Assembly (NCBI GenBank): GCA_016788885.1
Contig: JAEURX010000006.1
Span: forward strand, 62,001-126,000
Source of the DNA: Nitrospira sp.
Lineage (GTDB): Bacteria; Nitrospirota; Nitrospiria; Nitrospirales; Nitrospiraceae
Direction of reading: 5' to 3'
DNA: 64,000 bases
In this document: positions 1-64,000 of the stretch, one piece after another
How positions within the stretch are numbered: the stretch's first letter is position 1
Layout of the letters: every line of letters begins with the position of its first letter
Notes under the pieces: generated by a model
What the model saw: only the letters and a program-made list of their open reading frames with translations
What the model was told of the DNA's origin: nothing
Databases searched by the model: none
Program-made: the position numbers and the translations under genes

Positions 1-2364
1 CACCGTGGTGCCGTCGGAAATCGCGTCGGCATCGACCTCGATCGCATCTCGTAAATACTTATCGATCAGCACCGGATGTTGGGCTGAGGCTTTGACCGCG
101 GAATTCATGTACTGCAGCAGGCCGGGTTCGTCATAGACGATTTGCATCGAGCGTCCGCCCAGAACGTAGGAAGGCCGCACCATCACGGGATAGGTGATCT
201 CCGCCGCGATCTTCAATGCCTCCTCGACGGAATGGGCCATGCCGCTTTCCGCCTGACGCAAACCGAGCTTGTCGAGCAACTCACGGAACCGGGCGCGGTC
301 CTCCGCGCGATCGATCGCGTCGGGGCTGGTTCCCAGAATGTTCACTCCGGCGCGCGACAGGGAGAGCGCGAGTTTCAGGGGCGTCTGCCCGCCGAATTGG
401 AGTACGACACCCATGGGTTGTTCCCGCTCCACGATATTCAGCACATCCTCCTCCGTGAGCGGCTCGAAGTAGAGCCGGTCGGAGGTGTCGTAGTCCGTAC
501 TGACTGTTTCGGGGTTGCAATTGACCATGATGGTTTCGATCTGTTCCTCGCGCAACGCCATGGCCGCATGTACGCAACAATAGTCGAACTCGATTCCCTG
601 CCCGATCCGGTTCGGTCCGCCGCCGAGGATTACGACCTTTTTCTTCCCGGTTGGTCGTGCCTCGCATTCCTGCTCATAGGTCGAATAGAGGTATGGGGTA
701 TGTGCTTCGAACTCCGCGGCACAGGTGTCGACGCGTTTATACGTCACCCCGCGGGCGGAGGTTCCTTGACTCAGGGCCGAGCGCCAACCCCGGATCGTGC
801 CTTGGGGAACGCCCAGTAGCTGCGCCAGACGTTCATCCGCAAAGCCCAATTGTTTGGCTTCCAGGAGGAGTTCCGGTCGCAGTCCGGCCGTGCCGATCAT
901 TCCACGCTCAGCGACGATTTTCGGTTCAAAGTCGACGATCTCGCGAATCTGTTCGAGGAACCACGGGTCGATTTTGGTCAGGGCGAACAACTCCTGATTC
1001 GACATGCCGAGACGCATGCCGTCGGCCAGCCGCCAGAGCCGATCCGGCAGTGGGGTGCGCACGGCCTTGCGGACCTGCTCTGCCGCTTCTTCCCGATCGA
1101 GCGACGGCGGCACGCCGAGGTCCAACCCCATCTTTGAGCTGAAGCCGAATTGATCGATTTCCATCGAGCGGATCGCCTTCTGCAGCGACTCCTTGAACGT
1201 GCGTCCGATGGCCATGACTTCGCCGACCGATTTCATCTGCGTGGTCAGCGTGGGGTCGGCACCGGGAAATTTCTGAAAGGCAAAGCGTGGAATTTTCACC
1301 ACGACGTAATCGATCGTCGGTTCGAAGGAGGCTTTCGTCACGCCGGTGATGTCGTTCGTGATCTCATCGAGGGTATATCCGACGGCCAGTTTGGCCGCGA
1401 TTTTCGCGATGGGAAAGCCGGTGGCTTTGGACGCCAGGGCCGAACTCCGGGAGACCCGCGGGTTCATTTCGATGACGACCATCTCGCCGTTGGCGGGATT
1501 CATGCCGAACTGGATGTTGGATCCCCCCGTATCGACGCCGATCTCCCGAATGATGCGCACCGCCGCGTCGCGCATCAGTTGATATTCCTTGTCGGTGAGT
1601 GTCAGCGCCGGCGCCACGGTGATGCTGTCGCCGGTATGGATGCCCATCGGGTCGAGGTTTTCGATCGGGCAGATGATGACCACATTGTCTTTCAGGTCAC
1701 GCATCACTTCGAGCTCGAACTCTTTCCAGCCGATGACGGACTGTTCGATCAGCACCTGACGGACCGGGCTCATGGAGAGACCCCATTCCACCTGCGTCCG
1801 GAATTCTTCGATGTTGTACGCAATGTTGCCGCCGGTGCCGCCCATGGTGAACGACGGACGGACGATCGCCGGGAACCGAATCCGCTCCAGTTCGCGCTCG
1901 GCTTCGGCGAGCGAGGTGGCAACGCCGCTGTCCGGCACGCGCAAGCCGATTTTCCACATGGCCTGTCGGAACGCATCACGATCCTCGGCCTTATGAATGG
2001 CGTCGATCGAGGCACCGATGAGCTTGACACCGAATTTTTCCAGCACCCCTCGTTTGGCCAGACCGATGGCCGTGTTCAGCGCGGTTTGTCCGCCCATGGT
2101 CGGCAGGAGCGCGTCGGGACGTTCGCACTCGATGACCTTTTCGACCGCATCGAGGGTAATCGGTTCAATATAGGTCCGGTCGGCAAAATCCGGGTCGGTC
2201 ATGATCGTGGCGGGATTGCTGTTGATCAGGATGACGCGGTAGCCCTCTTCTTTGAGGGCCTTGCAGGCCTGTGTGCCGGAATAATCGAATTCACAAGCCT
2301 GGCCGATCACGATGGGGCCCGAGCCGATCAGGAGAATGGAGCGAATGTCTGTCCGTCGTGGCAC
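1..2364 (-). CDS. carB: Carbamoyl-phosphate synthase large subunit, 3'-truncated by the window edge
   Basis: It makes carbamoyl phosphate from bicarbonate, ATP and CarA-derived ammonia, for pyrimidine and arginine synthesis. The first 788 codons are visible, from a GTG at 2364 preceded by GAGG six bases upstream. The N-terminal ATP-grasp half is complete ([18 protein letters not shown] near residue 14, [10 protein letters not shown] near 82, [10 protein letters not shown] near 170). The oligomerisation region follows. The second half restarts with [18 protein letters not shown] near residue 560 and is cut in its ATP-grasp domain. It is the last gene of the pyrimidine operon here, separated from carA by sppA and an M48 protease. 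Family identity is certain; the C-terminal allosteric domain is outside the window. Confidence 0.97.
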
Positions 2365-2385
2365 AATTGACCTCGAATCAAGAAG

Positions 2386-3366
2386 TTAGCCGGTCGGCAG
2401 GGGCGCCTCGGGCATGGGCCCCACCGGAGGCCGGTAGGGTTGGATCGGACCGGACGGGATGGCCGGGGCCTTTCCTGCGGGATGATAGTGTTTCATGGCA
2501 TCGGGGATCCAGGCCTCGATCTGATTGATACGGGTGACATCAGAGGGGTGCGTCGAGAGAAATTCCGGGATCGACTGCTGGGAACGGAAGCACAGTTTAT
2601 TGATCATGGCGCGCGGGCAGCCGCTCATCCGTTCCCAAAAGGAGACGGCTTCGCGCGGATCGTAGCCGGCCTCGGCCATCAAGCGCAGGCCGATGTAATC
2701 CGCCTCTGATTCCTGGCGGCGGTCAAAGGGCAAGGAAACACCGACACCGTAAGCGGTCATCGCCGCCATCGCGGCATCCGGTCGTCCTGACGCAATGCCG
2801 GCGCCCAATGCCGCCAGTTGTCCGATCTGTTCAAGAATGCCGCGGCTCATGCGTTCGGCTCCGTGGCGCTGTAAAGCATGTGCGACCTCATGGCCCATGA
2901 CGGTGGCCAGCCCGTCTTCCGTCTTCGTCACTTTCAAGATGCCGGTGAATACCGCGACCTTGCCTCCGGGCAGGGCAAAGGCGTTGATGGTCCGATCGTC
3001 TTGGATCACCGCGAATTCCCACTGATACTCGGGCTTGTTGGCGGCCTTGGCGATCCGGTTTCCCACCCGGTGCACCATTTCATTGAGCTCCGGGTTTTCG
3101 CTCAAGGGCGCTTGCCGGAGCACCTCCCGGAACGCCGAGAGACCCATCGCCATTTCTTTTTCTTCCGACAGATAAATGAATTGGTCGCGCGCCGTGCCCG
3201 GAGCCCGTTGGCACCCCATGAGCGATTGCAACAGGCCTGTGGCCGCTCCCAGCCCCACGACCGTCGAGAGAACAGAAGCGGCGCGTGCCCCCAATGCCAG
3301 CACCCCCCGGCGACCCATCGGGCGGTTCAAAAGGTGGTCGATTGAATGTCGGTCTGGCGGATACAT
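2386..3366 (-). CDS. M48-family zinc metalloprotease, putative lipoprotein
   Basis: Predicted secreted or membrane-anchored zinc peptidase of the Ste24/HtpX-like M48 clan, about 326 residues. HEVAHALQRH supplies the HExxH zinc site, and ESEADYIGL further on supplies the third, glutamate ligand. The N-terminus has arginines followed by a hydrophobic stretch and then LMGC, which reads as a lipobox, so it probably sits in the periplasm as a lipoprotein. Proline-rich C-terminal tail. I chose the ATG at 3366 because GGAG lies five bases upstream; a TTG 18 bases earlier has no such support. It lies between sppA and carB in the pyr operon, so two envelope proteases share pyrimidine transcription. 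Substrate unknown; family members act in outer-membrane protein quality control. Confidence 0.85.
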   Translation of the reverse strand: MYPPDRHSIDHLLNRPMGRRGVLALGARAASVLSTVVGLGAATGLLQSLMGCQRAPGTARDQFIYLSEEKEMAMGLSAFREVLRQAPLSENPELNEMVHRVGNRIAKAANKPEYQWEFAVIQDDRTINAFALPGGKVAVFTGILKVTKTEDGLATVMGHEVAHALQRHGAERMSRGILEQIGQLAALGAGIASGRPDAAMAAMTAYGVGVSLPFDRRQESEADYIGLRLMAEAGYDPREAVSFWERMSGCPRAMINKLCFRSQQSIPEFLSTHPSDVTRINQIEAWIPDAMKHYHPAGKAPAIPSGPIQPYRPPVGPMPEAPLPTG

Positions 3367-3416
3367 CACGTCTCCACCATTCAATCAGCCTCGCGTGGCA
3401 GATGCAACGTGCCGGC

Positions 3417-4385
3417 TTAGGGCATCCACAAGTACATGAACTGGGGCGACCCACCCCGCACGACCGACAGCAGGTCGATATTTGCCAGGTTGGCCAGGCT
3501 CGGCGTCGGCGCGGTCAGACGCGAGTACACATTGTTTTGATATTCCCCCGGGCGGCGGTAAGTCACGACCTTCGCTTCCGTCAGGCCGGCTTTCTTCTTC
3601 ACCAGGTCGATCGCATCTTCCAGGTAGCCGATGTCATCCACCAGTCCGGCGGCTTTCGCCTGATCGCCGGAATAGATACGTCCATCGGCCAGTCTCTTAA
3701 TGGTCTCGCCATTCAATCCCGGGCGGCCTTCCCCCACGACTTGGAGGAAGCGCTGATAAAACCCATCGATCACCCCCTGGAAAATGGCTCGCTCTTCCGG
3801 GAGCATCGCCCGGAACGGCGATCCCATATCCTTGCGCGGGCCGGAGGTCACGGCGTTCGTCTCCACGCCGACCTTCTCCAGCAGTCCCCTCGCATTCACG
3901 GTCAGCATGATGACGCCGATGCTCCCCGTCACGGATGACGGGTGCGCGAGCACGTTGTCGGCCGCCGCGGCGATGTAGTAGCCGCCGGATGCGCCCACAT
4001 CCATGATCGAAGCGACGATCGGAATCTTCCGGTTGGCTTTGAAGCGTTTCAACTCGTGATAGATAATGTCGGACGCCGTCACCGTGCCGCCCGGACTGTT
4101 GATCCGGAGGACGACGGCCTTGACGTGGTCATCCTTCGTGGCCCGTTCGAGTTCTTCCTTCACGGTGGCCAACATCCCGGGTGAGGAATAGAACCCGTCT
4201 TTGTTCTCAGAGCTGATGACCCCCGAGATATCCATCAACAGGACCTTGTCCTTGCCGCTTCCGCTGACTTTGTGTTCTTCCAGGGCGCCGGGGCCCGGCG
4301 GCAGGTTGATTGTGACGCAGGCCGCTTGCATCAGGCACAAGGCGAGCACGAGAAGACCGGTAGAGAGCCGCCGGGAACTACTCAT
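3417..4385 (-). CDS. sppA: Signal peptide peptidase SppA, short (36 kDa) type
   Basis: Membrane-associated serine protease that degrades cleaved signal peptides. The 322 residues match the half-length, single-domain SppA class. The nucleophile serine is in [13 protein letters not shown] and the general-base lysine is in [10 protein letters not shown], the Ser-Lys dyad arrangement of Bacillus-type Spp[14 protein letters not shown] is the conserved strand ahead of the serine. The N-terminus has a hydrophobic segment ending in QAAC, a possible lipobox, which is unusual against the usual uncleaved anchor. The ATG lies inside the 3' end of carA (8-base overlap) with GGAG seven bases upstream, so translation is probably coupled to carA. 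Confidence 0.93.
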
Positions 4386-5562
4386 GGTGTGTCTCCATCA
4401 ATGTGACAAACTGTTCGAACAGATAGGCGGAATCATGAGGGCCGGGCGATGCTTCGGGATGATATTGCACCGAAAAGACCGGACGATCCAGACACATCAT
4501 GCCCTCGACCGATTCGTCGTTCAGACTGGTGTGGGTCAATTGCACGCGCCCGAACGGTGTCTCTGCGATCGGCAGGCCCTGCCCGGGAGCCGGAGTTCCG
4601 GCGGGAAACCGCACGGCGAAATTGTGATTCTGGGATGTAATTTCTACCTTTCTCGTCCGCAAGTCGATCACTGGGTGATTGGCGCCGTGGTGTCCGAACT
4701 TCAGCTTATAGGTGGAGAATCCTAACGCGAGCCCGAGTAACTGATGTCCCAGGCATATCCCAAAAATCGGTAACCGGCCGATCAACTCGCGCAATGCCGT
4801 CATGGCGTAGGGCACGCCTTCCGGGTCGCCGGGACCGTTGGAGAGGAAGACGCCGTGAGGATTCAGCGCCAGCACGTCGGCGGCCGAAGTCGAGGCTGGG
4901 ACGACCGTGACCTCGCACCCGACATCGACGAGACGCCGGAGAATGTTCTGCTTCACGCCAAAGTCATAGGCCACCACCCGCCAGGCGTTCCGTGGTGCCT
5001 TCGCGGCGTCAGGAGAGGGCAGGACAATCTTCGGCGACCAGTTCCCCGTGCCTTCCGACCAGGCATACCGGCGGTCGCAGGTGACGGTCGCTGCCAGATC
5101 ACGCCCGATGATGCTGGGTGCCTGACGCGCTTTTTCGACCAGGCGGCGCGGGTCCAGGTCGACATGGGAAATCACGCCCTGTTGGGCGCCCCGCTCCCGC
5201 AGGTGCCTGGTGAGCGCCCGGGTATCGATGCCCTCGATCGCGACGATCTGTGCGGCGTGCAAATACTCCTGCAACGTCGCCTTGCCCCGCCAGTTGCTCG
5301 CCAACCGGCTGGATTCCTTGACGACGAATCCTTCGGCCCAGATTTTCGTCGACTCGATGTCTTCCGGCGTGACCCCGTAGTTGCCGATGTGCGGCGCGGT
5401 CATGGTCACGATCTGCCCGCGATACGACGGATCGGTCAGCACTTCCTGATAGCCGGTCATGGCCGTGTTGAAGACGACTTCGCCGCCGGTCTCCCCTTCC
5501 GCACCCAAGGCGCGTCCTTCGAAGACGGTTCCATCGGCGAGCGCCAGAATCGCTTTTTTCAC
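4378..5562 (-). CDS. carA: Carbamoyl-phosphate synthase small (glutaminase) subunit
   Basis: Class I glutamine amidotransferase that releases ammonia from glutamine and passes it to CarB. About 394 residues. The N-terminal CPSase small-chain domain includes [16 protein letters not shown]. The C-terminal glutaminase domain carries the nucleophile cysteine in [10 protein letters not shown] and the His/Glu pair in [12 protein letters not shown] chose the GTG at 5562 because AAGGAG lies five bases upstream; an earlier in-frame GTG at 5568 overlaps that Shine-Dalgarno. Three genes separate it from pyrB (membrane protein, pyrC) and two separate it from carB, all on one strand with short gaps. Confidence 0.97.
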
Positions 5563-5571
5563 GCTCACTCC

Positions 5572-6075
5572 TTACCGAGGGATCCAGGATCGCACGCGGA
5601 CGGTCAGCAGCGCGATTCCGAGTCCCACATTCACGATATACAAAACCCGCACTGGTTTATGCAGCTGAAAAAAGGCCTCGAAAGCTGCTTTCCTCGCCTC
5701 TTCCCCTTTGGAGGCAAAGGCCTGCGCTTGCAGGGCTGCCGCCTGGGGATGGAGGACAAACGTAATCACCCCGGCAGTGAGTAGCATGGCGCCGAGTAGC
5801 AGCCATTCAGTGCGCGTGATTTCCTGCTCAGCCAGCCCCTTTTGAAACATCCAGGCTCGCCAGAGAATGCCGGTGACCAGAATGGCCGCTGCGCCGAGCA
5901 CCAACCGGTTGTATCCGTCGAAGGCGCGGGTCAAAAAAAATCCGCCGGTATCCTGCCCGCCGAAGGTGTTGAACACGGCCGGGATCACGGCCGCCACGAG
6001 CACTAGGAGTCCGCCGATCCAGGTCGCCAGGGCCAGCAACTCACAGGTGATACAGGCGATCAATCCTTGGCGCAC
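5572..6075 (-). CDS. DUF4149/TMEM205-like integral membrane protein
   Basis: Function unknown. The 167 residues contain about four hydrophobic segments (roughly residues 10-35, 58-75, 88-108 and 145-160), with an early WIGGLLVLVAAVIPAVF stretch and a conserved HPQAAALQAQ loop that I associate with the DUF4149 (TMEM205-like) family. The start is a GTG with only a weak GGGA-type site. It lies 12 bases after pyrC and 9 bases ahead of carA, so it is a passenger of the pyrimidine operon. In the same family, eukaryotic members have been linked to drug export, which gives no safe function for this one. Confidence 0.6.
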   Translation of the reverse strand: MRQGLIACITCELLALATWIGGLLVLVAAVIPAVFNTFGGQDTGGFFLTRAFDGYNRLVLGAAAILVTGILWRAWMFQKGLAEQEITRTEWLLLGAMLLTAGVITFVLHPQAAALQAQAFASKGEEARKAAFEAFFQLHKPVRVLYIVNVGLGIALLTVRVRSWIPR

Positions 6076-6087
6076 AGTCGTTCGTCC

Positions 6088-7380
6088 CTACGCCGGCTGC
6101 CCGGGACGATCCAGTTCGTAGACCACGCGGCCTGACACGATGGTGGTCGTCACGCGCCCCTTGACTGTCCAGCCCGCAAAGGGTGTATTACGGCTCTTCG
6201 ATCGAAACCGCGAGGGATCGACTTCCCATTGGCGGTCGGGATCGACAATGGCCACGTCGGCCGGAGCACCGACGGCCAGCGTCCCCGCGTTGAGGCTAAA
6301 GGCCTTCGCGGGTGCCGTGGACAGTTTGTCGATGGCCGATTCCAGCGTGAGCACGCCCTCTTCCACGAGAGCCAGCGTCAGCGACAAGGCCGTTTCCAGA
6401 CCGACGATGCCGAACGGCGCCTCGGTAAACTCCTGCTGTTTCTCCTGCGTCGCGTGTGGGGCATGGTCCGTCGCAATCACGTCGATCGTGCCGTCGCGCA
6501 GTCCATCTTTAATCGCCTGCACGTCCGCACTCGTCCGCAGCGGGGGATTCATTTTCGCGTGGGTGTTGTAGCCGCGCGTCACTTCCTCCGTGAGGGTGAA
6601 ATGGTGTGGACAGGCCTCCGCCGTGACCTTGATTCCGCGTGCCTTGGCTTCGCGCACCATGCGGACCGATCCTGCGGTGCTGATGTGCGCCAGATGGAGG
6701 CGGGCTCCGGTCAACTCCGCGAGCGAGACGTTCCGCGCGACCATCACATCCTCCGCCGCCGAGGGAATACCCGGAAGTCCGAGCTCGGTCGAGATGACGC
6801 CTTCGTTCATGCAGCCGCCTTCCGACAGGTGCAGGTCTTCGCAATGGTCGACGACCGGCACGTCGAAGGCGCGCGCATATTCCATGGCGCGCCGCATGAC
6901 GAGACTGTTCATGACCGGTTTTCCGTCATCAGAGATCGCCACACAGCCGGCTCGGCGCAGGTCGCCGATTTCGGCGAGTTCTTTGCCTTCGGACCGTTTC
7001 GTGATCGCCCCGATCGGATAGAGATGCGCATTGCCGGCGGCTTTTGCCCGTTCCAGCATGAACTCGGTGACGGCCTGATTGTCGTTCACGGGGTTCGTGT
7101 TCGGCATCGCGCAGACCGTCGTGAAACCGCCGGCCACGGCTGCTTCCGTGCCTGACTGAATCGTTTCCTTATATTCGAACCCCGGTTCACGAAAGTGTAC
7201 ATGGAGATCGACGAAGCCGGGAACGACCAGTCGCCCCGCGGCGGGGATGACCGTCGCACCGGCCGGGACGGCGAGTTTTGGCCCGACCGCGGCGATGGCG
7301 CCGTTGTCGATCAGCACATCCGCGACGCCGTTCACGCGTCCGGGATCAATCACATGACCGCCTTGAATCAAGAGTTTCAT
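6088..7380 (-). CDS. pyrC: Dihydroorotase, class I
   Basis: Zinc amidohydrolase that cyclises carbamoyl aspartate to dihydroorotate, the third step of pyrimidine synthesis. The 430 residues fit class I dihydroorotases. Metal-binding DLHVHFREPG is at residues 58-67. The C-terminal half has ATDHAPHATQEK with the catalytic aspartate, and the PLRTSADVQAI segment is typical. The ATG at 7380 is the only sensible start. It lies downstream of pyrB with a 56-base gap. Unlike some class I enzymes paired with a catalytically dead copy, the metal-binding residues are present here, so it should be active. Confidence 0.96.
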   Translation of the reverse strand: MKLLIQGGHVIDPGRVNGVADVLIDNGAIAAVGPKLAVPAGATVIPAAGRLVVPGFVDLHVHFREPGFEYKETIQSGTEAAVAGGFTTVCAMPNTNPVNDNQAVTEFMLERAKAAGNAHLYPIGAITKRSEGKELAEIGDLRRAGCVAISDDGKPVMNSLVMRRAMEYARAFDVPVVDHCEDLHLSEGGCMNEGVISTELGLPGIPSAAEDVMVARNVSLAELTGARLHLAHISTAGSVRMVREAKARGIKVTAEACPHHFTLTEEVTRGYNTHAKMNPPLRTSADVQAIKDGLRDGTIDVIATDHAPHATQEKQQEFTEAPFGIVGLETALSLTLALVEEGVLTLESAIDKLSTAPAKAFSLNAGTLAVGAPADVAIVDPDRQWEVDPSRFRSKSRNTPFAGWTVKGRVTTTIVSGRVVYELDRPGQPA

Positions 7381-7436
7381 CGTTCACTCATACCTAAAAA
7401 ATGTAGATGCCTGTGGAGGTGCCGATGCGGGCAGCC

Positions 7437-8357
7437 TCATCCTGCTCCGGACATGAGATATAAAATGCCCATTCGCACCGCGACGCCGTTGGCGACCTGA
7501 TCGAGAATAACGGACGACAGGCTGTCCGCCACGTCCGGCGCGATTTCGACGCCCCGATTGATGGGACCGGGATGCATGACGATCGCGCCGGGTTCGGCCA
7601 GCTTCACCCGGTCGCCGGTCAATCCATACTGGCGCGCATACTCGCGAATGGTCGGAAACAGGGCTCGGCCCTGCCGTTCCAGTTGTAGTCGCAGCATCAT
7701 AATCACATGCACGCCGCGCAACCCGTCGTCGAGGTTGTGATACACGCGGACGCCCAGTTGGCTGATGTGCAGGGGAATCATGGTGGGTGGACCCACGACC
7801 CGCACTTCGGCGCCGAGTTTCGTGAGGGCGAAAATGTTCGAGCGGGCCACGCGGCTATGCGCCACATCCCCCACGATCGCCACGCGCAGTCCGTTGAATC
7901 CCATCCCCCGGCTACGAATCGTGTACAGATCCAGCAGGGCCTGCGTCGGATGTTCGTGCCACCCGTCTCCGGCATTGATCACCGACGACTTCACGCCCCG
8001 CGCCAGGGTCTCGGCCGCGCCAGCCGAGGAATGTCGAAGGACGATGATATCCGCCTGCATGGCTTCGATGTTGCGGGCGGTATCCAGCAGCGTCTCTCCT
8101 TTGACGACGCTGCTGGAAGAGGGCGAAAAGTTGATGACGTCGGCACTGAGCCGTTTGGCGGCCAACTCAAAGGAGGTTCTGGTTCTCGTGCTGGGCTCGA
8201 AAAAGAGGTTGACCACCGTCTTGCCCCGGAGCGCCGGCACCTTCTTGATCTCCCGTCCCGACACTTCCTTGAACGAATCCGCCGTCTCCAGGATCAGGGA
8301 GATATCGTCGGCGGACAGTTGAGTCAGGCTGAGCAGGTCTTTCCGTTTGAGCCCCAC
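7437..8357 (-). CDS. pyrB: Aspartate carbamoyltransferase catalytic subunit
   Basis: Condenses carbamoyl phosphate with aspartate, the committed step of pyrimidine synthesis. 306 residues. The carbamoyl-phosphate loop is [13 protein letters not shown] at residues 52-64. The [12 protein letters not shown] and [12 protein letters not shown] segments and the C-terminal [12 protein letters not shown] are family signatures. No pyrI regulatory subunit is visible nearby, so it may work as a bare trimer or with the dihydroorotase encoded next to it. GTG start with GGAG eight bases upstream, 14 bases after pyrR. Confidence 0.97.
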
Positions 8358-8371
8358 GACAATGTCTCCGG

Positions 8372-9037
<666 letters not shown>

Positions 9038-9042
9038 TTACC

Positions 9043-9056
9043 CACCTCACAGGATG
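9043..9056 (-). promoter_or_regulatory. PyrR-binding loop (anti-antiterminator)
   Basis: The minus-strand RNA reads CAUCCUGUGAGGUG. Its core matches the known PyrR-binding consensus RUCCNGNGAGGY at every specified position. It lies about 50 bases upstream of the attenuator and about 10 bases after the predicted transcript start. Flanking bases can form a short stem. Inference: UMP-bound PyrR stabilises this loop, which frees the terminator arm and stops transcription of the pyr genes. Confidence 0.8.
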
Positions 9057-9074
9057 AGCGTTAAAGGCGAGCCG

Positions 9075-9103
9075 ATCTTAACGACTTGCCTCCACCGTGT
9101 CAA
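9075..9103 (-). promoter_or_regulatory. Sigma-70-type promoter of the pyr operon
   Basis: Minus strand TTGACA (9103-9098), a 17-base spacer, then TAAGAT (9080-9075). The -35 is perfect and the -10 differs from consensus at one or two positions. Predicted start near 9068 gives a leader of about 110 bases that contains the PyrR-binding loop and terminator. The rest of the gap to the transketolase gene (9104-9264) shows nothing I can name beyond a weak ribosome site AAGG before 9265. Confidence 0.8.
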
Positions 9104-9264
9104 GAATGGCCTGTCGGTGGCGGGCCGAGTTGCTGGCGGAGCCCTTCATTGACTCCCTGCATGCCATTTGTTAGCTTCGAACCATTGAGGGGCGGTCTGC
9201 CTCTCTCCATGATCATCCAGTCACACGGAAATTATCAGTCTCCTCCATCCTGAAAGGATCGCGC

Positions 9265-11142
9265 ATGACTGCCTCTACCGCTACGCCTGAACTCTTGACT
9301 GCCTTGGCCAATAAAGCGACCACCCTCCGCATTGAGAGCGTGAAGGCCACGAGCGAAGCCGGGAGCGGCCATCCCTCCAGCTGTTGCTCCGCCGCAGACA
9401 TCGTTGCGGTGCTGTTCTTTTCCGTCATGCGGTATGACCCCAAGAATCCGAAGTTGCCGAACAGTGATCGATTTGTCCTCTCCAAGGGCCATGCGGCGCC
9501 GCTGCTCTATGCGGCCTGGGCGGAGGCCGGCCTGTTTCCCAAGTCGGAGCTCTTGAAGTTGCGCACCCTCGGTTCCGATCTCGAAGGCCATCCGACTCCC
9601 CGTCTTTCGTTTGTCGACATGGCGACCGGGTCGTTGGGGCAGGGATTGCCGGCTGGTGTGGGGCTCGCGTTCAATGCGAAATCGATCGACAAGACCGACT
9701 ACCGCACCTATGTGTTGATGGGCGACGGCGAATCCGTCGAGGGCTCGGTGTGGGAAGCGGCGGAAGTGGCGCGGCAAGCGGGCCTGGACAATCTCTGCGC
9801 CATCGTGGACGTGAACCGTTTGGGGCAAAGCGATCCGACCATGTTGCAGCATGATATGGAGGCATACCGCGCCCGGTGGAGCGGGTTCGGTTGGCATGCC
9901 ATCGTGGTGGACGGACACGACATTGCTGCCATCCTCGCGGCCTTCGAGGAAGCGGCGCGTACCAAGGGGCGGCCGACGGTCCTGTTGGCGAAAACCTTTA
10001 AAGGACGTGGCATTTCCTTTATCGAGAATCATCCGGACTGGCATGGGAAACCGCTGAAGAAGGGCGAAGAAACTCAGAAGGCAGTCGACGAACTGACGCG
10101 GCAACTCAAGTCCGTGTCCGTCGAGCCACAGATCAAGGCACCGACGGCGGTCAAACCTTCCGCCCCGACCAAAGGCCCTATGGCACCTGCACCCTACAAA
10201 GTCGGCGACTCGGCCGCCGCACGGGAAGCGTTCGGCGCGGCGCTCCTGGCCTTGGGTGAGGCCAACTCGCAGGTGGTTGCGCTCGACGCGGACGTGAAAA
10301 ATTCCACCTACACTGACAAATTCGGGAAGCGGTTTCCAGATCGATTCTTGGAAAACTTCATTGCCGAGCAGAATATGTTAGGTGCGGCGGCCGGTGTGGC
10401 CGCCTGCGGGAAGATTCCGTTTGTCGCGACCTTTGCCGCATTCTTTACCCGGGCCTATGACTTCATCCGCATGGCGGCGATCAGTCAGTCGAACATGAAG
10501 CTGGTGGGGACGCACGTCGGTGTCAGCATCGGCGAAGACGGTCCGTCCCAGATGGGGTTGGAAGACTTGGCCATGATGTCGGCCCAGCCGGGCGTGACCG
10601 TGCTGTACCCGTCCGACGCCATGTCGATGTATAAACTGGTAGAATCAGCTGCGGGGCACAAAGGGATGGTCTACCTTCGCGCCGGTCGTCCCAAGACGCC
10701 GGTGATCTACGGTGCAGAGGAGACGTTCCGGATCGGCGGCTCCAAAGTGCTTCGGCAGAGCGCCGCCGATCAGCTCACGATTGTGGCCGCGGGTGTCACG
10801 CTTTTCGAAGCGCTCAAGGCCCACGATCAGTTGAAGGCGGCCGGCGTCGCAACCCGCGTGGTAGATTTGTACAGCATTGTTCCCGTCGATCAGGCGACCT
10901 TGCTCGACTGCGCGCGGGCGACCGGTGGTCGGTTCCTGACGGTCGAGGATCATTATGCGCACGGCGGCATCGGCGATGCCGTGTTGAGTGCCCTGGCGTC
11001 GGAGGGTGTGCGGGTTCGTAAGTTGGCCGTCCGTGAGATTCCACGTAGCGGAAAGCCCGAGGAACTCGTTGATCATTTCGGAATTGGAGTACGTTCGATT
11101 GTCGAAGCCGCAAAAGAAATCGCCAGCACCGCCACCCGTTGA
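9265..11142 (+). CDS. tkt: Transketolase, single-chain animal-like type
   Basis: Thiamine-diphosphate enzyme that moves two-carbon ketol units in the pentose-phosphate and related carbon cycles. The 625 residues fit the animal-type rather than the longer E. coli/plant form. The diphosphate site is GDGESVEGSVWEAAEVAR near residue 152, and the pyrimidine domain has FIAEQNMLGAAAGVA and FFTRAYDFIRMAAISQ. The C-terminal domain begins near residue 500. Between the first two domains, at about residues 285-320, is a proline/alanine/lysine-rich linker that looks unusually long. The ATG has AAGG eight bases upstream. It overlaps the regulator gene downstream. In an autotroph this could serve carbon fixation as well as pentose recycling. 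Confidence 0.95.
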   Translation: MTASTATPELLTALANKATTLRIESVKATSEAGSGHPSSCCSAADIVAVLFFSVMRYDPKNPKLPNSDRFVLSKGHAAPLLYAAWAEAGLFPKSELLKLRTLGSDLEGHPTPRLSFVDMATGSLGQGLPAGVGLAFNAKSIDKTDYRTYVLMGDGESVEGSVWEAAEVARQAGLDNLCAIVDVNRLGQSDPTMLQHDMEAYRARWSGFGWHAIVVDGHDIAAILAAFEEAARTKGRPTVLLAKTFKGRGISFIENHPDWHGKPLKKGEETQKAVDELTRQLKSVSVEPQIKAPTAVKPSAPTKGPMAPAPYKVGDSAAAREAFGAALLALGEANSQVVALDADVKNSTYTDKFGKRFPDRFLENFIAEQNMLGAAAGVAACGKIPFVATFAAFFTRAYDFIRMAAISQSNMKLVGTHVGVSIGEDGPSQMGLEDLAMMSAQPGVTVLYPSDAMSMYKLVESAAGHKGMVYLRAGRPKTPVIYGAEETFRIGGSKVLRQSAADQLTIVAAGVTLFEALKAHDQLKAAGVATRVVDLYSIVPVDQATLLDCARATGGRFLTVEDHYAHGGIGDAVLSALASEGVRVRKLAVREIPRSGKPEELVDHFGIGVRSIVEAAKEIASTATR

Positions 11143-11839
11143 AGGATCTCGCCCCGAGGCTCACGCCGGGTTGAATCAGATTCCCCTCCTCCAGATTCTC
11201 AGCGCCCAGGATCGCCAAAAGGTCTTGGGCGAAATGACAGAAACTCGCTACGGCAAGGGCGAATACATCTTCCGCGAGGGTGATCCGACCGAATACTTCC
11301 ACATTGTGAAGGAAGGGTCGGTGAAGTGCGTCAAGTCGTCGCTCGATGGCAAAGAGTGTACGCTGAAGGTGCTCATGCCCGGCGATCTGTTCTGCTGCGA
11401 CGCCGCAACGTTCGACGGGGCCTACCATCCGGGCACCGCTCAGCCGATGGGTGACGTCAGTGTCCTGCGTATGAGGAAAGAGGTCTACTTCAAGATGCTC
11501 CGTGCCAATCCGGATGCGGCCATGGAGGTCATTCGCTACCTCGGCAACCGGCTCAACGAGGCGCAGGAAAAGGCCAAGGTGCTCGCGCTCGACCGGGCCG
11601 ATCAGCGGCTCGCATCGCTCCTGGTGAATCTCGCCGAACGCAGCGGGATCAAGGACCCCAACGGAATTCGAGTGACCGTTCGTCTGACGCGTCAGGATAT
11701 GGCGAATATGGTCGGCGTGACCACTGAAACCGCCATCCGGATCATGGCGCGGTTTAAGAAAGATCGGCTGGTGTCCGGAACGGCTGCCCGTCTCGTCATC
11801 CGGGATCTTCCCAAACTCAGACTCCTCGCCTCCACGTAA
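11099..11839 (+). CDS. Crp/Fnr-family transcriptional regulator
   Basis: Cyclic-nucleotide-binding-fold sensor with a C-terminal winged helix. The beta-roll runs from about LLQILSAQDRQKVL, with KGEYIFREGDPTEYFHIVKEG as its core. The recognition helix region is LTRQDMANMVGVTTETAIRI. Cysteines lie in VKCVK, KECTLK and LFCCDA, but the four-cysteine N-terminal set of oxygen-sensing FNR is missing, so it is closer to CRP or DNR types. The start is uncertain: I chose TTG at 11099 with GGAG nine bases upstream; TTG 11084, TTG 11171 and a GTG at 10988 inside the transketolase gene are alternatives. A symmetric operator follows the gene, ahead of nirK. Confidence 0.9.
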   Translation: MSKPQKKSPAPPPVEGSRPEAHAGLNQIPLLQILSAQDRQKVLGEMTETRYGKGEYIFREGDPTEYFHIVKEGSVKCVKSSLDGKECTLKVLMPGDLFCCDAATFDGAYHPGTAQPMGDVSVLRMRKEVYFKMLRANPDAAMEVIRYLGNRLNEAQEKAKVLALDRADQRLASLLVNLAERSGIKDPNGIRVTVRLTRQDMANMVGVTTETAIRIMARFKKDRLVSGTAARLVIRDLPKLRLLAST

Positions 11840-11867
11840 TTATTTTCACGACAACGGGTCTATTCTT

Positions 11868-11915
11868 CAAAACATGACAATTATCATGTTTTGTTGATCA
11901 TCCTTCCCGTATGGT
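11868..11915 (+). promoter_or_regulatory. Crp/Fnr-type operator and promoter ahead of nirK
   Basis: CAAAACATGA and TCATGTTTTG form perfect 10-base arms around CAATTA at 11868-11893. The core TGA-N6-TCA has the spacing of CRP/FNR half-sites. A -10-like TATGGT is at 11910-11915. With a start near 11922, the centre of symmetry lies at about -41.5, the class II activator position. No good -35 is present, as expected for an activated promoter. The dyad could also be a weak terminator for the regulator gene, but it lacks a T tract. Confidence 0.65.
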
Positions 11916-12011
11916 GCAGGCAGTGGCGCAGCATTCGAGCGCGACGAATGTGGATCCGGGAGCAACGCGTTCCCGGGCGCCGAGTCAACCTGATGGAATC
12001 TGGAGGCACTG

Positions 12012-12983
12012 ATGCAACCACGTAGTGAGAACCATGAACGAAAAGGCGGAGGGGTGAAGGCGGCGTTGAGCATGGGCATGGCCCTGGGGTTGGTGGCAGG
12101 AATGACCCTGTCGGCCCAGGCCAAGACCCATGAGGTCAAGATGACCGCCGTGGAGACGGATATTGTCATCGACGGCGGCGGCGAGAAGTATGCCGCCTGG
12201 ACGTTCAACGGGCAGTTTCCCGGCCCGGTCGTGCGGGTGACGGAAGGCGATACCATCAATTTCACGTTGACCAATCCGGAAACCAACAAGAATCCGCATG
12301 CCATGGACTTCCACGCGGCGGAGATCGATTTTCTGAAAAATTATCGGGCGGTCAACGCCGGTGAAAGCATCAGTTTCACATTTACGGCGAAGAAGCCGGG
12401 CGTGTTCTTCTATCACTGCGGGGCTCCACCCATGATCCAACACGTCGCGCGCGGCATGTTCGGCGCGATCATTGTCGATCCCAAGGATGAGAAGGTGTGG
12501 CCGAAAGCGGATCGGGAATATGTGTTGGTGCAGTCTGAGTTCTACAAGAATCCGAATGATGTCCAGGCGATGTTCGACCGCAAGTACGACGGCATGCTGT
12601 TCAACGGCGGCATCTTCAAGTATCACCCGTTTGTGACCGGCGGGGGAAAACTGGATGCCAAGCCGGGGGAGCGCGTGCGGATTTATTTCGTCAACGCCGG
12701 CCCGAACGAGTTCTCCTCGTTCCACCCGATCGGCGAGATTTGGGACAACGTGTACGAGAGCGGCAATCCTGCCAACAACCTGAAGGGCGTGCAGACCTAT
12801 GTGGTGGGACCGGGCAGCGCGGCCACGTTTGATGTCGTGGTGGAATCTGCCGGGGCTTATCCGCTCGTGACGCATTCCTTGACCGGTGCGTTGCGCGGCG
12901 CGATTGCGGTGTTGCTGGCGGGCCCGGATGCGAAGCCGGCGCCGTTGATGCCGATGGTGCCGTGGGAATTACCGGCGAAGTAA
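12012..12983 (+). CDS. nirK: Copper-containing nitrite reductase (NirK), two-domain multicopper protein
   Basis: Periplasmic enzyme that reduces nitrite to nitric oxide. 323 residues with a signal peptide of about 40. The type 1 and type 2 copper ligands in domain 1 are visible: HAMDFHA gives both histidines and the catalytic aspartate, and FYHCGAPPMIQHVARGM gives Cys, His and Met. Domain 2 supplies histidines in SSFHPIGEIWD and VTHSLTGALRG. ATG with GGAGG five bases upstream. It follows a Crp/Fnr regulator and a matching operator. In nitrite oxidisers its physiological role is debated: detoxification, reverse flux or redox balance. Confidence 0.93.
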   Translation: MQPRSENHERKGGGVKAALSMGMALGLVAGMTLSAQAKTHEVKMTAVETDIVIDGGGEKYAAWTFNGQFPGPVVRVTEGDTINFTLTNPETNKNPHAMDFHAAEIDFLKNYRAVNAGESISFTFTAKKPGVFFYHCGAPPMIQHVARGMFGAIIVDPKDEKVWPKADREYVLVQSEFYKNPNDVQAMFDRKYDGMLFNGGIFKYHPFVTGGGKLDAKPGERVRIYFVNAGPNEFSSFHPIGEIWDNVYESGNPANNLKGVQTYVVGPGSAATFDVVVESAGAYPLVTHSLTGALRGAIAVLLAGPDAKPAPLMPMVPWELPAK

Positions 12984-13005
12984 TCCGGGTCTGGTAGAGA
13001 ATGAT

Positions 13006-13031
13006 CCGGCCGGCCCCACCGGGCCGGCCGG
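13006..13031 (+). terminator. GC-rich perfect hairpin after nirK
   Basis: CCGGCCGGCCC and GGGCCGGCCGG form an 11-base-pair perfect stem with the loop CACC, 23 bases after the nirK stop. There is no T tract, so it may be a Rho-dependent stop, an mRNA 3' end stabiliser or a partial terminator between nirK and the genes behind it. Confidence 0.5.
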
Positions 13032-13097
13032 TTACGAATGAGAGACACATCATGACGACACCATTTATTCATGGATCGTGGTTTCTGGGAGATGCCG

Positions 13098-13445
13098 ATG
13101 CGATGTCCTGGGATGACGCTGAACTGCTTACTCCTATCCGTCGGGTGCCTCGTGAGTCCGGTCAGTGCCGACACCTCGCGAGAGCGAGTGGCGCTCTTCT
13201 TGTCCGGCCAAGACTGTCCCTCCTCCCATCGGATTCTCGTTGCGGAGCTGGCTCAAGTAGCAGGCGTCACCCGCGTGGACTTGGAGAGCGTTCCTGATCA
13301 TGCACTGGTCGATGTCCTGAGCGGCGCAGTGACTCCGGAGGATCTCCTGGCGGCCGCACGTCGTCATGCGCTCAATGGCGTGCGTTGTCAGGCGGAGATC
13401 ATGAAGTCATGTATCTCCGCCCGGTCTTCACCGGCTGAGCGATAA
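13098..13445 (+). CDS. Small exported protein with a degenerate HMA-like domain
   Basis: Not a recognised family. 115 residues from the ATG at 13098, chosen because GGGAG lies six bases upstream; in-frame ATGs at 13071 and 13092 are less well placed. Residues 1-23 look like a signal peptide ending VSA. The mature part, with SGQDCPSSH, then GVTRVDLESVPDHALVDV, resembles the beta-alpha-beta layout of heavy-metal-associated domains, where GxxC is followed by a V.vdle....a.V strand. Only one of the usual two metal cysteines is present, so metal binding is doubtful. Downstream of nirK, so copper handling is one guess. Confidence 0.5.
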   Translation: MRCPGMTLNCLLLSVGCLVSPVSADTSRERVALFLSGQDCPSSHRILVAELAQVAGVTRVDLESVPDHALVDVLSGAVTPEDLLAAARRHALNGVRCQAEIMKSCISARSSPAER

Positions 13446-13507
13446 ACTGCGCGTGCATCCTATTGCCTGATCAGATAGACTGGACCACGCGTACCCGAAG
13501 ATCTGTC

Positions 13508-14137
13508 ATGCGAACGACAGGCTCCACGCGGCACACATGGAGAACCGTATCCTGCTGGCTGGCTGTAACGGCCGGAGCCTGGATGCTCTCTGTCACGGCA
13601 GTGGTCGCTCAGGAAGCGGTCCTCGAATTTCCTATCCGTCCCTTCAACGTCGATGTGATGCTGCGGCAGCAGACGTTTGCCCCCGATGATCGTGAGATCG
13701 GCGTGCAACTCGGGATCACGGCGTTACGCTACGGCAATGTCGAGGTTCGGACCATCTATCAATTCTTCAGCATTCACACGCAGGAATTCAGCACCGACCA
13801 ACATTCCCTGTTTCTCAATCCCCGCTGGAACAACTTCATCGACATCCTGGATTTTCCGAAACACAAGCCGATCAGCCGCATGATCCGCCATGTGCTGTTC
13901 GGGCCATTGGAGGACCGGGCGGTGCCGTACGTCGGGATGCTGGCCGGAGGTGTCCTGCCCGGTCCGGGAAACCATGCGCCAGGGCATTTGATTGGTGGTC
14001 AGGTCGGGGTGCGATTTCCGGTCGCACAGAGTCTGTCGGTTGATATCAGCGTGCAGTACAGTCAGTACGGGGTGGATTTTCGAGGGGAAGCAGGCCAGGC
14101 GCAACAATGGGTCTTCCTGACAGGTGTGCGATTCTAA
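13508..14137 (+). CDS. Exported beta-rich protein, probably outer-membrane barrel-like
   Basis: No named family recognised. 209 residues, with a basic N-terminus and a hydrophobic segment ending VVAQ, a signal peptide. The rest alternates short polar and hydrophobic strands with glycine-rich turns (VGMLAGGVLPGPGN, GGQVGVRFPVAQSLSVD) and ends in phenylalanine (GVRF), the classic terminal signature of outer-membrane barrels, and close to PagL/OmpW-like small barrels in size. ATG at 13508; a GTG-type start 45 bases upstream is possible. Overlaps the next gene by 31 bases. Confidence 0.55.
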   Translation: MRTTGSTRHTWRTVSCWLAVTAGAWMLSVTAVVAQEAVLEFPIRPFNVDVMLRQQTFAPDDREIGVQLGITALRYGNVEVRTIYQFFSIHTQEFSTDQHSLFLNPRWNNFIDILDFPKHKPISRMIRHVLFGPLEDRAVPYVGMLAGGVLPGPGNHAPGHLIGGQVGVRFPVAQSLSVDISVQYSQYGVDFRGEAGQAQQWVFLTGVRF

Positions 14138-15168
14138 TCAAGTGGTCATGGTGCACGGCCGTCTGGCTGGGACTGCTCAGTCTGTCGCTGTCCGGCTGCG
14201 GGCTGCTCATCGATGCGGTCGAACGGGTCTGGCCGGTGGCCGGCAGCAAAGTGGATATCATTTGTGAGCGCGGGCGCGTCCAGGTCGGCTTGGCGATGGA
14301 GCCATTCCGGCCCTTCGTCTTTCCGACGATCTGGACGGACGAAGGGGCTCGCGTGACGGGGCTCGATGTCGAACTGACGCGAGCCATGACCGACGAACTC
14401 TCGCGGCGGTGCGGACAACCGGTAATACCCGTCCTGCATCTTGTGCGCTTCCGGGATCTCTTCCGGCTCCTGAATGAAGGACATTTGGATTGGTTCGTGT
14501 CGGCTGTGGCGACGAATACCCCCGCCCCTTCCCGTGCCGGCGTCGCCTATTCTCTCCCCTATTTTTACGGCGGAGGCATCAGCGGGATCACCACGAGTGC
14601 AGGCGTGTCGGAACGAGTGCGAGCGAATGTTCGAGATCAGGCAATGCATCCCGCAGCCGACCGGCTGGCGGCCACGAGCCATGCGTTGGACGGGCTGACG
14701 ATAGCGGTACAGGATGAAACGAGCGCCTACTACTATGCCGAGGCGAACGGGGACGCAAACCGCCTGATCGTCTGCGACTCCCTGCCTGCGGCCCTCGAAT
14801 ATGCCGATGCCCAGACCGAGCCGCGTATCGACATCATTCTGGGCGCCCAACCGGTATTGGAGTACATGGTCAAGCGGGTTCGCAAAGACTGGTCGCTCCT
14901 GACGCGTGAAAACGGCCGTCCCTTGTTCTTGACGAAGGCCGATTACGGGGTCGTGGTAGCCGAAGAAAGTTATCGCTTGCGCTGGCTGGTGAACGATCTG
15001 TTGTTAAAACTCGACGAATCCGGCCGCCTGAATGCGATGCGCAAACGCTGGCTTGAAGAGGAGTATGCCTTTCCCCGGCGGGCCTCCTTGGAAGGATTGC
15101 CCTTCGATGTGGAGAAGATGGCGTCTCACTATATCCAGGGCACCTGTCGAATCAAGCCCAGGTCATGA
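14107..15168 (+). CDS. Family 3 solute-binding-like lipoprotein
   Basis: 353 residues. A hydrophobic N-terminus ending LSGCGLL supplies a lipobox. From about residue 50 it follows the extracellular solute-binding family 3 pattern: RVQVGLAMEPFRPFVFP, then TGLDVELTRAMTDELSRRCGQ, a hinge segment with FRDLFRLLNEGHLDWFVSAV, and late YGVVVAEESYRLRWLVNDLLLKLDESGRL. No ABC permease or ATPase is adjacent, so it may be a sensor or scavenging protein rather than part of a transporter. It starts inside the preceding gene, which suggests coupling. Confidence 0.75.
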   Translation: MGLPDRCAILIKWSWCTAVWLGLLSLSLSGCGLLIDAVERVWPVAGSKVDIICERGRVQVGLAMEPFRPFVFPTIWTDEGARVTGLDVELTRAMTDELSRRCGQPVIPVLHLVRFRDLFRLLNEGHLDWFVSAVATNTPAPSRAGVAYSLPYFYGGGISGITTSAGVSERVRANVRDQAMHPAADRLAATSHALDGLTIAVQDETSAYYYAEANGDANRLIVCDSLPAALEYADAQTEPRIDIILGAQPVLEYMVKRVRKDWSLLTRENGRPLFLTKADYGVVVAEESYRLRWLVNDLLLKLDESGRLNAMRKRWLEEEYAFPRRASLEGLPFDVEKMASHYIQGTCRIKPRS

Positions 15169-15187
15169 CCGTATGAAGAGGAGAACG

Positions 15188-15949
15188 ATGATGAGAAGTC
15201 CTGCACGATGGATTCTGGTTGCGGCGGTGCTGTTCATCTCCTTGCAGCCCGCGCTTGGCTTGGCGGTCGAGCGAGCCGAGGCAGAGGAAACGGCGCGCTT
15301 GCTGGCGAAACTTCTGGAATCCGGGCGGGCCGTCATCGAGCGTAACCAATCGTTGATCGATGATCCTCACCAGGGCGACAAAGGCTTCACGCCGGAATTA
15401 TTCGAGCAGCAATTGGTGCGGGAGTTTCAGGCGAAGACAGGGATTGATCTGAGGGCCCTGCCGACGGCGCCGGTGTCCATTCTCATTCCGCCCTTGGCGA
15501 AGGAGCTACTGCCTGCGTTGGTCCAGGCCAGTCGGGAAGTCATACGCGACGCGCAGGTCGTCATCAATCAGCGCGGCATCGGCTACAAGAATTTTATTCC
15601 GGCCACCTATGGCAGTCAGGCGTCAGCGCGGTTCTCCAAAGCCGCGCATGTGCGGCTGAAGCAGACCGCCGTTCAAGCACGGAATCCAAAAAATGAGCCG
15701 GACGAATACGAAGCGTCAGTGTTGAAATGGCTATCGGCCAGGCCGCGAGCGGAGGCCTATGTGAGTGAGTTGACGGAAGAAGGACGCACCTTGCGGGTCG
15801 TCATGCCGATTTATTATGCGAAAGACTGTCTGGCTTGTCATGGTGAGCCGAAAGGCGATCTCGACATCTCCGGGTATCCCAAAGAAGGGCATAAAGAAGG
15901 TGATCTTGCCGGAGCCATCACGGTCACCGCACCGCTCGGAGTCCGATAA
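15188..15949 (+). CDS. Exported DUF3365 (Tll0287-like) haem c protein
   Basis: About 253 residues. Signal peptide in the first 25, then a helical region and a PAS-like domain of the DUF3365/Tll0287 type. YYAKDCLACHGEPKG holds one CxxCH, the c-type haem attachment site. Members of this family are periplasmic haem sensors or electron carriers. ATG at 15188 has GAGGAG five bases upstream; the neighbouring ATG 15191 is equivalent. It closes a run of exported proteins beginning at nirK. The haem could receive electrons or sense redox state or nitric oxide; that is inference. Confidence 0.8.
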   Translation: MMRSPARWILVAAVLFISLQPALGLAVERAEAEETARLLAKLLESGRAVIERNQSLIDDPHQGDKGFTPELFEQQLVREFQAKTGIDLRALPTAPVSILIPPLAKELLPALVQASREVIRDAQVVINQRGIGYKNFIPATYGSQASARFSKAAHVRLKQTAVQARNPKNEPDEYEASVLKWLSARPRAEAYVSELTEEGRTLRVVMPIYYAKDCLACHGEPKGDLDISGYPKEGHKEGDLAGAITVTAPLGVR

Positions 15950-15951
15950 CC

Positions 15952-16269
15952 TCAAGGATTCGGCGCGACAAACACGAGCACTTTCAAACGCTGCGCGCTG
16001 TGATTCTTCACGCCATGTTCCTCACCTGCCGCTGCCATGGTTCCCTGGCCCGCTCCCAAGACACGCTTTTCCGCGCCGACCTGAAACGTACCTTCGCCTT
16101 CCAGCACGACGTAGACCTTATCCTGTTCGCCGTGTATATGCCCCTTCTGTTCCTGCCCCGGTTCAAAACAATACATGTCGCAAAAGAACCTGGGGGTCTC
16201 GAAGAGGTTATTTTTTTTCATTTTCTCTTGGCTGAACTGCTGAAAATCCGAGAGGGCGATGACCTTCAT
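15952..16269 (-). CDS. Small single-domain cupin protein
   Basis: 105 residues forming one beta-barrel cupin. EPGQEQKGHIHGEQDKVYVV carries the histidines and glutamate of motif 1, and a glycine-rich GVKNHS region carries the last histidine of motif 2. This is a metal-binding fold, often seen in small stress or regulatory proteins; no substrate can be given. A longer upstream-open frame exists but its extra residues are antisense-like; the ATG at 16269 overlaps the stop of the HdrB-like gene as ATGA, so the two are translationally coupled. Confidence 0.8.
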   Translation of the reverse strand: MKVIALSDFQQFSQEKMKKNNLFETPRFFCDMYCFEPGQEQKGHIHGEQDKVYVVLEGEGTFQVGAEKRVLGAGQGTMAAAGEEHGVKNHSAQRLKVLVFVAPNP

Positions 16270-17189
16270 GTCCTGGGCTCCGCGGGTAAGGATGAATGTG
16301 GAGTATTCGGCTGCTGCAAACGAGTCACGATACGATCGACTGAAATCAGATGGCGTGAGAGCCCCAGGTCTTGCGGGGGAATCCCCATGGCGAGCCCGAG
16401 TAATTGCGGGAGATGGAGAATGGGAAGATTCAGGTCGGTCTTCACCGCCCGCCCCGCGCGCTCCTGATAGATATCCAAGCTCATGTGGCAGAGCGGACAG
16501 GGTGTCACCATGAAATCCGCGCCGTGATCCTTCGCGTCTTTCATATTGGTCCCGGCCATGGCCACCGCGATGGCCTCCTTCTCCAAGATAATCGGGAAGC
16601 CGCAACATTTGGTCCGGCCTGCGTAGGCGACCGGTTCTCCGCCGACGGCGCGAATGATTTTCTCCAACGAGCTGGGATTCTCGGGATCATCGAAGCCCAG
16701 TTCCCACGAGGGGCGGAGCATGTAGCAGCCATAGAAGGGAGCGATACGGAACTCGCGAAACGGCGACCGGACGGTGTCAGTGATGCGGCTGAGTCCCAGA
16801 TCGCGGACCGCGATCCACAAGAGATGTTTCACCTGCACGCCGCCGCCGTAGGAGATGCCGTCCTGCGCGAGGATCTTATTCACCCGCTCAAGGGTGGCGG
16901 GTTCACTCTTCAGGCGGCGATTGGCGGCGCTCATCACCCCCTGGCAGGTGCCGCAAATAGTCATCACGTCCAGCCCCATCCGCTCGGCCTGCGCAAAGGT
17001 GCGGGCGTTCAAGGCCAGGGCAAGGTCCGGGTCCGCTTCTCCAATAACGCCGGCTCCGCAACAGGACGAGGCTGCCAGTTCAACGACTTCGATGCCGAGG
17101 CGTCCGACGATCGCCATCGTCGATTGATAGAGTTCAGGCGTTGCACCTTTGGCGGCACAACCGGGGTAGAGGGCAAATTTCAGCGGCAT
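16266..17189 (-). CDS. CCG-domain protein, heterodisulfide reductase subunit B-like
   Basis: 307 residues with two cysteine-rich CCG domains. The first has YPGCAAKG, SSCCGAG and ICGTCQG; the second has FYGCYMLRP, TKCCGFP and TPCPLCHMS, both matching the C-X30-CC-X35-CxxC iron-sulfur motif of HdrB and of SdhE-type succinate dehydrogenase subunits. It should hold a non-cubane [4Fe-4S] cluster pair. No HdrA or HdrC is adjacent; the nearest possible partner is the FrdB-like protein at 27523, so a quinone-linked electron-transfer role is a reasonable guess. ATG at 17189 opens the conserved LKFALYPGC stretch. Confidence 0.88.
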   Translation of the reverse strand: MPLKFALYPGCAAKGATPELYQSTMAIVGRLGIEVVELAASSCCGAGVIGEADPDLALALNARTFAQAERMGLDVMTICGTCQGVMSAANRRLKSEPATLERVNKILAQDGISYGGGVQVKHLLWIAVRDLGLSRITDTVRSPFREFRIAPFYGCYMLRPSWELGFDDPENPSSLEKIIRAVGGEPVAYAGRTKCCGFPIILEKEAIAVAMAGTNMKDAKDHGADFMVTPCPLCHMSLDIYQERAGRAVKTDLNLPILHLPQLLGLAMGIPPQDLGLSRHLISVDRIVTRLQQPNTPHSSLPAEPRT

Positions 17190-17319
17190 GGGTCTCGTCG
17201 TGTCGTAGTATGTTCTGTCTGCGCCACCATAGCCTATTTCCCCCCTCCGTGAATAGCGTGGAGCCGGCGGATTCAGGAACACGCAGGAAGGCGTTGGTAC
17301 GTTGGCACGTGGACCTTGG

Positions 17320-17847
17320 TTACGGAAGTTTGGACACGGTCTCTTTATAACTCTTCTTCAAATCGTCGAGCGTGTGGTTCAGGTTCTCTTTCAGTTTGTT
17401 CCAGCCTGAACTGGTTGATTGGCTCACCTCGTCGAACTGTTTTCTCGCCTCGTCTTTCTTGCGTTCGAGATCCAGCAGTGCCTTCTGTAAGTCGGATCGG
17501 GCTTCCACCGAGGCGGCATTGGTTTTCTTTTGCAACTCGGCGATCTTGATCTGGATCTCGGCCAACTCGGCCTGGAACGTCTTTTGAAACGATTCTTTCT
17601 GCTGCAGTGTGTACTGCTTTGTGGACTCGACCGCCTCCTTCGTCTCCTGAAGGACCTTGTCCGTTGTCGACGGTTGTGGCTGGTCTGCGGCAGCACGGCC
17701 CTCGGCACCGCCCGCAATGAGCGAGAGGCCCAGAACAATCCAGCACAGGACGGCCCTGCTGACAGTCCGGCGGGTAGCACGGCCTGGGTCAAAAGCCTGG
17801 CGCAGGTTGGCGCGAATGGGAGTGGAATTCCTCAATGCATTGAGCAT
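17320..17847 (-). CDS. Exported coiled-coil protein of unknown function
   Basis: 175 residues. A basic N-terminus is followed by a hydrophobic segment ending in an A-rich cleavage-like site (about residues 33-53), so it is probably exported. Residues 65-165 are charged, with heptad-like leucine, lysine and glutamate spacing (ELAEIQIKIAELQKK, LQKALLDLERKKDEARK), a long coiled coil. It resembles apolipoprotein-like or envelope spacer proteins in composition only. It is divergent from the HDOD gene and shares the 17848-17957 gap with it. Confidence 0.6.
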   Translation of the reverse strand: MLNALRNSTPIRANLRQAFDPGRATRRTVSRAVLCWIVLGLSLIAGGAEGRAAADQPQPSTTDKVLQETKEAVESTKQYTLQQKESFQKTFQAELAEIQIKIAELQKKTNAASVEARSDLQKALLDLERKKDEARKQFDEVSQSTSSGWNKLKENLNHTLDDLKKSYKETVSKLP

Positions 17848-17884
17848 GTTCTATGCCCTTTCCCCATTGCAAGGGCGGTTAATG

Positions 17885-17907
17885 TTTTCGGCAAGAAGAG
17901 CCGAAAA
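17885..17907. repeat. Perfect 8-bp inverted repeat in a divergent promoter region
   Basis: TTTTCGGC and GCCGAAAA flank the 7-base loop AAGAAGA between two divergent genes (17847 and 17958). It could be an operator or a small hairpin. No clear -35/-10 pair was found around it. Confidence 0.4.
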
Positions 17908-17957
17908 GGATTTACAACAAAAATTGTCTCGCAACCCTGACCGGTGGTGTAAGACCT

Positions 17958-18827
17958 ATGAGTGCTGAACTTCCTCAAGCGACAACCCCCGTACCCACTG
18001 ATTCTCTGGAACAACTGCTGATCGAACGGATCCGTAAGGGCGCCATCGAACTGCCGCTCTTGCCGCAGGTGGCGTCACGGATTCTGGCGATGGTCTACGA
18101 TCCCGATGCCGAGGCGGCCAAGCTCGCCGAGCTGATTCACCAGGACCAGGCTCTCGCCGCCCACGTGATTCGCATCGCCAATTCTCCGGCCTACATGACC
18201 CGGAACCCGGTTGTTTCGCTGCAACATGCCGTGTCCATGTTGGGCATGAATTTGATGTCCGAACTGGCCTTCTCCGCGTCCATCAAAGGCAGTGCCTTCA
18301 AAGTGCCGGGATGGGATGATGAAGTCAAGAGCCTCTGGCACTATTCACTCGCCAGCGGTGCCTATGCCAAGGAAATTGCACGCATGCGGCGGTTCAATGT
18401 CGAAAGCGCCTACCTGTGTGGCCTGTTGCATGGGATCGGTCGTCCCGTGGTCTTACAGACCCTGGTGGCCTTGTCCAAGGAACAGGGCAGTACTCTCAGC
18501 AAGGAGTTGGTGCATCAACTCCTGGACGGGTATTACATCCAGGTCGGACTTCTGGTTGCAGACGATTGGGGTTTGCCGCCGCCGGTCGTGGAGTCTATCG
18601 GGTTTCATGTGGACTACCAATATGCCAAAACCGCCAAGCAGGAATGTATGACTACCTGCCTCGCCGGTCGATTGGCCAAACATTTTCTCGACCCTGACAG
18701 CATGGATGAAGCCACCGTGCGTGAGCATGTGATCTTCGCCGATCTGAACCTCTACCCCAAAGATGTGGATGCGTTACTGGCCCATAAAGACAAGGTCCGC
18801 GCCGTCGTGGAGGCGATGCCGTTATGA
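17958..18827 (+). CDS. HDOD-domain signalling protein
   Basis: 289 residues made of one HDOD domain, the catalytically degraded relative of HD hydrolases used as a signalling scaffold. LPLLPQVASRILAMV, DQALAAHVIRIANSPAYM, and SLQHAVSMLGMNLM are the conserved segments; the HD dyad of true hydrolases is replaced (CGLLHGIGRPVV keeps one histidine). No effector domain is attached. The ATGA overlap with the transhydrogenase gene suggests coupling. HDOD proteins often link c-di-GMP or stress input to output; a partner cannot be named here, though a GGDEF-EAL protein lies 3 kb away. Confidence 0.85.
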   Translation: MSAELPQATTPVPTDSLEQLLIERIRKGAIELPLLPQVASRILAMVYDPDAEAAKLAELIHQDQALAAHVIRIANSPAYMTRNPVVSLQHAVSMLGMNLMSELAFSASIKGSAFKVPGWDDEVKSLWHYSLASGAYAKEIARMRRFNVESAYLCGLLHGIGRPVVLQTLVALSKEQGSTLSKELVHQLLDGYYIQVGLLVADDWGLPPPVVESIGFHVDYQYAKTAKQECMTTCLAGRLAKHFLDPDSMDEATVREHVIFADLNLYPKDVDALLAHKDKVRAVVEAMPL

Positions 18828-20245
18828 TGCCGGCCAGTGCCTACGACATCGTGGTGGTCGGGAGCGGTCCCGCCGGTCAAAAGTCCGCCATTCAAGGGGC
18901 CAAGGCCGGCAAGAAGGTCGTCCTGATCGAACAGGAACAGGGAATCGGCGGCAACTGTGTCTACCGGGGTACCATTCCCAGCAAGACCTTACGCGAGACC
19001 GCGCTCCAGTTCGAACGTCTCAAACGGTCGAGTGAAGTGTTCGAGGGACGGCTGCGGCTCGATCTGCCCATGACCGTGCTCCTGCACCGCTTGGACGAAG
19101 TGGTCAAGGCCCACGAATGTTATATGGCCGATCAACTCTCTCGTAACGGCGTGACCTATCGGCATGGCCGTGCGCGTCTGGTGTCGCCCCACGAAGTGCA
19201 GTTGGAAACCGTCGATGGGGCCTCACAAACCCTGCTTGCTGAAACCATTGTGTTGGCAACGGGATCGCGGCCTCGCTCGGTTCCCGAGGCTCCCGTTGAT
19301 CATGAACATGTGTTGGACAGCGATTCGATCCTGTCGATGATCTACCTGCCCCGCTCTCTGACCGTCCTGGGTTGCGGGCCGATCGCCTGTGAGTATGCAT
19401 CGACGTTTGCGTTGCTCGGGGTCGAGGTCACGCTCATCGATCGAGCCAAGAGGCCGCTGTCGTTCATGGATCCGGAGATTGTCTCTGTGTTCCAGCGTGG
19501 TCTTGAGCGCCAGGGCGGACGGTTTTACCTCGGCCAGACGGTGACCGAAGTCGCGTGGGACGGGGTCTCGTCCGTCGTCGCGCGGTTGGCTAACGGCATG
19601 GTGGTCAAGAGTGAAAAGATGCTGGTGGCCCTCGGGCGTCAACCGAATGTCGAGGAACTGAATCTGGAGGCCGCGGGCCTGTCGTTGAATGAGAAGGGGC
19701 TGCTGCCGGTGGACGATCATGGGCAAACGGCGGTACCGCACATTTATGCAGCAGGTGACATGTTGGGTCGTCCCCCGGCCTTGGCGTCGCAGGCCATGGA
19801 GGATGGACGTCGGGCCGTCAGTCAGGCGTTGGGGCTGCCGGTCGGAGAATCGGTCAACCAGGTTCCCATCGGGATCTATACCATCCCTGAAATTGCCTCC
19901 ATTGGGCTCGATGAGGAGCAAGCCGCGGCCCGCTACCGCGGACCTCTCGTGGGCCGTGCTCCGTTTACGGAAATCGCCAAGGGGCAGATTACCGGTGCCT
20001 GTGAGGGCCTGTTGAAACTCGTCACCGATCCTTCGGGCGAACGCCTCCTCGGTGTGCAAATTGTCGGTGAACATGCCACCGAACTGATCCACTTGGGACA
20101 GATGGCCTTGCAGGACGGTGCGACGATCGATCGCTTCATCGATACCATTTTTGGCTTTCCCACGTTCGCCGAAGCGTATCGCGTCGCCGCCCTCGATATT
20201 TTGGGTCAGCGCCGCAAACGACAGGAGAACGCTAAAGCCGCGTAA
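18824..20245 (+). CDS. sthA: Soluble pyridine nucleotide transhydrogenase (SthA-type flavoprotein)
   Basis: FAD enzyme that exchanges reducing power between NADPH and NADH. 473 residues. FAD site GSGPAGQKSAIQGAKAG at the N-terminus. The redox motif reads GGNCVYRGTIPSKTLRE: the second cysteine of dihydrolipoamide dehydrogenase (CxxxxC) is replaced, as in SthA, so it is not a lipoamide enzyme. The nucleotide-binding half has GCGPIACEYASTFALLG, and the dimer domain has EHATELIHLGQMAL. ATG overlaps the HDOD stop. Confidence 0.88.
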   Translation: MMPASAYDIVVVGSGPAGQKSAIQGAKAGKKVVLIEQEQGIGGNCVYRGTIPSKTLRETALQFERLKRSSEVFEGRLRLDLPMTVLLHRLDEVVKAHECYMADQLSRNGVTYRHGRARLVSPHEVQLETVDGASQTLLAETIVLATGSRPRSVPEAPVDHEHVLDSDSILSMIYLPRSLTVLGCGPIACEYASTFALLGVEVTLIDRAKRPLSFMDPEIVSVFQRGLERQGGRFYLGQTVTEVAWDGVSSVVARLANGMVVKSEKMLVALGRQPNVEELNLEAAGLSLNEKGLLPVDDHGQTAVPHIYAAGDMLGRPPALASQAMEDGRRAVSQALGLPVGESVNQVPIGIYTIPEIASIGLDEEQAAARYRGPLVGRAPFTEIAKGQITGACEGLLKLVTDPSGERLLGVQIVGEHATELIHLGQMALQDGATIDRFIDTIFGFPTFAEAYRVAALDILGQRRKRQENAKAA

Positions 20246-20347
20246 CGTCTGTTCTGGTCCTCCCTCTTCCCTTCTGCTTTGACCCCCACACCCAATGTGC
20301 GCTACTCTCCGGGTCGGCCGGTCGTCCGATCACTGGAGGGTGTTCGC

Positions 20348-22045
20348 ATGAACCGTGAGGAGCGGCGCCGCGAAGAAAAATTGCACGGCAAGCATGCGAA
20401 GCATGCCGCCGATGAGTCGGCCTTTCTGCGTGACGTGCAGTTGCATCACCAGGCCGGTCGGTTAGACGAAGCGGAGCGCGGCTATCGCCTCCTGCTGGAC
20501 CGGCGCCCGTCAAACCCTGATGCCCTTCACGGACTAGGGCTCCTCCTCTATCGGCGGGGACACCTCAGAGAAGCGGTGTCCCGGCTTGCAGAGGCCCGCG
20601 CGATCGATACTCGCAATCCGGTCTATTGTTTCAATCACGGTGTCGTCCTACAGCGTGCCGGACTGTTGGCCGAAGCAGTGGACGCCTACGGCCGCGCCAT
20701 CCAACTCAATCCCCGGTATATCGAACCTCGCACGAACCTCGGCAACGCCTACAAAGACCTCCGTCGACTTCCCGAGGCGCAGGCCACGTACGAAGAGGTC
20801 ATTCGGCTCAAACCTGACCATGCCGAAGCGCATAACAATCTCGGGGTGGTCCTGAAAGAACAGGGACGAATCGATGCGGCCGCTGATGCCTACCGTCGCG
20901 CCATCGCGCTGAAGCCGAATCACGCCGAGGCACACAACAACCTCGGGCTCGTCCTCTTGGAGCAAGGACACACCGACGAGGCCATCCGAAGTTTCGAACG
21001 TGCGCTGCAGGCCCATCCCGGCTATGGCACCGCCCTCTACAACCTGGGAATCGCCTGGATCTGGCGTGAGGACACGCCTCAGGCATTGCGCTGTTTTCGC
21101 GAGACGGCCCAGGCCAAACATGCGCAGGGCCGCCCGGTCACCGACACGGCGGTCTTCCGCTCCCGACTGAAGCATGACGCCGAGCAGCTCGCCTATCTTT
21201 TTGACCGAGGTCTCCTTGGGGAAGAATGGCGTGGATACCATGACGCGCTGCTCCGCTTGCAGGCGCATGTGGAGCCGGCGACCGGCTCAAGTGCGGGAAA
21301 CCGGGTGCCGGTTTCCCCTGCCGATCTTCAGCAGATTGCCCCCTCGTTTAATCGAATGCTGCACCTCGCGTCCTGTGAGGCGATCGCGGAGGGAGCGTTG
21401 GCGGCTGATTTGGACACGGCCGCGATTGAAGCGCGGTACCTCTCGACACAGCCGGAGGTCACGCATATCGATGGACTATTGTCCGAGGAGGCGTTGCGGC
21501 GGCTGCGGGAGTTCTGTTTGTCCTCGACGATCTGGAAGAAAGACTACGAGAACGGGTACATCGGGGCGTTTCTGGGTGACGGTTTTGCGACTCCCCTGCT
21601 GCTGCAAATCGCGGAGGAACTTCGCCGGCGGCTGCCGGGCATTTTCGGTGCACACCGCCTCACGCAGGCCTGGGCTTTTAAGCACGACAGCGCCAGGCGC
21701 GGCTTGAATATCCATGCCGATGCGGCCGCCGTGAACGTCAATTTCTGGATTACTCCGGACGAAGCGAATCTCGATCCTGCGAGCGGGGGGCTAGTGGTGT
21801 GGGACAAGGAAGCGCCGAGGGACTGGGACTTCAAGACGTACAACAGCGACAGCGCGCGCGGCCGGATCTACGAGTGGCTGAAGGAGCAGGGGGCGCGCGA
21901 GATCACGATTCCCTACCGCGCCAACCGGGCGGTGTTGTTCAACTCAGATTTGTTTCACGAAACCGACGACATTGCCTTCAAGGAGGGATTCACGAATCGG
22001 CGGATCAACGTCACGCTGCTGTACGGGCATCGACATCGCCCCTGA
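20348..22045 (+). CDS. TPR protein fused to a 2-oxoglutarate/iron oxygenase-like domain
   Basis: 565 residues. About six tetratricopeptide repeats occupy residues 15-250, each with the A..LG...... spacing (for example HNNLGVVLKEQGRIDAAAD). The C-terminal third has IHADAAAVNVNFWITP, HETDDIAFKEGFTNRR, the HxD...H and downstream arginine of the double-stranded beta-helix iron oxygenase fold. Related fusions are seen in proteins that hydroxylate or glycosylate partners. The ATG at 20348 has GGAGG ten bases upstream; a start 69 bases earlier lacks support. Its 3' end overlaps the convergent gene by 35 bases. Confidence 0.8.
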   Translation: MNREERRREEKLHGKHAKHAADESAFLRDVQLHHQAGRLDEAERGYRLLLDRRPSNPDALHGLGLLLYRRGHLREAVSRLAEARAIDTRNPVYCFNHGVVLQRAGLLAEAVDAYGRAIQLNPRYIEPRTNLGNAYKDLRRLPEAQATYEEVIRLKPDHAEAHNNLGVVLKEQGRIDAAADAYRRAIALKPNHAEAHNNLGLVLLEQGHTDEAIRSFERALQAHPGYGTALYNLGIAWIWREDTPQALRCFRETAQAKHAQGRPVTDTAVFRSRLKHDAEQLAYLFDRGLLGEEWRGYHDALLRLQAHVEPATGSSAGNRVPVSPADLQQIAPSFNRMLHLASCEAIAEGALAADLDTAAIEARYLSTQPEVTHIDGLLSEEALRRLREFCLSSTIWKKDYENGYIGAFLGDGFATPLLLQIAEELRRRLPGIFGAHRLTQAWAFKHDSARRGLNIHADAAAVNVNFWITPDEANLDPASGGLVVWDKEAPRDWDFKTYNSDSARGRIYEWLKEQGAREITIPYRANRAVLFNSDLFHETDDIAFKEGFTNRRINVTLLYGHRHRP

Positions 22046-24137
22046 GCAGCTTCTCGAAATCCTCCGCGCAGACCGGGCGGCTGAACAGGTACCCTTGCAC
22101 CTCGTCGCACCCTTCTTCCCGTAACCGTGCCAACTGCCCTTCCGTTTCCACGCCTTCGGCCAGCACCGAGAGATTTAAGCTGTGCGCCATCGCGATAATG
22201 GCGCGCGTGATCTTCACGTTGTTTTCGTTCGTCAGCAGGTCTCGCACGAACGATTGATCGATTTTCAACCGGCTCAGCGGAAACCGCTGGAGATAACTCA
22301 AGGACGAATACCCGGTCCCGAAGTCATCGATCGACAGGCGCACGCCCATGGTCCGCAACCCTTCCAGCATGGTGACGGAGGCTTCGACATCCCGCATCGC
22401 GATGGATTCGGTCAGCTCGAGTTCGAGCTGTGCGGGGTTCAAGCCGGAATCCCGCAACGCGTCGGCCACAGTGGCCGGGAGCGTCCTGCCATGGAACAGC
22501 GAGTTGGAGACGTTGGCCGAAATCGAGATGGCGGGAAGACCGGCGTTCTCCCAGGTCTTCACTTGGCGGCAGGCTTCACGCAACACCCATTCATCCATGG
22601 AGCGAATGAGTCCGGTGTCGATCGCCGCATTCAAGAAGACGCCGGGCGGCACCAGGCCGCGCTTGGGATGTTTCCATCGCACCAACGCTTCAGCCCCCAG
22701 GATTTTTCTGGAGTGGATGTTGAGCTTCGGCTGATAGAAGACGACGAACTCTTCCCGCTCCAAGGCGCGACGCAGTTCATTTTCCAAGTCCAGGCGATCG
22801 GCCGCCGCGGCGTTGAGCCCGGATGAATAAAACTGGCAATTGTTCCGGCCCTGTTCCTTCGCATGGTACATCGCGGTGTCGGCGTTCTTGAGCAGCGCTT
22901 CGACTGTGGAGCCGTCGGACGGATAGATCGAAATGCCGATACTGGCCGAAATAAAAATTTCGTGTCCCTCGATGACGAACGGGTGCGCCAACGATTCCAA
23001 AATGCGCCGGGCGACCCGCCCCGCATCCTCCGGTTGCGGCAAGGACGTCAGGAGAATGGTGAATTCGTCGCCGCCGAGTCGGGCGAGGGCGTGCATCGGT
23101 TCATGGTCGGCATGCCGGCTGACCGAGTCACTCTGCCGGACCGACTCGCTCAACCGTTCCGCAACGTGGGTCAGGAGCATGTCGCCCACCGTGTGGCCGA
23201 GCGTATCGTTGATGATTTTGAAGCGATCCAAGTCGATAAACAGCGTGGCGAGGTGTTGCTGGTGTCGCGCGGCATAGGAGATGGCATTTGAGAGCCGGTC
23301 CTTGAACAGGACGCGGTTGGCCAAGCCTGTCAGACTGTCATAGTAAGCCAGCTGATGGATGGCCCGTTCCGCCTGTTTGCGTTCGGTGATGTCCTGGGCC
23401 GTCCCGATGACCGTGACCTCATCTATTTCCTCTTCCCGCACCGCCTCGGCCTGCAGATGGATGACGAAGTCCGTGCCGTTCGGCAGCACGATCCGATGAT
23501 CGATGTCGCAGGGGGTATGTTGGGCGACCAGCTGCTGCAGCGCACCGGTGACCAGCTCACGATCGTCCGGATGCACGAGAGTGAGAAACGCCTCGAAGGT
23601 GCCGGTGAAATCCTGCGGGCGCACGCCGACCAGCCGGCACAGTTCGTTCGACATGGCGAAACGATTCGTCTTGGGGTTCCAATCCCAGTTGCCGATGCGA
23701 GCGATACGTTGCGCCAGTTCCAGTCGGGATTCGCTCCGGATCAATGCGTGCAGGACGTTGTTGGTGCGGAGCATGTAGCGGACGTGATGGCACAGAATCG
23801 TGGCATTGACCGGCTTCGTGATGAAATCGGTGGCGCCGTGCTGGTAGGCCTGGGCGATGGAGTTCACATCGTCCAAGCCGGTGAGAATCAAAATGGGAAT
23901 CCGTTTGCCGCGTGGCAGTGAGCGAATCCGGGAACAGGTTAAGTACCCGTCCACCTCGGGCATCATGATGTCGAGAATGACGAGATCCGACGGAAGCGCT
24001 TCAAACTTGGCCAGCGCATCCTTGCCGCCGGTCGCTTCGATGACGACCATGCCGGCAGGTTCCAGGGCATTCTTCACGAACAACCGCGTCAGAGGGTCAT
24101 CGTCGGCGATCAAAATGGTCGGGCGGGCTTGAGTCAT
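22011..24137 (-). CDS. Response regulator with PAS, GGDEF and EAL domains (c-di-GMP turnover)
   Basis: 708 residues. Receiver domain at 1-125 with acidic pocket ADDDPLTR, phospho-aspartate in LDIMMPEVDG and lysine in FITKPVN. PAS at about 130-255. GGDEF at about 270-440 with an intact LARLGGDEFTIL. EAL at about 450-700 with intact GAEALVRWKHP and the loop DDFGTGYSSLSYL. Both enzymatic sites look complete, so it may make and break c-di-GMP, with the balance set by phosphorylation and the PAS input. It sits beside a membrane protein and a PilZ protein that could sense the product. Confidence 0.93.
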   Translation of the reverse strand: MTQARPTILIADDDPLTRLFVKNALEPAGMVVIEATGGKDALAKFEALPSDLVILDIMMPEVDGYLTCSRIRSLPRGKRIPILILTGLDDVNSIAQAYQHGATDFITKPVNATILCHHVRYMLRTNNVLHALIRSESRLELAQRIARIGNWDWNPKTNRFAMSNELCRLVGVRPQDFTGTFEAFLTLVHPDDRELVTGALQQLVAQHTPCDIDHRIVLPNGTDFVIHLQAEAVREEEIDEVTVIGTAQDITERKQAERAIHQLAYYDSLTGLANRVLFKDRLSNAISYAARHQQHLATLFIDLDRFKIINDTLGHTVGDMLLTHVAERLSESVRQSDSVSRHADHEPMHALARLGGDEFTILLTSLPQPEDAGRVARRILESLAHPFVIEGHEIFISASIGISIYPSDGSTVEALLKNADTAMYHAKEQGRNNCQFYSSGLNAAAADRLDLENELRRALEREEFVVFYQPKLNIHSRKILGAEALVRWKHPKRGLVPPGVFLNAAIDTGLIRSMDEWVLREACRQVKTWENAGLPAISISANVSNSLFHGRTLPATVADALRDSGLNPAQLELELTESIAMRDVEASVTMLEGLRTMGVRLSIDDFGTGYSSLSYLQRFPLSRLKIDQSFVRDLLTNENNVKITRAIIAMAHSLNLSVLAEGVETEGQLARLREEGCDEVQGYLFSRPVCAEDFEKLLRGDVDARTAA

Positions 24138-24323
24138 ACGGTCAGTCTCATTCGAACATGGAGATGGTGCCGGGCATCGGCATGTAAGTCGCTATCGGCC
24201 CGGGTGCTGGAGTCCGGAGCAACCGAAACGCCGCTTGTGCCATACGCTCATACCAGCCTATCAAAGTTTTGTGGAAGTGCCAGAGAATTAGCAGTTGTGG
24301 TGGCCGTGCCGCCCGAAGAAATC

Positions 24324-24348
24324 TCCCTGAGTCAAAGGAGCTCAGGGA
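24324..24348 (-). terminator. Hairpin downstream of the membrane gene at 24370
   Basis: TCCCTGAG and CTCAGGGA form a perfect 8-bp stem around a 9-base loop, 21 bases after the stop of the gene at 24370-25104. Only a weak T run follows on the minus strand. The rest of 24138-24369 shows no further element that I can name. Confidence 0.4.
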
Positions 24349-24369
24349 AAAGCGGTCCGCTCTGGTCGG

Positions 24370-25104
24370 TTACGCCAGACCGCCCCGGCCCTGCGTGTCG
24401 ATCCCCGCGTCGAGGGGCTGTGGCATCTGCGCTCTCGCCTCGAGCACAATGCCGGTGAGCAGCTTCCGGACCCGGCTCATGAGCCCTCCCATGGTCAGCA
24501 TCAGGAGCGTGACCATCACGAGCAGCAGCGGCACGATCACCAGGGCGACGTCACGAGCCAGATCGTCCTCCGATCGTGCGGTCGCCGCCTCCTGGGGCGC
24601 AACCGCGGCCAGTCTGACCCAGCCAGCAATCCGGTTGTCGCGGCGAATCGGCTCGACTACGATAAGCGCCGGCTTCCCCTTCTCCATCCCGAGCATGATG
24701 ACGCTGCCTTGGCTCCGGCGTGCATTCAGCCAGGCCGGATCTTGCAGGCGGGTGCCGATGGCGGCGGGATTGCCTGCGGCCACAATCACGTTGTCCTCGG
24801 TGATGATGGCGGAAGACAGCAGACTTGCCTGCTGCGCATGCTCTTCCAGGGTCTGCTGGATTGCAGCCAGGCTCTCGCCGCCTAACGATTCGATGAACCA
24901 GGCCAGGGTTCTTGCCGTGGCATGGGCGCTGTGCTCCGTCGCCATGACGGCTGAGGCATTACGCTGGGAGACCAGGGAGCGGTCATGTTCCGCCAGCAGG
25001 TGATAGAGCGCCGCAGCGCAGCATCCTGAGACGAGGGCACTGATCAGGACCGCGGGAAGCCAGGTGCGAGGCAATCGCGATGCGGAAACGGGCGAGTCGG
25101 TCAT
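24370..25104 (-). CDS. Membrane-anchored sensor-like protein, family unrecognised
   Basis: 244 residues with two hydrophobic segments: one near residues 14-38 and one near 185-210 (ALVIVPLLLVMVTLLML). The region between, about 150 residues with AIITEDNVIVAAGNP and GKPALIVVEPIR, has a sensor-like (dCache/PAS-like) look and would face the periplasm. There is no cytoplasmic enzyme or HAMP that I can identify; only about 30 residues follow the last segment. ATG with GAGGAGGAG seven bases upstream. Its position between PilZ and GGDEF-EAL genes makes it a likely input module. Confidence 0.6.
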   Translation of the reverse strand: MTDSPVSASRLPRTWLPAVLISALVSGCCAAALYHLLAEHDRSLVSQRNASAVMATEHSAHATARTLAWFIESLGGESLAAIQQTLEEHAQQASLLSSAIITEDNVIVAAGNPAAIGTRLQDPAWLNARRSQGSVIMLGMEKGKPALIVVEPIRRDNRIAGWVRLAAVAPQEAATARSEDDLARDVALVIVPLLLVMVTLLMLTMGGLMSRVRKLLTGIVLEARAQMPQPLDAGIDTQGRGGLA

Positions 25105-25133
25105 GCTGTCTCCTCCTCAACGGGAAAGCGCAG

Positions 25134-25490
25134 TCAAATAGCCGGACCTTCTTCTCTCTCGTTGGCGCGTTCGTAAGGTTGCTTGGTGAGATTTTTGACG
25201 AGGGCTTGCAGGCGAATCCAGTGGTCTGGCTCCAAGGTGACGAACTCCAGTCCGACGCGCCCGTCGCGGCACCAGCGGACCACGGCTTGCTGGACCGTCA
25301 ACGGCGTTTCGTCATTCGGCTGATGGATGCGGAGCGTCAGAAGCGTACCGGGATGCACCGCCGCCGGCGTGACGATGCCGCAGCCGCACAAGGACAAATC
25401 GACGACGCGACCTTCCCCGTCTACCCGGTTGACTGATGAAAAGGAGCTCTGGAAGTGAACGAAAACACGATGGTGCCGGCGTTGGTCCAT
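25134..25490 (-). CDS. PilZ-domain c-di-GMP effector
   Basis: 118 residues. The N-terminal arginine cluster MDQRRHHRVFVHF and the later DLSLCGCGI carry the RxxxR and D/NxSxxG signatures that bind c-di-GMP; the remainder matches the beta-barrel PilZ core. The ATG at 25490 has no clear Shine-Dalgarno, so the N-terminus is moderately uncertain, but nothing upstream looks coding. It ends 29 bases from the membrane gene and lies in the same transcription unit as the GGDEF-EAL protein. Confidence 0.85.
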   Translation of the reverse strand: MDQRRHHRVFVHFQSSFSSVNRVDGEGRVVDLSLCGCGIVTPAAVHPGTLLTLRIHQPNDETPLTVQQAVVRWCRDGRVGLEFVTLEPDHWIRLQALVKNLTKQPYERANEREEGPAI

Positions 25491-25576
25491 GATGATGTGG
25501 CGTGAAACGACGGGTGATGGCTCCCCGATGCTATCGGCAATGTCTGACCGCTGCCTGCCCGCTCGTGCATCCAGCG

Positions 25577-27028
25577 CTAGCCCTTTATATTGCCAATCGG
25601 TTTCAATTCCGCCACTTTTTTTGTGATTCCCGCCTGGTCCACCGTTTCTACGACGTCGGAGATATTTTTGTATGCCAGTCCGGCTTCCTCGGCGAGGCCC
25701 GACATGGACACGGCTTTCACGAGAATGCCGTGTTGTTTCATGTCCCGGAGCAGCTGTTCGCCGCGGACCGTGCGTTTGGCCTGCGCGCGCGACATGGTGC
25801 GGCCGGACCCGTGCATGGTTGAGCCGAAGGTGTCGTGCATGGCGCGATCGGTGCCGACCAGGAGGTAGGAGCCGGTTTCCATCGAACCGCCGCAAATCAC
25901 CGGCTGGCCGATGTCTCGATAACAAGCCGGCAGCTCCGGACTGCCGGGGCCGAACGCTCTGGTGGCGCCTTTGCGATGCACCAGCCACTCCCCGTCACCA
26001 TACCGCTCCACTTTGGCGATGTTGTGCGCCACATCGTAGATGAGGTGCATGCCGAGTGCGTGCGGAGTCGAGTCGAAGACGGCGGCGAAGGCCTCACGGA
26101 TTTGATGGGTGATGACCTGCCGGTTGGCGAACGCCGTGTTGGCGGCGCAATTCATCGCGCCGAAATACTCTTGTCCTTCCGGCGAACGAAAGGGGGCGCA
26201 GGCGAGTTGCTGATCCTTGACGGCGATGCCGTAGCGACGCATCGCCTTCTCGAATATTTTCAGATAGTCACTCGCGACTTGGTGGCCGAAGCCGCGCGAG
26301 CCGCAATGGACCATCACCACGATTTGATCATGACCGGTCAGTCCCATTGCCGCGGCCGTCTCCCGATCGAAGATACCTTTGTCGGAGAGGACCTGCACTT
26401 CCAAGTAGTGATTGCCGGATCCTAAGGTGCCGAGTTGGTTGATGCCGCGTTCAATCGCATAGTCCGTGACGTGCGTCGGGTCGGCGCCGTCGAGGCAGCC
26501 GCGTTCCTCGATGCGATCCAGATCCTCTTCCCACCCGTAGCCCTTGGCGATGCACCACCCCGCGCCCTTGCGCAAGACCTCGCGGAAGTCGCGCCGGTTG
26601 AGATTGACGAAGCCGCGCGAGCCGACTCCGGCCGGAATTCGTCGGAACAATTCCGTCATGAGCAATTCGAGTTTCGGCTGCACTTCGGACAGGGTCAGGT
26701 CGGTGCGGATCAAGCGCATGCCGCAGTTGATGTCGTACCCGACTCCCCCAGGAGAGATGATACCGTCCTCAGGATCGAACGCCGCGACCCCGCCGATGGG
26801 AAAGCCGTACCCCCAGTGGCCATCGGGCATGCAGAGCGCGTAGCGATGGATGCCGGGCAGGCAGGCGACGTTGGTGACCTGATCGAAGACCCCGCGATCC
26901 ATGGAACCGAGAATGGCTGGACTCGCATAAATTCTCGCCGGGACCAGCATGCCGTCTTTTTCGGTCGGTGGAATTTCCCACAGGTAGTCGTCGATGCGGT
27001 TGACGTGCATGTCGGTGTTGAGCCTCAT
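25577..27028 (-). CDS. rtcB: RNA ligase RtcB (3'-phosphate RNA splicing/repair ligase)
   Basis: Manganese/GTP-dependent ligase that joins 3'-phosphate and 5'-hydroxyl RNA ends, for tRNA repair. 483 residues. GGVGYDINCGMRL, VHCGSRGFGHQ and the guanylylated-histidine motif MHGSGRTMSRAQAK are all present. ATG at 27028. It lies 48 bases after the archease gene, its known cofactor protein, so they likely form a working pair. Bacterial rtcB is often induced by RNA damage, but no RtcR is visible here. Confidence 0.96.
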   Translation of the reverse strand: MRLNTDMHVNRIDDYLWEIPPTEKDGMLVPARIYASPAILGSMDRGVFDQVTNVACLPGIHRYALCMPDGHWGYGFPIGGVAAFDPEDGIISPGGVGYDINCGMRLIRTDLTLSEVQPKLELLMTELFRRIPAGVGSRGFVNLNRRDFREVLRKGAGWCIAKGYGWEEDLDRIEERGCLDGADPTHVTDYAIERGINQLGTLGSGNHYLEVQVLSDKGIFDRETAAAMGLTGHDQIVVMVHCGSRGFGHQVASDYLKIFEKAMRRYGIAVKDQQLACAPFRSPEGQEYFGAMNCAANTAFANRQVITHQIREAFAAVFDSTPHALGMHLIYDVAHNIAKVERYGDGEWLVHRKGATRAFGPGSPELPACYRDIGQPVICGGSMETGSYLLVGTDRAMHDTFGSTMHGSGRTMSRAQAKRTVRGEQLLRDMKQHGILVKAVSMSGLAEEAGLAYKNISDVVETVDQAGITKKVAELKPIGNIKG

Positions 27029-27076
27029 CGATGTACCTCACTGTTCGGCAAGCACGACAGCATACGAACCACTGCT

Positions 27077-27517
27077 TCAGACATCCAGCACCACCCGAGT
27101 GGTCCACTGGTTTCCTTCGTGAGTTACCGCGTAGAGATGTTTCGTCACGCCTTTGACGTCCGAGCGAAGTTCTTGCGTGGCTGGATCGACCGGCGCGCCG
27201 CTCAGGTCCGCGTGGAGATGCCAGGCCGAGCCGTCGGCCTCCTGGGTCAGCTGTAGTGCGGCCTGATGAAACACCACGCCTTCCGCATCCTTGAGATACA
27301 CCAATCGTCCCAACCACTCGAACAACAGCGTGTCGACGTCCGGCTCGGACAGATCGACGGTGCGGTGCCAGGTGTGCGCGACGGAGGCCGGATCGGCGAG
27401 GCTGTGCAGGAGTGCGTCTGTCGCGGCCTCGAAGAGCGCTGCCAATGAATCGCCTTCGGCCTCGAAGGCCATATCGGCTATCGCGATGTCGTCGAGGAAT
27501 CGAAAGGTGCCCGGCAT
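27077..27517 (-). CDS. Archease, RtcB activator
   Basis: 146 residues. The archease fold is recognisable from FLDDIAIADMAFEAEGDSL, EAATDALLHSL, LFEWLGRLVYLKD and the acidic C-terminal DVKGVTKHLY. The family speeds RtcB guanylylation and broadens its nucleotide use. ATG at 27517, six bases after the FrdB-like gene. A much longer open frame continues upstream through the FrdB gene in another frame and is not coding. Confidence 0.9.
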   Translation of the reverse strand: MPGTFRFLDDIAIADMAFEAEGDSLAALFEAATDALLHSLADPASVAHTWHRTVDLSEPDVDTLLFEWLGRLVYLKDAEGVVFHQAALQLTQEADGSAWHLHADLSGAPVDPATQELRSDVKGVTKHLYAVTHEGNQWTTRVVLDV

Positions 27518-27522
27518 GGGCG

Positions 27523-28497
27523 TCAGCCGAGACCGGCGCGGCGGCGCGCGGCGGAGAAGATCGCCCGGACTTGCTCGATCCCCGGGATCGTATGGCCGAA
27601 GGGCAGCGGAACCTTGCCTTTGAAAAACATACGCAGGCCCAGCGGCATGACGTGCAACACGCGTTGCAGATTGATGCCGACCACTTTCAGCGGCATCAAG
27701 GCCTCGTTCAAGCGCCCTTCCTGCCGGACGAGGTCGACAAAGCCGGTGATGTGGCGGGCGCCCTCGGCGGTGGTCAAGCCATGCCGCAGTGAAGAGCGGC
27801 GCAAGCGAATGATCGCCTCCATCGGTTGGACGTCTTTGGGACAGACCTGCACACACATGTTGCAGCGGGTACAATCCCAGATCCCGTCGTCTTCCTGGAG
27901 CGCTGAGAGCCGGACCTGTTTGGCGTCCGACGGTTCGCGCGGGTCTGCCACAAATCGGGCCGCCTTGGCCAGCGCCGCTGGACCGAGAAATCCCTTCGAC
28001 ACTTCGTGTGAGGTACAGGCGGCCACGCAGGCCCCGCACATAATGCAGGCATCTACGTTGTGAAATTGGTAGGTCTCCGGCAGCAACCGCAGTTGCCCCG
28101 ATGGCCCGTAACGCTTTGTGGGATGGGTGACCGGCGTCAGCCAGGGTGTCACGGCTCGAATCTTCTCCCAGAACGGCGCCATATCGACGACCAGGTCTTT
28201 GATGAGCGGAAGATTCGGCAGGGGCTGGATCGTGATTTTGCCGTGACGCTCCAATTCCTTGCGGACAGAGGTGCGACAGGCGAGTTTCTGCGTGCCGTTG
28301 ATCTGCATGGCGCAGGAGCCGCAGATCGCAGAGCGGCAGGAATAGCGCAGCGCCAAGCGGCCGTCCAACTCGTTCTTGATGCGGATGAGCCCCTCGAGCA
28401 CGGTCATGCCTCGCCCGATGTCGAGACGATAGTCTTCCTGGTGCGGGTGCTGGTCGGTTTCGGGGTTGAAGCGCTGGATGGTGAAGGTCAGGCGCAT
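27523..28497 (-). CDS. Succinate dehydrogenase/fumarate reductase iron-sulfur subunit-like protein
   Basis: 324 residues, longer than the usual 240. The [2Fe-2S] domain has YSCRSAICGSCAMQING and LAC. Two C-terminal clusters are CIMCGACVAACTS and CTRCNMCVQVCPKDVQP, typical of FrdB/SdhB. No flavoprotein or membrane-anchor gene is adjacent; the neighbours are archease and an M24 peptidase. The HdrB-like protein at 16266 might replace the membrane anchor, as in SdhE-type complexes, but that is inference. Confidence 0.92.
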   Translation of the reverse strand: MRLTFTIQRFNPETDQHPHQEDYRLDIGRGMTVLEGLIRIKNELDGRLALRYSCRSAICGSCAMQINGTQKLACRTSVRKELERHGKITIQPLPNLPLIKDLVVDMAPFWEKIRAVTPWLTPVTHPTKRYGPSGQLRLLPETYQFHNVDACIMCGACVAACTSHEVSKGFLGPAALAKAARFVADPREPSDAKQVRLSALQEDDGIWDCTRCNMCVQVCPKDVQPMEAIIRLRRSSLRHGLTTAEGARHITGFVDLVRQEGRLNEALMPLKVVGINLQRVLHVMPLGLRMFFKGKVPLPFGHTIPGIEQVRAIFSAARRRAGLG

Positions 28498-28576
28498 AGA
28501 ATCGTGAGGCGTGAACCGTACAACGTGAAACGGATAACGGGAGCCGCACCTCCGTTGAGAGGCCGTTTACCCTGGA

Positions 28577-29734
28577 TCAGCCGAGCTCAAACACTTTCGG
28601 ATAGTTCGTGAGATTGCGGCAGCCGTCCTTGGTGACAAGCACCATGTCCTCGATACGGACCGCGCCCAACCCCGGATAGTAGAGGCCCGGTTCCACCGTC
28701 ACGACGTGGCCCTCCTGGAGCAGCGATCCTGTTCGGCTGATGCGCGGCGCTTCGTGAATATCGAGACCGACGCCGTGTCCCGTGCCGTGAAAGTAGCCCT
28801 GCATGCGGCCGTTGACCAGGCCGGTCTTGTACCCAGCCTTTTCGAACCGATCGCAAATGCCTTGATGAATCACCGCGCCGTCGGCACCGTCGCGAATGTT
28901 GGTAATGGCTTCTTCCTGCGCGTCTTTGACGGTCTGGTACAGCTTCGTCAATTCCGGCGAAGGTCGCCCGCGCACCACCGTGCGCGACATGTCGGCGAAG
29001 TAACGGGAATCGGCCGAGCGCGGGAATACGTCGAAGATAATGCTGCGATGCGCCGGCAACGGGCCGCTGCCTTCGTCGTGCGGATCGCAAGCCTGCTCCC
29101 CGCCTGCCACGATGGTATGTTGTGCCACACAGTCGCATTCCATGAGCGCGACGTTGATCAACTTCTTCACGCGTTCCGAGGTCAGTATCTCGCCGTCAAG
29201 CCAGAGCACATTGTCGCGAATCTCGGCTCGACGAAGACTAGCGTGCGCGGCAGCCACGGCGGTTTCGGTTGCCCGCTGCGCCGCCTCGATGTGGCGAACT
29301 TCTTCGTCCGATTTCATCACCCGCCGTTCATAAAACGGTTCGCGCTTTGTACGGAGCCGGTACCCGAGTTCCTGCAGCCGTTGCGCGTGGAGAAACGGAA
29401 ACGTCGGCGGCACCAGAATCTCGTGCAGTCCTGCGTCCTGCAGGACCAGATGGATGACATCGATATTACCAGGATCTTTGACGCCCTGGGACTTCGCGCG
29501 CCGTTCCAATTCGGAGTACGACAACACGCGATCGACGGTGGCCTGATGACGAGCCCGGTCAACCTCCAGGTCGCTCATGATCATCAGCCGCTCCCCTTTC
29601 ACCTCCAGGTAAATGAAGGGGTCGGGTGCGATGAACTTCGTGGCGTAATAGAGATTCGAGTCCGTTTCGCTGGCGGCGATGAAGAGGGTCGCGTTGGGGC
29701 CGGACGTCTGGTTGTGCTCCGTGGAGTGACTCAT
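28577..29734 (-). CDS. M24-family metallopeptidase (Xaa-Pro aminopeptidase-like)
   Basis: Two-metal aminopeptidase fold. About 385 residues. Metal ligands are visible as IIFDVFPRSADSRYFADMSRT (two aspartates), HGTGHGVGLDIHE (histidine), VTVEPGLYYPG (glutamate) and VRIEDMVLV (glutamate). N-terminal creatinase-like domain from residue 20 to 150. ATG at 29734; a GTG 36 bases upstream is an alternative, and neither has a strong Shine-Dalgarno. The gap 28498-28576 downstream holds degenerate CGTGAAACG-like sequence but no gene. Specificity (Pro dipeptidase or aminopeptidase) cannot be read from sequence. Confidence 0.9.
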   Translation of the reverse strand: MSHSTEHNQTSGPNATLFIAASETDSNLYYATKFIAPDPFIYLEVKGERLMIMSDLEVDRARHQATVDRVLSYSELERRAKSQGVKDPGNIDVIHLVLQDAGLHEILVPPTFPFLHAQRLQELGYRLRTKREPFYERRVMKSDEEVRHIEAAQRATETAVAAAHASLRRAEIRDNVLWLDGEILTSERVKKLINVALMECDCVAQHTIVAGGEQACDPHDEGSGPLPAHRSIIFDVFPRSADSRYFADMSRTVVRGRPSPELTKLYQTVKDAQEEAITNIRDGADGAVIHQGICDRFEKAGYKTGLVNGRMQGYFHGTGHGVGLDIHEAPRISRTGSLLQEGHVVTVEPGLYYPGLGAVRIEDMVLVTKDGCRNLTNYPKVFELG

Positions 29735-29785
29735 GAGGTCAAAGCGATCAGATGATTCGGATGCTATCACGCGGTCCGAAGGTGG

Positions 29786-32700
29786 TCAAGGCGTGGCCGG
29801 GACGCGGGCCGGCGATTGCGGGACGTCGATCGGCGGCGGTGCGGAGGGTGGCGTTTGGATTTCCAGCGCCGGGTCGAACAGCGGTTCCTTTTCCTCCTGC
29901 GGCGAGAGAATGTCGATCGGCAGCATGACCGTATTCTTCAACAGATCGAACGCGAGCTGCGCGACACCGGTGAGTCCCGTGGTGAAGGATTTCATCGGCA
30001 GATAAGTCACTTCCGGGTCGTCGATCGATCCCTTCACCTGGAAGAGTGCCGTCGCGAGCCCCTTGCGGTCTCCGGCCATCAGGCGCCCGAAGAGCGGGAT
30101 CGATTTCAAAAACTGCGAGTAGGAGCCGAAGGGGCTGACCGCCCAGATCATGTCGAGCTGATCGGTGGGCAAGTCGTAACTGCCGACGGCCGAGATCTTT
30201 AGTACCGGGCTGTCCAGAATGATGTTCTGCGTCTTCACCAAGCCGTTCTGCACCGTCAGGGTGGCGCTGGCGCGGTTGTACTGGAGCCCTTCCTTTTCAA
30301 GATCAACCTTGCCTTGCAAGACGGCCGGTAGGTTCAGGATGGACAGGATCTTCCAGATGGCACGCTTTTCCGTTTTGAGGATGCGGCCATCCTGCAGGAC
30401 AAGTTCAACCTTCCCATTCAGTGTGGGCAGGATACCGTGCGGATTGCGTCCGTGCCCGCGCAGCGCGCCGGTGAGCTTCATGTCGCCGGTCACCGGTTGA
30501 TCGTTCGCGCCGAGCAGCGGGAGCAGGGCTTCGACGGGAATGCCGGTCATGCGCACCGAGGTTTCCGTTTCAGCCGGCTCGCCCTTCGGCAGGTGCACCA
30601 CCATCCGGCCCGCCGCATGGCCGGTGCCCGATTGTGTCACGACGCGGTCGAGATCCAGCATGCCGTCTTGAATGGTGAGCCGTCCCGAGAGCCCGCCGAA
30701 CCGCAGATGCTTATAGAGGCCTTTTTCGATGGTGGCGGTGGCGCTCACCTGGCTGGTCGAGGCCAACGTCTCCAGGAATTCCCGGATCGGCGAGCGGTGC
30801 CCCTTGGGGATGAGCAGGTCGAGATCCATCTGCGCCGATTCGATTTTGACCGCGATGACTGGTTTGGTCGTCCAATTCTTTAATGCCCCCGAGAGGCTCA
30901 CATCGCTGTCCTTGATCCGGAACGACAACTGCTTGATGTCGGCGATGTTCTTGGAAAACTTCAAGCGAAGGTAGATGTCTTCGACCGCGCCGTCCACGCC
31001 TTTCAGCGTCATCAGGCCGTTGGTGAGCGCGAGCCACCCACTCGTCCGCCAGTTTTTCCACTCGGCATCCGCCCCCTTCACGTCCATGGAGACTTCAAGT
31101 CTGCCGGCCTCGAATCCACTGCGGTAGACCCATTCCGGCAGACTGGAGACGGACACGGTGCCCGTGGCGAGTGAGGCGTCGATCGAGAACTGATCGCCCA
31201 GGATGATGCGGCCCTTCAGCGGCAGCCGTAGCGGCGGCACCACGAGTTCAAGACGCGAAATGACCAGGCCGGTGCCTTTGGTCACATCGGCGTCGAGTTC
31301 CAGGGAGGCCGGTGAGCCGAACGGTTTTTCGCCGAGCGTCGGGAGCACGAGCTTCGCCTCGTTCAGGCCGATTTCTCCGCGCAGGTGCGGTGCACCGGAC
31401 GGGCCGGACAGCTGCACCTTGGCGGTGACCATGCCGTACAACAGGTCGTCGGGAAAGGTGCCGGCCGAGAGCATCTGTCGAAGTTGGGTGGCGCTGCCCT
31501 TCGCGCGAATCACGAAATCCTGGAAGACGCTGGGCGTACCGCCGCCGATCATGCCGTTGAACTGGAGTTGAGCCTCCCCGACGTTGGCCGTGACCTGATC
31601 GAACTGCACGCCGCCGGTTTGCGAGAAGATGATGCGCCCGTGCATGGCCGTCAGCCGTTGCGGCAACGACGGATTCAGGAGGCTGACCTGCTCGGTCAAC
31701 ACCTCCCCGCCCGCGAAGGTGATGCCGTCCGGTTTGTCCAGCGGGCCGACGAGGCGGAACGTCGGATGGGTCTGCCCCTCGATTTCACGCGACTGCGCGA
31801 GCAGCGACGTGAGCTTGTCCGCGCGAATGGTCTTGGTGAGAAATCTCACGAGGTCGGCGGCCGTCATGTCGCCGCTGATGTCCAATTCCATCCAGGGCCC
31901 GTCGTCCAGAAACGAGACCACAGCTTTGCCGTCGGTGATCGTGAGATTCCCGTACTCGCCGCTCAGCTTGCCGACGCGGATGCGTCCCGGTTCCACCGAG
32001 ACGGTGGCCGTCAGATCCTGGGTCGGTACAAGGTCGTTGCCGATGAGGGCCGTGCCTTTGTCGATGCGGAAATCGCCCGTGAGCGACAGTTGCGGGCTGG
32101 GTGCCGTGGCGCCGGTCAGGGTGGCGGAGAGGATCTCCACTGTGCCGCCCAGTTGCCGCCGTTCAACGAGCGCCGGCAATTGCGCGTGGATCCACTGCGC
32201 CGGTATCCGCGCGAAGAGCTGCCGAAGGTCGATCGAGGGCGCGGCGAAGGTGATGGAAAACGTCGGTTGCGAGGTCAGCAGTCCGGCCATGTTGGCCTTG
32301 CCGGTGACGGCCAACTCATCGACATTGGCGGCAATTTGGGTGAGCACCACGTCATAGCCTGCGACACCAGGGGCCACGCGGATATGGCTTTGGAGACTAG
32401 CACCGCCCTGCAGTTGCTGGGGAACCGGCCTGGGGCCGAAGAAGTCGGCGGCCTCGCGCAGACGCAGGTTGGTCGTGTCGATCTCGCCCTCGAATTGAAA
32501 CGCAGGATGGACCGAATAGGGCTCCTCGGCCGCCAACGAGGAGGACGATTCGCTCAGACTGATCGTGCCGGTCAGGGAAACGGACGAGGGGACGCCGGTG
32601 GTCGGCAGCGCCGCGGAAATATGCAGGTCTCCTTGGGCCTTCCCTGGATAGACTTTGAGCGCCATTTCGACCGATTCCAGCTTGGTCGTCCGGACGCCGT

Positions 32701-33205
32701 CTGGTCGTGCCTCGTCGGTGACGGTGATATGGCCTTTCTGAATGGTCGCCTCCCGGATTTGGAGCAGACGACTGAACATCTGGTAGGCCGATTCGTCTTT
32801 GGCCGCTGAGGGCAATCCGGCCAGCACGTTCCAGTGGCCGGACCGGTTGCGGATCAATGTCACCGTCGGTTCATTGAGAAAGATGCGTTTGGCCACCACC
32901 TGCTTCTTCAGCAGCGGGAGCAGGCGCAGCACGATATCGATTTCTTTGGCGGAAAAAACGACGTGGGTTGGGTCGTCGTGGCCGTAAATGCCGACGTTGG
33001 TGAGTTCGAGGCGAATGCTGGGCAGCACCACGAGTTTGATGCGATCGACTTCGATCTTACGGCGCAGGCTGGTTTCGAGTTGCTGAAGGAAGAAGTTTTT
33101 GAGGATGTCGACGCCGAACAACTCGCGCGAATAAAGGAGGATGAGTACCCCCGCGACCACTAGGCCAACTAGCGACAGCACCACCGTGCGGGGACGAACC
33201 CTCAC
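29786..33205 (-). CDS. Large AsmA-family (YhdP/TamB-like) envelope protein
   Basis: 1139 residues from a GTG at 33205 with GAGGAGG five bases upstream; an ATG 60 bases earlier is unsupported. One N-terminal transmembrane helix (VVLSLVGLVVAGVLILLY), then a long periplasmic stretch rich in beta-strands. The AsmA N-terminal domain includes VLPSIRLELTNVGIYG, and the C-terminal domain includes LDMIWAVSPFGSY, a typical AsmA-C signature. Members bridge inner and outer membranes and are thought to move phospholipids. No partner visible. Confidence 0.85.
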   Translation of the reverse strand: MRVRPRTVVLSLVGLVVAGVLILLYSRELFGVDILKNFFLQQLETSLRRKIEVDRIKLVVLPSIRLELTNVGIYGHDDPTHVVFSAKEIDIVLRLLPLLKKQVVAKRIFLNEPTVTLIRNRSGHWNVLAGLPSAAKDESAYQMFSRLLQIREATIQKGHITVTDEARPDGVRTTKLESVEMALKVYPGKAQGDLHISAALPTTGVPSSVSLTGTISLSESSSSLAAEEPYSVHPAFQFEGEIDTTNLRLREAADFFGPRPVPQQLQGGASLQSHIRVAPGVAGYDVVLTQIAANVDELAVTGKANMAGLLTSQPTFSITFAAPSIDLRQLFARIPAQWIHAQLPALVERRQLGGTVEILSATLTGATAPSPQLSLTGDFRIDKGTALIGNDLVPTQDLTATVSVEPGRIRVGKLSGEYGNLTITDGKAVVSFLDDGPWMELDISGDMTAADLVRFLTKTIRADKLTSLLAQSREIEGQTHPTFRLVGPLDKPDGITFAGGEVLTEQVSLLNPSLPQRLTAMHGRIIFSQTGGVQFDQVTANVGEAQLQFNGMIGGGTPSVFQDFVIRAKGSATQLRQMLSAGTFPDDLLYGMVTAKVQLSGPSGAPHLRGEIGLNEAKLVLPTLGEKPFGSPASLELDADVTKGTGLVISRLELVVPPLRLPLKGRIILGDQFSIDASLATGTVSVSSLPEWVYRSGFEAGRLEVSMDVKGADAEWKNWRTSGWLALTNGLMTLKGVDGAVEDIYLRLKFSKNIADIKQLSFRIKDSDVSLSGALKNWTTKPVIAVKIESAQMDLDLLIPKGHRSPIREFLETLASTSQVSATATIEKGLYKHLRFGGLSGRLTIQDGMLDLDRVVTQSGTGHAAGRMVVHLPKGEPAETETSVRMTGIPVEALLPLLGANDQPVTGDMKLTGALRGHGRNPHGILPTLNGKVELVLQDGRILKTEKRAIWKILSILNLPAVLQGKVDLEKEGLQYNRASATLTVQNGLVKTQNIILDSPVLKISAVGSYDLPTDQLDMIWAVSPFGSYSQFLKSIPLFGRLMAGDRKGLATALFQVKGSIDDPEVTYLPMKSFTTGLTGVAQLAFDLLKNTVMLPIDILSPQEEKEPLFDPALEIQTPPSAPPPIDVPQSPARVPATP

Positions 33206-33293
33206 TGATCCTCCTCTAAGTAGAGCAACAACGCAGTGTACTGGATGCGTGCGCGTGAAATCCATACAGAGGCGTGCTTCAGAGGCGTAAAAC

Positions 33294-33322
33294 GTGAAAG
33301 GTCTCTATCCCTCTCCTTTCAC
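33294..33322. repeat. Inverted repeat in a divergent promoter region
   Basis: GTGAAAGG and CCTTTCAC pair perfectly across 13 bases, ending 3 bases from the -35 of the MFS promoter. Neighbouring ACGTGAAA and TTTCACATTTCAC runs resemble degenerate sequence at 28498-28545. Confidence 0.45.
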
Positions 33323-33324
33323 AT

Positions 33325-33353
33325 TTCACCTCGTGCATGCACGGGTCTATAAT
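33325..33353 (+). promoter_or_regulatory. Sigma-70-type promoter of the MFS gene
   Basis: TTCACC (33325-33330), 17-base spacer, perfect TATAAT (33348-33353). Predicted start near 33360. It lies over the ATG codons at 33337 and 33352, so those cannot be the translation start; this supports the GTG at 33394. Confidence 0.7.
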
Positions 33354-33393
33354 GCGCCGGCCGCCGGTCGGCGGGGCACTGGGAGAATCACGA

Positions 33394-34635
33394 GTGAGGT
33401 CTGACACCTCGACGAGACAACCGCGCTGGGGCATCCTTGCCTTGCTGTTTGCAATCAGCGCGGTGACCTACATGGACCGGGTCAACATTTCCGTCACGGC
33501 CCGGCAGATGATGCCGGCCTATGGTCTCACCGATCAGGACATGGGCTACGTGTTTTCCGCCTTTGTCTTCGGCTACGCGCTCTGCCAAATTCCCGGCGGT
33601 CGCCTGGGTGATCGCTGGGGAGCACGTGTGGTGTTGGCCTGTGCCCTCCTCTGGTGGTCGCTCTGTACGGTATTGACTGCCGTGGTCGCCACCCTGCCGT
33701 TGGCCACGTTGGTCGGTACCGTGGGCGCATTGGTCATTGTGCGTTTCCTACTCGGCGTGGGCGAGTCGGTGGCCCTGCCGAATTTCAATCGCGCCGTGGC
33801 CGATTGGATGCCGCCAGGGCAACGTGGGCTCGGCATCGGCATCGCCATCGGGGGCATCGGCATCGGTGCGGCCATCACGCCTCCCCTCGCCTCCTGGGTC
33901 ATGGTGAACTATCACTGGCAATCGGTGTTTTATCTTTCGGCCTTGATCGGTCTGGTGGTGGCCTTGTTATGGGTATTCTGCTCGCGGGATGGGCGGAAGG
34001 GCGTGGTGACCGCAGAGACCGCTCATGCCCCGATCCCCTGGCGGAAGATTCTCGCCTCACGCTCCCTCTGGTGGCTCGTCGCGAGTTACTCTTGCCTCGG
34101 CTACGTGGCCTACATTTATATGAGTTGGTTTTATCTCTACTTGGTGAACGTGCGCGGCATCGACCTGTTGCGTGGCGGGTGGTTGGCGGCCGGACCCTTT
34201 CTCGCCATCCTGCTGTTCTGCCCGCTTGGCGGTTTGATCACAGACAAGCTCGTGCCCAAGCTCGGGTTGCGTAAGGCCAGACTGTCAATCGGCATGATCG
34301 GGATGACGCTGGCTGGTGGGTTGATTGCGGTCGGCGCCTGGGTGGAGTCGCACACCATGGCGATCGTGTGCCTGTCGCTCGGCGCCGGCTGGCTGTACTT
34401 CACCGTCGGCGCCTATTGGAGCGTGACGACCGATCTGTCGAAGACCCACGCGGGCACCTTGTCGGGCGTGATGAATACGGGCGCTAACGTAGGCGGGGTG
34501 ATTTCGCCGAGCCTCACACCCTGGCTCGCGGATCACTGGGGCTGGACAGCGTCGCTACTGGTCGCTGCGGTGATTGCGCTCTGTGGAGGGCTGATGTGGA
34601 TGAAGGTCGATCCGGAGGAAGGATTGAGAGAGTGA
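33394..34635 (+). CDS. MFS transporter, anion:cation symporter-like
   Basis: 413 residues with about 12 transmembrane segments. The signature between helices 2 and 3, GGRLGDRWGARVV, is present. ITVTYMDRVN-like VTYMDRVNISVTARQM at the N-terminus resembles the ACS family (sugar acid, phosphate and carboxylate carriers). GTG start with GGGAG eight bases upstream and a promoter just before. Substrate cannot be inferred; gluconate or glucarate-type acids are the usual family choice. Confidence 0.88.
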   Translation: MRSDTSTRQPRWGILALLFAISAVTYMDRVNISVTARQMMPAYGLTDQDMGYVFSAFVFGYALCQIPGGRLGDRWGARVVLACALLWWSLCTVLTAVVATLPLATLVGTVGALVIVRFLLGVGESVALPNFNRAVADWMPPGQRGLGIGIAIGGIGIGAAITPPLASWVMVNYHWQSVFYLSALIGLVVALLWVFCSRDGRKGVVTAETAHAPIPWRKILASRSLWWLVASYSCLGYVAYIYMSWFYLYLVNVRGIDLLRGGWLAAGPFLAILLFCPLGGLITDKLVPKLGLRKARLSIGMIGMTLAGGLIAVGAWVESHTMAIVCLSLGAGWLYFTVGAYWSVTTDLSKTHAGTLSGVMNTGANVGGVISPSLTPWLADHWGWTASLLVAAVIALCGGLMWMKVDPEEGLRE

Positions 34636-34658
34636 GTATACCCTTCAATGCTGCCCGC

Positions 34659-35786
34659 TCATTTGCTATCTCCTTTGCCGTTTTCTTTGAGGAATAAATT
34701 CCGATAGCGGCTCGGCTGACTGCGCCAATACTGTTTCGGCGCCTGCACTTGGCCTCCCAAGTGAGCTGCCGCATGCCAAGGCCAGCGCGGATCGTAGAGG
34801 ATGGCTCGCGCAAGCGCGATCATGTCCGCATCGCCTCTGCTCACGATCGATTCGGCTTGGTCGTAGTCGGTGATGAGTCCCACGGCGATCACCGGCATAG
34901 ACACCGCCTGCTTGACCGCACGGGCGAGCGGCACCTGGTAGCCGGGGCCCACAGGAATCTGCTGGCGCGGATCGAGCCCGCCGCTACTGATATGAATCGC
35001 CGCGCACCCACGTGCCTCCAGAGCCTTGGCGAACACCATGGTCTCCTCGATGTCCCAGCCGCCTTCAACCCAGTCTGTGCCGGACACACGAACCGTTACA
35101 GGCCGATCAGACCGGAATGCGGCACGCACGGCATCAAACACTTCGAGCGGAAACCGCATGCGATGTTCGAGTCGCCCTCCGTACTCGTCGTCCCGGCGGT
35201 TCGAAAGCGGTGAGAGAAATTCATGGAGTAAATATCCATGGGCGACATGAATCTGCACGCCGTCGAGGCCAAGCCGCGCCGCGCGCCGGGCCGAAGCGGC
35301 GAACGATTCGCGGATGTGTTTCAGAGCAGTGTGATCCAATGCTCTCGGCGGATGCTCGCCGCTTGCAAACGGGGTTGGCGACGGGGCGACAGTCTGCCAC
35401 CCGTGATTGTGGCTGGGAGGAAATTGTTCCCCTCCTTCCCAGGGTACGTCGGTCGACGCCTTTCGGCCTGCATGGGCCAGCTGGATGATGAGGGGGATGT
35501 CCGACCAACGGCGGATGCTCTCGATCGTGCGTGCCATGGCAGCTTCAGTGGCATCGTTCCAGAGCCCTGTATCCGCATAGGTGATGCGGCCTTCCGGCTC
35601 AACGGCGGAGGCTTCGATCGTCAGCGCCGCCGCCCCGGAGAGGGCGAGGTGGCCTAGGTGAATGAGGTGCCAGTCGGTCATTTGCCCATCGACCGCCGAA
35701 TACTGGCACATCGGCGCAATGACGATCCGGTTGCTCAGCGTGAGCCCGCCGACTTGGATTGGTTCGAACAGTTTTGGAGTAGCCAT
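34659..35786 (-). CDS. NADH:flavin oxidoreductase, old yellow enzyme family (YqjM/NamA-like)
   Basis: FMN enzyme that reduces activated C=C bonds of electrophiles. 375 residues forming a TIM barrel. APMCQYSAVDGQMTDWH holds the cysteine typical of YqjM-type enzymes. HVAHGYLLHEFLSPLSN contains the substrate-binding histidine region, and DYDQAESIVSRGDADMIALAR the FMN phosphate site. ATG at 35786, next to a GTG six bases upstream. It may detoxify reactive carbonyls. It faces the MFS gene across 23 bases. Downstream, 35787-35898 shows no gene. Confidence 0.92.
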   Translation of the reverse strand: MATPKLFEPIQVGGLTLSNRIVIAPMCQYSAVDGQMTDWHLIHLGHLALSGAAALTIEASAVEPEGRITYADTGLWNDATEAAMARTIESIRRWSDIPLIIQLAHAGRKASTDVPWEGGEQFPPSHNHGWQTVAPSPTPFASGEHPPRALDHTALKHIRESFAASARRAARLGLDGVQIHVAHGYLLHEFLSPLSNRRDDEYGGRLEHRMRFPLEVFDAVRAAFRSDRPVTVRVSGTDWVEGGWDIEETMVFAKALEARGCAAIHISSGGLDPRQQIPVGPGYQVPLARAVKQAVSMPVIAVGLITDYDQAESIVSRGDADMIALARAILYDPRWPWHAAAHLGGQVQAPKQYWRSQPSRYRNLFLKENGKGDSK

Positions 35787-35898
35787 AATCACTTTCTTAG
35801 CAGGTGTGTGATCGATAAGAAAAGGGGAAGACGGGTGAGAGGGCTGCGACTAGAGGCGGTGAGCTGTGGGAAGCCGCCAGTCACCGATGGCCCATGGT

Positions 35899-38800
35899 CT
35901 AGAGGCCGGGCTGGGAAACATAGGGACTTGGTCCCCGATCCCCGTATGTCTCATAGACATGCTCGAATACGGCGCTACATTTCTGTTTGTAAATATCCGG
36001 CGTATAGGCACGAGGAAGGCCCTGGTCGAGCACATCTTCGATAGCCAGCTTCACTTTTGACCGAGCCGCGACGGTGTGCCGCCAATCCAGGACCAGCAAC
36101 TGTTTCAGTTTGGACAGCAAATCCCTGGCGACTTTCTTCAATTCCGCCCGTTCTGCGGCCCGTAATTCCGGGGCAGGGCGTGTCAGAATGTCAAAGATCA
36201 CCAATTCTTCTTCGGAAAGATTCTCCCGGACGTGGCGTTCCTGCTCTTTATTCAAACTGCGGCTGAGCGCCAGGAGCTCTCTGAACAGCTCGTCGATGTT
36301 ACGGCTCCCCGCATTGTAGGCGTCGATCAATTCTTCAAACTTAGTCAGATAGTCGGCCCTCGTGCGATTCAGACGAATCAGCTTATCGAGTTGAGCGCGG
36401 ATGGCCGCCTTCAGTTGCTCCAGGTCGATCTGTTTGGTTTTCGACTTCCCAAACCGTTGTGCGAGGGCCTCAAAGTCGATCTTTGTCAGGTCGATCACGC
36501 CATTACCAGACTTTCCTTGGGGAATGTGAAAGCCGTCGGCAGCCACGGACGCATCCAGAATCTTATTCAGGTCGGCCATCACGGCTGAAATATCCGCCGG
36601 CCCCTCCCCCGTCCTTTCACGCAGGCTCGCGGCGATGGTGGCCAGGCAGCTCACGCGAGAGGCGCATTCCAGCAGGGAGGGGTCTGGCTTCACCGCCTGA
36701 AAGAGCGTGCACACATAGCGTTCGTGGGCCAAAAAGTCCTTTCTGAGTGGATCAGGTGAGATCAGCGTTTCGACCGCTTCCGCAATCCTGGTGAGCCGCT
36801 CCAAGGTTCCGGCGCCCAGTCCTTCAATTTCCTTCAGGCTGACGCCATGCACTTGGCACAAGGCCGTGACGTCGTGAATCGCCTGGCGCAGTCCATCAAC
36901 CAGCCTCTGTTTGTCACGGATCGGGCGCTCGCCGCCTTTCCCTTTGGCATAGAGGGCAAGCGCCTTCTCCAGCGATTCGAAGACATTGGCATAGTCGACA
37001 ATCAAGCCGCTGTGCTTGCCGGGGAATACGCGGTTGGCCCTGGCAATGGTCTGCATCAGGGTGTGGTTCCGCATCGGCTTATCCAGATAAATCGTCGAGC
37101 AACTGGGCGCATCGAAACCGGTCAGCCACATGGCGCAGACAAAGACCAGGCGCAGCGGGTCTTTCGCCTCCTTAAACTTTTCGTCCAGGCCGCCGTCGTT
37201 CATGCGCTTCCGGTGCGGCGCGATGTCCAGCCCCAGTTTCTTCATCTCAGCAATCTCGTTCTGGGCGGAGGAGACGATGACCGCCATGTCGGTCGTACGG
37301 ATCACCTCGAGGCGTGCCTTGAGTTCCCGGATGCGATCGGGATCGGCAGGCCTGGCCCCATACGTCCTGAGCCCGGCCATCTCCTGTTCGACGCGCGTCG
37401 CTTCCTCGTTCCAGTGCGCCCGGACCTTGTCATGCATCCGCAAGGCTGTCGCCTTGTCGATGGAGATCACCATCGCCTTGCCTTGAAAGCCTCGTCCGAG
37501 GAAGTGCCGGACGATATCCTTGGCGATCGTCTCCAACCGGTCGTCGCGCGTCAGGAGTTGATACTGCCGGCCGAGTTCCCGCTCCAGCCGCTTCTCCTGC
37601 TCGTCGTCGAGTCCGGCTGCCTCAATCAGGTTATAGATGTCGTCGTTGAGGTGCGGATTCTCCAACCGGAGCTCCGGCGTCCGGTTCTCATAGAAGAGCG
37701 GTACCGTCGCGCCATCTTCAACGGACTGCTGGAAGTCATAGACAGAGACGTAGTCGCCAAATACCTCGCGCGTCCGCTCTTCCCCTGCAATCAAAGGCGT
37801 GCCGGTGAAGGCGAGGAAAAGGGCGTTGGGCAAGGCGGCACGCATATTGAGGGCCAGAGTGTCGTACTGGCTGCGGTGGGCTTCATCCGTCAGCACGATC
37901 ACATCGGACCGGTCGCACAGCAGCTCAGGAGTTTGGAATTTGTGGATGAGCGTGAAGACATAACGATGGTTTTCGCCAAGCAACTGCCGCAACTGCGCCC
38001 CGCTTTGGGCGTGGCACTGGTCGCTTTCCGTCTCGCTGACCGCGCCACAGGCCTTGAACGTCTTGGCAATCTGATCGTCCAGCTCAACACGATCCGTCAC
38101 CACAACGAAGGTCCAATTCCCGGGAATCTTGCGGAGGATTTTCTGGGCGAAGAACACCATCGCGAGGCTTTTGCCCGAGCCCTGCGTCTGCCAGAAGACG
38201 CCCGCTCGTCCGTGGCCCTGCTTTCTGGCGGTCAATGTGGCGGCGATGGCATTGTTCACGCCGAGGTACTGGTGATTTTGGCCGAGCACTTTGACCAATC
38301 CCGCCTTGTGCTCGGAGAACAGCGTGAAGTTTTCGAGCAGATCCAGGAGGCGTGATGGTTCACAGGTGCCGCGCAACATCACTTCCAGCGACACCCGGCG
38401 GGGTTCGTCTTCACGTTCGATCCGCTTCCACTCGAAGAAGCGCTCCCAGTCGGCTGTGAGCGAGCCGATATGGCTTTCCGTTCCATTGCTGGCGATCATC
38501 AGGCTGTTGAACCAGAAGAGTTGGGGGATGTCGGCCTTGTAACAGGTGAGATTGTCATCGAAGGCCTGTTGCGCAGGCACGCCGGGTTTCTTCAGCTCGA
38601 TCACGACGAAAGGCAGTCCATTCACGAATCCGACAAGGTCAGGCCGCCTCGTATAAAGGGAGCCGGTCACGCTGAGTTGACTGACGAGCAGAAAATCATT
38701 GGCGAGAGGATTGTCCCAATCGATGATGCGAACCCGTTCCGGCTCCTGGCCGCCGCTCGTGGCATCCGCAACAGTCACTTCGATGCCGTCTTTGAGCAGC

Positions 38801-39084
38801 CCGTACACCTCCCGATTCGCCGCTACCAGGCTCATGGCCGATCGGTCACGGGTCAATTGGTCGATGGCTTGGGAGAGTGCTTCTGGCGGGAGAGAGGGAT
38901 TGAGGCGTTCGAGCGAGGTACGGAGACGAGGGAGAAGAACCGTTTCCCCCTTGGTTTCTCGACCGAACGTACCGCCCAGGCCAAAGATCTCCTCGGCAGC
39001 GGAGAGAACCTGCCAGCCCAAGGTTGCGAGAAGATGCATGGCCGGCTGTTCGACAAGCTGATCTTCTGAGTAGGCTTGAGCCAT
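35899..39084 (-). CDS. hsdR: Type I restriction endonuclease subunit R (HsdR)
   Basis: Motor and nuclease subunit that cuts DNA far from the target. 1061 residues. Nuclease core RRPDLVGFVNGLPFVVIELKK gives the PD-(D/E)xK site near residue 145. Helicase motifs follow: WQTQGSGKSLAM (Walker A), VLTDEAHRSQY (DEAH box), FTGTPL and GFDAPSCSTIYLDKPM (motif VI region). The C-terminal assembly region is coil-rich. ATG immediately follows the TAA of the HIRAN-like gene (TAAATG), so it is strictly coupled. No frameshift or stop, so the system is likely active. Confidence 0.97.
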   Translation of the reverse strand: MAQAYSEDQLVEQPAMHLLATLGWQVLSAAEEIFGLGGTFGRETKGETVLLPRLRTSLERLNPSLPPEALSQAIDQLTRDRSAMSLVAANREVYGLLKDGIEVTVADATSGGQEPERVRIIDWDNPLANDFLLVSQLSVTGSLYTRRPDLVGFVNGLPFVVIELKKPGVPAQQAFDDNLTCYKADIPQLFWFNSLMIASNGTESHIGSLTADWERFFEWKRIEREDEPRRVSLEVMLRGTCEPSRLLDLLENFTLFSEHKAGLVKVLGQNHQYLGVNNAIAATLTARKQGHGRAGVFWQTQGSGKSLAMVFFAQKILRKIPGNWTFVVVTDRVELDDQIAKTFKACGAVSETESDQCHAQSGAQLRQLLGENHRYVFTLIHKFQTPELLCDRSDVIVLTDEAHRSQYDTLALNMRAALPNALFLAFTGTPLIAGEERTREVFGDYVSVYDFQQSVEDGATVPLFYENRTPELRLENPHLNDDIYNLIEAAGLDDEQEKRLERELGRQYQLLTRDDRLETIAKDIVRHFLGRGFQGKAMVISIDKATALRMHDKVRAHWNEEATRVEQEMAGLRTYGARPADPDRIRELKARLEVIRTTDMAVIVSSAQNEIAEMKKLGLDIAPHRKRMNDGGLDEKFKEAKDPLRLVFVCAMWLTGFDAPSCSTIYLDKPMRNHTLMQTIARANRVFPGKHSGLIVDYANVFESLEKALALYAKGKGGERPIRDKQRLVDGLRQAIHDVTALCQVHGVSLKEIEGLGAGTLERLTRIAEAVETLISPDPLRKDFLAHERYVCTLFQAVKPDPSLLECASRVSCLATIAASLRERTGEGPADISAVMADLNKILDASVAADGFHIPQGKSGNGVIDLTKIDFEALAQRFGKSKTKQIDLEQLKAAIRAQLDKLIRLNRTRADYLTKFEELIDAYNAGSRNIDELFRELLALSRSLNKEQERHVRENLSEEELVIFDILTRPAPELRAAERAELKKVARDLLSKLKQLLVLDWRHTVAARSKVKLAIEDVLDQGLPRAYTPDIYKQKCSAVFEHVYETYGDRGPSPYVSQPGL

Positions 39085-39855
39085 TTAGGCGACGAGGGGA
39101 AGAAATTCCTCACTGCTCATCGGTTGATATCCGATCTGAAACCTGCCTTCGAGTTCGACCAACACGCGTTGATTGTGTGGCGCCGGGGGAGGATTATTCC
39201 GGATCACATGGGCGCGCATGTTCTCGACTCCTCCGGCGATCGCGGCCAGCATGTCCTTGATGAGATACCGAGGGGTCCACCCAACCATGAAGTAGTCACC
39301 AGGGGTCAACAGTTGGATCGCTGCGCCTGTGGCGGGATTGTTCAGCTCTACGGCTACTTGCAGAGCGGCCCCGGCTTCCAACCGATTCAACCGCTCCTGG
39401 GACGGCATGTTCACGTGACGCCACCCGTGCAGGAAAAACCGACTGGCAAACCTTCCATCCCGGTGAGGACGGATTTGGGGGAAGACTTCCAAGTTATCCG
39501 TCTGGCGTCCCCCGCCGGAGACGGCCAGAATCGCGAACGGGTCTCGTTCCTCTGGCGAGAGCGCCAAGCGTTCAAGGTACTCGGCATAATCTTCCCGCTT
39601 CGGACTAATCAGGCGGTTTTGGAACAGAGGGAATAACTCACCTGATTCATACACTTTCTCGAACTGAGGAAACGCATCCAACGGTTGGAAGCCTGCCTTG
39701 GCTTGAGCCTCCAACACACCCTTCGTATAGAGAAACCGAAACCACCCCTGCCCCGGTTCGGATTCCAGGCGACCGATAGGAAACCAGGCACGCGAGCCAG
39801 GGCGTGCCCCACCATCTGGCCTCGCATCCTGCCAAGCTAAGAACAGCGTTTTCAT
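39085..39855 (-). CDS. HIRAN-like domain protein in a type I RM operon
   Basis: 256 residues. The C-terminal part has ELNNPATGAAIQLLTPGDY, VGWTPRYLIKDM and NNPPPAPHNQRVLVELEG, which match the pattern of standalone bacterial HIRAN domains (binding of 3' DNA ends or damaged DNA in related eukaryotic proteins). The first 110 residues include KGVLEAQAKAGF and PKREDYAEYLERLAL, an unknown but charged region. ATG overlaps the stop of the HipA-like gene (ATGA). Its last base directly precedes hsdR. HIRAN assignment is by eye; the N-terminal part is unrecognised. Confidence 0.6.
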   Translation of the reverse strand: MKTLFLAWQDARPDGGARPGSRAWFPIGRLESEPGQGWFRFLYTKGVLEAQAKAGFQPLDAFPQFEKVYESGELFPLFQNRLISPKREDYAEYLERLALSPEERDPFAILAVSGGGRQTDNLEVFPQIRPHRDGRFASRFFLHGWRHVNMPSQERLNRLEAGAALQVAVELNNPATGAAIQLLTPGDYFMVGWTPRYLIKDMLAAIAGGVENMRAHVIRNNPPPAPHNQRVLVELEGRFQIGYQPMSSEEFLPLVA

Positions 39856-40775
39856 AAGAATGTACCCACTACTTGCCCAAAGGTGACACTGAGAAGCCCT
39901 TTTGCAAATGTCCGTTGCCGTGGATCGATGGCCTGATCCGGCACACGATCGACGACGGACAGCATGCGGTCCAAGCCGACATTCTGCACCATTTGGCTCC
40001 ATGGTTGAAAGTACCGAGGCCAGGCGCGGGCGGCCACCTCGAACAGCCTCAACGGGTTCGCTCCATGTTCATCCGTGGCCTTGATGAAGATCGCTCCGCG
40101 CCCCCGAGCGGCATACCATTCGAAGCGATACGCTTCTTTCAGCCATTGGCCGATCTTCTCCACCGGCTCATTGCGCCCGAGGGAAGAGGCATGATCAAAC
40201 GTGGGAGCCACTCGGTGAAGATGTGTTCCATCATTCGAAGGCATACGAATTAGCGCCCAGTTTTCATGGTGCCGGTCGGTGTTCAGAATCAAGGCATCCA
40301 ACGTCACGTACCCGGCCAACTGGCTGAATGCCCTATCCCGTTCCTCTCGATCAGGAATTACTACGGCAATTGCGTTCGCGATATTCTCAATCGTATGGTC
40401 TGGCTGGGCCCGTCGTCCTGCCCGATCATATCCCAAGACAGCCCCGGCTAGGAGGTCGTTACCGTGAATTAACTCGGTGCCAGGTCGGGACAGCTCAGGA
40501 AACCGTCGGCTGATACAGCCAACTGCGCCATCGAGTCTGGCGAGTTCGACACGTGCATGCGGGATCTCGAGGAGCCCAGCCAATTCAGCTGCGACCTTTT
40601 CCGCCCAGTGCTCCCCGGTGATCTCGCCATTGCTCAGGCGCGCGTACTTGAAGAGCCACGGCTCCGAATCCGTACCCACCTGCACCCACCCCTTCCGCTT
40701 GCTGCCCATCTCTTCGGGAGCGAGCACGTCTTCTTTACGAAGAGAAATGATGGGATAGGATTCAAGGGCCGGCAT
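39852..40775 (-). CDS. HipA/CtkA-like Ser/Thr kinase in a type I RM operon
   Basis: 307 residues from the ATG at 40775. The nucleotide-binding lysine lies in WLFKYARL, and EKVAAELAGLLEIP gives the alpha-C glutamate. Catalytic loop LNTDRHHENWALI holds the Asp and Asn, and PTFDHASSLG is the metal-binding DFG-like loop. This is the HipA-like kinase class used as a toxin (for example phosphorylating tRNA synthetases) or effector. No HipB-like DNA-binding antitoxin is adjacent. It lies 5 bases after hsdS. A longer frame upstream overlaps hsdS and is not supported. Confidence 0.78.
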   Translation of the reverse strand: MPALESYPIISLRKEDVLAPEEMGSKRKGWVQVGTDSEPWLFKYARLSNGEITGEHWAEKVAAELAGLLEIPHARVELARLDGAVGCISRRFPELSRPGTELIHGNDLLAGAVLGYDRAGRRAQPDHTIENIANAIAVVIPDREERDRAFSQLAGYVTLDALILNTDRHHENWALIRMPSNDGTHLHRVAPTFDHASSLGRNEPVEKIGQWLKEAYRFEWYAARGRGAIFIKATDEHGANPLRLFEVAARAWPRYFQPWSQMVQNVGLDRMLSVVDRVPDQAIDPRQRTFAKGLLSVTFGQVVGTFL

Positions 40776-40780
40776 GCGAT

Positions 40781-42045
<1,265 letters not shown>

Positions 42046-42049
<4 letters not shown>

Positions 42050-43656
42050 GTTTCGAGAATCTCCGCAACATTCCGAGCGATAGTCTGCTCCAGCTCACGG
42101 GCCTGGGCATTCAGCGTTTCCAGTTCTTCATTCAGCGCTTCAAGCTGTTCCTTGAAATCCTCGTCACTGACTTCTTCGCCGGGTGCCACACCGACATAAC
42201 GGCCAGGGTTGAGGCTCCAGCACTGCGTTTCGATTTCTTTGATCGTGGCGGCTTTGCACAAGCCCGGCACGTCGGTGAACTTCAGCTTCTTGCCGAATAC
42301 TTCTTTGAGCTTGGCTTCGGCCCCGGGCCCTCCGAGGGTGAAGTCCGGCTCCTCGCCCCGGTAGAGCCGGACAGCGTTGGCCAAGAATCCGATCTGGCTT
42401 TCGGTCCAGTCACGGTGTGCCCGATCCACCTGGCGGTAAATGTGTCGCGCATCGAGAAAGAGGACTTTGTCGGCTCTCGGCGTCTTCTGCTTCCCTCGAT
42501 CCAAAAACCACAAGGTACAAGGCAGCGTGACGGTGTAGAACATGTTCGGCCCCACGGCGACCATCACATCCACCGCACGGGCTTCGATGAGCTGCTTGCG
42601 GATCTCCTGCTCGGAAGAGCGAGCATCGGAGGCGCTGTTCGCCATGACGAAGCCGGCTCGCCCGGTCTGGTTCAACGTCGAATAAAAGAGTTGAATCCAG
42701 AGGTAGTTCGCGTTGTCGGTGCGAGGCAGGCCGAAGGGATACCGGCGGCCTTTGCCCACCTCGGCTTCCAGCCGCTCCTTATCGACGGCGTTCACGTTGA
42801 ACGGCGGATTGGCGAGGACGAAGTCGAATTTTCCGGTACTGTTGTGCAGGTCGTCGTAGTAGGTGATGGCTTCTTTGATATCCCCTTCGAGGCCGTGCAT
42901 GGCCAGGTTCATGCGGCAGAGGGCGACTGTGGCTGCGACCTTTTCCTGTCCATGAATAGCTAGTTCTGACGACGGGTTCTTCTTATGCTCGGCGACGAAG
43001 CGGGCGCTTTGGACGAACATGCCGCCGGAGCCGCAGGCGGGGTCCAGGATGCGGCCATGGTAGGGCTCCAACACTTCCACCAGCAGGCGCACGATGCCCG
43101 AAGGCGTGTAGAACTCGCCGCCCTTCTGTCCTTCCGTTCGGGCAAACTCGCCGAGGAAGTATTCGTAGATGCGCCCGAAGGCATCGTAGTCCATGGTCGC
43201 CGGGATTTCGGACACGCGCTTGAGCAGTTCCTTCAACAACGTGCCGGCAAAGACTTCATAGGTCTTAGGAAGCACTCCGGCAAGCTGAGGATTATGCTTT
43301 TCAATGTCGCGCATGGCTTCATTGATCGCCTTGCCGGCATTGCTGCCTTCCGGCAGATGGAGAAGCCTTTCGAATCGGGCGTTCGGCGTCAGATAGAGCA
43401 CCCCTTCGGCATGATAGGCGGATGGTTCGTCCACGCGTGAGCCGCGCCGTGACGAAGACGCCATCTTCTCCAGGCCGGCCCTGATCTTGGCAAAGCGTAC
43501 ATCGGCGAAGCGGAGGAATATTAGGCCTAAGACCGGGGTGGAATATTGGGCCGCGGTCAGGCCGCTATTGGCCCGCAACTGATCGGCCGCATCCCACAGA
43601 CGTTTTTCCAGCGCGTCCGTCGCCGTGTCTTTTTCCGATGGGGCAATCCATTGCAT
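42046..43656 (-). CDS. hsdM: Type I DNA methyltransferase subunit M (HsdM)
   Basis: N6-adenine methyltransferase that also forms the S/M core. 536 residues. SAM-binding motif [14 protein letters not shown] near residue 205, and catalytic NPPF in [13 protein letters not shown] near residue 280. Helical N-terminal HsdM_N domain at residues 10-150. ATG at 43656 with GGAGGG 15 bases upstream, further than usual. First gene of the five-gene hsd operon. The gap 43657-43869 ahead of it has a palindrome at 43828. Confidence 0.97.
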
Positions 43657-43827
43657 GATCGGTGATGTCGCCCTCCTAACCTGTCCTGAAAAAAGTCCGT
43701 ACCCATCTACGCTTTTGCCGCATGGAAATCAACGTCTATGGCAGCAACCCGTGGCAGGTACTGAGCATTGATCGGTGCGGCCCCTACTCTCTCGCGTTTC
43801 CAAAGAAAGGGAGCTTAACAGTACCCC

Positions 43828-43844
43828 GTGACACCTGGGGTCAC
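43828..43844. promoter_or_regulatory. 17-bp dyad operator candidate ahead of hsdM
   Basis: GTGACACCTGGGGTCAC pairs at 7 of 8 positions around its centre. It lies 172 bases upstream of the hsdM start and 26 bases downstream of the metallo-beta-lactamase gene stop. No clear promoter was found next to it and no control protein gene is visible. Confidence 0.4.
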
Positions 43845-43869
43845 ATTGCGGAAGTTTTATCTCAATCGC

Positions 43870-45399
43870 TCACGCCCGATTCACTTCCGCCGGTTGCGGC
43901 ACGCCTGAACTATCCAGTTGGTAGGCGTAGGCCTCTTTCATTTGCACGTTGCCGCTGTCGGTGTAGACGAAGAGGCGGTGGCCGTCGGTGCGGGTCTTGA
44001 CGAGGCCGTAGGCGGTGCGGCTGAAGCCGAAGAACGGTCCCCGCTTCTTGGCGGCCTTCTCGTCTTGGAGGCGGCTGGGCCCTTCGGTTTGGAAGAAGGC
44101 CACGAGTTCGGTGACGAAGATGAGTGGTTCCGGGACGCGCGACCATTTGCCGAGAGCGCCCATGAGGGTGGCGCGCGGGTGGATGTATTCTTTGCGCGCA
44201 TTTTCGTCGCCGCTGGACACGCAGCTCACGATGGGCGACACAGCTTGAATGAAGGCGCCGGAGAAATCGGCCGAGCCGTGATGCGGCACCTTGAACACTT
44301 CCGAGCGCAGATTGAGCGTACCTTTGTTATGTTCCCGGGCAAGGAAGCGGCTGGCCTCGTCGTTCAAGTCTCCTGAGAACAGGAAGCTGAAGCCGCCGTA
44401 GCTCAAGCGGAGCACGATCGAATGGCCGTTGATGGTGTGGGAGGCGGAATGGCCGGTGAAGCCTTCGTCGCTGTCGTTGAGCGAGTCATGGCCGATACGC
44501 GGCCCGGTCGGCGGTTCACCGAGAAAGCGCAGTGCCGGTTGGCCTCCCACCTGTGTGGTGATCGGCCCCAATACTTCGATGCGCATGTCGGTCCGGTTGA
44601 AAAACTCGAAGGCTTGATTGTCGCCGAGCTGCAGACGGCGGAAACTAATGGGGTTGCGGCTATTGTAGGTGGCGAGGGTCTGTTTCCATTCTCTGAACGG
44701 CTCGTTCATGTCCTTGTCGTCGACGCCGAGCAGATTCTCTTCCAGCCCCGTGAGGTACAGTCGTCCGTCCACGGTCTTGGTCGGTCCGAGGAGTTTGGTG
44801 TCCGGTACGTCTTTGTTGTTCATTCTGGTCGGGCGTTTGACGAGACCGTTGTGGTAGACGCGCTGTGGCTGCATGAAGAGTCGCTTGCGTGTAACCTTGT
44901 TGGTTTCGGATTTGAGGATCTCACTCAAGCCGGCGAAGTGATCGGCGTCGCCATGGGTGACGACGATGCAATCGATCTGCTTCGGGTGGTCGGCGCTGGT
45001 GTTGCGGAAGCGCCCGGCCAGGTAGCGCGCGAACATCTGGTTGTCGCCGCCGTCGATAAGGATGATTTTTCCGTCCGGCGATTCGATGACCATGCCGTCG
45101 CCTTGCTGGACATCGACGAAGTTGACCTTCAAGACTTTGTTGTCCAGCACGGGGCGAACCAGGTCGGCCACCTTGATGCCGGACGATTTGGTCGGCTCGA
45201 TGTAACCGGTGATGGATTCGGGGAGGATGCTGCCGTCGGGTTTTTCGCGAAAGACGGTGATGCTCACTTCGAGGTACGTCGCTGCCTGCTTCACCACGGT
45301 GATTTCGTCGCCCCAGGCGACCGTGCGGATGTACTGTTTGCGCCCTCGCTCTTCCCACACATCGGCCAGATCGACATTGAGTACGGTTTGATCAGGCAT
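43870..45399 (-). CDS. Metallo-beta-lactamase-fold hydrolase, ComEC C-domain-like
   Basis: 509 residues, predicted cytoplasmic (no signal or membrane segments). The zinc motif is VTHGDADHFAGL, a variant of HxHxDH, followed later by VPHHGSADFS and LIDGGDN, the pattern shared with the nuclease domain of ComEC. The first 85 residues are an added domain (unknown, SH3-like appearance). Strong AAGGGGAG site five bases before the ATG. Whether it belongs to the hsd unit is unclear because 213 bases and a palindrome separate them. The family includes nucleases and phosphodiesterases. Confidence 0.75.
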   Translation of the reverse strand: MPDQTVLNVDLADVWEERGRKQYIRTVAWGDEITVVKQAATYLEVSITVFREKPDGSILPESITGYIEPTKSSGIKVADLVRPVLDNKVLKVNFVDVQQGDGMVIESPDGKIILIDGGDNQMFARYLAGRFRNTSADHPKQIDCIVVTHGDADHFAGLSEILKSETNKVTRKRLFMQPQRVYHNGLVKRPTRMNNKDVPDTKLLGPTKTVDGRLYLTGLEENLLGVDDKDMNEPFREWKQTLATYNSRNPISFRRLQLGDNQAFEFFNRTDMRIEVLGPITTQVGGQPALRFLGEPPTGPRIGHDSLNDSDEGFTGHSASHTINGHSIVLRLSYGGFSFLFSGDLNDEASRFLAREHNKGTLNLRSEVFKVPHHGSADFSGAFIQAVSPIVSCVSSGDENARKEYIHPRATLMGALGKWSRVPEPLIFVTELVAFFQTEGPSRLQDEKAAKKRGPFFGFSRTAYGLVKTRTDGHRLFVYTDSGNVQMKEAYAYQLDSSGVPQPAEVNRA

Positions 45400-45415
45400 A
45401 GAATCTCCCCTTCAG

Positions 45416-45535
45416 GCTATTGAGAATGGCTCCCGGCGGCATTCCCGGGTGCGCGGTTCTCTGTCACGTACTGCAACGGTACGCCTCAGTCGCCGTGATT
45501 GCGGCGGCATAGCCGGACTGCCGGTTTGAACAGCT
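45416..45535 (+). repeat. Palindromic element, copy A
   Basis: About 120 bp with imperfect terminal inverted repeats and a central hairpin CGTACTGCAACGGTACG (45467-45483). It shares order and position of motifs with the copies at 46678, 46982, 47086 and 53230. It starts 16 bases from the start codon of the gene at 45399. The rest of the gap, 45536-45683, shows nothing I recognise. Confidence 0.6.
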
Positions 45536-45683
45536 TGGCACGGTGTGGCGGTTTCACGTCGCCGTCTTATTGGGTGCTTCGTGGCGTCCAGATAATTGCG
45601 GCGATAGAATACGCCGTTCATCGGGAGAAATCACGCCGCCCTCCCTCTTGCCGATGGAATCTCCCGCCTGGTACATTTGCGCC

Positions 45684-46205
45684 ATGACCATGCAATTTCA
45701 GAAAAAAGATCCGCGTGCTACGATCTCCACTCCGTTCGGCGACATCCGGATTCGCTTTTACCCGGACGATGCGCCCCGGCACGTGGAGAACTTTATCAAC
45801 CTGGCGAAGATGGGCTTTTATGACGACACCACGTTTCATCGTGTGGTGCCGGGCTTCATCATTCAAGGTGGGGATCCGTTGAGCAAAACGCCCGATCGCC
45901 TGCTGCACGGCACCGGTGGTCCCGGCTATTTCCTCAATCCCGAACCGAACGACCGGCCCCATAAGCGCGGCGCGATTTCGATGGCCAAGATGCCTCGCGA
46001 CGGCAACAGCACCCGCGATTTCAACGACAACGGCTCCCAGTTTTTCATCTCCCTGCAGGACAACGGCGGCCTCGATCGGCGGTATTCGATTTTCGGGGAA
46101 ATCATTCGCGGCATCGAGGTCATTGACATGATCGCGAAGATGCCACGCGATGAGCGCGACAACCCGCTGGAACCGATTCGCATGAAGGTGACGGTGAAGG
46201 AATAG
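45684..46205 (+). CDS. Peptidyl-prolyl cis-trans isomerase, cyclophilin type
   Basis: 173 residues, cytoplasmic (no signal). FHRVVPGFIIQGGDP is the conserved catalytic region with the arginine, and DNGSQFFISLQD the ligand-binding one. It catalyses proline isomerisation during folding. The cyclophilin insertion between them is short. Start uncertain: ATG at 45684 with the next ATG six bases on; no strong Shine-Dalgarno. A longer open frame upstream overlaps the repeat element and is unlikely. Confidence 0.93.
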   Translation: MTMQFQKKDPRATISTPFGDIRIRFYPDDAPRHVENFINLAKMGFYDDTTFHRVVPGFIIQGGDPLSKTPDRLLHGTGGPGYFLNPEPNDRPHKRGAISMAKMPRDGNSTRDFNDNGSQFFISLQDNGGLDRRYSIFGEIIRGIEVIDMIAKMPRDERDNPLEPIRMKVTVKE

Positions 46206-46266
46206 TCGCCTGCCAACCAGGCGTGCGCGTGTACCGACGAGTCTGCTACCTGATTTCCCCATTGTG

Positions 46267-46674
46267 ATGATACCCCTCCCCTTGCCAAGCAGGTCGCTGA
46301 TACGCAGCCTCGGGTGGTGTCTGCTCGTGCTCACCATCTCCATGTCCGCCTGCGACGGTCAGCGGCAACGCCTGATGACGGAACAGTATCCTTCATACCC
46401 GGAGAGCGTGCGCTGGGCTATCGATAGGGGGAATATTCTTCGCGGCATGACGGAAGACCAGGTGTATCTCGCGCTTGGTTCACCGGTATGCAAGAAGGAC
46501 GTGGCGGATGAGGGACGGACAGTCACGGTCTGGCTCTACCCGCCGATCGGACGCAACGCCTGCGTCACCAGCGCCTTTCGCGTCTACTTCGAGCAAGGTG
46601 CCGTCACCACCTGGGACCGCTACACCACACCAACCCGATATACCGATCCAGCCGGCGGCGTACCTCTCTACTAG
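46267..46674 (+). CDS. Small lipoprotein with an SmpA/BamE-like domain
   Basis: 135 residues. N-terminal hydrophobic segment ending SMSACDG, a lipobox. The mature part has ILRGMTEDQVYLALGSP and VTVWLYPP, the SmpA/OmlA (BamE) layout with a helix, loop and beta-sheet; such domains support outer-membrane assembly. Too divergent to call BamE. ATG at 46267, adjacent GTG at 46264. A repeat element begins three bases past its stop. Confidence 0.65.
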   Translation: MIPLPLPSRSLIRSLGWCLLVLTISMSACDGQRQRLMTEQYPSYPESVRWAIDRGNILRGMTEDQVYLALGSPVCKKDVADEGRTVTVWLYPPIGRNACVTSAFRVYFEQGAVTTWDRYTTPTRYTDPAGGVPLY

Positions 46675-46677
46675 CAT

Positions 46678-46794
46678 GAGGGTGAAAAAGCCTCCCAGCT
46701 TTGTTCTCGCATCGCTTCGATCCTCAACGTACCGCAAGGGTACGCCTCGTCCCTTCGCTCGCTGCGGCCGCGCTGGGCGGACTTTTTGACCCTC
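46678..46794 (+). repeat. Palindromic element, copy B
   Basis: About 117 bp. Ends GAGGGTGAAAAAG and (reverse complement) GAGGGTCAAAAAG form an inverted repeat; central hairpin CGTACCGCAAGGGTACG at 46728-46744. It starts three bases after a gene stop. The stretch 46795-46981 that follows shows no gene or named element. Confidence 0.65.
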
Positions 46795-46981
46795 CTGTGC
46801 CATACCCTGTGGAGCGTGAACGTACACACGTGTACTGAGAGTCGCGCGACGATTCTGAATTGTGCTGAGGTGTTGGAATAGGGTGCTGGTTGCTCAATCG
46901 ATTATCCGGCGACGCCGCAGGCGTAGTTTGACGCCGAGAAGCAAGGACAGCAGTTTATTTCGCAGGTTTCCCGCAGAACGG

Positions 46982-47068
46982 TCAAAACGATTGTCCACCT
47001 AGGCCGCAGTGACGAAGGAGCGAGGCGTAGCCTTGCGCTACGTTGAGCGAGCTGAGAGACGCGAGAAC
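46982..47068 (-). repeat. Palindromic element, truncated copy C1
   Basis: Opposite orientation to copy B, 87 bp, with central hairpin CGTAGCGCAAGGCTACG (47026-47042 as reverse complement). Its outer right end is replaced by copy C2, so it looks truncated. In copies B and C1 the fifth base pair of the stem is C-G in one and G-C in the other. Confidence 0.6.
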
Positions 47069-47085
47069 AACTGCGTATGTCTCTT

Positions 47086-47213
47086 GGCAGGCTGCTCAAA
47101 AAGCCCGTCCAACAAGGCCGCAGGCGAGACAAAACCGGAGGCGTAGCCTCGGGCTACGTTGAGGATTTTGTCGAGCTGAGAACGCAGGTGGCGGGATTCT
47201 TCAGCAGCCTGCC
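47086..47213 (-). repeat. Palindromic element, copy C2
   Basis: 128 bp bounded by a perfect 11-bp inverted repeat, GGCAGGCTGCT and AGCAGCCTGCC, extending imperfectly to about 26 bases. Central hairpin CGTAGCCCGAGGCTACG (47142-47158 as reverse complement). It ends exactly at the stop codon of the gene at 47214, so it may serve as that gene's terminator. Confidence 0.7.
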
Positions 47214-48464
47214 CTAGAAGAAGGCCATGCTCGCATACGTCACCGTCGAATTATACTGATCCGTGATCCCGCGATCGTACCGCAGCACCTGCCCCGTTTC
47301 CGCCTGAATCAGACGCAGCATGGAGTAAATCGGCGAGAAGCCCGAGATACGGCGCTGATCGTTTTCCTTCTGGATGAACTTGGCGAATTCTTCCGGGTCG
47401 CGGTTCTCGACATGCTTGAGCATCTCGAGGTCGGTCTGCATGCAGCGATGGAAGGAGAAGTCTGTCGGCGGGGCCGAGTCGCCGTAGCGCATGCCGATGT
47501 GGGCGAGTTCCGCACCCACGACGACGCAGTACGATTTGCCGCTAGCGGCAAGCGCCTCTTTTAAGGCCTGAAGAAACGTCTCGACCTGCTCCCGGATTTG
47601 CGGATCGCGCAGACTGTCCGCAGAAAACGCCGTGAGGATCGGAACAATCGTAAACGCCTGCTCTTGACCGAGGGTCTCTTGCAGGAACGGCAACTGAAAT
47701 TCCAATGCATGTTCATTGTGATGTGCCAATTCGTCGGTGAAAGCAGCAGGGATCTGTTCGCGCAGGCGGTCGGTGACCGCGCGTTCGACTTTGACGAGCC
47801 CCAATGGTGTCTGAAAATCTTTGTCGGTCACGGCCACGGGGTGTTCGAGCCCGGAGTGAGCGGTGCCGATCAGCACGTAGAGATCCGGCTTCTGGGCGTC
47901 CTGCAATTCCTTATAGGCCCAGGCATAGATCGGTCCGGCTTGTTTCATCTCGTAGGTGGGCGCGACGAGGGCCTTGATGAGTTTGCCCTTGTGCTCGGAG
48001 GCTTTCACCTCCGGCCCTTCTTTGGATACGAAGAAGCTGTTGATCTGCGCGCGCAATTTGGCAGGGTCGGCTTCATAACTGCGACCGGCAAATTGCGGCG
48101 AACGGGAGGGCGCCTGGCGATAGGCGGTCAGCGCCTGTTGCTTGGCCTGCTCGGTGCGCTCCCCTTCGAGAAAGAGTTTGGTGTCCAGATCGGCCAGTAA
48201 CTGCTCGACCTTATTCGGCATGAGGAATTCGCCGAAGCGCTTCAGATAAATCGCCCCGATGTCCTGGACGCTATGCTCCCCGTCGAGGTGCTGCACGATG
48301 AAGAAATAATTCAACGGCAGGACCAGGCGTTCCTTGCTCAATCCGGTGGGGTCCCAGAGCACAATGAACTGCTCCTCCCCTTCCTTGATCGGTGAAAATT
48401 GCAGATTGCGCAGCAGCGGGTACTGCTTGGGATCTTTGGCAGTCATGGTCGGTGTGGATTCCAT
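47214..48464 (-). CDS. Memo-family (AmmeMemoRadiSam system B-like) protein
   Basis: 416 residues. The C-terminal 270 residues match the Memo fold: LYVLIGTAHSG, HHNEHALEFQLPFL, AELAHIGMRYGD and the terminal YASMAF. Memo resembles non-haem dioxygenases but its reaction is unclear. The first about 140 residues add a domain with LVLPLNYFFIVQHLDGEH, resembling PqqD-like peptide-binding modules, so it is longer than usual. ATG at 48464 without a clear Shine-Dalgarno; MTAKD at 48446 is an alternative. The family's partners (AmmeMemoRadiSam A and radical SAM) are not in the window. Confidence 0.75.
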   Translation of the reverse strand: MESTPTMTAKDPKQYPLLRNLQFSPIKEGEEQFIVLWDPTGLSKERLVLPLNYFFIVQHLDGEHSVQDIGAIYLKRFGEFLMPNKVEQLLADLDTKLFLEGERTEQAKQQALTAYRQAPSRSPQFAGRSYEADPAKLRAQINSFFVSKEGPEVKASEHKGKLIKALVAPTYEMKQAGPIYAWAYKELQDAQKPDLYVLIGTAHSGLEHPVAVTDKDFQTPLGLVKVERAVTDRLREQIPAAFTDELAHHNEHALEFQLPFLQETLGQEQAFTIVPILTAFSADSLRDPQIREQVETFLQALKEALAASGKSYCVVVGAELAHIGMRYGDSAPPTDFSFHRCMQTDLEMLKHVENRDPEEFAKFIQKENDQRRISGFSPIYSMLRLIQAETGQVLRYDRGITDQYNSTVTYASMAFF

Positions 48465-48603
48465 AGTGGCGGCATTGTAACGGAGCAAACTTCTCAGGCG
48501 CAACAGGAGAGCGGGATGTTGAACAAGCCGCGGTGTGACAGTTCCTTCGCAAGGTACAACCTGGTCGCTATTCCAGGACAACCTCGTGGCTCCATCCCGC
48601 CGG

Positions 48604-49359
48604 TTACTGATTGGGCGGATGGCTGCTGCTGCGGCGGCTGAGGACGATCAAGGTGGCGACGGTCAAAAGCACCAGCCAGAGAGTGGGACGCCCATAGGAG
48701 GCATCGGAGAATTCGATCAGGTCGGTCAGCCGGCCGATCAGCAGCGACATGCGGGCCATCACGGTGTAGCCAAAGGCCGCGCCGAAGGAAATCATTAGGA
48801 ACAGAATCCCAGCACGGGCGACGGCTTTGCCAGGACCGGAATGTTCGACGGAGAAGAAGAAATAAAACAGCACGGAGACGACGCCGATCAGGATGATGAT
48901 GCCGTTCAAATGACTCGCCGGGTTGAGCAGCGAATAGTCGAAGGTGACGCCTCCACCTGGCGCGATGCCGAGGAGCGGTCGCACGGTATCCTCGATCTGT
49001 TTCAAAATGAATGAGGAGATGGTCCGGGGAATCGCCAAGCCTGCCCCGACGCCGACGATGAACGCGAAGGCGTAGCGCGACAGCCAGGCGGCCTTCGGGA
49101 CATACCGGGTGAGCATGAGCATCCCGATGCCGACGGGAATCAACAGCGACCATTCACCCTTGTCCAGTATCGGCCGTACGATTAGCGTCATCACGACCGT
49201 GTCATAGGTCTTCACGATCGTATAGCCCAGCGAGACGCCGACATAGAGGTGTTCTGCGAGCTTGAACAGCGGATTGTCCTCATACAGGAACGAGAGGATG
49301 AAGAGCGTCAGCCCTGTGGCGATCCAGGCGCCGAGTATGACACCGAACGACAGTTCCAT
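48604..49359 (-). CDS. Multi-span membrane protein, last gene of an unknown operon
   Basis: 251 residues with about seven hydrophobic segments (for example VILGAWIATGLTLFILSFLY, LNGIIILIGVVSVLFYFFF and ILFLMISFGAAFGYTVM). No family recognised. ATG lies five bases after the preceding gene's stop, so it is co-transcribed. Predicted inner-membrane component; no catalytic motif seen. The run of genes from 55595 to here shares one direction with overlaps or gaps of 5 bases, except at 53226-53373. Confidence 0.6.
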   Translation of the reverse strand: MELSFGVILGAWIATGLTLFILSFLYEDNPLFKLAEHLYVGVSLGYTIVKTYDTVVMTLIVRPILDKGEWSLLIPVGIGMLMLTRYVPKAAWLSRYAFAFIVGVGAGLAIPRTISSFILKQIEDTVRPLLGIAPGGGVTFDYSLLNPASHLNGIIILIGVVSVLFYFFFSVEHSGPGKAVARAGILFLMISFGAAFGYTVMARMSLLIGRLTDLIEFSDASYGRPTLWLVLLTVATLIVLSRRSSSHPPNQ

Positions 49360-49364
49360 AGCGC

Positions 49365-50210
49365 CTAGGACCCCATCCCGTCCTGCCGGCGCTGTTGACG
49401 CCGTAAGGAGAAGTAAAAAATGTTGCAGATGGCGACGAGCACGATGATGGCCAGGTGTGTGGCCGACTGAGCATCCATGCCGGCGACCGCTTTCCCCTTC
49501 TGCCCGATCAACGTTTCATATTCCGCTGCCCCGCGCAGGCCGCCGATCAAACCGTTGATCTGCCCGCTGCGTAACAGCGGATAGAGGCCCGGCGCGATGA
49601 CACCGGTACACCCGCCGCCCAGTTCGAACTTGTATTTGTCTTTGCCGAAGACGTACCAGGCTTCGACGCCGGGATTCCCCGCGCCCAGGCTGACCGCATA
49701 GGTGACATCGCGCAGGTTCTGCACACCGGCTAGTACCGGGAGACCCTTGGTGGCCTTCCCTCCATAGTCTGCAGGGAACGCGTTATACAGATCCTGTCCC
49801 ATATTCAGAATGACGGCGCTGCCGCCGGGACTCCAGCCCAGAAACACGTAGTCCTTCCCGTTCTCCTTGCCCGCTTCTTTCGCCGTGTGCGTCAGGATTT
49901 GGTCAGCGAGCCCGGTGCCTGAGACCCAAAGCGTCATGGCCACGACGCGCAGGTTCTTCTTAAACGCGTGGCGCAAAATCGCAATGGCTTGCGGATAGAG
50001 TTCCGGTTTGGATGCGGGATCGAAATCCAACGAGAGGAGAAAGACCGATCCTTCGGGCAGTCCTTCGATATAGTCGTAGACGCCGCGTACTTCGGAGGAA
50101 ATCTTGATAGGCAATCCGACCGGGAACAGCAGCGGCACAAGCGTGCAGAGGCCGATCACCAGAAAGATGATCCGCCGGTCGATGCGCAACATACGCTCGG
50201 CGAACGTCAT
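49365..50210 (-). CDS. Membrane-anchored protein with one large soluble domain
   Basis: 281 residues, one N-terminal helix (IIFLVIGLCTLVPLLFPVG) and one C-terminal helix (LAIIVLVAICNIFYFSL), with about 200 residues between. The middle has LPEGSVFLLSLDFDPASKPEL and AILRHAFKKNLRVVAMTLW, a Rossmann-like look without a known cofactor motif. Unknown function. ATG overlaps the stop of the preceding gene as ATGA. Likely partner of the flanking membrane genes. Confidence 0.55.
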   Translation of the reverse strand: MTFAERMLRIDRRIIFLVIGLCTLVPLLFPVGLPIKISSEVRGVYDYIEGLPEGSVFLLSLDFDPASKPELYPQAIAILRHAFKKNLRVVAMTLWVSGTGLADQILTHTAKEAGKENGKDYVFLGWSPGGSAVILNMGQDLYNAFPADYGGKATKGLPVLAGVQNLRDVTYAVSLGAGNPGVEAWYVFGKDKYKFELGGGCTGVIAPGLYPLLRSGQINGLIGGLRGAAEYETLIGQKGKAVAGMDAQSATHLAIIVLVAICNIFYFSLRRQQRRQDGMGS

Positions 50211-50857
50211 TCCTTGCCCCCGCCGAGGTAGGAGCGTTCCACGCCGAAGATGATTTTGAACGAGAGGGCGACGGCGCCCAGGCTCACGCCGATCAGAATC
50301 GCTCGCCGCACGGAGGCGTTCAGGACATTCAAAATCCAACTCGACAGGTCGCCGCTGAGCGGCAGGATATATTCGCCGAGCGGCACGCGTCCCATCATCA
50401 CGATGACGGCGGCCACCAACAGCACGGCGGCTTCACGGCTTCGCGCACGGAACGAGCGGTAGGCGGCAGAGGCAATGAAGAAGGCCAGGATGGCGAACAT
50501 GGTGCCTTGCAGCGGCACGAGCGTATAGGAGTAGACCCAACCGAACGAGGTCAACGCGCCATCGATACTTTCCTTGCCGTTATTCCAGAGTCCCACGATG
50601 ATCGTGCCGAGCATGCCGACGTACAGCACCAGGTTGTAGACCCAACCGGCTTCCTTCCGGCGGATCTTGGCTGCATGCACGTGGAACAGGCTGGTGATGC
50701 CGAGGACGAGCGCGAACCCGCCGATGATCTGGAGCCACTTGGTGACAGTGGTGAGCAGTTGTTCGGAGGCCGGATGCGGCACGTAGTATTGGGCTGCCAT
50801 GACCAGTCCCGTAATCATGGTGATGAGCAGCGGGAGTTGTCGGCGAAGGAAAATCAT
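50207..50857 (-). CDS. Multi-span membrane protein of the unknown operon
   Basis: 216 residues with about six hydrophobic segments (LPLLITMITGLVMAAQYYV, IGGFALVLGITSLFHV, VYNLVLYVGMLGTIIVGLW, among others). No family recognised. ATGA overlap with the gene upstream (50854-50857) and with the gene downstream (50207-50210), so translation is chained through all three. A pore or scaffold role is possible but not shown. Confidence 0.55.
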   Translation of the reverse strand: MIFLRRQLPLLITMITGLVMAAQYYVPHPASEQLLTTVTKWLQIIGGFALVLGITSLFHVHAAKIRRKEAGWVYNLVLYVGMLGTIIVGLWNNGKESIDGALTSFGWVYSYTLVPLQGTMFAILAFFIASAAYRSFRARSREAAVLLVAAVIVMMGRVPLGEYILPLSGDLSSWILNVLNASVRRAILIGVSLGAVALSFKIIFGVERSYLGGGKE

Positions 50858-52092
50858 TTGAGATCCTTAAACAGGTCCAGCAGCGGCTGTGCCCAGCCGT
50901 TCCCGGTGAGCACGGCGACGGTGGCCAGCAGCGTTCCGATCCCGATGACGCTCAGAATGAACGCCTTGCCGAGATCCTGCCCGCGCAGTGTGCCGATCTG
51001 GATCGGTTCCTTCGAGAGGTAGGCGCTGGCGGCATACAGTTCCTCGCCGATCAGGGTGTAGTCGCAGGTGGTCACGAAAAACGGCAACTGGTGGTCCGAG
51101 TCGGTGCCGGCGATTTGAATGGCCCCCGTGCTTGCGCCGGTTTCCGTCAGCAGGAGCGATTCGGCAAAGTACGACCCCATGAAAAAGTTCGCTGCCGGTT
51201 TTCGCCGCAGCATGATGCCGTCGACCGCCGCGGTATAGCTGAACTGGTCGCTGGTGATGAAAAAGTTCGCGTCATCTTTGAACAGGTCCGGTTTCCCCGC
51301 TTCCATGTAGGCCTGCTTGGTGATTTCCTGGCAGACCGCCATCGTGATCGGCTCCCGATGGGGCACCAGCAATTCCGTTTCGTACGAGGCGGCCTTCTTG
51401 GCGACGCGTCCCAGGATCACGGCGGCGGCAATGGTTGAGGGATCGTTCATGTCGTGCGCGCCGGTCATGTAGAGCACCGGTTTGCCCAATTCCGTCGCTC
51501 GCCCGATGGCTTCATCGACGGCATCCAAACCGGGAATGCGGCGCAGAAAGATCTCTTTTCGCTTGGCCAGGCTGATGGCGTAAAACACGATCGCGCCGAA
51601 CATCAACGCCAGCACGAGGTTGTTCACCTGGTTCCAATTCATCCAGTTCGGTTCCGCGGAGGCGACAACGGGCGGGGCAATCAATCGTTCCTGCCCGCTA
51701 ACCGACGCGACGGTGACGGCATAGGGCTGGCCGGATTTGACTTCCATGCCTTTGCCGTTTTTGATCAGAAACTGATGGTCATTGGGATCCCCGGTTCTCG
51801 TCCACCAGGCCGACTTGCCCTCGCGGACGTAGCGCGTATTGGCAGGAAATTCTGCCACGACTTTCCATGCCGTTGGGTCTTGGGGAAGACCGCCTTCATG
51901 AACCAGGATTTGATATTTCGTGGTGGCACTATCAGTTGCGGAAGGAGCCCAGAGCACTGTGAGACTCCCACCTCCGTCGCTGGGGGTATCGATCACACGC
52001 AGTTGCTGCGGCATGGTCTGCGCTTGGGCGAACGGCGGCAGGAGCGCCGGCAGGCAGAACATAAAGACTAGGATGAGGAAGCGATGCAGCAC
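50854..52092 (-). CDS. Membrane protein with an exported N-domain and a DUF6754-like C-domain
   Basis: 412 residues. A signal peptide (1-24) is followed by an Fn3-like stretch to about 135, a helix near 158-175 (LVLALMFGAIVFYAISL) and a C-domain to about 375 ending in another helix (AFILSVIGIGTLLATVAVL). The C-domain has VLYMTGAHDMNDPSTIAAAV, SYETELLVPHREP and DQFSYTAAVDGIMLRR. I associate it with the uncharacterised family DUF6754, with moderate certainty. It shares the operon with membrane genes on either side. Confidence 0.6.
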   Translation of the reverse strand: MLHRFLILVFMFCLPALLPPFAQAQTMPQQLRVIDTPSDGGGSLTVLWAPSATDSATTKYQILVHEGGLPQDPTAWKVVAEFPANTRYVREGKSAWWTRTGDPNDHQFLIKNGKGMEVKSGQPYAVTVASVSGQERLIAPPVVASAEPNWMNWNQVNNLVLALMFGAIVFYAISLAKRKEIFLRRIPGLDAVDEAIGRATELGKPVLYMTGAHDMNDPSTIAAAVILGRVAKKAASYETELLVPHREPITMAVCQEITKQAYMEAGKPDLFKDDANFFITSDQFSYTAAVDGIMLRRKPAANFFMGSYFAESLLLTETGASTGAIQIAGTDSDHQLPFFVTTCDYTLIGEELYAASAYLSKEPIQIGTLRGQDLGKAFILSVIGIGTLLATVAVLTGNGWAQPLLDLFKDLK

Positions 52093-52097
52093 GCGGT

Positions 52098-53225
52098 TCA
52101 GGCTCCTTCGATCACTTCGATATTGGCGCGCGGCACCACGGTCGTCGTGCCGTCGGGGAAGCGGACTTCAAGCACACGGACTTCACTTTCGGTCGGAATG
52201 GCGCGCAACTCCGACGGCAGTCCTGAGACGGCGCCGATCTTGCCGAACAGCGGGTCGCGGATGATGCGGACCGGATCGCCGAGTTGAATCCCTTCCCGCT
52301 CGGCTTGCGCGAGTTTTGTCGCGGCAGCTGGGCCGCTATGTGGAATGATGATTTCAGGGCGGATGACGCCGGCCCGGATCTGCGTGGCCCCCGATATTGA
52401 CGCCTTTTGTCCCGCATGGGCGGAGAGCAGTGCAAACGTCTTGGGCGCCATGGGAATGGTACCGAACCCTTCCGTCAGGATGAGCGTGAAGCCGACCTGC
52501 TCGGTGCCGGTGATCGCAACGCCCAGGTCATACCCGAGCAGCGCGCGCAGATCCTTGTCATGGATGCCCCCGACGACCAGGCCGACGATGCCGAGTTCCT
52601 TGGCGCGCGCCATGGTGGCTGCCGAGAGAAACGCGCCTCCGACGACGACCTTGCCCTTCATCGATGGGTTGAGCTGTTCCGGCAGGAGCGGTTGATCCGG
52701 CGCCTTGACGCCCATGATCAGTTCGCCGCTCGTTTCTCCTCCAATGCCGAAGATGCCTTGCACGAGGCTGCACGTACTTTCTACTGTGACACCCTGGTCG
52801 GGATGCACCTCAGCCACGGCGCCGTCGATGTAGCCGCGTAGCTCCAACACCCTCGGTGGCTCGCGCAACAGGACTTGGCCGGTAATGGTCGAGACGGATT
52901 CCACCTTGCCGGTGATCGGCGAGCGGATTTCGGTCTTAAACCATTTGATGAAGGGTTTGTTTTCAGCGAGCACGTCGTCCTTCTGGACGGAGTCTTTTTC
53001 TTTTTTGACGAGGTAGTCGTTGATTTCATCCGGCGCGATGCCGAGCTGATTGGCCAGGTTGAGCGGCACGACCTTTCCCGGCAACTCGGCGCGAGCCACG
53101 GCGGTGTCGGCCCGCACGGTGTCGCCCACCTTCACAAGCACGGTGCCCGGCAACGGAAGAATGCGCCGACGGCGGACGGTCGTTCGCTCGGTGACGGTCA
53201 GGCCTGGTGTGTAACTATGCGCCAT
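52098..53225 (-). CDS. Protein with biotinyl/lipoyl-like strands, unknown function
   Basis: 375 residues, soluble, no signal. The first 170 residues have glycine-anchored beta segments (ILPLPGTVLVKVGDTV, AELPGKVVPLN, RSPITGKVESVS) with the look of hybrid-motif barrel domains but no modified lysine. The remainder has KGKVVVGGAFLSAATMARAKELG and GLVVGGIHDKDL. ATG at 53225 lies only four bases from the palindromic element copy D and has no Shine-Dalgarno in between. Unknown reaction. It sits between the actin-fold ATPase and the DUF6754-like gene. Confidence 0.5.
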   Translation of the reverse strand: MAHSYTPGLTVTERTTVRRRRILPLPGTVLVKVGDTVRADTAVARAELPGKVVPLNLANQLGIAPDEINDYLVKKEKDSVQKDDVLAENKPFIKWFKTEIRSPITGKVESVSTITGQVLLREPPRVLELRGYIDGAVAEVHPDQGVTVESTCSLVQGIFGIGGETSGELIMGVKAPDQPLLPEQLNPSMKGKVVVGGAFLSAATMARAKELGIVGLVVGGIHDKDLRALLGYDLGVAITGTEQVGFTLILTEGFGTIPMAPKTFALLSAHAGQKASISGATQIRAGVIRPEIIIPHSGPAAATKLAQAEREGIQLGDPVRIIRDPLFGKIGAVSGLPSELRAIPTESEVRVLEVRFPDGTTTVVPRANIEVIEGA

Positions 53226-53229
53226 AATC

Positions 53230-53348
53230 GGTTGCTGAAACGCCCTACAGCTTCGTTCTCAGTTGCTCGCTCCCCTCACCGTACAACTCCCGGTACGGTT
53301 CGAGGCTCTCGCGCCTTGCGGCCTCGGTGCAGGGCGTTTTGAGCAACC
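53230..53348 (+). repeat. Palindromic element, copy D
   Basis: 119 bp with ends GGTTGCTGAAACGCCCT and (reverse complement) GGTTGCTCAAAACGCCC, and a central hairpin with arms CCGTAC and GTACGG (53279-53298). It fills nearly the whole gap between two genes of the unknown operon. Confidence 0.65.
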
Positions 53349-53373
53349 TGTCTTGCCACTCAGCCATTCGCTA

Positions 53374-55224
53374 TCAGTTCCCTTTTGGATACAACCCGAC
53401 GGCCTGATACCAGCGTGTCAGCAGGGCGACTCGCGCGGCCTGCTCCGTGGGCAACTGTAACGGACGACCGCGCCCGTCCAGCATCAGCCCCACAACGCCA
53501 CCCTTCACCGTTCGCGTGAACGATTGTCCGGGGCCTTCGCCGAGATCCACCTGTTTGGCCGGTTGCAGCGTGACGGTGGCCTGCTGATCGAGGGGCAGGT
53601 TGAATAACTTGAGATCGCCGAACGCCAAGGTGCCCTTTTCAATGCGTCCATCCGGCAGCGTCACTTCGTAGTCGGCGCAACGCTCTCCGTCCTTGCCTTG
53701 GCCTATCGGCGCAATGCAGGTGCCCAGGTACACCATGCAATCCCGGATGAAGACATCGGTGGCCGCCTGTTCGTTGACGGTGGATAGCACACCGAGATGC
53801 GGCATCATGAAAATGCTGTCGACCGACAGCGTGGTGACGCCGAGCGGTTCATAGGCATCGACCATCATCAGCATGGACTGAATACGGCGCGGCGCGTGCG
53901 ACAGGATGCCGCCGCTACCGACGATCAAATCCAACTTCAAGAGATCGATGAGCGTCTTGCCGGAGGTGCGTTGCTCGAACACGTCGGAAATCGTCCGTTC
54001 CTGCTGCACGCCCTTCAGTCCCGTCGCCAGCGACTTATGGTGGATCAACGCCAGCCGCAGCGCCTCCCGCGCGATGGCATGTTCGATCTGGAGCTCATCG
54101 AGCGATTGGGGAATGGTCGTGGGGCGCACCATTTTATTCTTAATGCGATTCCTGAGCGTCTGTTCGTCGATGGTGAACGGCACCCAGCGCATGATGTTTT
54201 CGAGGCCCGCCTCCGCCAGCACGTTCGAGATACTGTAGGACATGCCGAGGTTGGCGCTGACGGTGCGATTGAAGAGGCCGCCGAAGACCGAGAACACGTC
54301 GGTCGTCGCGCCGCCGATATCCACGCCGATCAGGTTGATGCCCTCGCGCTTGGCGATGGTCTCCATGATGACGCCGACCGCGGCCGGAGTCGGCATGATA
54401 GGCGCGCCGGCCATCTCGATGAGTTTCTTGTACCCCGGCGCTTGCTGCATGACATGTTCGAGAAACAGATCATGGATCTTGTTGCGCGCCGGGGCGAGAT
54501 TTTCCCGCTCCAGCACAGGCCGGATATTGTCGGCGAATTCGAGTGCGGTCTTTTCGCCGAGGATTGTTTTAACCTGCGGCTGTGCATCTTTATTGCCTGC
54601 ATACACGAGCGGTAACTGATAGGTGCTGCCAAAGCGCGGCCGGGGTTCGGCTGCGGCGATGTATTCGGCCATTTCCACGACGTGGGTCACGGCGCCGCCG
54701 TCCGTGCCGCCGGACATGAGAATCATGTCCGGCCGCATGGTGCGAATCCGTTCGATCTTTTCGTAAGGCAATCGACCGTCGTTAGAGGCCAGCACATCGA
54801 TGACGATCGCGCCGGCGCCGAGTGCGGCGCGTTGAGCGCTTTCCCCCGTCATGTTCTGCACCACACCCGTGACCATCATCTGCAAGCCGCCGCCGGCGCT
54901 GCTGGTCGACACGTAAATATCCACGCCCCGCTTCGGGTCGCCTTGCGCCGCGTGGTTGGGCGTGATGATGCGGTCGCCGTCCAGGATCGTCCGGCCGGAC
55001 AGTTCTTCGATTTCCGCAATGGCGTTGAGCACGCCGCGTGTCACGTCTTCGAAGGGAGCTTCCACGGTGGTCGGCGCTTCACCGCGATAGGTCTGGCGGT
55101 ATTCGTTGCCGACTTTCTCGATCAGGATGGCTTTGGTGGTCGTGCTGCCGCAGTCGGTCGCCACGATGACGTTCAACGGCTGTGTGGGGTTTGATGTCGC
55201 GGGAGACTGCTGCGCTGCCGTCAT
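53374..55224 (-). CDS. GlmL/MutL-family actin-fold ATPase
   Basis: 616 residues. ATDCGSTTTKAILIEKVG near residue 20 is the phosphate-1 loop of the ASKHA fold, and LIGVDIGGATTDVFSVF is the matching second loop. RIQSMLMMVDAYEPLGV and LIVGSGGILSHAP fit the family I know as glutamate mutase L / MutL. Such proteins accompany adenosylcobalamin mutases but no mutase subunit or B12 gene is in the window. ATG at 55224 overlaps the stop of the preceding gene as ATGA. The family link is fairly safe; the role here is open. Confidence 0.78.
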   Translation of the reverse strand: MTAAQQSPATSNPTQPLNVIVATDCGSTTTKAILIEKVGNEYRQTYRGEAPTTVEAPFEDVTRGVLNAIAEIEELSGRTILDGDRIITPNHAAQGDPKRGVDIYVSTSSAGGGLQMMVTGVVQNMTGESAQRAALGAGAIVIDVLASNDGRLPYEKIERIRTMRPDMILMSGGTDGGAVTHVVEMAEYIAAAEPRPRFGSTYQLPLVYAGNKDAQPQVKTILGEKTALEFADNIRPVLERENLAPARNKIHDLFLEHVMQQAPGYKKLIEMAGAPIMPTPAAVGVIMETIAKREGINLIGVDIGGATTDVFSVFGGLFNRTVSANLGMSYSISNVLAEAGLENIMRWVPFTIDEQTLRNRIKNKMVRPTTIPQSLDELQIEHAIAREALRLALIHHKSLATGLKGVQQERTISDVFEQRTSGKTLIDLLKLDLIVGSGGILSHAPRRIQSMLMMVDAYEPLGVTTLSVDSIFMMPHLGVLSTVNEQAATDVFIRDCMVYLGTCIAPIGQGKDGERCADYEVTLPDGRIEKGTLAFGDLKLFNLPLDQQATVTLQPAKQVDLGEGPGQSFTRTVKGGVVGLMLDGRGRPLQLPTEQAARVALLTRWYQAVGLYPKGN

Positions 55225-55595
55225 CGAGCCGGCGCTCCTGTAGACGCTGCAGCCTTGGCTTCGATGAGCGCGGTGAGGCGTTGCAGGGAATCCCGTCGCT
55301 CCAGCAGACGGGCGATCTGTGCGAGTTCGTTGCCGCTGAAGACACATTCGACGAGAGGCGCCAGGAAGTGCAGCGCCTGACTGCCGAGAAAATTCATGGG
55401 GCCCATCGATTCGAGAAAGAGCGTGGCCGGGGCCGCCATGCGGCGCGCGACGATCGCGTCGGCAATCCGTTCGAGCAGCGCGAGATCATCGGTGGTGAAG
55501 GCCGGTTGATCGGAACGCAGGGCAAAGGCATGGCGGAGGCCAGCTCGAAGATCGTGGGTGCGACGGGAGAACAATCCGGATGAGAAGACAGCCAT
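55221..55595 (-). CDS. Small helical protein, first gene of the unknown operon
   Basis: 124 residues, no signal peptide or membrane segment. Helices predominate (LALLERIADAIVARRMAAP, LAQIARLLERRDSLQRL). No family recognised. It is translationally coupled with the GlmL-like gene, so it may be a regulatory partner of that ATPase. The gap 55596-55661 is too short for a gene. Confidence 0.5.
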   Translation of the reverse strand: MAVFSSGLFSRRTHDLRAGLRHAFALRSDQPAFTTDDLALLERIADAIVARRMAAPATLFLESMGPMNFLGSQALHFLAPLVECVFSGNELAQIARLLERRDSLQRLTALIEAKAAASTGAPAR

Positions 55596-55661
55596 AAGTG
55601 CTTGTCAGATCAGCTTAAACGATTGGTTTGGCATTATATGAAGGGGCAGAAGGAGAGTCAA

Positions 55662-58600
55662 TCAAGCGATGCGTGGAGGCGGCTGATCGGAGCGATCGTC
55701 GCATGATTCACCATACCATGCGTCCCGAGCGCCGTTCCATGCAGGCTCGCGTACCGGCTCGGCGTCGAGCGGCTGCAGCTCGGTGACGGTCAACGTCACC
55801 ACGTCGAAGACTGCTTCCACCAGCCCTCGCACGAGATAGGCCCGGTTGGCAGCCAGGAGCTGATGGCAGCGGCGATAGACGTTCGGGAACAGCGTGGCGT
55901 CATAGAGGGCGGTGGTATCTTCGAGCGTCACAAACTCCATCGCCTGTCCGCGGCGCGTCTCCACCGGTTTTTCGGTAACCAGCCATCCCACCATCGTAAC
56001 TCGCTGCCCGACATGATGGTGCATGCGTGAAGCGGGCACTGGCCGCAGCTGTTCGATTGAATGGCGATAGAGGGTCAGTGGATGGCGGCTTGCCAAAAAG
56101 CCGAGCGACTCGATTTCATGGGCCAGCTTAAGGGGTTCTGTATAGTCCTCCGGGATCGGGAGCGGCCCAGCGTGGCGTTGCTCCTCCGCATACAGCCGCC
56201 AGAGCAAGGCCGGTCGCGTCAATTCGCCGGCGAGGGAATCGCAGCAGCCGGCTCGGATCAGCGCTCGTGTCTGCGTCGGGTGAGGATTGACGCGCCGCCG
56301 GAAATCCTCGAATGAGCGATAGGGGCCGGCTTCTGCCCGTTCCTTCACGATACGTTCGCCGAGGTCTTTCTGAAGCGTCTTCACCTGCATCAGGCCGATC
56401 CGCAGGCGATCGCCTTCGCCGCGATAGGCCCAGTCACTGGCGTTGACGTCGGGCGGCAAAATGGCGAGTCCCATGCGGCGCGCTTCGGAGACGTAGGCGA
56501 AGGCCGAATAAAATCCGCCTTGGTTGCTGATGACGGATGCGATGAATTCCGCCGGATAGTGCGCGCGCAGATAGGCGGATTTGAAGGAGACCTGGGCATA
56601 GCTGGCCGAATGGGGTTTGCAGAAACTGTAGCCCGCGAAGCTCATGATCATCGTCCAAATGTTGTTGATGGTGTCAGGCGATGCTCCGTTCTGTGCGGCG
56701 CCGCGGCAGAACTGATGATAGTAATCCCGCAACTGCCGCGACTTATGCTTCTTGCTGATGACCTTGCGTAGCTGATCCGCATCTTCCAGGGAGAAGTCGG
56801 CGAGCGCCATGGCCACTTTCGTGACGTCTTCCTGATAGACCATGATGCCGTGGGTTTCTTGCAGCATGTTGTCCATCAATGGATGCAGCGGCTTATACGG
56901 ATGGCCATGGGCCCGCCGGACGAAGTCGTGCACGAAGGTGATGGCCGCCGGCCGCACGAGCGACGAGACCATGACGAGATATTCGAATACGTCGGCCACG
57001 GCGAGCCGGTCCGGCGGCATGCCGCTCCATAGTTTTCTGAGCAGGAGGCGGGTCGCCGGCGATTCGATATAGAAGCACCCGATCGTGTCGCCGCGCCGGA
57101 TCAGGTCTTGCGTCGCATCATCGTGAAGCGGATCCCAGCTCGCATACTCGATCGTGCGACCGGTATGGCGGGCAATGGCGTCGAGCGCATCGCGAATGAC
57201 TGCGAGCGACCGGTTGCCCAAGAGGTCGATCTTGACGAGGCCCGCCTCCTCTGCTTGATCCTTTTCCCATTGAATGACCGGCAGCCCCTTGGCGGTGAAT
57301 TCGACCGGCACGTAGCGGCGGATGTCATCCGGCACGATCACGACTCCCCCGCAATGCATGGAGAGATGGCGAAAATGGTTCTGCGCTCGTCGCGCCTGTT
57401 CGAGGATCTCAGGCCAAGGTGCCTTCAGCCGCAAGGTCTGGGAGAGCTGGCTGAGCCATTGCTCCGGGGTCGGCGAAGTGGAAAAGTCCAGGATCGCTTG
57501 CTGGCGAGAGACCCGCGCAGACATGACGCTGATTTCGTCGGCCGGCATGCCGTAGACCTTTGCCGTTTCGCGGATGGCTGCGCGAAACCCGAGACTGTTC
57601 TGATTCGCCACCATCGCCGCCTGGCGTTCGCCGTATTGCCGGAAGACCCAGTTCAGGATGCCCTCGCGTGTGTCCCACGGAAAATCGATGTCGATGTCGG
57701 GCGGATCCTTTCGGCCGGGATTTAAAAATCGCTCGAAAAACAAATGATGTTTGAGCGGATCCACATGCGTGATCTTGAGGCAATAGGAGACGATCGAAGC
57801 GGCCACCGAGCCGCGGCCACAGGTCAATGGTTCTTGCATCAGAATTTCTTTGACGATCAGGAAATAGTTCGCGAAGTGTTTCTCGCGGATGACGGCCAGT
57901 TCCTTCTCGATTCGCGCGCGGACTTCCTCCGACAGCAGGCCATAGCGTTCTTGCGCGCCGGCATAGGTGTCGTCTCTAAGCGTCAGGAACGCCTCATGGT
58001 CGGTGAGCTGGCGGAATGCCGGAAAGATCTGGTCGCCGAAACACCAGTCACTATGACACGCCTCGGCGATGCGCAGGCTGTTGTCCAGCGCCTCCGGGAC
58101 ATGGGGAAACGCCGCCGCCATCCGCTCCGGCGGCATAAGCCATTGCTGCGGATGGCAGCAGGCTGTTTGCGGCAGGCGGGAGAACGTCTGATTGAGGGCG
58201 ATCGCGCGCAAGAGGCGATGGGTCGCGAAGCCGTCGGCTCGAGCAAAATACACACGGTTGGTCGCGACGGACGGCAAGCCGATGCGACGGCCGATCTCGA
58301 GCGTCTGCTGCATGGCTGGCCCCGGTGTCAATTCGACGTAGAGGTCCTGTGGGTCATCCGACGACCAGGCCTCGAGAGCGGCTTGGTCGTCGGTCGCAAT
58401 GATCAAGCCGTCGCGATAGCGCGCCACGGCCTCGATGAAGGAGAACGAGGGCTCGCAATGGCGTTCGGAGAGCAGGCGGCACAGGTTGGCATAGCCGCCG
58501 GGAGTTTTCACCCATAACAGGGCGCGGCGGGATTCGGTCGTCAATTCGGCGCCCAGGATCGGTCGTAGGCCTTCATGTCTCGCTTCTTCGATAAATCGTA

Positions 58601-58751
58601 TGGCCCCATAGAGGCCATTCGTGTCGGTCACGGCCAGTGCGCCGAGTCCTTGCCGCTTCGCCAGCCGGCACAATGTTTCCAGCGACGACACGCCGCGCAT
58701 GGCTGAATAGTCCGAGTGGACGTGCAGGTGCACGAAGGGCGTGGTGGTCAT
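55662..58751 (-). CDS. dnaE2: Error-prone DNA polymerase III alpha, DnaE2
   Basis: Translesion replicative polymerase. 1029 residues, the DnaE2 length. PHP domain from HLHVHSDYSAMRGV at residue 8; palm carboxylates in PPDIDIDFPW near residue 365; helix-hairpin-helix and OB regions near the C-terminus. Several PHP metal residues are retained (HLHVHSDYSA, TDTNGLYGA). ATG at 58751 overlaps the imuB stop as ATGA; an in-frame start 18 bases upstream is also possible. Works with ImuB in DNA-damage mutagenesis. Confidence 0.95.
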   Translation of the reverse strand: MTTTPFVHLHVHSDYSAMRGVSSLETLCRLAKRQGLGALAVTDTNGLYGAIRFIEEARHEGLRPILGAELTTESRRALLWVKTPGGYANLCRLLSERHCEPSFSFIEAVARYRDGLIIATDDQAALEAWSSDDPQDLYVELTPGPAMQQTLEIGRRIGLPSVATNRVYFARADGFATHRLLRAIALNQTFSRLPQTACCHPQQWLMPPERMAAAFPHVPEALDNSLRIAEACHSDWCFGDQIFPAFRQLTDHEAFLTLRDDTYAGAQERYGLLSEEVRARIEKELAVIREKHFANYFLIVKEILMQEPLTCGRGSVAASIVSYCLKITHVDPLKHHLFFERFLNPGRKDPPDIDIDFPWDTREGILNWVFRQYGERQAAMVANQNSLGFRAAIRETAKVYGMPADEISVMSARVSRQQAILDFSTSPTPEQWLSQLSQTLRLKAPWPEILEQARRAQNHFRHLSMHCGGVVIVPDDIRRYVPVEFTAKGLPVIQWEKDQAEEAGLVKIDLLGNRSLAVIRDALDAIARHTGRTIEYASWDPLHDDATQDLIRRGDTIGCFYIESPATRLLLRKLWSGMPPDRLAVADVFEYLVMVSSLVRPAAITFVHDFVRRAHGHPYKPLHPLMDNMLQETHGIMVYQEDVTKVAMALADFSLEDADQLRKVISKKHKSRQLRDYYHQFCRGAAQNGASPDTINNIWTMIMSFAGYSFCKPHSASYAQVSFKSAYLRAHYPAEFIASVISNQGGFYSAFAYVSEARRMGLAILPPDVNASDWAYRGEGDRLRIGLMQVKTLQKDLGERIVKERAEAGPYRSFEDFRRRVNPHPTQTRALIRAGCCDSLAGELTRPALLWRLYAEEQRHAGPLPIPEDYTEPLKLAHEIESLGFLASRHPLTLYRHSIEQLRPVPASRMHHHVGQRVTMVGWLVTEKPVETRRGQAMEFVTLEDTTALYDATLFPNVYRRCHQLLAANRAYLVRGLVEAVFDVVTLTVTELQPLDAEPVREPAWNGARDAWYGESCDDRSDQPPPRIA

Positions 58752-59929
58752 GGCAAGGTCTTTCCCCACGCAATCGCCCGTTCGCCGAATTTCGCGCGAA
58801 TGGCATCAAGGACTAGGGAGAGTCGATGGGATGCCGGCTGGACCGTCATGGCCGGCTCATCGAACAGCCGCAGTTGCTCGGCCAGCGGTTCCAGGCAATC
58901 GGCGCGCAGGATGATTCGCTGGAGCCTGACCCGGCGCCGGAAACATCGGGCAAAGAGCTGGACGAGTACGGGCTGGAGATCCGCCTCCCAATAGGTGCCG
59001 TGCGGCAAGAGGTGCTGGGCCATGCGTTCGACATGGTCGCTGTGGCGGAGCGCCAGCGACAGGCGCCTGCAGATACGCCGTTGTTGCCGGAGTATGGCGC
59101 AGATCCGTTCGATCAGCCGGGACAGCCGTCCCAGTATGAGTTGATCGTCGATTTCGTCCGGATTGAGAGTGAGAGATTGTTCGATCAGCGGCTGGTCGAC
59201 CGATGGACGGACAGGCGAATGGTCGATACCCACGGCCCAGTCATGCAGCACTCCGGCAGCTGTCCCGAGCACCGCTTCGAGCTGGACCAATGACACGTCG
59301 GCGATGGATCCCAAGGTCCGCAAATTCAGATCGTCCAACCGGTGAAGAATGTGCGAGGCCTGCATTCGGTTGAGTCCCGGCAGCAGGGTGGCGGGCAAAG
59401 GCGCGAGAAAGGCTTGTTCGGAGCCGGAATAGATCGAACGCATCTGCGGCGGCTTCTCCAGCGTCGTCGCCGCCAGGTGTGATACGAGCTTGTTCGTAGC
59501 CACCCCTATTTGGCTGTGCCATCCCCATTTGCCGGTCAGTTCTCGTTCCAGGCGGGCGGCCGTATCAATGGGATGTCCAAAGAGTCGTTGTGTGCCGGTG
59601 AGGTCGAGAAAGAGCGAACCGGGACGGATTGATTCCCACACAGGCGCGAAGGGCATGATCGCTTGTTGCAATTCGCGATGCGCCGCCTGCGTTCTCGTCG
59701 AGTCCGGCGGGATCACACGAAGGCTGGGGCACAATCGGCGGGCCAGTTCGACAGACATGCCCGGCAGGACACCCTCGTCAACGGCTTCCTGCGAGACTTC
59801 CCGGACCAGTCCGCGCGGCGTATGGATCGGCGCCAGGGCGACCGGTCGGTGACGCAATGAAGCCTCATGAGTCCGCGCGAGCACGATCTCGAACGACGGA
59901 ACTTGGAGACAGACGATGTCGCGATCCAT
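58748..59929 (-). CDS. imuB: ImuB, Y-family polymerase-like mutasome protein
   Basis: 393 residues of the DinB-like fold that ties DnaE2 to the sliding clamp; ImuB lacks polymerase activity. SLFLDLTGTQRLFGHP and GVATNKLVSHLAATT are conserved, while the Y-family metal-binding carboxylate set is not intact. The C-terminal region has RLFDEPAMTVQ, close to a clamp-binding motif QxxLF-like in other ImuBs. ATG at 59929. No imuA or second lexA precedes it; a palindrome at 59947 does. Confidence 0.9.
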   Translation of the reverse strand: MDRDIVCLQVPSFEIVLARTHEASLRHRPVALAPIHTPRGLVREVSQEAVDEGVLPGMSVELARRLCPSLRVIPPDSTRTQAAHRELQQAIMPFAPVWESIRPGSLFLDLTGTQRLFGHPIDTAARLERELTGKWGWHSQIGVATNKLVSHLAATTLEKPPQMRSIYSGSEQAFLAPLPATLLPGLNRMQASHILHRLDDLNLRTLGSIADVSLVQLEAVLGTAAGVLHDWAVGIDHSPVRPSVDQPLIEQSLTLNPDEIDDQLILGRLSRLIERICAILRQQRRICRRLSLALRHSDHVERMAQHLLPHGTYWEADLQPVLVQLFARCFRRRVRLQRIILRADCLEPLAEQLRLFDEPAMTVQPASHRLSLVLDAIRAKFGERAIAWGKTLP

Positions 59930-59946
59930 GATGGTATCTTTTTGAG

Positions 59947-59984
59947 TGTAACCAATGGTTACATTGAGAGGGGCACGGTGTCAA
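59947..59984 (-). promoter_or_regulatory. LexA-like operator over an imuB promoter
   Basis: TGTAACC and GGTTACA flank three bases at 59947-59963, a perfect 7-bp dyad 18 bases ahead of imuB. A perfect minus-strand TTGACA lies at 59979-59984; at 17-base spacing the -10 (TAACCA) falls inside the dyad. Position and symmetry fit repression by a LexA-type protein, but the half-site differs from the E. coli CTGT and Gram-positive GAACnnnnGTTC boxes. The gap 59985-60087 shows no gene. Confidence 0.65.
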
Positions 59985-60087
59985 TGGCTCTGAAAACTAC
60001 CAGCGTCTCAACTGCAGAGGAACGACAAACGTGAGCGTGGAGAGTCTGAGGGCCGAAGGAAAGAACGTGAGAAAGGAGTTATTCTGC

Positions 60088-60107
60088 TGGCAGATCGTGT
60101 TCTGCCA
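60088..60107 (-). terminator. Hairpin after the DUF4124-like gene
   Basis: TGGCAGA and TCTGCCA form a 7-bp stem, 12 bases after the stop at 60120. The T tract is weak. Terminator by position only. Confidence 0.4.
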
Positions 60108-60119
60108 ATTGAGAAGGGG

Positions 60120-60563
60120 CTAGGGCTTTTTCGTTTCGTCGGCTGTGGGTGAACAATTCATGCCGGCGAAGGGATTGAGTGGATTCACGCGCGGCGAACA
60201 ATGTTGCGCCTCTGGTGCAGCCTTCTCACCTCCTGCCTGCGAACCGGTCGGCGGTTGAGCCTGATCGTTCGGGCCCTGCTGGTGCGGAGCCTGCTGGTGA
60301 ATCGGCGAGAACGGCTGGGATGGGAGAAATGCATTCGGTTGAAGGTCCGGCGGAGCTGGCGGCGGCTCTTCAAGCGGTGGCGTGAATCCGCCTGGTGGTG
60401 AAGGAGATGGAGTCTGTACGGCCGTACAACCGCGTTTCCCCTTCGGCTGATCCGTCAGCATCGTGCTGCCGTTCGGGCCTTCGCAGCTGTAAATCTTTGC
60501 TTGGACCGGGTTCGAGTGAAGCAGGACTGCGAACATGACGGGCAGGAGGTAAATCCAGATCAT
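60120..60563 (-). CDS. Exported proline-rich protein with a DUF4124-like N-part
   Basis: 147 residues from the ATG at 60563 with GGGA upstream. Signal peptide to about residue 22, then AKIYSCEGPNGSTMLTDQP, the short cysteine-containing DUF4124-like module. The rest is low-complexity proline, glutamine and alanine (PPLEEPPPAPPDLQP), then a cysteine-containing tail. Probably periplasmic; function unknown. Confidence 0.6.
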   Translation of the reverse strand: MIWIYLLPVMFAVLLHSNPVQAKIYSCEGPNGSTMLTDQPKGKRGCTAVQTPSPSPPGGFTPPLEEPPPAPPDLQPNAFLPSQPFSPIHQQAPHQQGPNDQAQPPTGSQAGGEKAAPEAQHCSPRVNPLNPFAGMNCSPTADETKKP

Positions 60564-60691
60564 CGTCGATTTCCCTGAGCGGGATCGCAGGTAGATGATG
60601 GATGGCACCGGCGATGAAATGCCCGTACGCATGACCGACTATAGGCGCGGAACGGAGACCTGTCAATCGACAAGGAACGACGCGGGGGACG

Positions 60692-61045
60692 TCAGCCGGG
60701 TGAACGCCCCAGCCATTTTTTGATCAGCCCCAGCAGTCCGACTTCCGGCTCCGGTTGCCGGTCCGGATATTCGATCCAGGGTTCCTGCGAACCCAGGTAG
60801 ACACCGTCGCGGTAACTTTGCTGGCTCCGTAAGTTTGTGTAACCCTGTTCCTGTAACAGGCGGATCAGCTGCTGCAAGGCATCGGCCGTGGTGGATGTAT
60901 CGGAGGTGACCAGATGCACGGCTTCATACCGCAAGCTCGCCTGGAAGCCGGATGAGGTACGGAGCAGTTCCACGGGGCGATTGAAGCCTCGCTCCCTGGC
61001 ATCGAATCCGGCGAGTTGATGCTTCTCTCCGGCCGGTTCCGGCAT
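60692..61045 (-). CDS. Conserved hypothetical small protein
   Basis: 117 residues, no signal. Mixed strands and one helix (TADALQQLIRLLQEQGY), ending in WLGRSPG. Family not recognised. Six bases after the preceding gene, with GGGA four bases before the ATG. Co-transcribed with the gene at 61052, so a shared role is likely. Confidence 0.5.
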   Translation of the reverse strand: MPEPAGEKHQLAGFDARERGFNRPVELLRTSSGFQASLRYEAVHLVTSDTSTTADALQQLIRLLQEQGYTNLRSQQSYRDGVYLGSQEPWIEYPDRQPEPEVGLLGLIKKWLGRSPG

Positions 61046-61051
61046 CGTTCC

Positions 61052-61420
61052 CTACAAGGCGCGATAGACGGCCAACAGGTCGCTGAGTGCAATGGTCTTA
61101 TTTTTCAGGATGACGCGTTCGGCGTCCAAAATATCGAGCGCAGCGACCTTTTCCGTTCCACCCATGAGGCACTTGCTCCCGAGAGCGAGCACCCGTTCGC
61201 ATTCCTTCTCAACCTTGCCCTTCACGACGGGATTCACCTTGAGGATATCCATCATCTTGGCGCGAGTCTCACTCAGATGCTTTTGAAGTTCGGCCTCGGG
61301 GTATTCCTTCCGTGCCGCTTCGTCTTCGCAGCGGTCGATGTACTGGGTCAGAAAGACATAGAGCCGCACGAAGGTTTCGGCGATCTCGATGTGTTTCGGG
61401 GTCAGCTGATTGTCCGCCAT
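61052..61420 (-). CDS. Conserved hypothetical helical protein
   Basis: 122 residues, fully helical by pattern (EIAETFVRLYVFLTQYIDRCEDEAARKEY style spacing), with a cysteine each near residues 28 and 75. No known family. ATG at 61420 has GGAGG five bases upstream; an ATG 12 bases earlier does not. It follows the Rieske gene by 69 bases. Confidence 0.55.
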   Translation of the reverse strand: MADNQLTPKHIEIAETFVRLYVFLTQYIDRCEDEAARKEYPEAELQKHLSETRAKMMDILKVNPVVKGKVEKECERVLALGSKCLMGGTEKVAALDILDAERVILKNKTIALSDLLAVYRAL

Positions 61421-61489
61421 TAGAGCCTCCATTCACGTGGTCTCGACATGATCATTGTGCTGTGGCGACGTCGTGCGCGGCGCTCTGTA

Positions 61490-61795
61490 TCACAGCCGGA
61501 CTTTGATATCGCTGCCCTCGACCGTGACATCATACACGGCCACCTTGGCCGAAGGGTTATTGATGCAGGCACCCGTTTTCACATTGAACTCCCAGTTGTG
61601 CCATGGACAGGCCACGACATCGCCCACGACGTCGCCTTCACCCAGCGGGCCGCCGCGGTGCACACAGGTGTTGTCGATGGCATAAAAGGTCCCGTCCACG
61701 TTGAACAGGGCGATGGCTTTTCCGTTCACTTCCGCGACCATGCCGGCTCCCGGCTTCACGTCGGCGGTTCCTGCGATTCTAATCAACTCGCCCAT
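61490..61795 (-). CDS. Rieske [2Fe-2S] ferredoxin, NirD-like
   Basis: 101 residues, one Rieske domain. The cluster ligands are CVHRGGPLG (CxH) and CPWHNWEF (CxxH). Such small proteins feed electrons to oxygenases or are part of nitrite reductase. No partner enzyme is adjacent; the neighbour is an Mrp/NBP35 ATPase. GGGAGG site four bases before the ATG. Confidence 0.92.
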   Translation of the reverse strand: MGELIRIAGTADVKPGAGMVAEVNGKAIALFNVDGTFYAIDNTCVHRGGPLGEGDVVGDVVACPWHNWEFNVKTGACINNPSAKVAVYDVTVEGSDIKVRL

Positions 61796-61839
61796 ACATC
61801 CTCCCTGAGTACCTGAATCTTCCCTGAGCCGGGGCCCCG

Positions 61840-62727
61840 TCAGCGACCGGTGGCCGGCCGTTTGATTTTATCCAATAAACTTTCGATGCGGCTCTTGGTG
61901 GCCGACACCCCGCCTGTTTGCAACGCTGCGGCCACCTTGGCCGCGATCTCGCGAAAGGCTTGTGACTGCGGCGAGTCGGGCTTGGCGACGACAATCGGGT
62001 TGCCGGTATCCCCGCCGGCGCGAATGACCGGATCGATCGGCACCCGTCCGAGGAACGGAATGCCCAGCTTTTCGGCTGCCCGTTCCCCGCCCCCGTGAGA
62101 GAAAATTTCAGTGCGCTCTCCGCAATGTCCGCAGACGAAGAAGCTCATGTTCTCCACGATGCCGAGGAGCGGCACATTTACCTTCTGGAACATCATCATG
62201 CCCTTGCGCACATCGTGCAGCGCCACTTCCTGCGGGGTCGTGACCGTGACGGCGCCCGAGAGCGGCACCAACTGGGTCAGCGTGAGTTGGGCGTCGCCCG
62301 TGCCGGGCGGCAAGTCGATCAACAGATAATCCAATTCGCCCCACAACACATCCCGGAAGAGTTGCTGGATCGCGGTGTGCACCATCGGTCCGCGCCAGAC
62401 GACGGCGGTGTCTTCCGGGACGAAAAATCCCATGGAAATCAACTTGACGCCGTGGCTTTCCGCCGGCGCGATTTTGCCGTCTTTCTGTTCTGGGGTTTTC
62501 TCGACCCCCATCATCATCGGGATGTTAGGTCCATAGATATCGGCATCCAGCAAGCCCACTTTGGCGCCGGTCAGGGCGAGGGCGACGGCCAGATTGACCG
62601 ACACGGTGGATTTGCCGACGCCGCCCTTGCCGCTGCTGACGGCGACGACGTGTTTGACTCCGGGAATGATATTGGGTCTGGCGGCCGCCTCATCCTGGTG
62701 CGGTGCGCCCGGTTGTTCCTCTGCCAT
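61840..62727 (-). CDS. Mrp/NBP35-family iron-sulfur carrier ATPase
   Basis: 295 residues. Deviant Walker [17 protein letters not shown] at residues 31-46, and a C-terminal CGHCGE pair in [14 protein letters not shown] that holds a shared [4Fe-4S] cluster. It supplies clusters to apo-proteins. GGAGG seven bases before the ATG. It leads the Rieske and two hypothetical genes, so it may mature the Rieske cluster or nearby enzymes. The gap 62728-62887 shows no gene. Confidence 0.95.
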
Positions 62728-62887
62728 GGTGATGCCTCCTCCGCCCCGCCGTTCCGGTGGAATCGCCGGAGCTTGGTTGCATATTAAGCTATCGTTGCGA
62801 CGAAAAGAAATGGGCCAGTAGACGCAGCGGGCCGTTGGGTAGAAGGGACCGGACTCGTGCGAGACGGAGCGGTCTCGATGGCGCCGG

Positions 62888-63721
62888 TTATGTGCGCTCG
62901 CGATGGAGGTTGTACGTCAGCCCGACCAGCGAGAGCGTATAGATCAACCATTTGGACGGGTCGAAGTTGTACCATTTCGATCCGTTTCGATAGTCGTGCG
63001 AATAGGTATGATGGTAGTTGTGGTATCCCTCGCCGAAGCTGATGAATGAAATCAGCCAGCTATCCCGGCTGCTGTCTTGTGTGCCGTGCGGCTGGGTGCC
63101 GACCATGTGGCAGAGTGAGTTGATCGTAAAGGTGGAATTCAGCACCAGGACCGTGCGTAACACGCCGGCGAGTAAGAAACAGCCGAGGCCGCTCATCATT
63201 CCGCCGTTCAGGTACCCGGCCGCGAAGGGCAATAACAGGCCCGAGGCCACGATTGCCCAGTAGTACCGGTGTTGCCACAGAATCATCGGATCGGTACGTA
63301 ATTTGGCGGCGAACCGGTCTTCACGATAAGGCGTATTGATGAACAGCCAGCCTACATGACTGTGCCAAAAACCTTTGCTTGCGTTGTACGGATCTGCCTC
63401 CTCGTCCGTGTGCGCGTGGTGGCGGATATGGTCGGCGCACCAGAGCAAGGCGGAGTTTTGCACGGCCCATCCCCCCATCACCAACAGGCAGATCTTGATC
63501 CAGGGATGGCTCTCGAAGCTGCGATGCGTGATCATGCGGTGGTAGCCCACCGTGATGCCCATGCCGGTGACGATGTAGAGAATGGCGAGCAGCGTCCAAT
63601 CAAGGACCGTATAGTCGTAGTAGTAGGCGAAGAGCGGAACTCCGACGAAGGTCAGAATCGTGAGCGCGGTGAAGAGGGACACGGTGCCCCAGCAGACGGA
63701 TTGTGTGGATGAGTCGGCCAT
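62888..63721 (-). CDS. Acyl-CoA/fatty acid delta-9-type desaturase
   Basis: Membrane di-iron enzyme that adds a double bond to acyl chains. 277 residues with four to five hydrophobic segments. The histidine boxes are [21 protein letters not shown] and [12 protein letters not shown], a full set. GAAGGAG before ATG at 63721. Likely sets membrane fluidity; no reductase partner is visible. Confidence 0.93.
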
Positions 63722-63899
63722 CGTACTCCTTCGGAACCTGTGCGCAACTCATCGCCACAGTGCACCGCCATACTGAGGATAGTGGTCAAGGCAAACGGCG
63801 CACTGTAACGGAGCGGCTGTCACATTTTCAAGAGGAGAAGTGTGGGAACGAACCGCCGATCGTGGGTGTAGGCACGATGACTTGGAATAGACCATCAAA

Positions 63900-63928
63900 T
63901 TCTCAAGTATAGAAGCGCGGTGTATACT
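63900..63928 (+). promoter_or_regulatory. Promoter candidate for the gene leaving the window
   Basis: TTCTCA (63900-63905), 17-base spacer, TATACT (63923-63928). The -10 is close to consensus. It lies 38 bases ahead of the ATG at 63966. The stretch 63722-63899 upstream, between divergent genes, shows nothing else I can name. Confidence 0.5.
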
Positions 63929-63965
63929 GCAGTAACGCACTCTTCATGCTGTCCTGGAGGACCAC

Positions 63966-64000
63966 ATGACTCTGGACCCTGCCCTGCTCGAATCCCGTAT
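63966..64000 (+). CDS. Start of an unidentified gene, cut by the window edge
   Basis: ATG with GGAGG five bases upstream opens a frame of eleven full codons before the edge (MTLDPALLESR). Too short to identify. Confidence 0.6.
   Translation, partial: MTLDPALLESR

Follow-up and report, generated by a model that had tools for sequence, protein, structure and literature searches.

Why does a type I restriction-modification (RM) operon of Nitrospira sp. carry two extra genes, one for a kinase and one for a HIRAN-like protein, between hsdS and hsdR, and do these genes serve the restriction enzyme or a purpose of their own? The operon lies in a stretch of 64,000 nucleotides, which we call the window; among genomes that bear a name, its nearest relatives are Nitrospira moscoviensis and Nitrospira MAGs. 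ORF and profile analysis of the window gives the order hsdM–hsdS–hipI–hipN–hsdR, with all genes intact and all on the minus strand (Table 1); when gene calls and motifs were re-read, the order, coordinates and motifs given by the first-pass annotation were correct. The genes are packed tightly: hsdM and hsdS overlap by 4 bp, hipI follows hsdS after 5 bp, hipI and hipN share an ATGA overlap, and the TAA of hipN directly abuts the ATG of hsdR. The minus strand of the operon shows no sigma-70-like promoter, and in total such promoters are no more frequent than in shuffled sequences, so separate transcription of the extra genes is unsupported. Their third-position GC is 0.62–0.64, against 0.72–0.73 for hsdM and hsdR. 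Just upstream of hsdM there is a gene for a protein with an MBL fold, which resembles the ComEC C-terminal, LmuA and Avs1a MBL domains; a copy with 86% identity stands upstream of the RM operon in another locus (L013).

Table 1. Genes and protein domains of the RM operon, with its upstream neighbour, in window coordinates
Feature	Position	Strand	Details
MBL-fold protein	43870-45399	-	509 aa
hsdM, type I methyltransferase	42046..43656	-	536 aa; N6_Mtase E 4e-80, HsdM_N
hsdS, specificity subunit, two Methylase_S stretches	40781..42049	-	422 aa; Methylase_S E 2e-25; PADLOC Specificity_I
hipI, HipA/HipT-type core kinase	39852..40775	-	307 aa from ATG; HipA_C E 2e-11; PDC-M03A E 5e-108
hipN, putative antitoxin/sensor	39085..39855	-	256 aa; PDC-M03B E 3e-74; AlphaFold2 pLDDT 79, model built on 7 sequences
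HipS-like domain of HipN, residues 1-128	39472..39855	-	Z 11.2 to L. pneumophila HipS (8ezr_A, 100 residues), 10.7 to E. coli HipS (7ab3_E)
HIRAN domain of HipN, residues 131-251	39103..39465	-	Z 10.0 to lp_0118 (3k2y), 8.1 to Rad5, 7.4-7.6 to HLTF, over 91-105 residues
hsdR, type I restriction subunit	35899..39084	-	1061 aa; HSDR_N, SWI2_SNF2, T1RH-like_C

The kinase had been described as HipA-type with an intact active site, and this description is borne out. HipA_C is the only Pfam match of HipI, with no ABC-ATPase or anticodon nuclease domain, and its AlphaFold2 model (pLDDT 94) matches the structures of CtkA (Z 26), HipT (Z 18–20) and the HipA core (Z 17–18). The protein lacks N-subdomain-1 of HipA; the alignment covers HipT, and the HipA core from about residue 122 on. 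Both signature motifs, NTDRHHEN (residues 165-172) and FDHASS (193-198), are present. Across 69 relatives, the residues for catalysis (D167, N172) and for Mg binding (D194) never vary. The region of the Gly-rich loop reads G24-S25-K26-x-K28, and at the position of S25, beside the loop, 67 of the 69 relatives have Ser or Thr. Judged by these motifs, HipI should be an active kinase.

The second protein, HipN, is less easily read. The first-pass annotation called it HIRAN-like, and indeed the HIRAN fold is there in the predicted structure, but a second domain was overlooked. In Pfam both domains stay below the gathering score, which is a detection threshold and not a statement about biology: HIRAN reaches 16.1 bits against a cut-off of 24.7 (residues 138–234), and Couple_hipA, the HipA N-terminal family, 15.9 bits against 22.5 (residues 26–114). 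A sequence profile search against PDB sequences returned nothing significant for HipN, so both domains are placed by structure comparison only, which finds a HipS-like fold in the first half and a HIRAN fold in the second. The E. coli homologue is named "HIRAN domain-containing protein" in RefSeq. On the strength of the model, HipN is a HipS–HIRAN fusion. In HipBST of E. coli, HipS neutralises the HipT kinase with a Trp that it wedges into the active site of the kinase (PMC10627512), and by its predicted fold the N-terminal half of HipN is a putative antitoxin, so that no HipB would be needed. The remark that the system has no HipB antitoxin is accurate in that no HTH or HipB gene occurs in the operon; because residues 1–128 are HipS-like, it holds for HipB alone and not for antitoxins in general. 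The HIRAN half is divergent: at the acidic position of the usual NPxD motif, this protein and 50 of 65 relatives have Thr. Given this substitution and the score below the Pfam cut-off, DNA-end binding by HipN is unsure. Natural fusions of the kinase with HipN, of the HipL kind, do not occur among the fetched loci.

A pair of this build has a name already. It is hipIN as described by Gerdes et al. 2021 (PMC8262856): a short core kinase without N-subdomain-1, with the catalytic and Mg motifs and a Ser by the Gly-rich loop, is followed downstream by a two-domain protein that joins a HipS-like part to HIRAN. The HipI subclades published there come from Actinobacteria, Firmicutes, Proteobacteria and Cyanobacteria, whereas the pair in the window has a Nitrospira host and is embedded in an hsd operon; the word "restriction" is absent from the main text of that paper (PMC8262856). 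PADLOC-DB 2.0 recognises the two neighbouring genes as well, by the profiles PDC-M03A and PDC-M03B, although PDC-M03 stands there as a phage-defence candidate only. PDC-M03 may derive from the survey of embedded genes that Payne et al. posted on bioRxiv in 2024. Our search of the literature on hipIN function found the 2021 phylogeny alone, with no functional study and no paper naming PDC-M03. The idea that HIRAN senses the ends of phage DNA and thereby sets off abortive infection was likewise put forward for hipIN by those authors (PMC8262856). The suggestion of a "backup abortive system" in the first-pass annotation is, in our opinion, the best reading of the locus, but it is not a new proposal. 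What is new here is mainly where the described module sits, and the slot that it occupies is itself of a known kind.

How often does hipIN take this place? We analysed 90 loci, namely the best 80 from a genome-wide scan, the window, and nine from a Nitrospirota search. The downstream hipN follows hipI in nearly all relatives, and since the pairing recurs so regularly, the co-occurrence is far above chance. The search of other hsd operons that had been suggested for the kinase–HIRAN pair shows that it does recur there: 22 of the 90 loci have hipIN between hsdS or hsdM and hsdR (in one, L042, inverted), a fraction that is approximate because the best-80 list favours relatives of the query, two of the loci (L015 and L028) belong to the same genome, and contig ends hide neighbours. 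Ten further loci lie near hsd genes, and in 58 no hsd gene was detected, some of these being limited by contig ends. The placements vary: in L048, L049 and L076, three of these ten, hipIN comes directly after hsdS and an hsdR of a different type comes first, and in L100 it stands beside a type III subunit. By far the commonest neighbour clusters are Hsd proteins (27 and 22 loci, against 6 for the next cluster). The loci in the slot belong to Nitrospirota, Pseudomonadota, Verrucomicrobiota, Latescibacterota, Eiseniibacteriota and Hydrogenedentota. On the HipI tree, 14 changes of the label "slot" are required, and strongly supported branches force at least 9 of these; this points to repeated capture or loss, apparently to capture. 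An even draw of 396 Nitrospirota genomes gave a kinase match in ten; when the genome of the window and two weak matches (G362, G364) are excluded, hipIN sits in the slot in four of the remaining seven (G129, G245, G224, G199).

Two simple rules for this distribution were considered and rejected. One is that hipIN always accompanies RM: in loci without hsd, housekeeping genes make up most of the tightly linked genes upstream or downstream of it, and genes of type III or type IIG RM only a few. The other is a strict tie between the type of hipIN and HsdS specificity: in L014 HsdS is only 39% identical to that of the window, while HipI is 90% and HipN 97% identical.

Most other hipIN loci are free-standing or in prophages, and therefore hipIN does not depend on RM. 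In E. coli SCU-115 the pair lies between the replication endonuclease and portal genes of a P2-like prophage (L252, 7001-8652). Of 5,426 E. coli genomes, 21 have a copy of the E. coli type; the single locus that was read lies in a P2-like prophage. In Vibrio phage 10N.286.55.A12_PE001, a temperate member of Vinavirales, hipIN stands beside the integrase (L251, 10953-12646).

These placements bear on a guardian role of the kind known for PrrC, in which HsdMSR would bind and silence HipI or HipN until an antirestriction protein of a phage puts the complex out of action and so sets the kinase free. The gene for PrrC lies exactly between hsdS and hsdR. It is embedded in the EcoprrI locus, of type IC, and PrrC becomes active once EcoPrrI is inhibited (PMC12707154). 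The shared slot and the tight operon with its overlapping genes thus agree with a guardian in the window. On the other hand, the linkage of prrC to type Ic hsd loci is without exception (PMC3874168), whereas for the majority of hipIN loci no hsd gene was detected and many copies of hipIN are in prophages, and the inverted, post-hsdS and type III placements argue against a specific contact with the enzyme. We consider such a guardian unlikely as the general explanation; it is possible in this operon and unneeded for hipIN elsewhere. The suggestion that the pair "senses RM failure" is not supported; the HIRAN domain points rather to DNA ends.

The slot itself was also compared in genomes of the same family. 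Among Nitrospiraceae with an HsdR similar to the one in the window, seven carry hipIN before hsdR (G000, G129, G224, G245, G412, G430, G432), and five others with a readable slot (among L190 to L195; HsdR 78-90% identical at the protein level) carry different cargo in the same place: PDC-S11 in G145; PDC-M04A with PDC-M04B in G141; an OLD/Gabija-like ATPase–TOPRIM nuclease in G202; Shedu with PDC-M19A and PDC-M19B in G147; and a PD-T4-6/MAD6-like protein kinase with a protein of 753 aa in G247. That last protein (L195:4769-7030) has no convincing family match. Wherever the family of an alternative occupant can be recognised, it is a known or candidate defence family. The boundaries are sharp. 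The similarity of the DNA ends at the slot and resumes at most about 10 codons from the start of hsdR (39057–39084 in the window), while hsdM and hsdR stay similar, so that hsdS forms the 5' seam of the slot and the first codons of hsdR its 3' seam. In N. moscoviensis and in G224, remnants of the hsdR N-terminus, 62–63 codons long, are left between hsdS and hipI (L197:7172-7357, L015:3104-3292), and these are scars of cassette turnover. With its position between hsdS and hsdR of a type I operon, hipIN stands where RM-embedded defence cargo is found, and the hsdS–hsdR gap here is a modular slot for defence cargo. In a further locus a GmrSD/BrxU-like gene (HEC-05) is stacked before hipIN in the same slot (L026:7976-9790), which makes two cargo systems in one RM operon.

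The same comparison speaks to the proposal that the pair is "a regulator of the nuclease". HipI would then phosphorylate HsdR or HsdM, or HipN would guide HsdR, so that restriction is tuned. Co-transcription with the hsd genes, which the overlaps and the gaps of 0-5 bp make likely, would suit this. But close relatives of this HsdR work with unrelated genes in the slot, so the enzyme can do without hipIN, and an hsd partner is absent from most hipIN loci; we regard regulation of the enzyme as very improbable.

It may further be asked whether the slot is merely a tolerant insertion site and hipIN a selfish passenger, which stabilises its carrier, be it an RM operon or a prophage, by addiction and has no role in defence. 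The toxin-antitoxin-like build, the free-standing copies between housekeeping genes and the spread on prophages are all as expected of such an element. The other occupants of the slot are not, as those with a recognisable family all fall in known or candidate defence families, and defence genes are also the usual cargo of this slot in other species (PMC11411939). We believe that pure addiction is rather unlikely.

We return to defence cargo. Our preferred reading, to which we assign a probability of roughly 0.55, is that hipIN is an exchangeable defence cassette in the hsdS–hsdR slot and provides a second layer, an abortive system of kinase and antitoxin that DNA ends would set off. By analogy with HipS and HipT, the HipS-like lid of HipN would hold HipI inactive. 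The HIRAN domain, whose motif is partly conserved, may detect DNA ends that arise from phage nucleases, phage replication or cleavage by HsdR, and binding of an end would free or activate HipI. If HipI behaves as HipA and HipT do, it would then phosphorylate an essential host protein (an aminoacyl-tRNA synthetase in the known relatives), and growth would stop. RM would act first, with hipIN as a second, independent layer. Since hipIN is mostly found without hsd genes, also in prophages and temperate phages, its trigger should be built in, and the HIRAN domain suggests DNA ends as that trigger. The pattern of gene decay is of interest here: the kinase frame is broken and HipN intact in 7 independent loci and the converse holds in 0 (p about 0.014 by length), although several of the broken frames stem from drafts assembled from metagenomes, where sequencing errors may be the cause. 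As read from these frames, such one-sided decay fits a harmful kinase that is restrained by HipN. A role in phage defence has a precedent among HipA-type kinases in HipAD (PMC13092281).

A broader version joins two claims, that the hsdS–hsdR gap is a general and precisely bounded cassette socket with hsdR and hsdM conserved, and that hipIN turns breaks made by HsdR or phage into growth arrest, thus coupling restriction to abortive infection. Both together we hold to be a doubtful proposition for the present. If true, the finding would link the purpose of Hip modules that bear HIRAN with the question of what the extra genes in RM operons are there for. A natural experiment is at hand in the Nitrospiraceae series, in which nearly the same RM enzyme is combined with at least 6 different partners in one slot, and this makes the dependence of the cargo on the RM enzyme testable. 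Should HipN gate the kinase by DNA ends, it would represent a simple new type of phage sensor.

How does hipIN in this operon compare with known systems? HipBST of E. coli O127 and L. pneumophila shares the kinase without N-subdomain-1 and the separate HipS domain as antitoxin, but it has an HTH HipB, and its HipS is without HIRAN and encoded before the kinase. In the window, hsdS takes the upstream place where HipBST has HipB, and the HipS domain does not stand alone but is fused to HIRAN and encoded downstream. TgvAB of VPI-2 in Vibrio cholerae and RloF of Campylobacter share the position, their genes lying inside the operon from hsdR to hsdS, and tgvAB acts against phages by stopping them (PMC11411939); they are GmrSD-like type IV restriction systems and not kinases. 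PrrC of EcoprrI is likewise cargo of a type I hsd operon and an effector that stops translation. Unlike hipIN, a kinase that comes with a putative antitoxin of its own and is mostly not linked to RM, PrrC is an anticodon nuclease with an ABC-ATPase, which the RM protein keeps silent and which is always linked to RM. RloC is an abortive effector with a built-in sensor of DNA breaks and is rarely linked to RM (PMC3874168); the corresponding sensor of hipIN is putative, and the parts differ, a Rad50-like ATPase with a tRNase in RloC against a kinase with HIRAN in hipIN. In its proposed logic, hipIN is closer to RloC than to PrrC.
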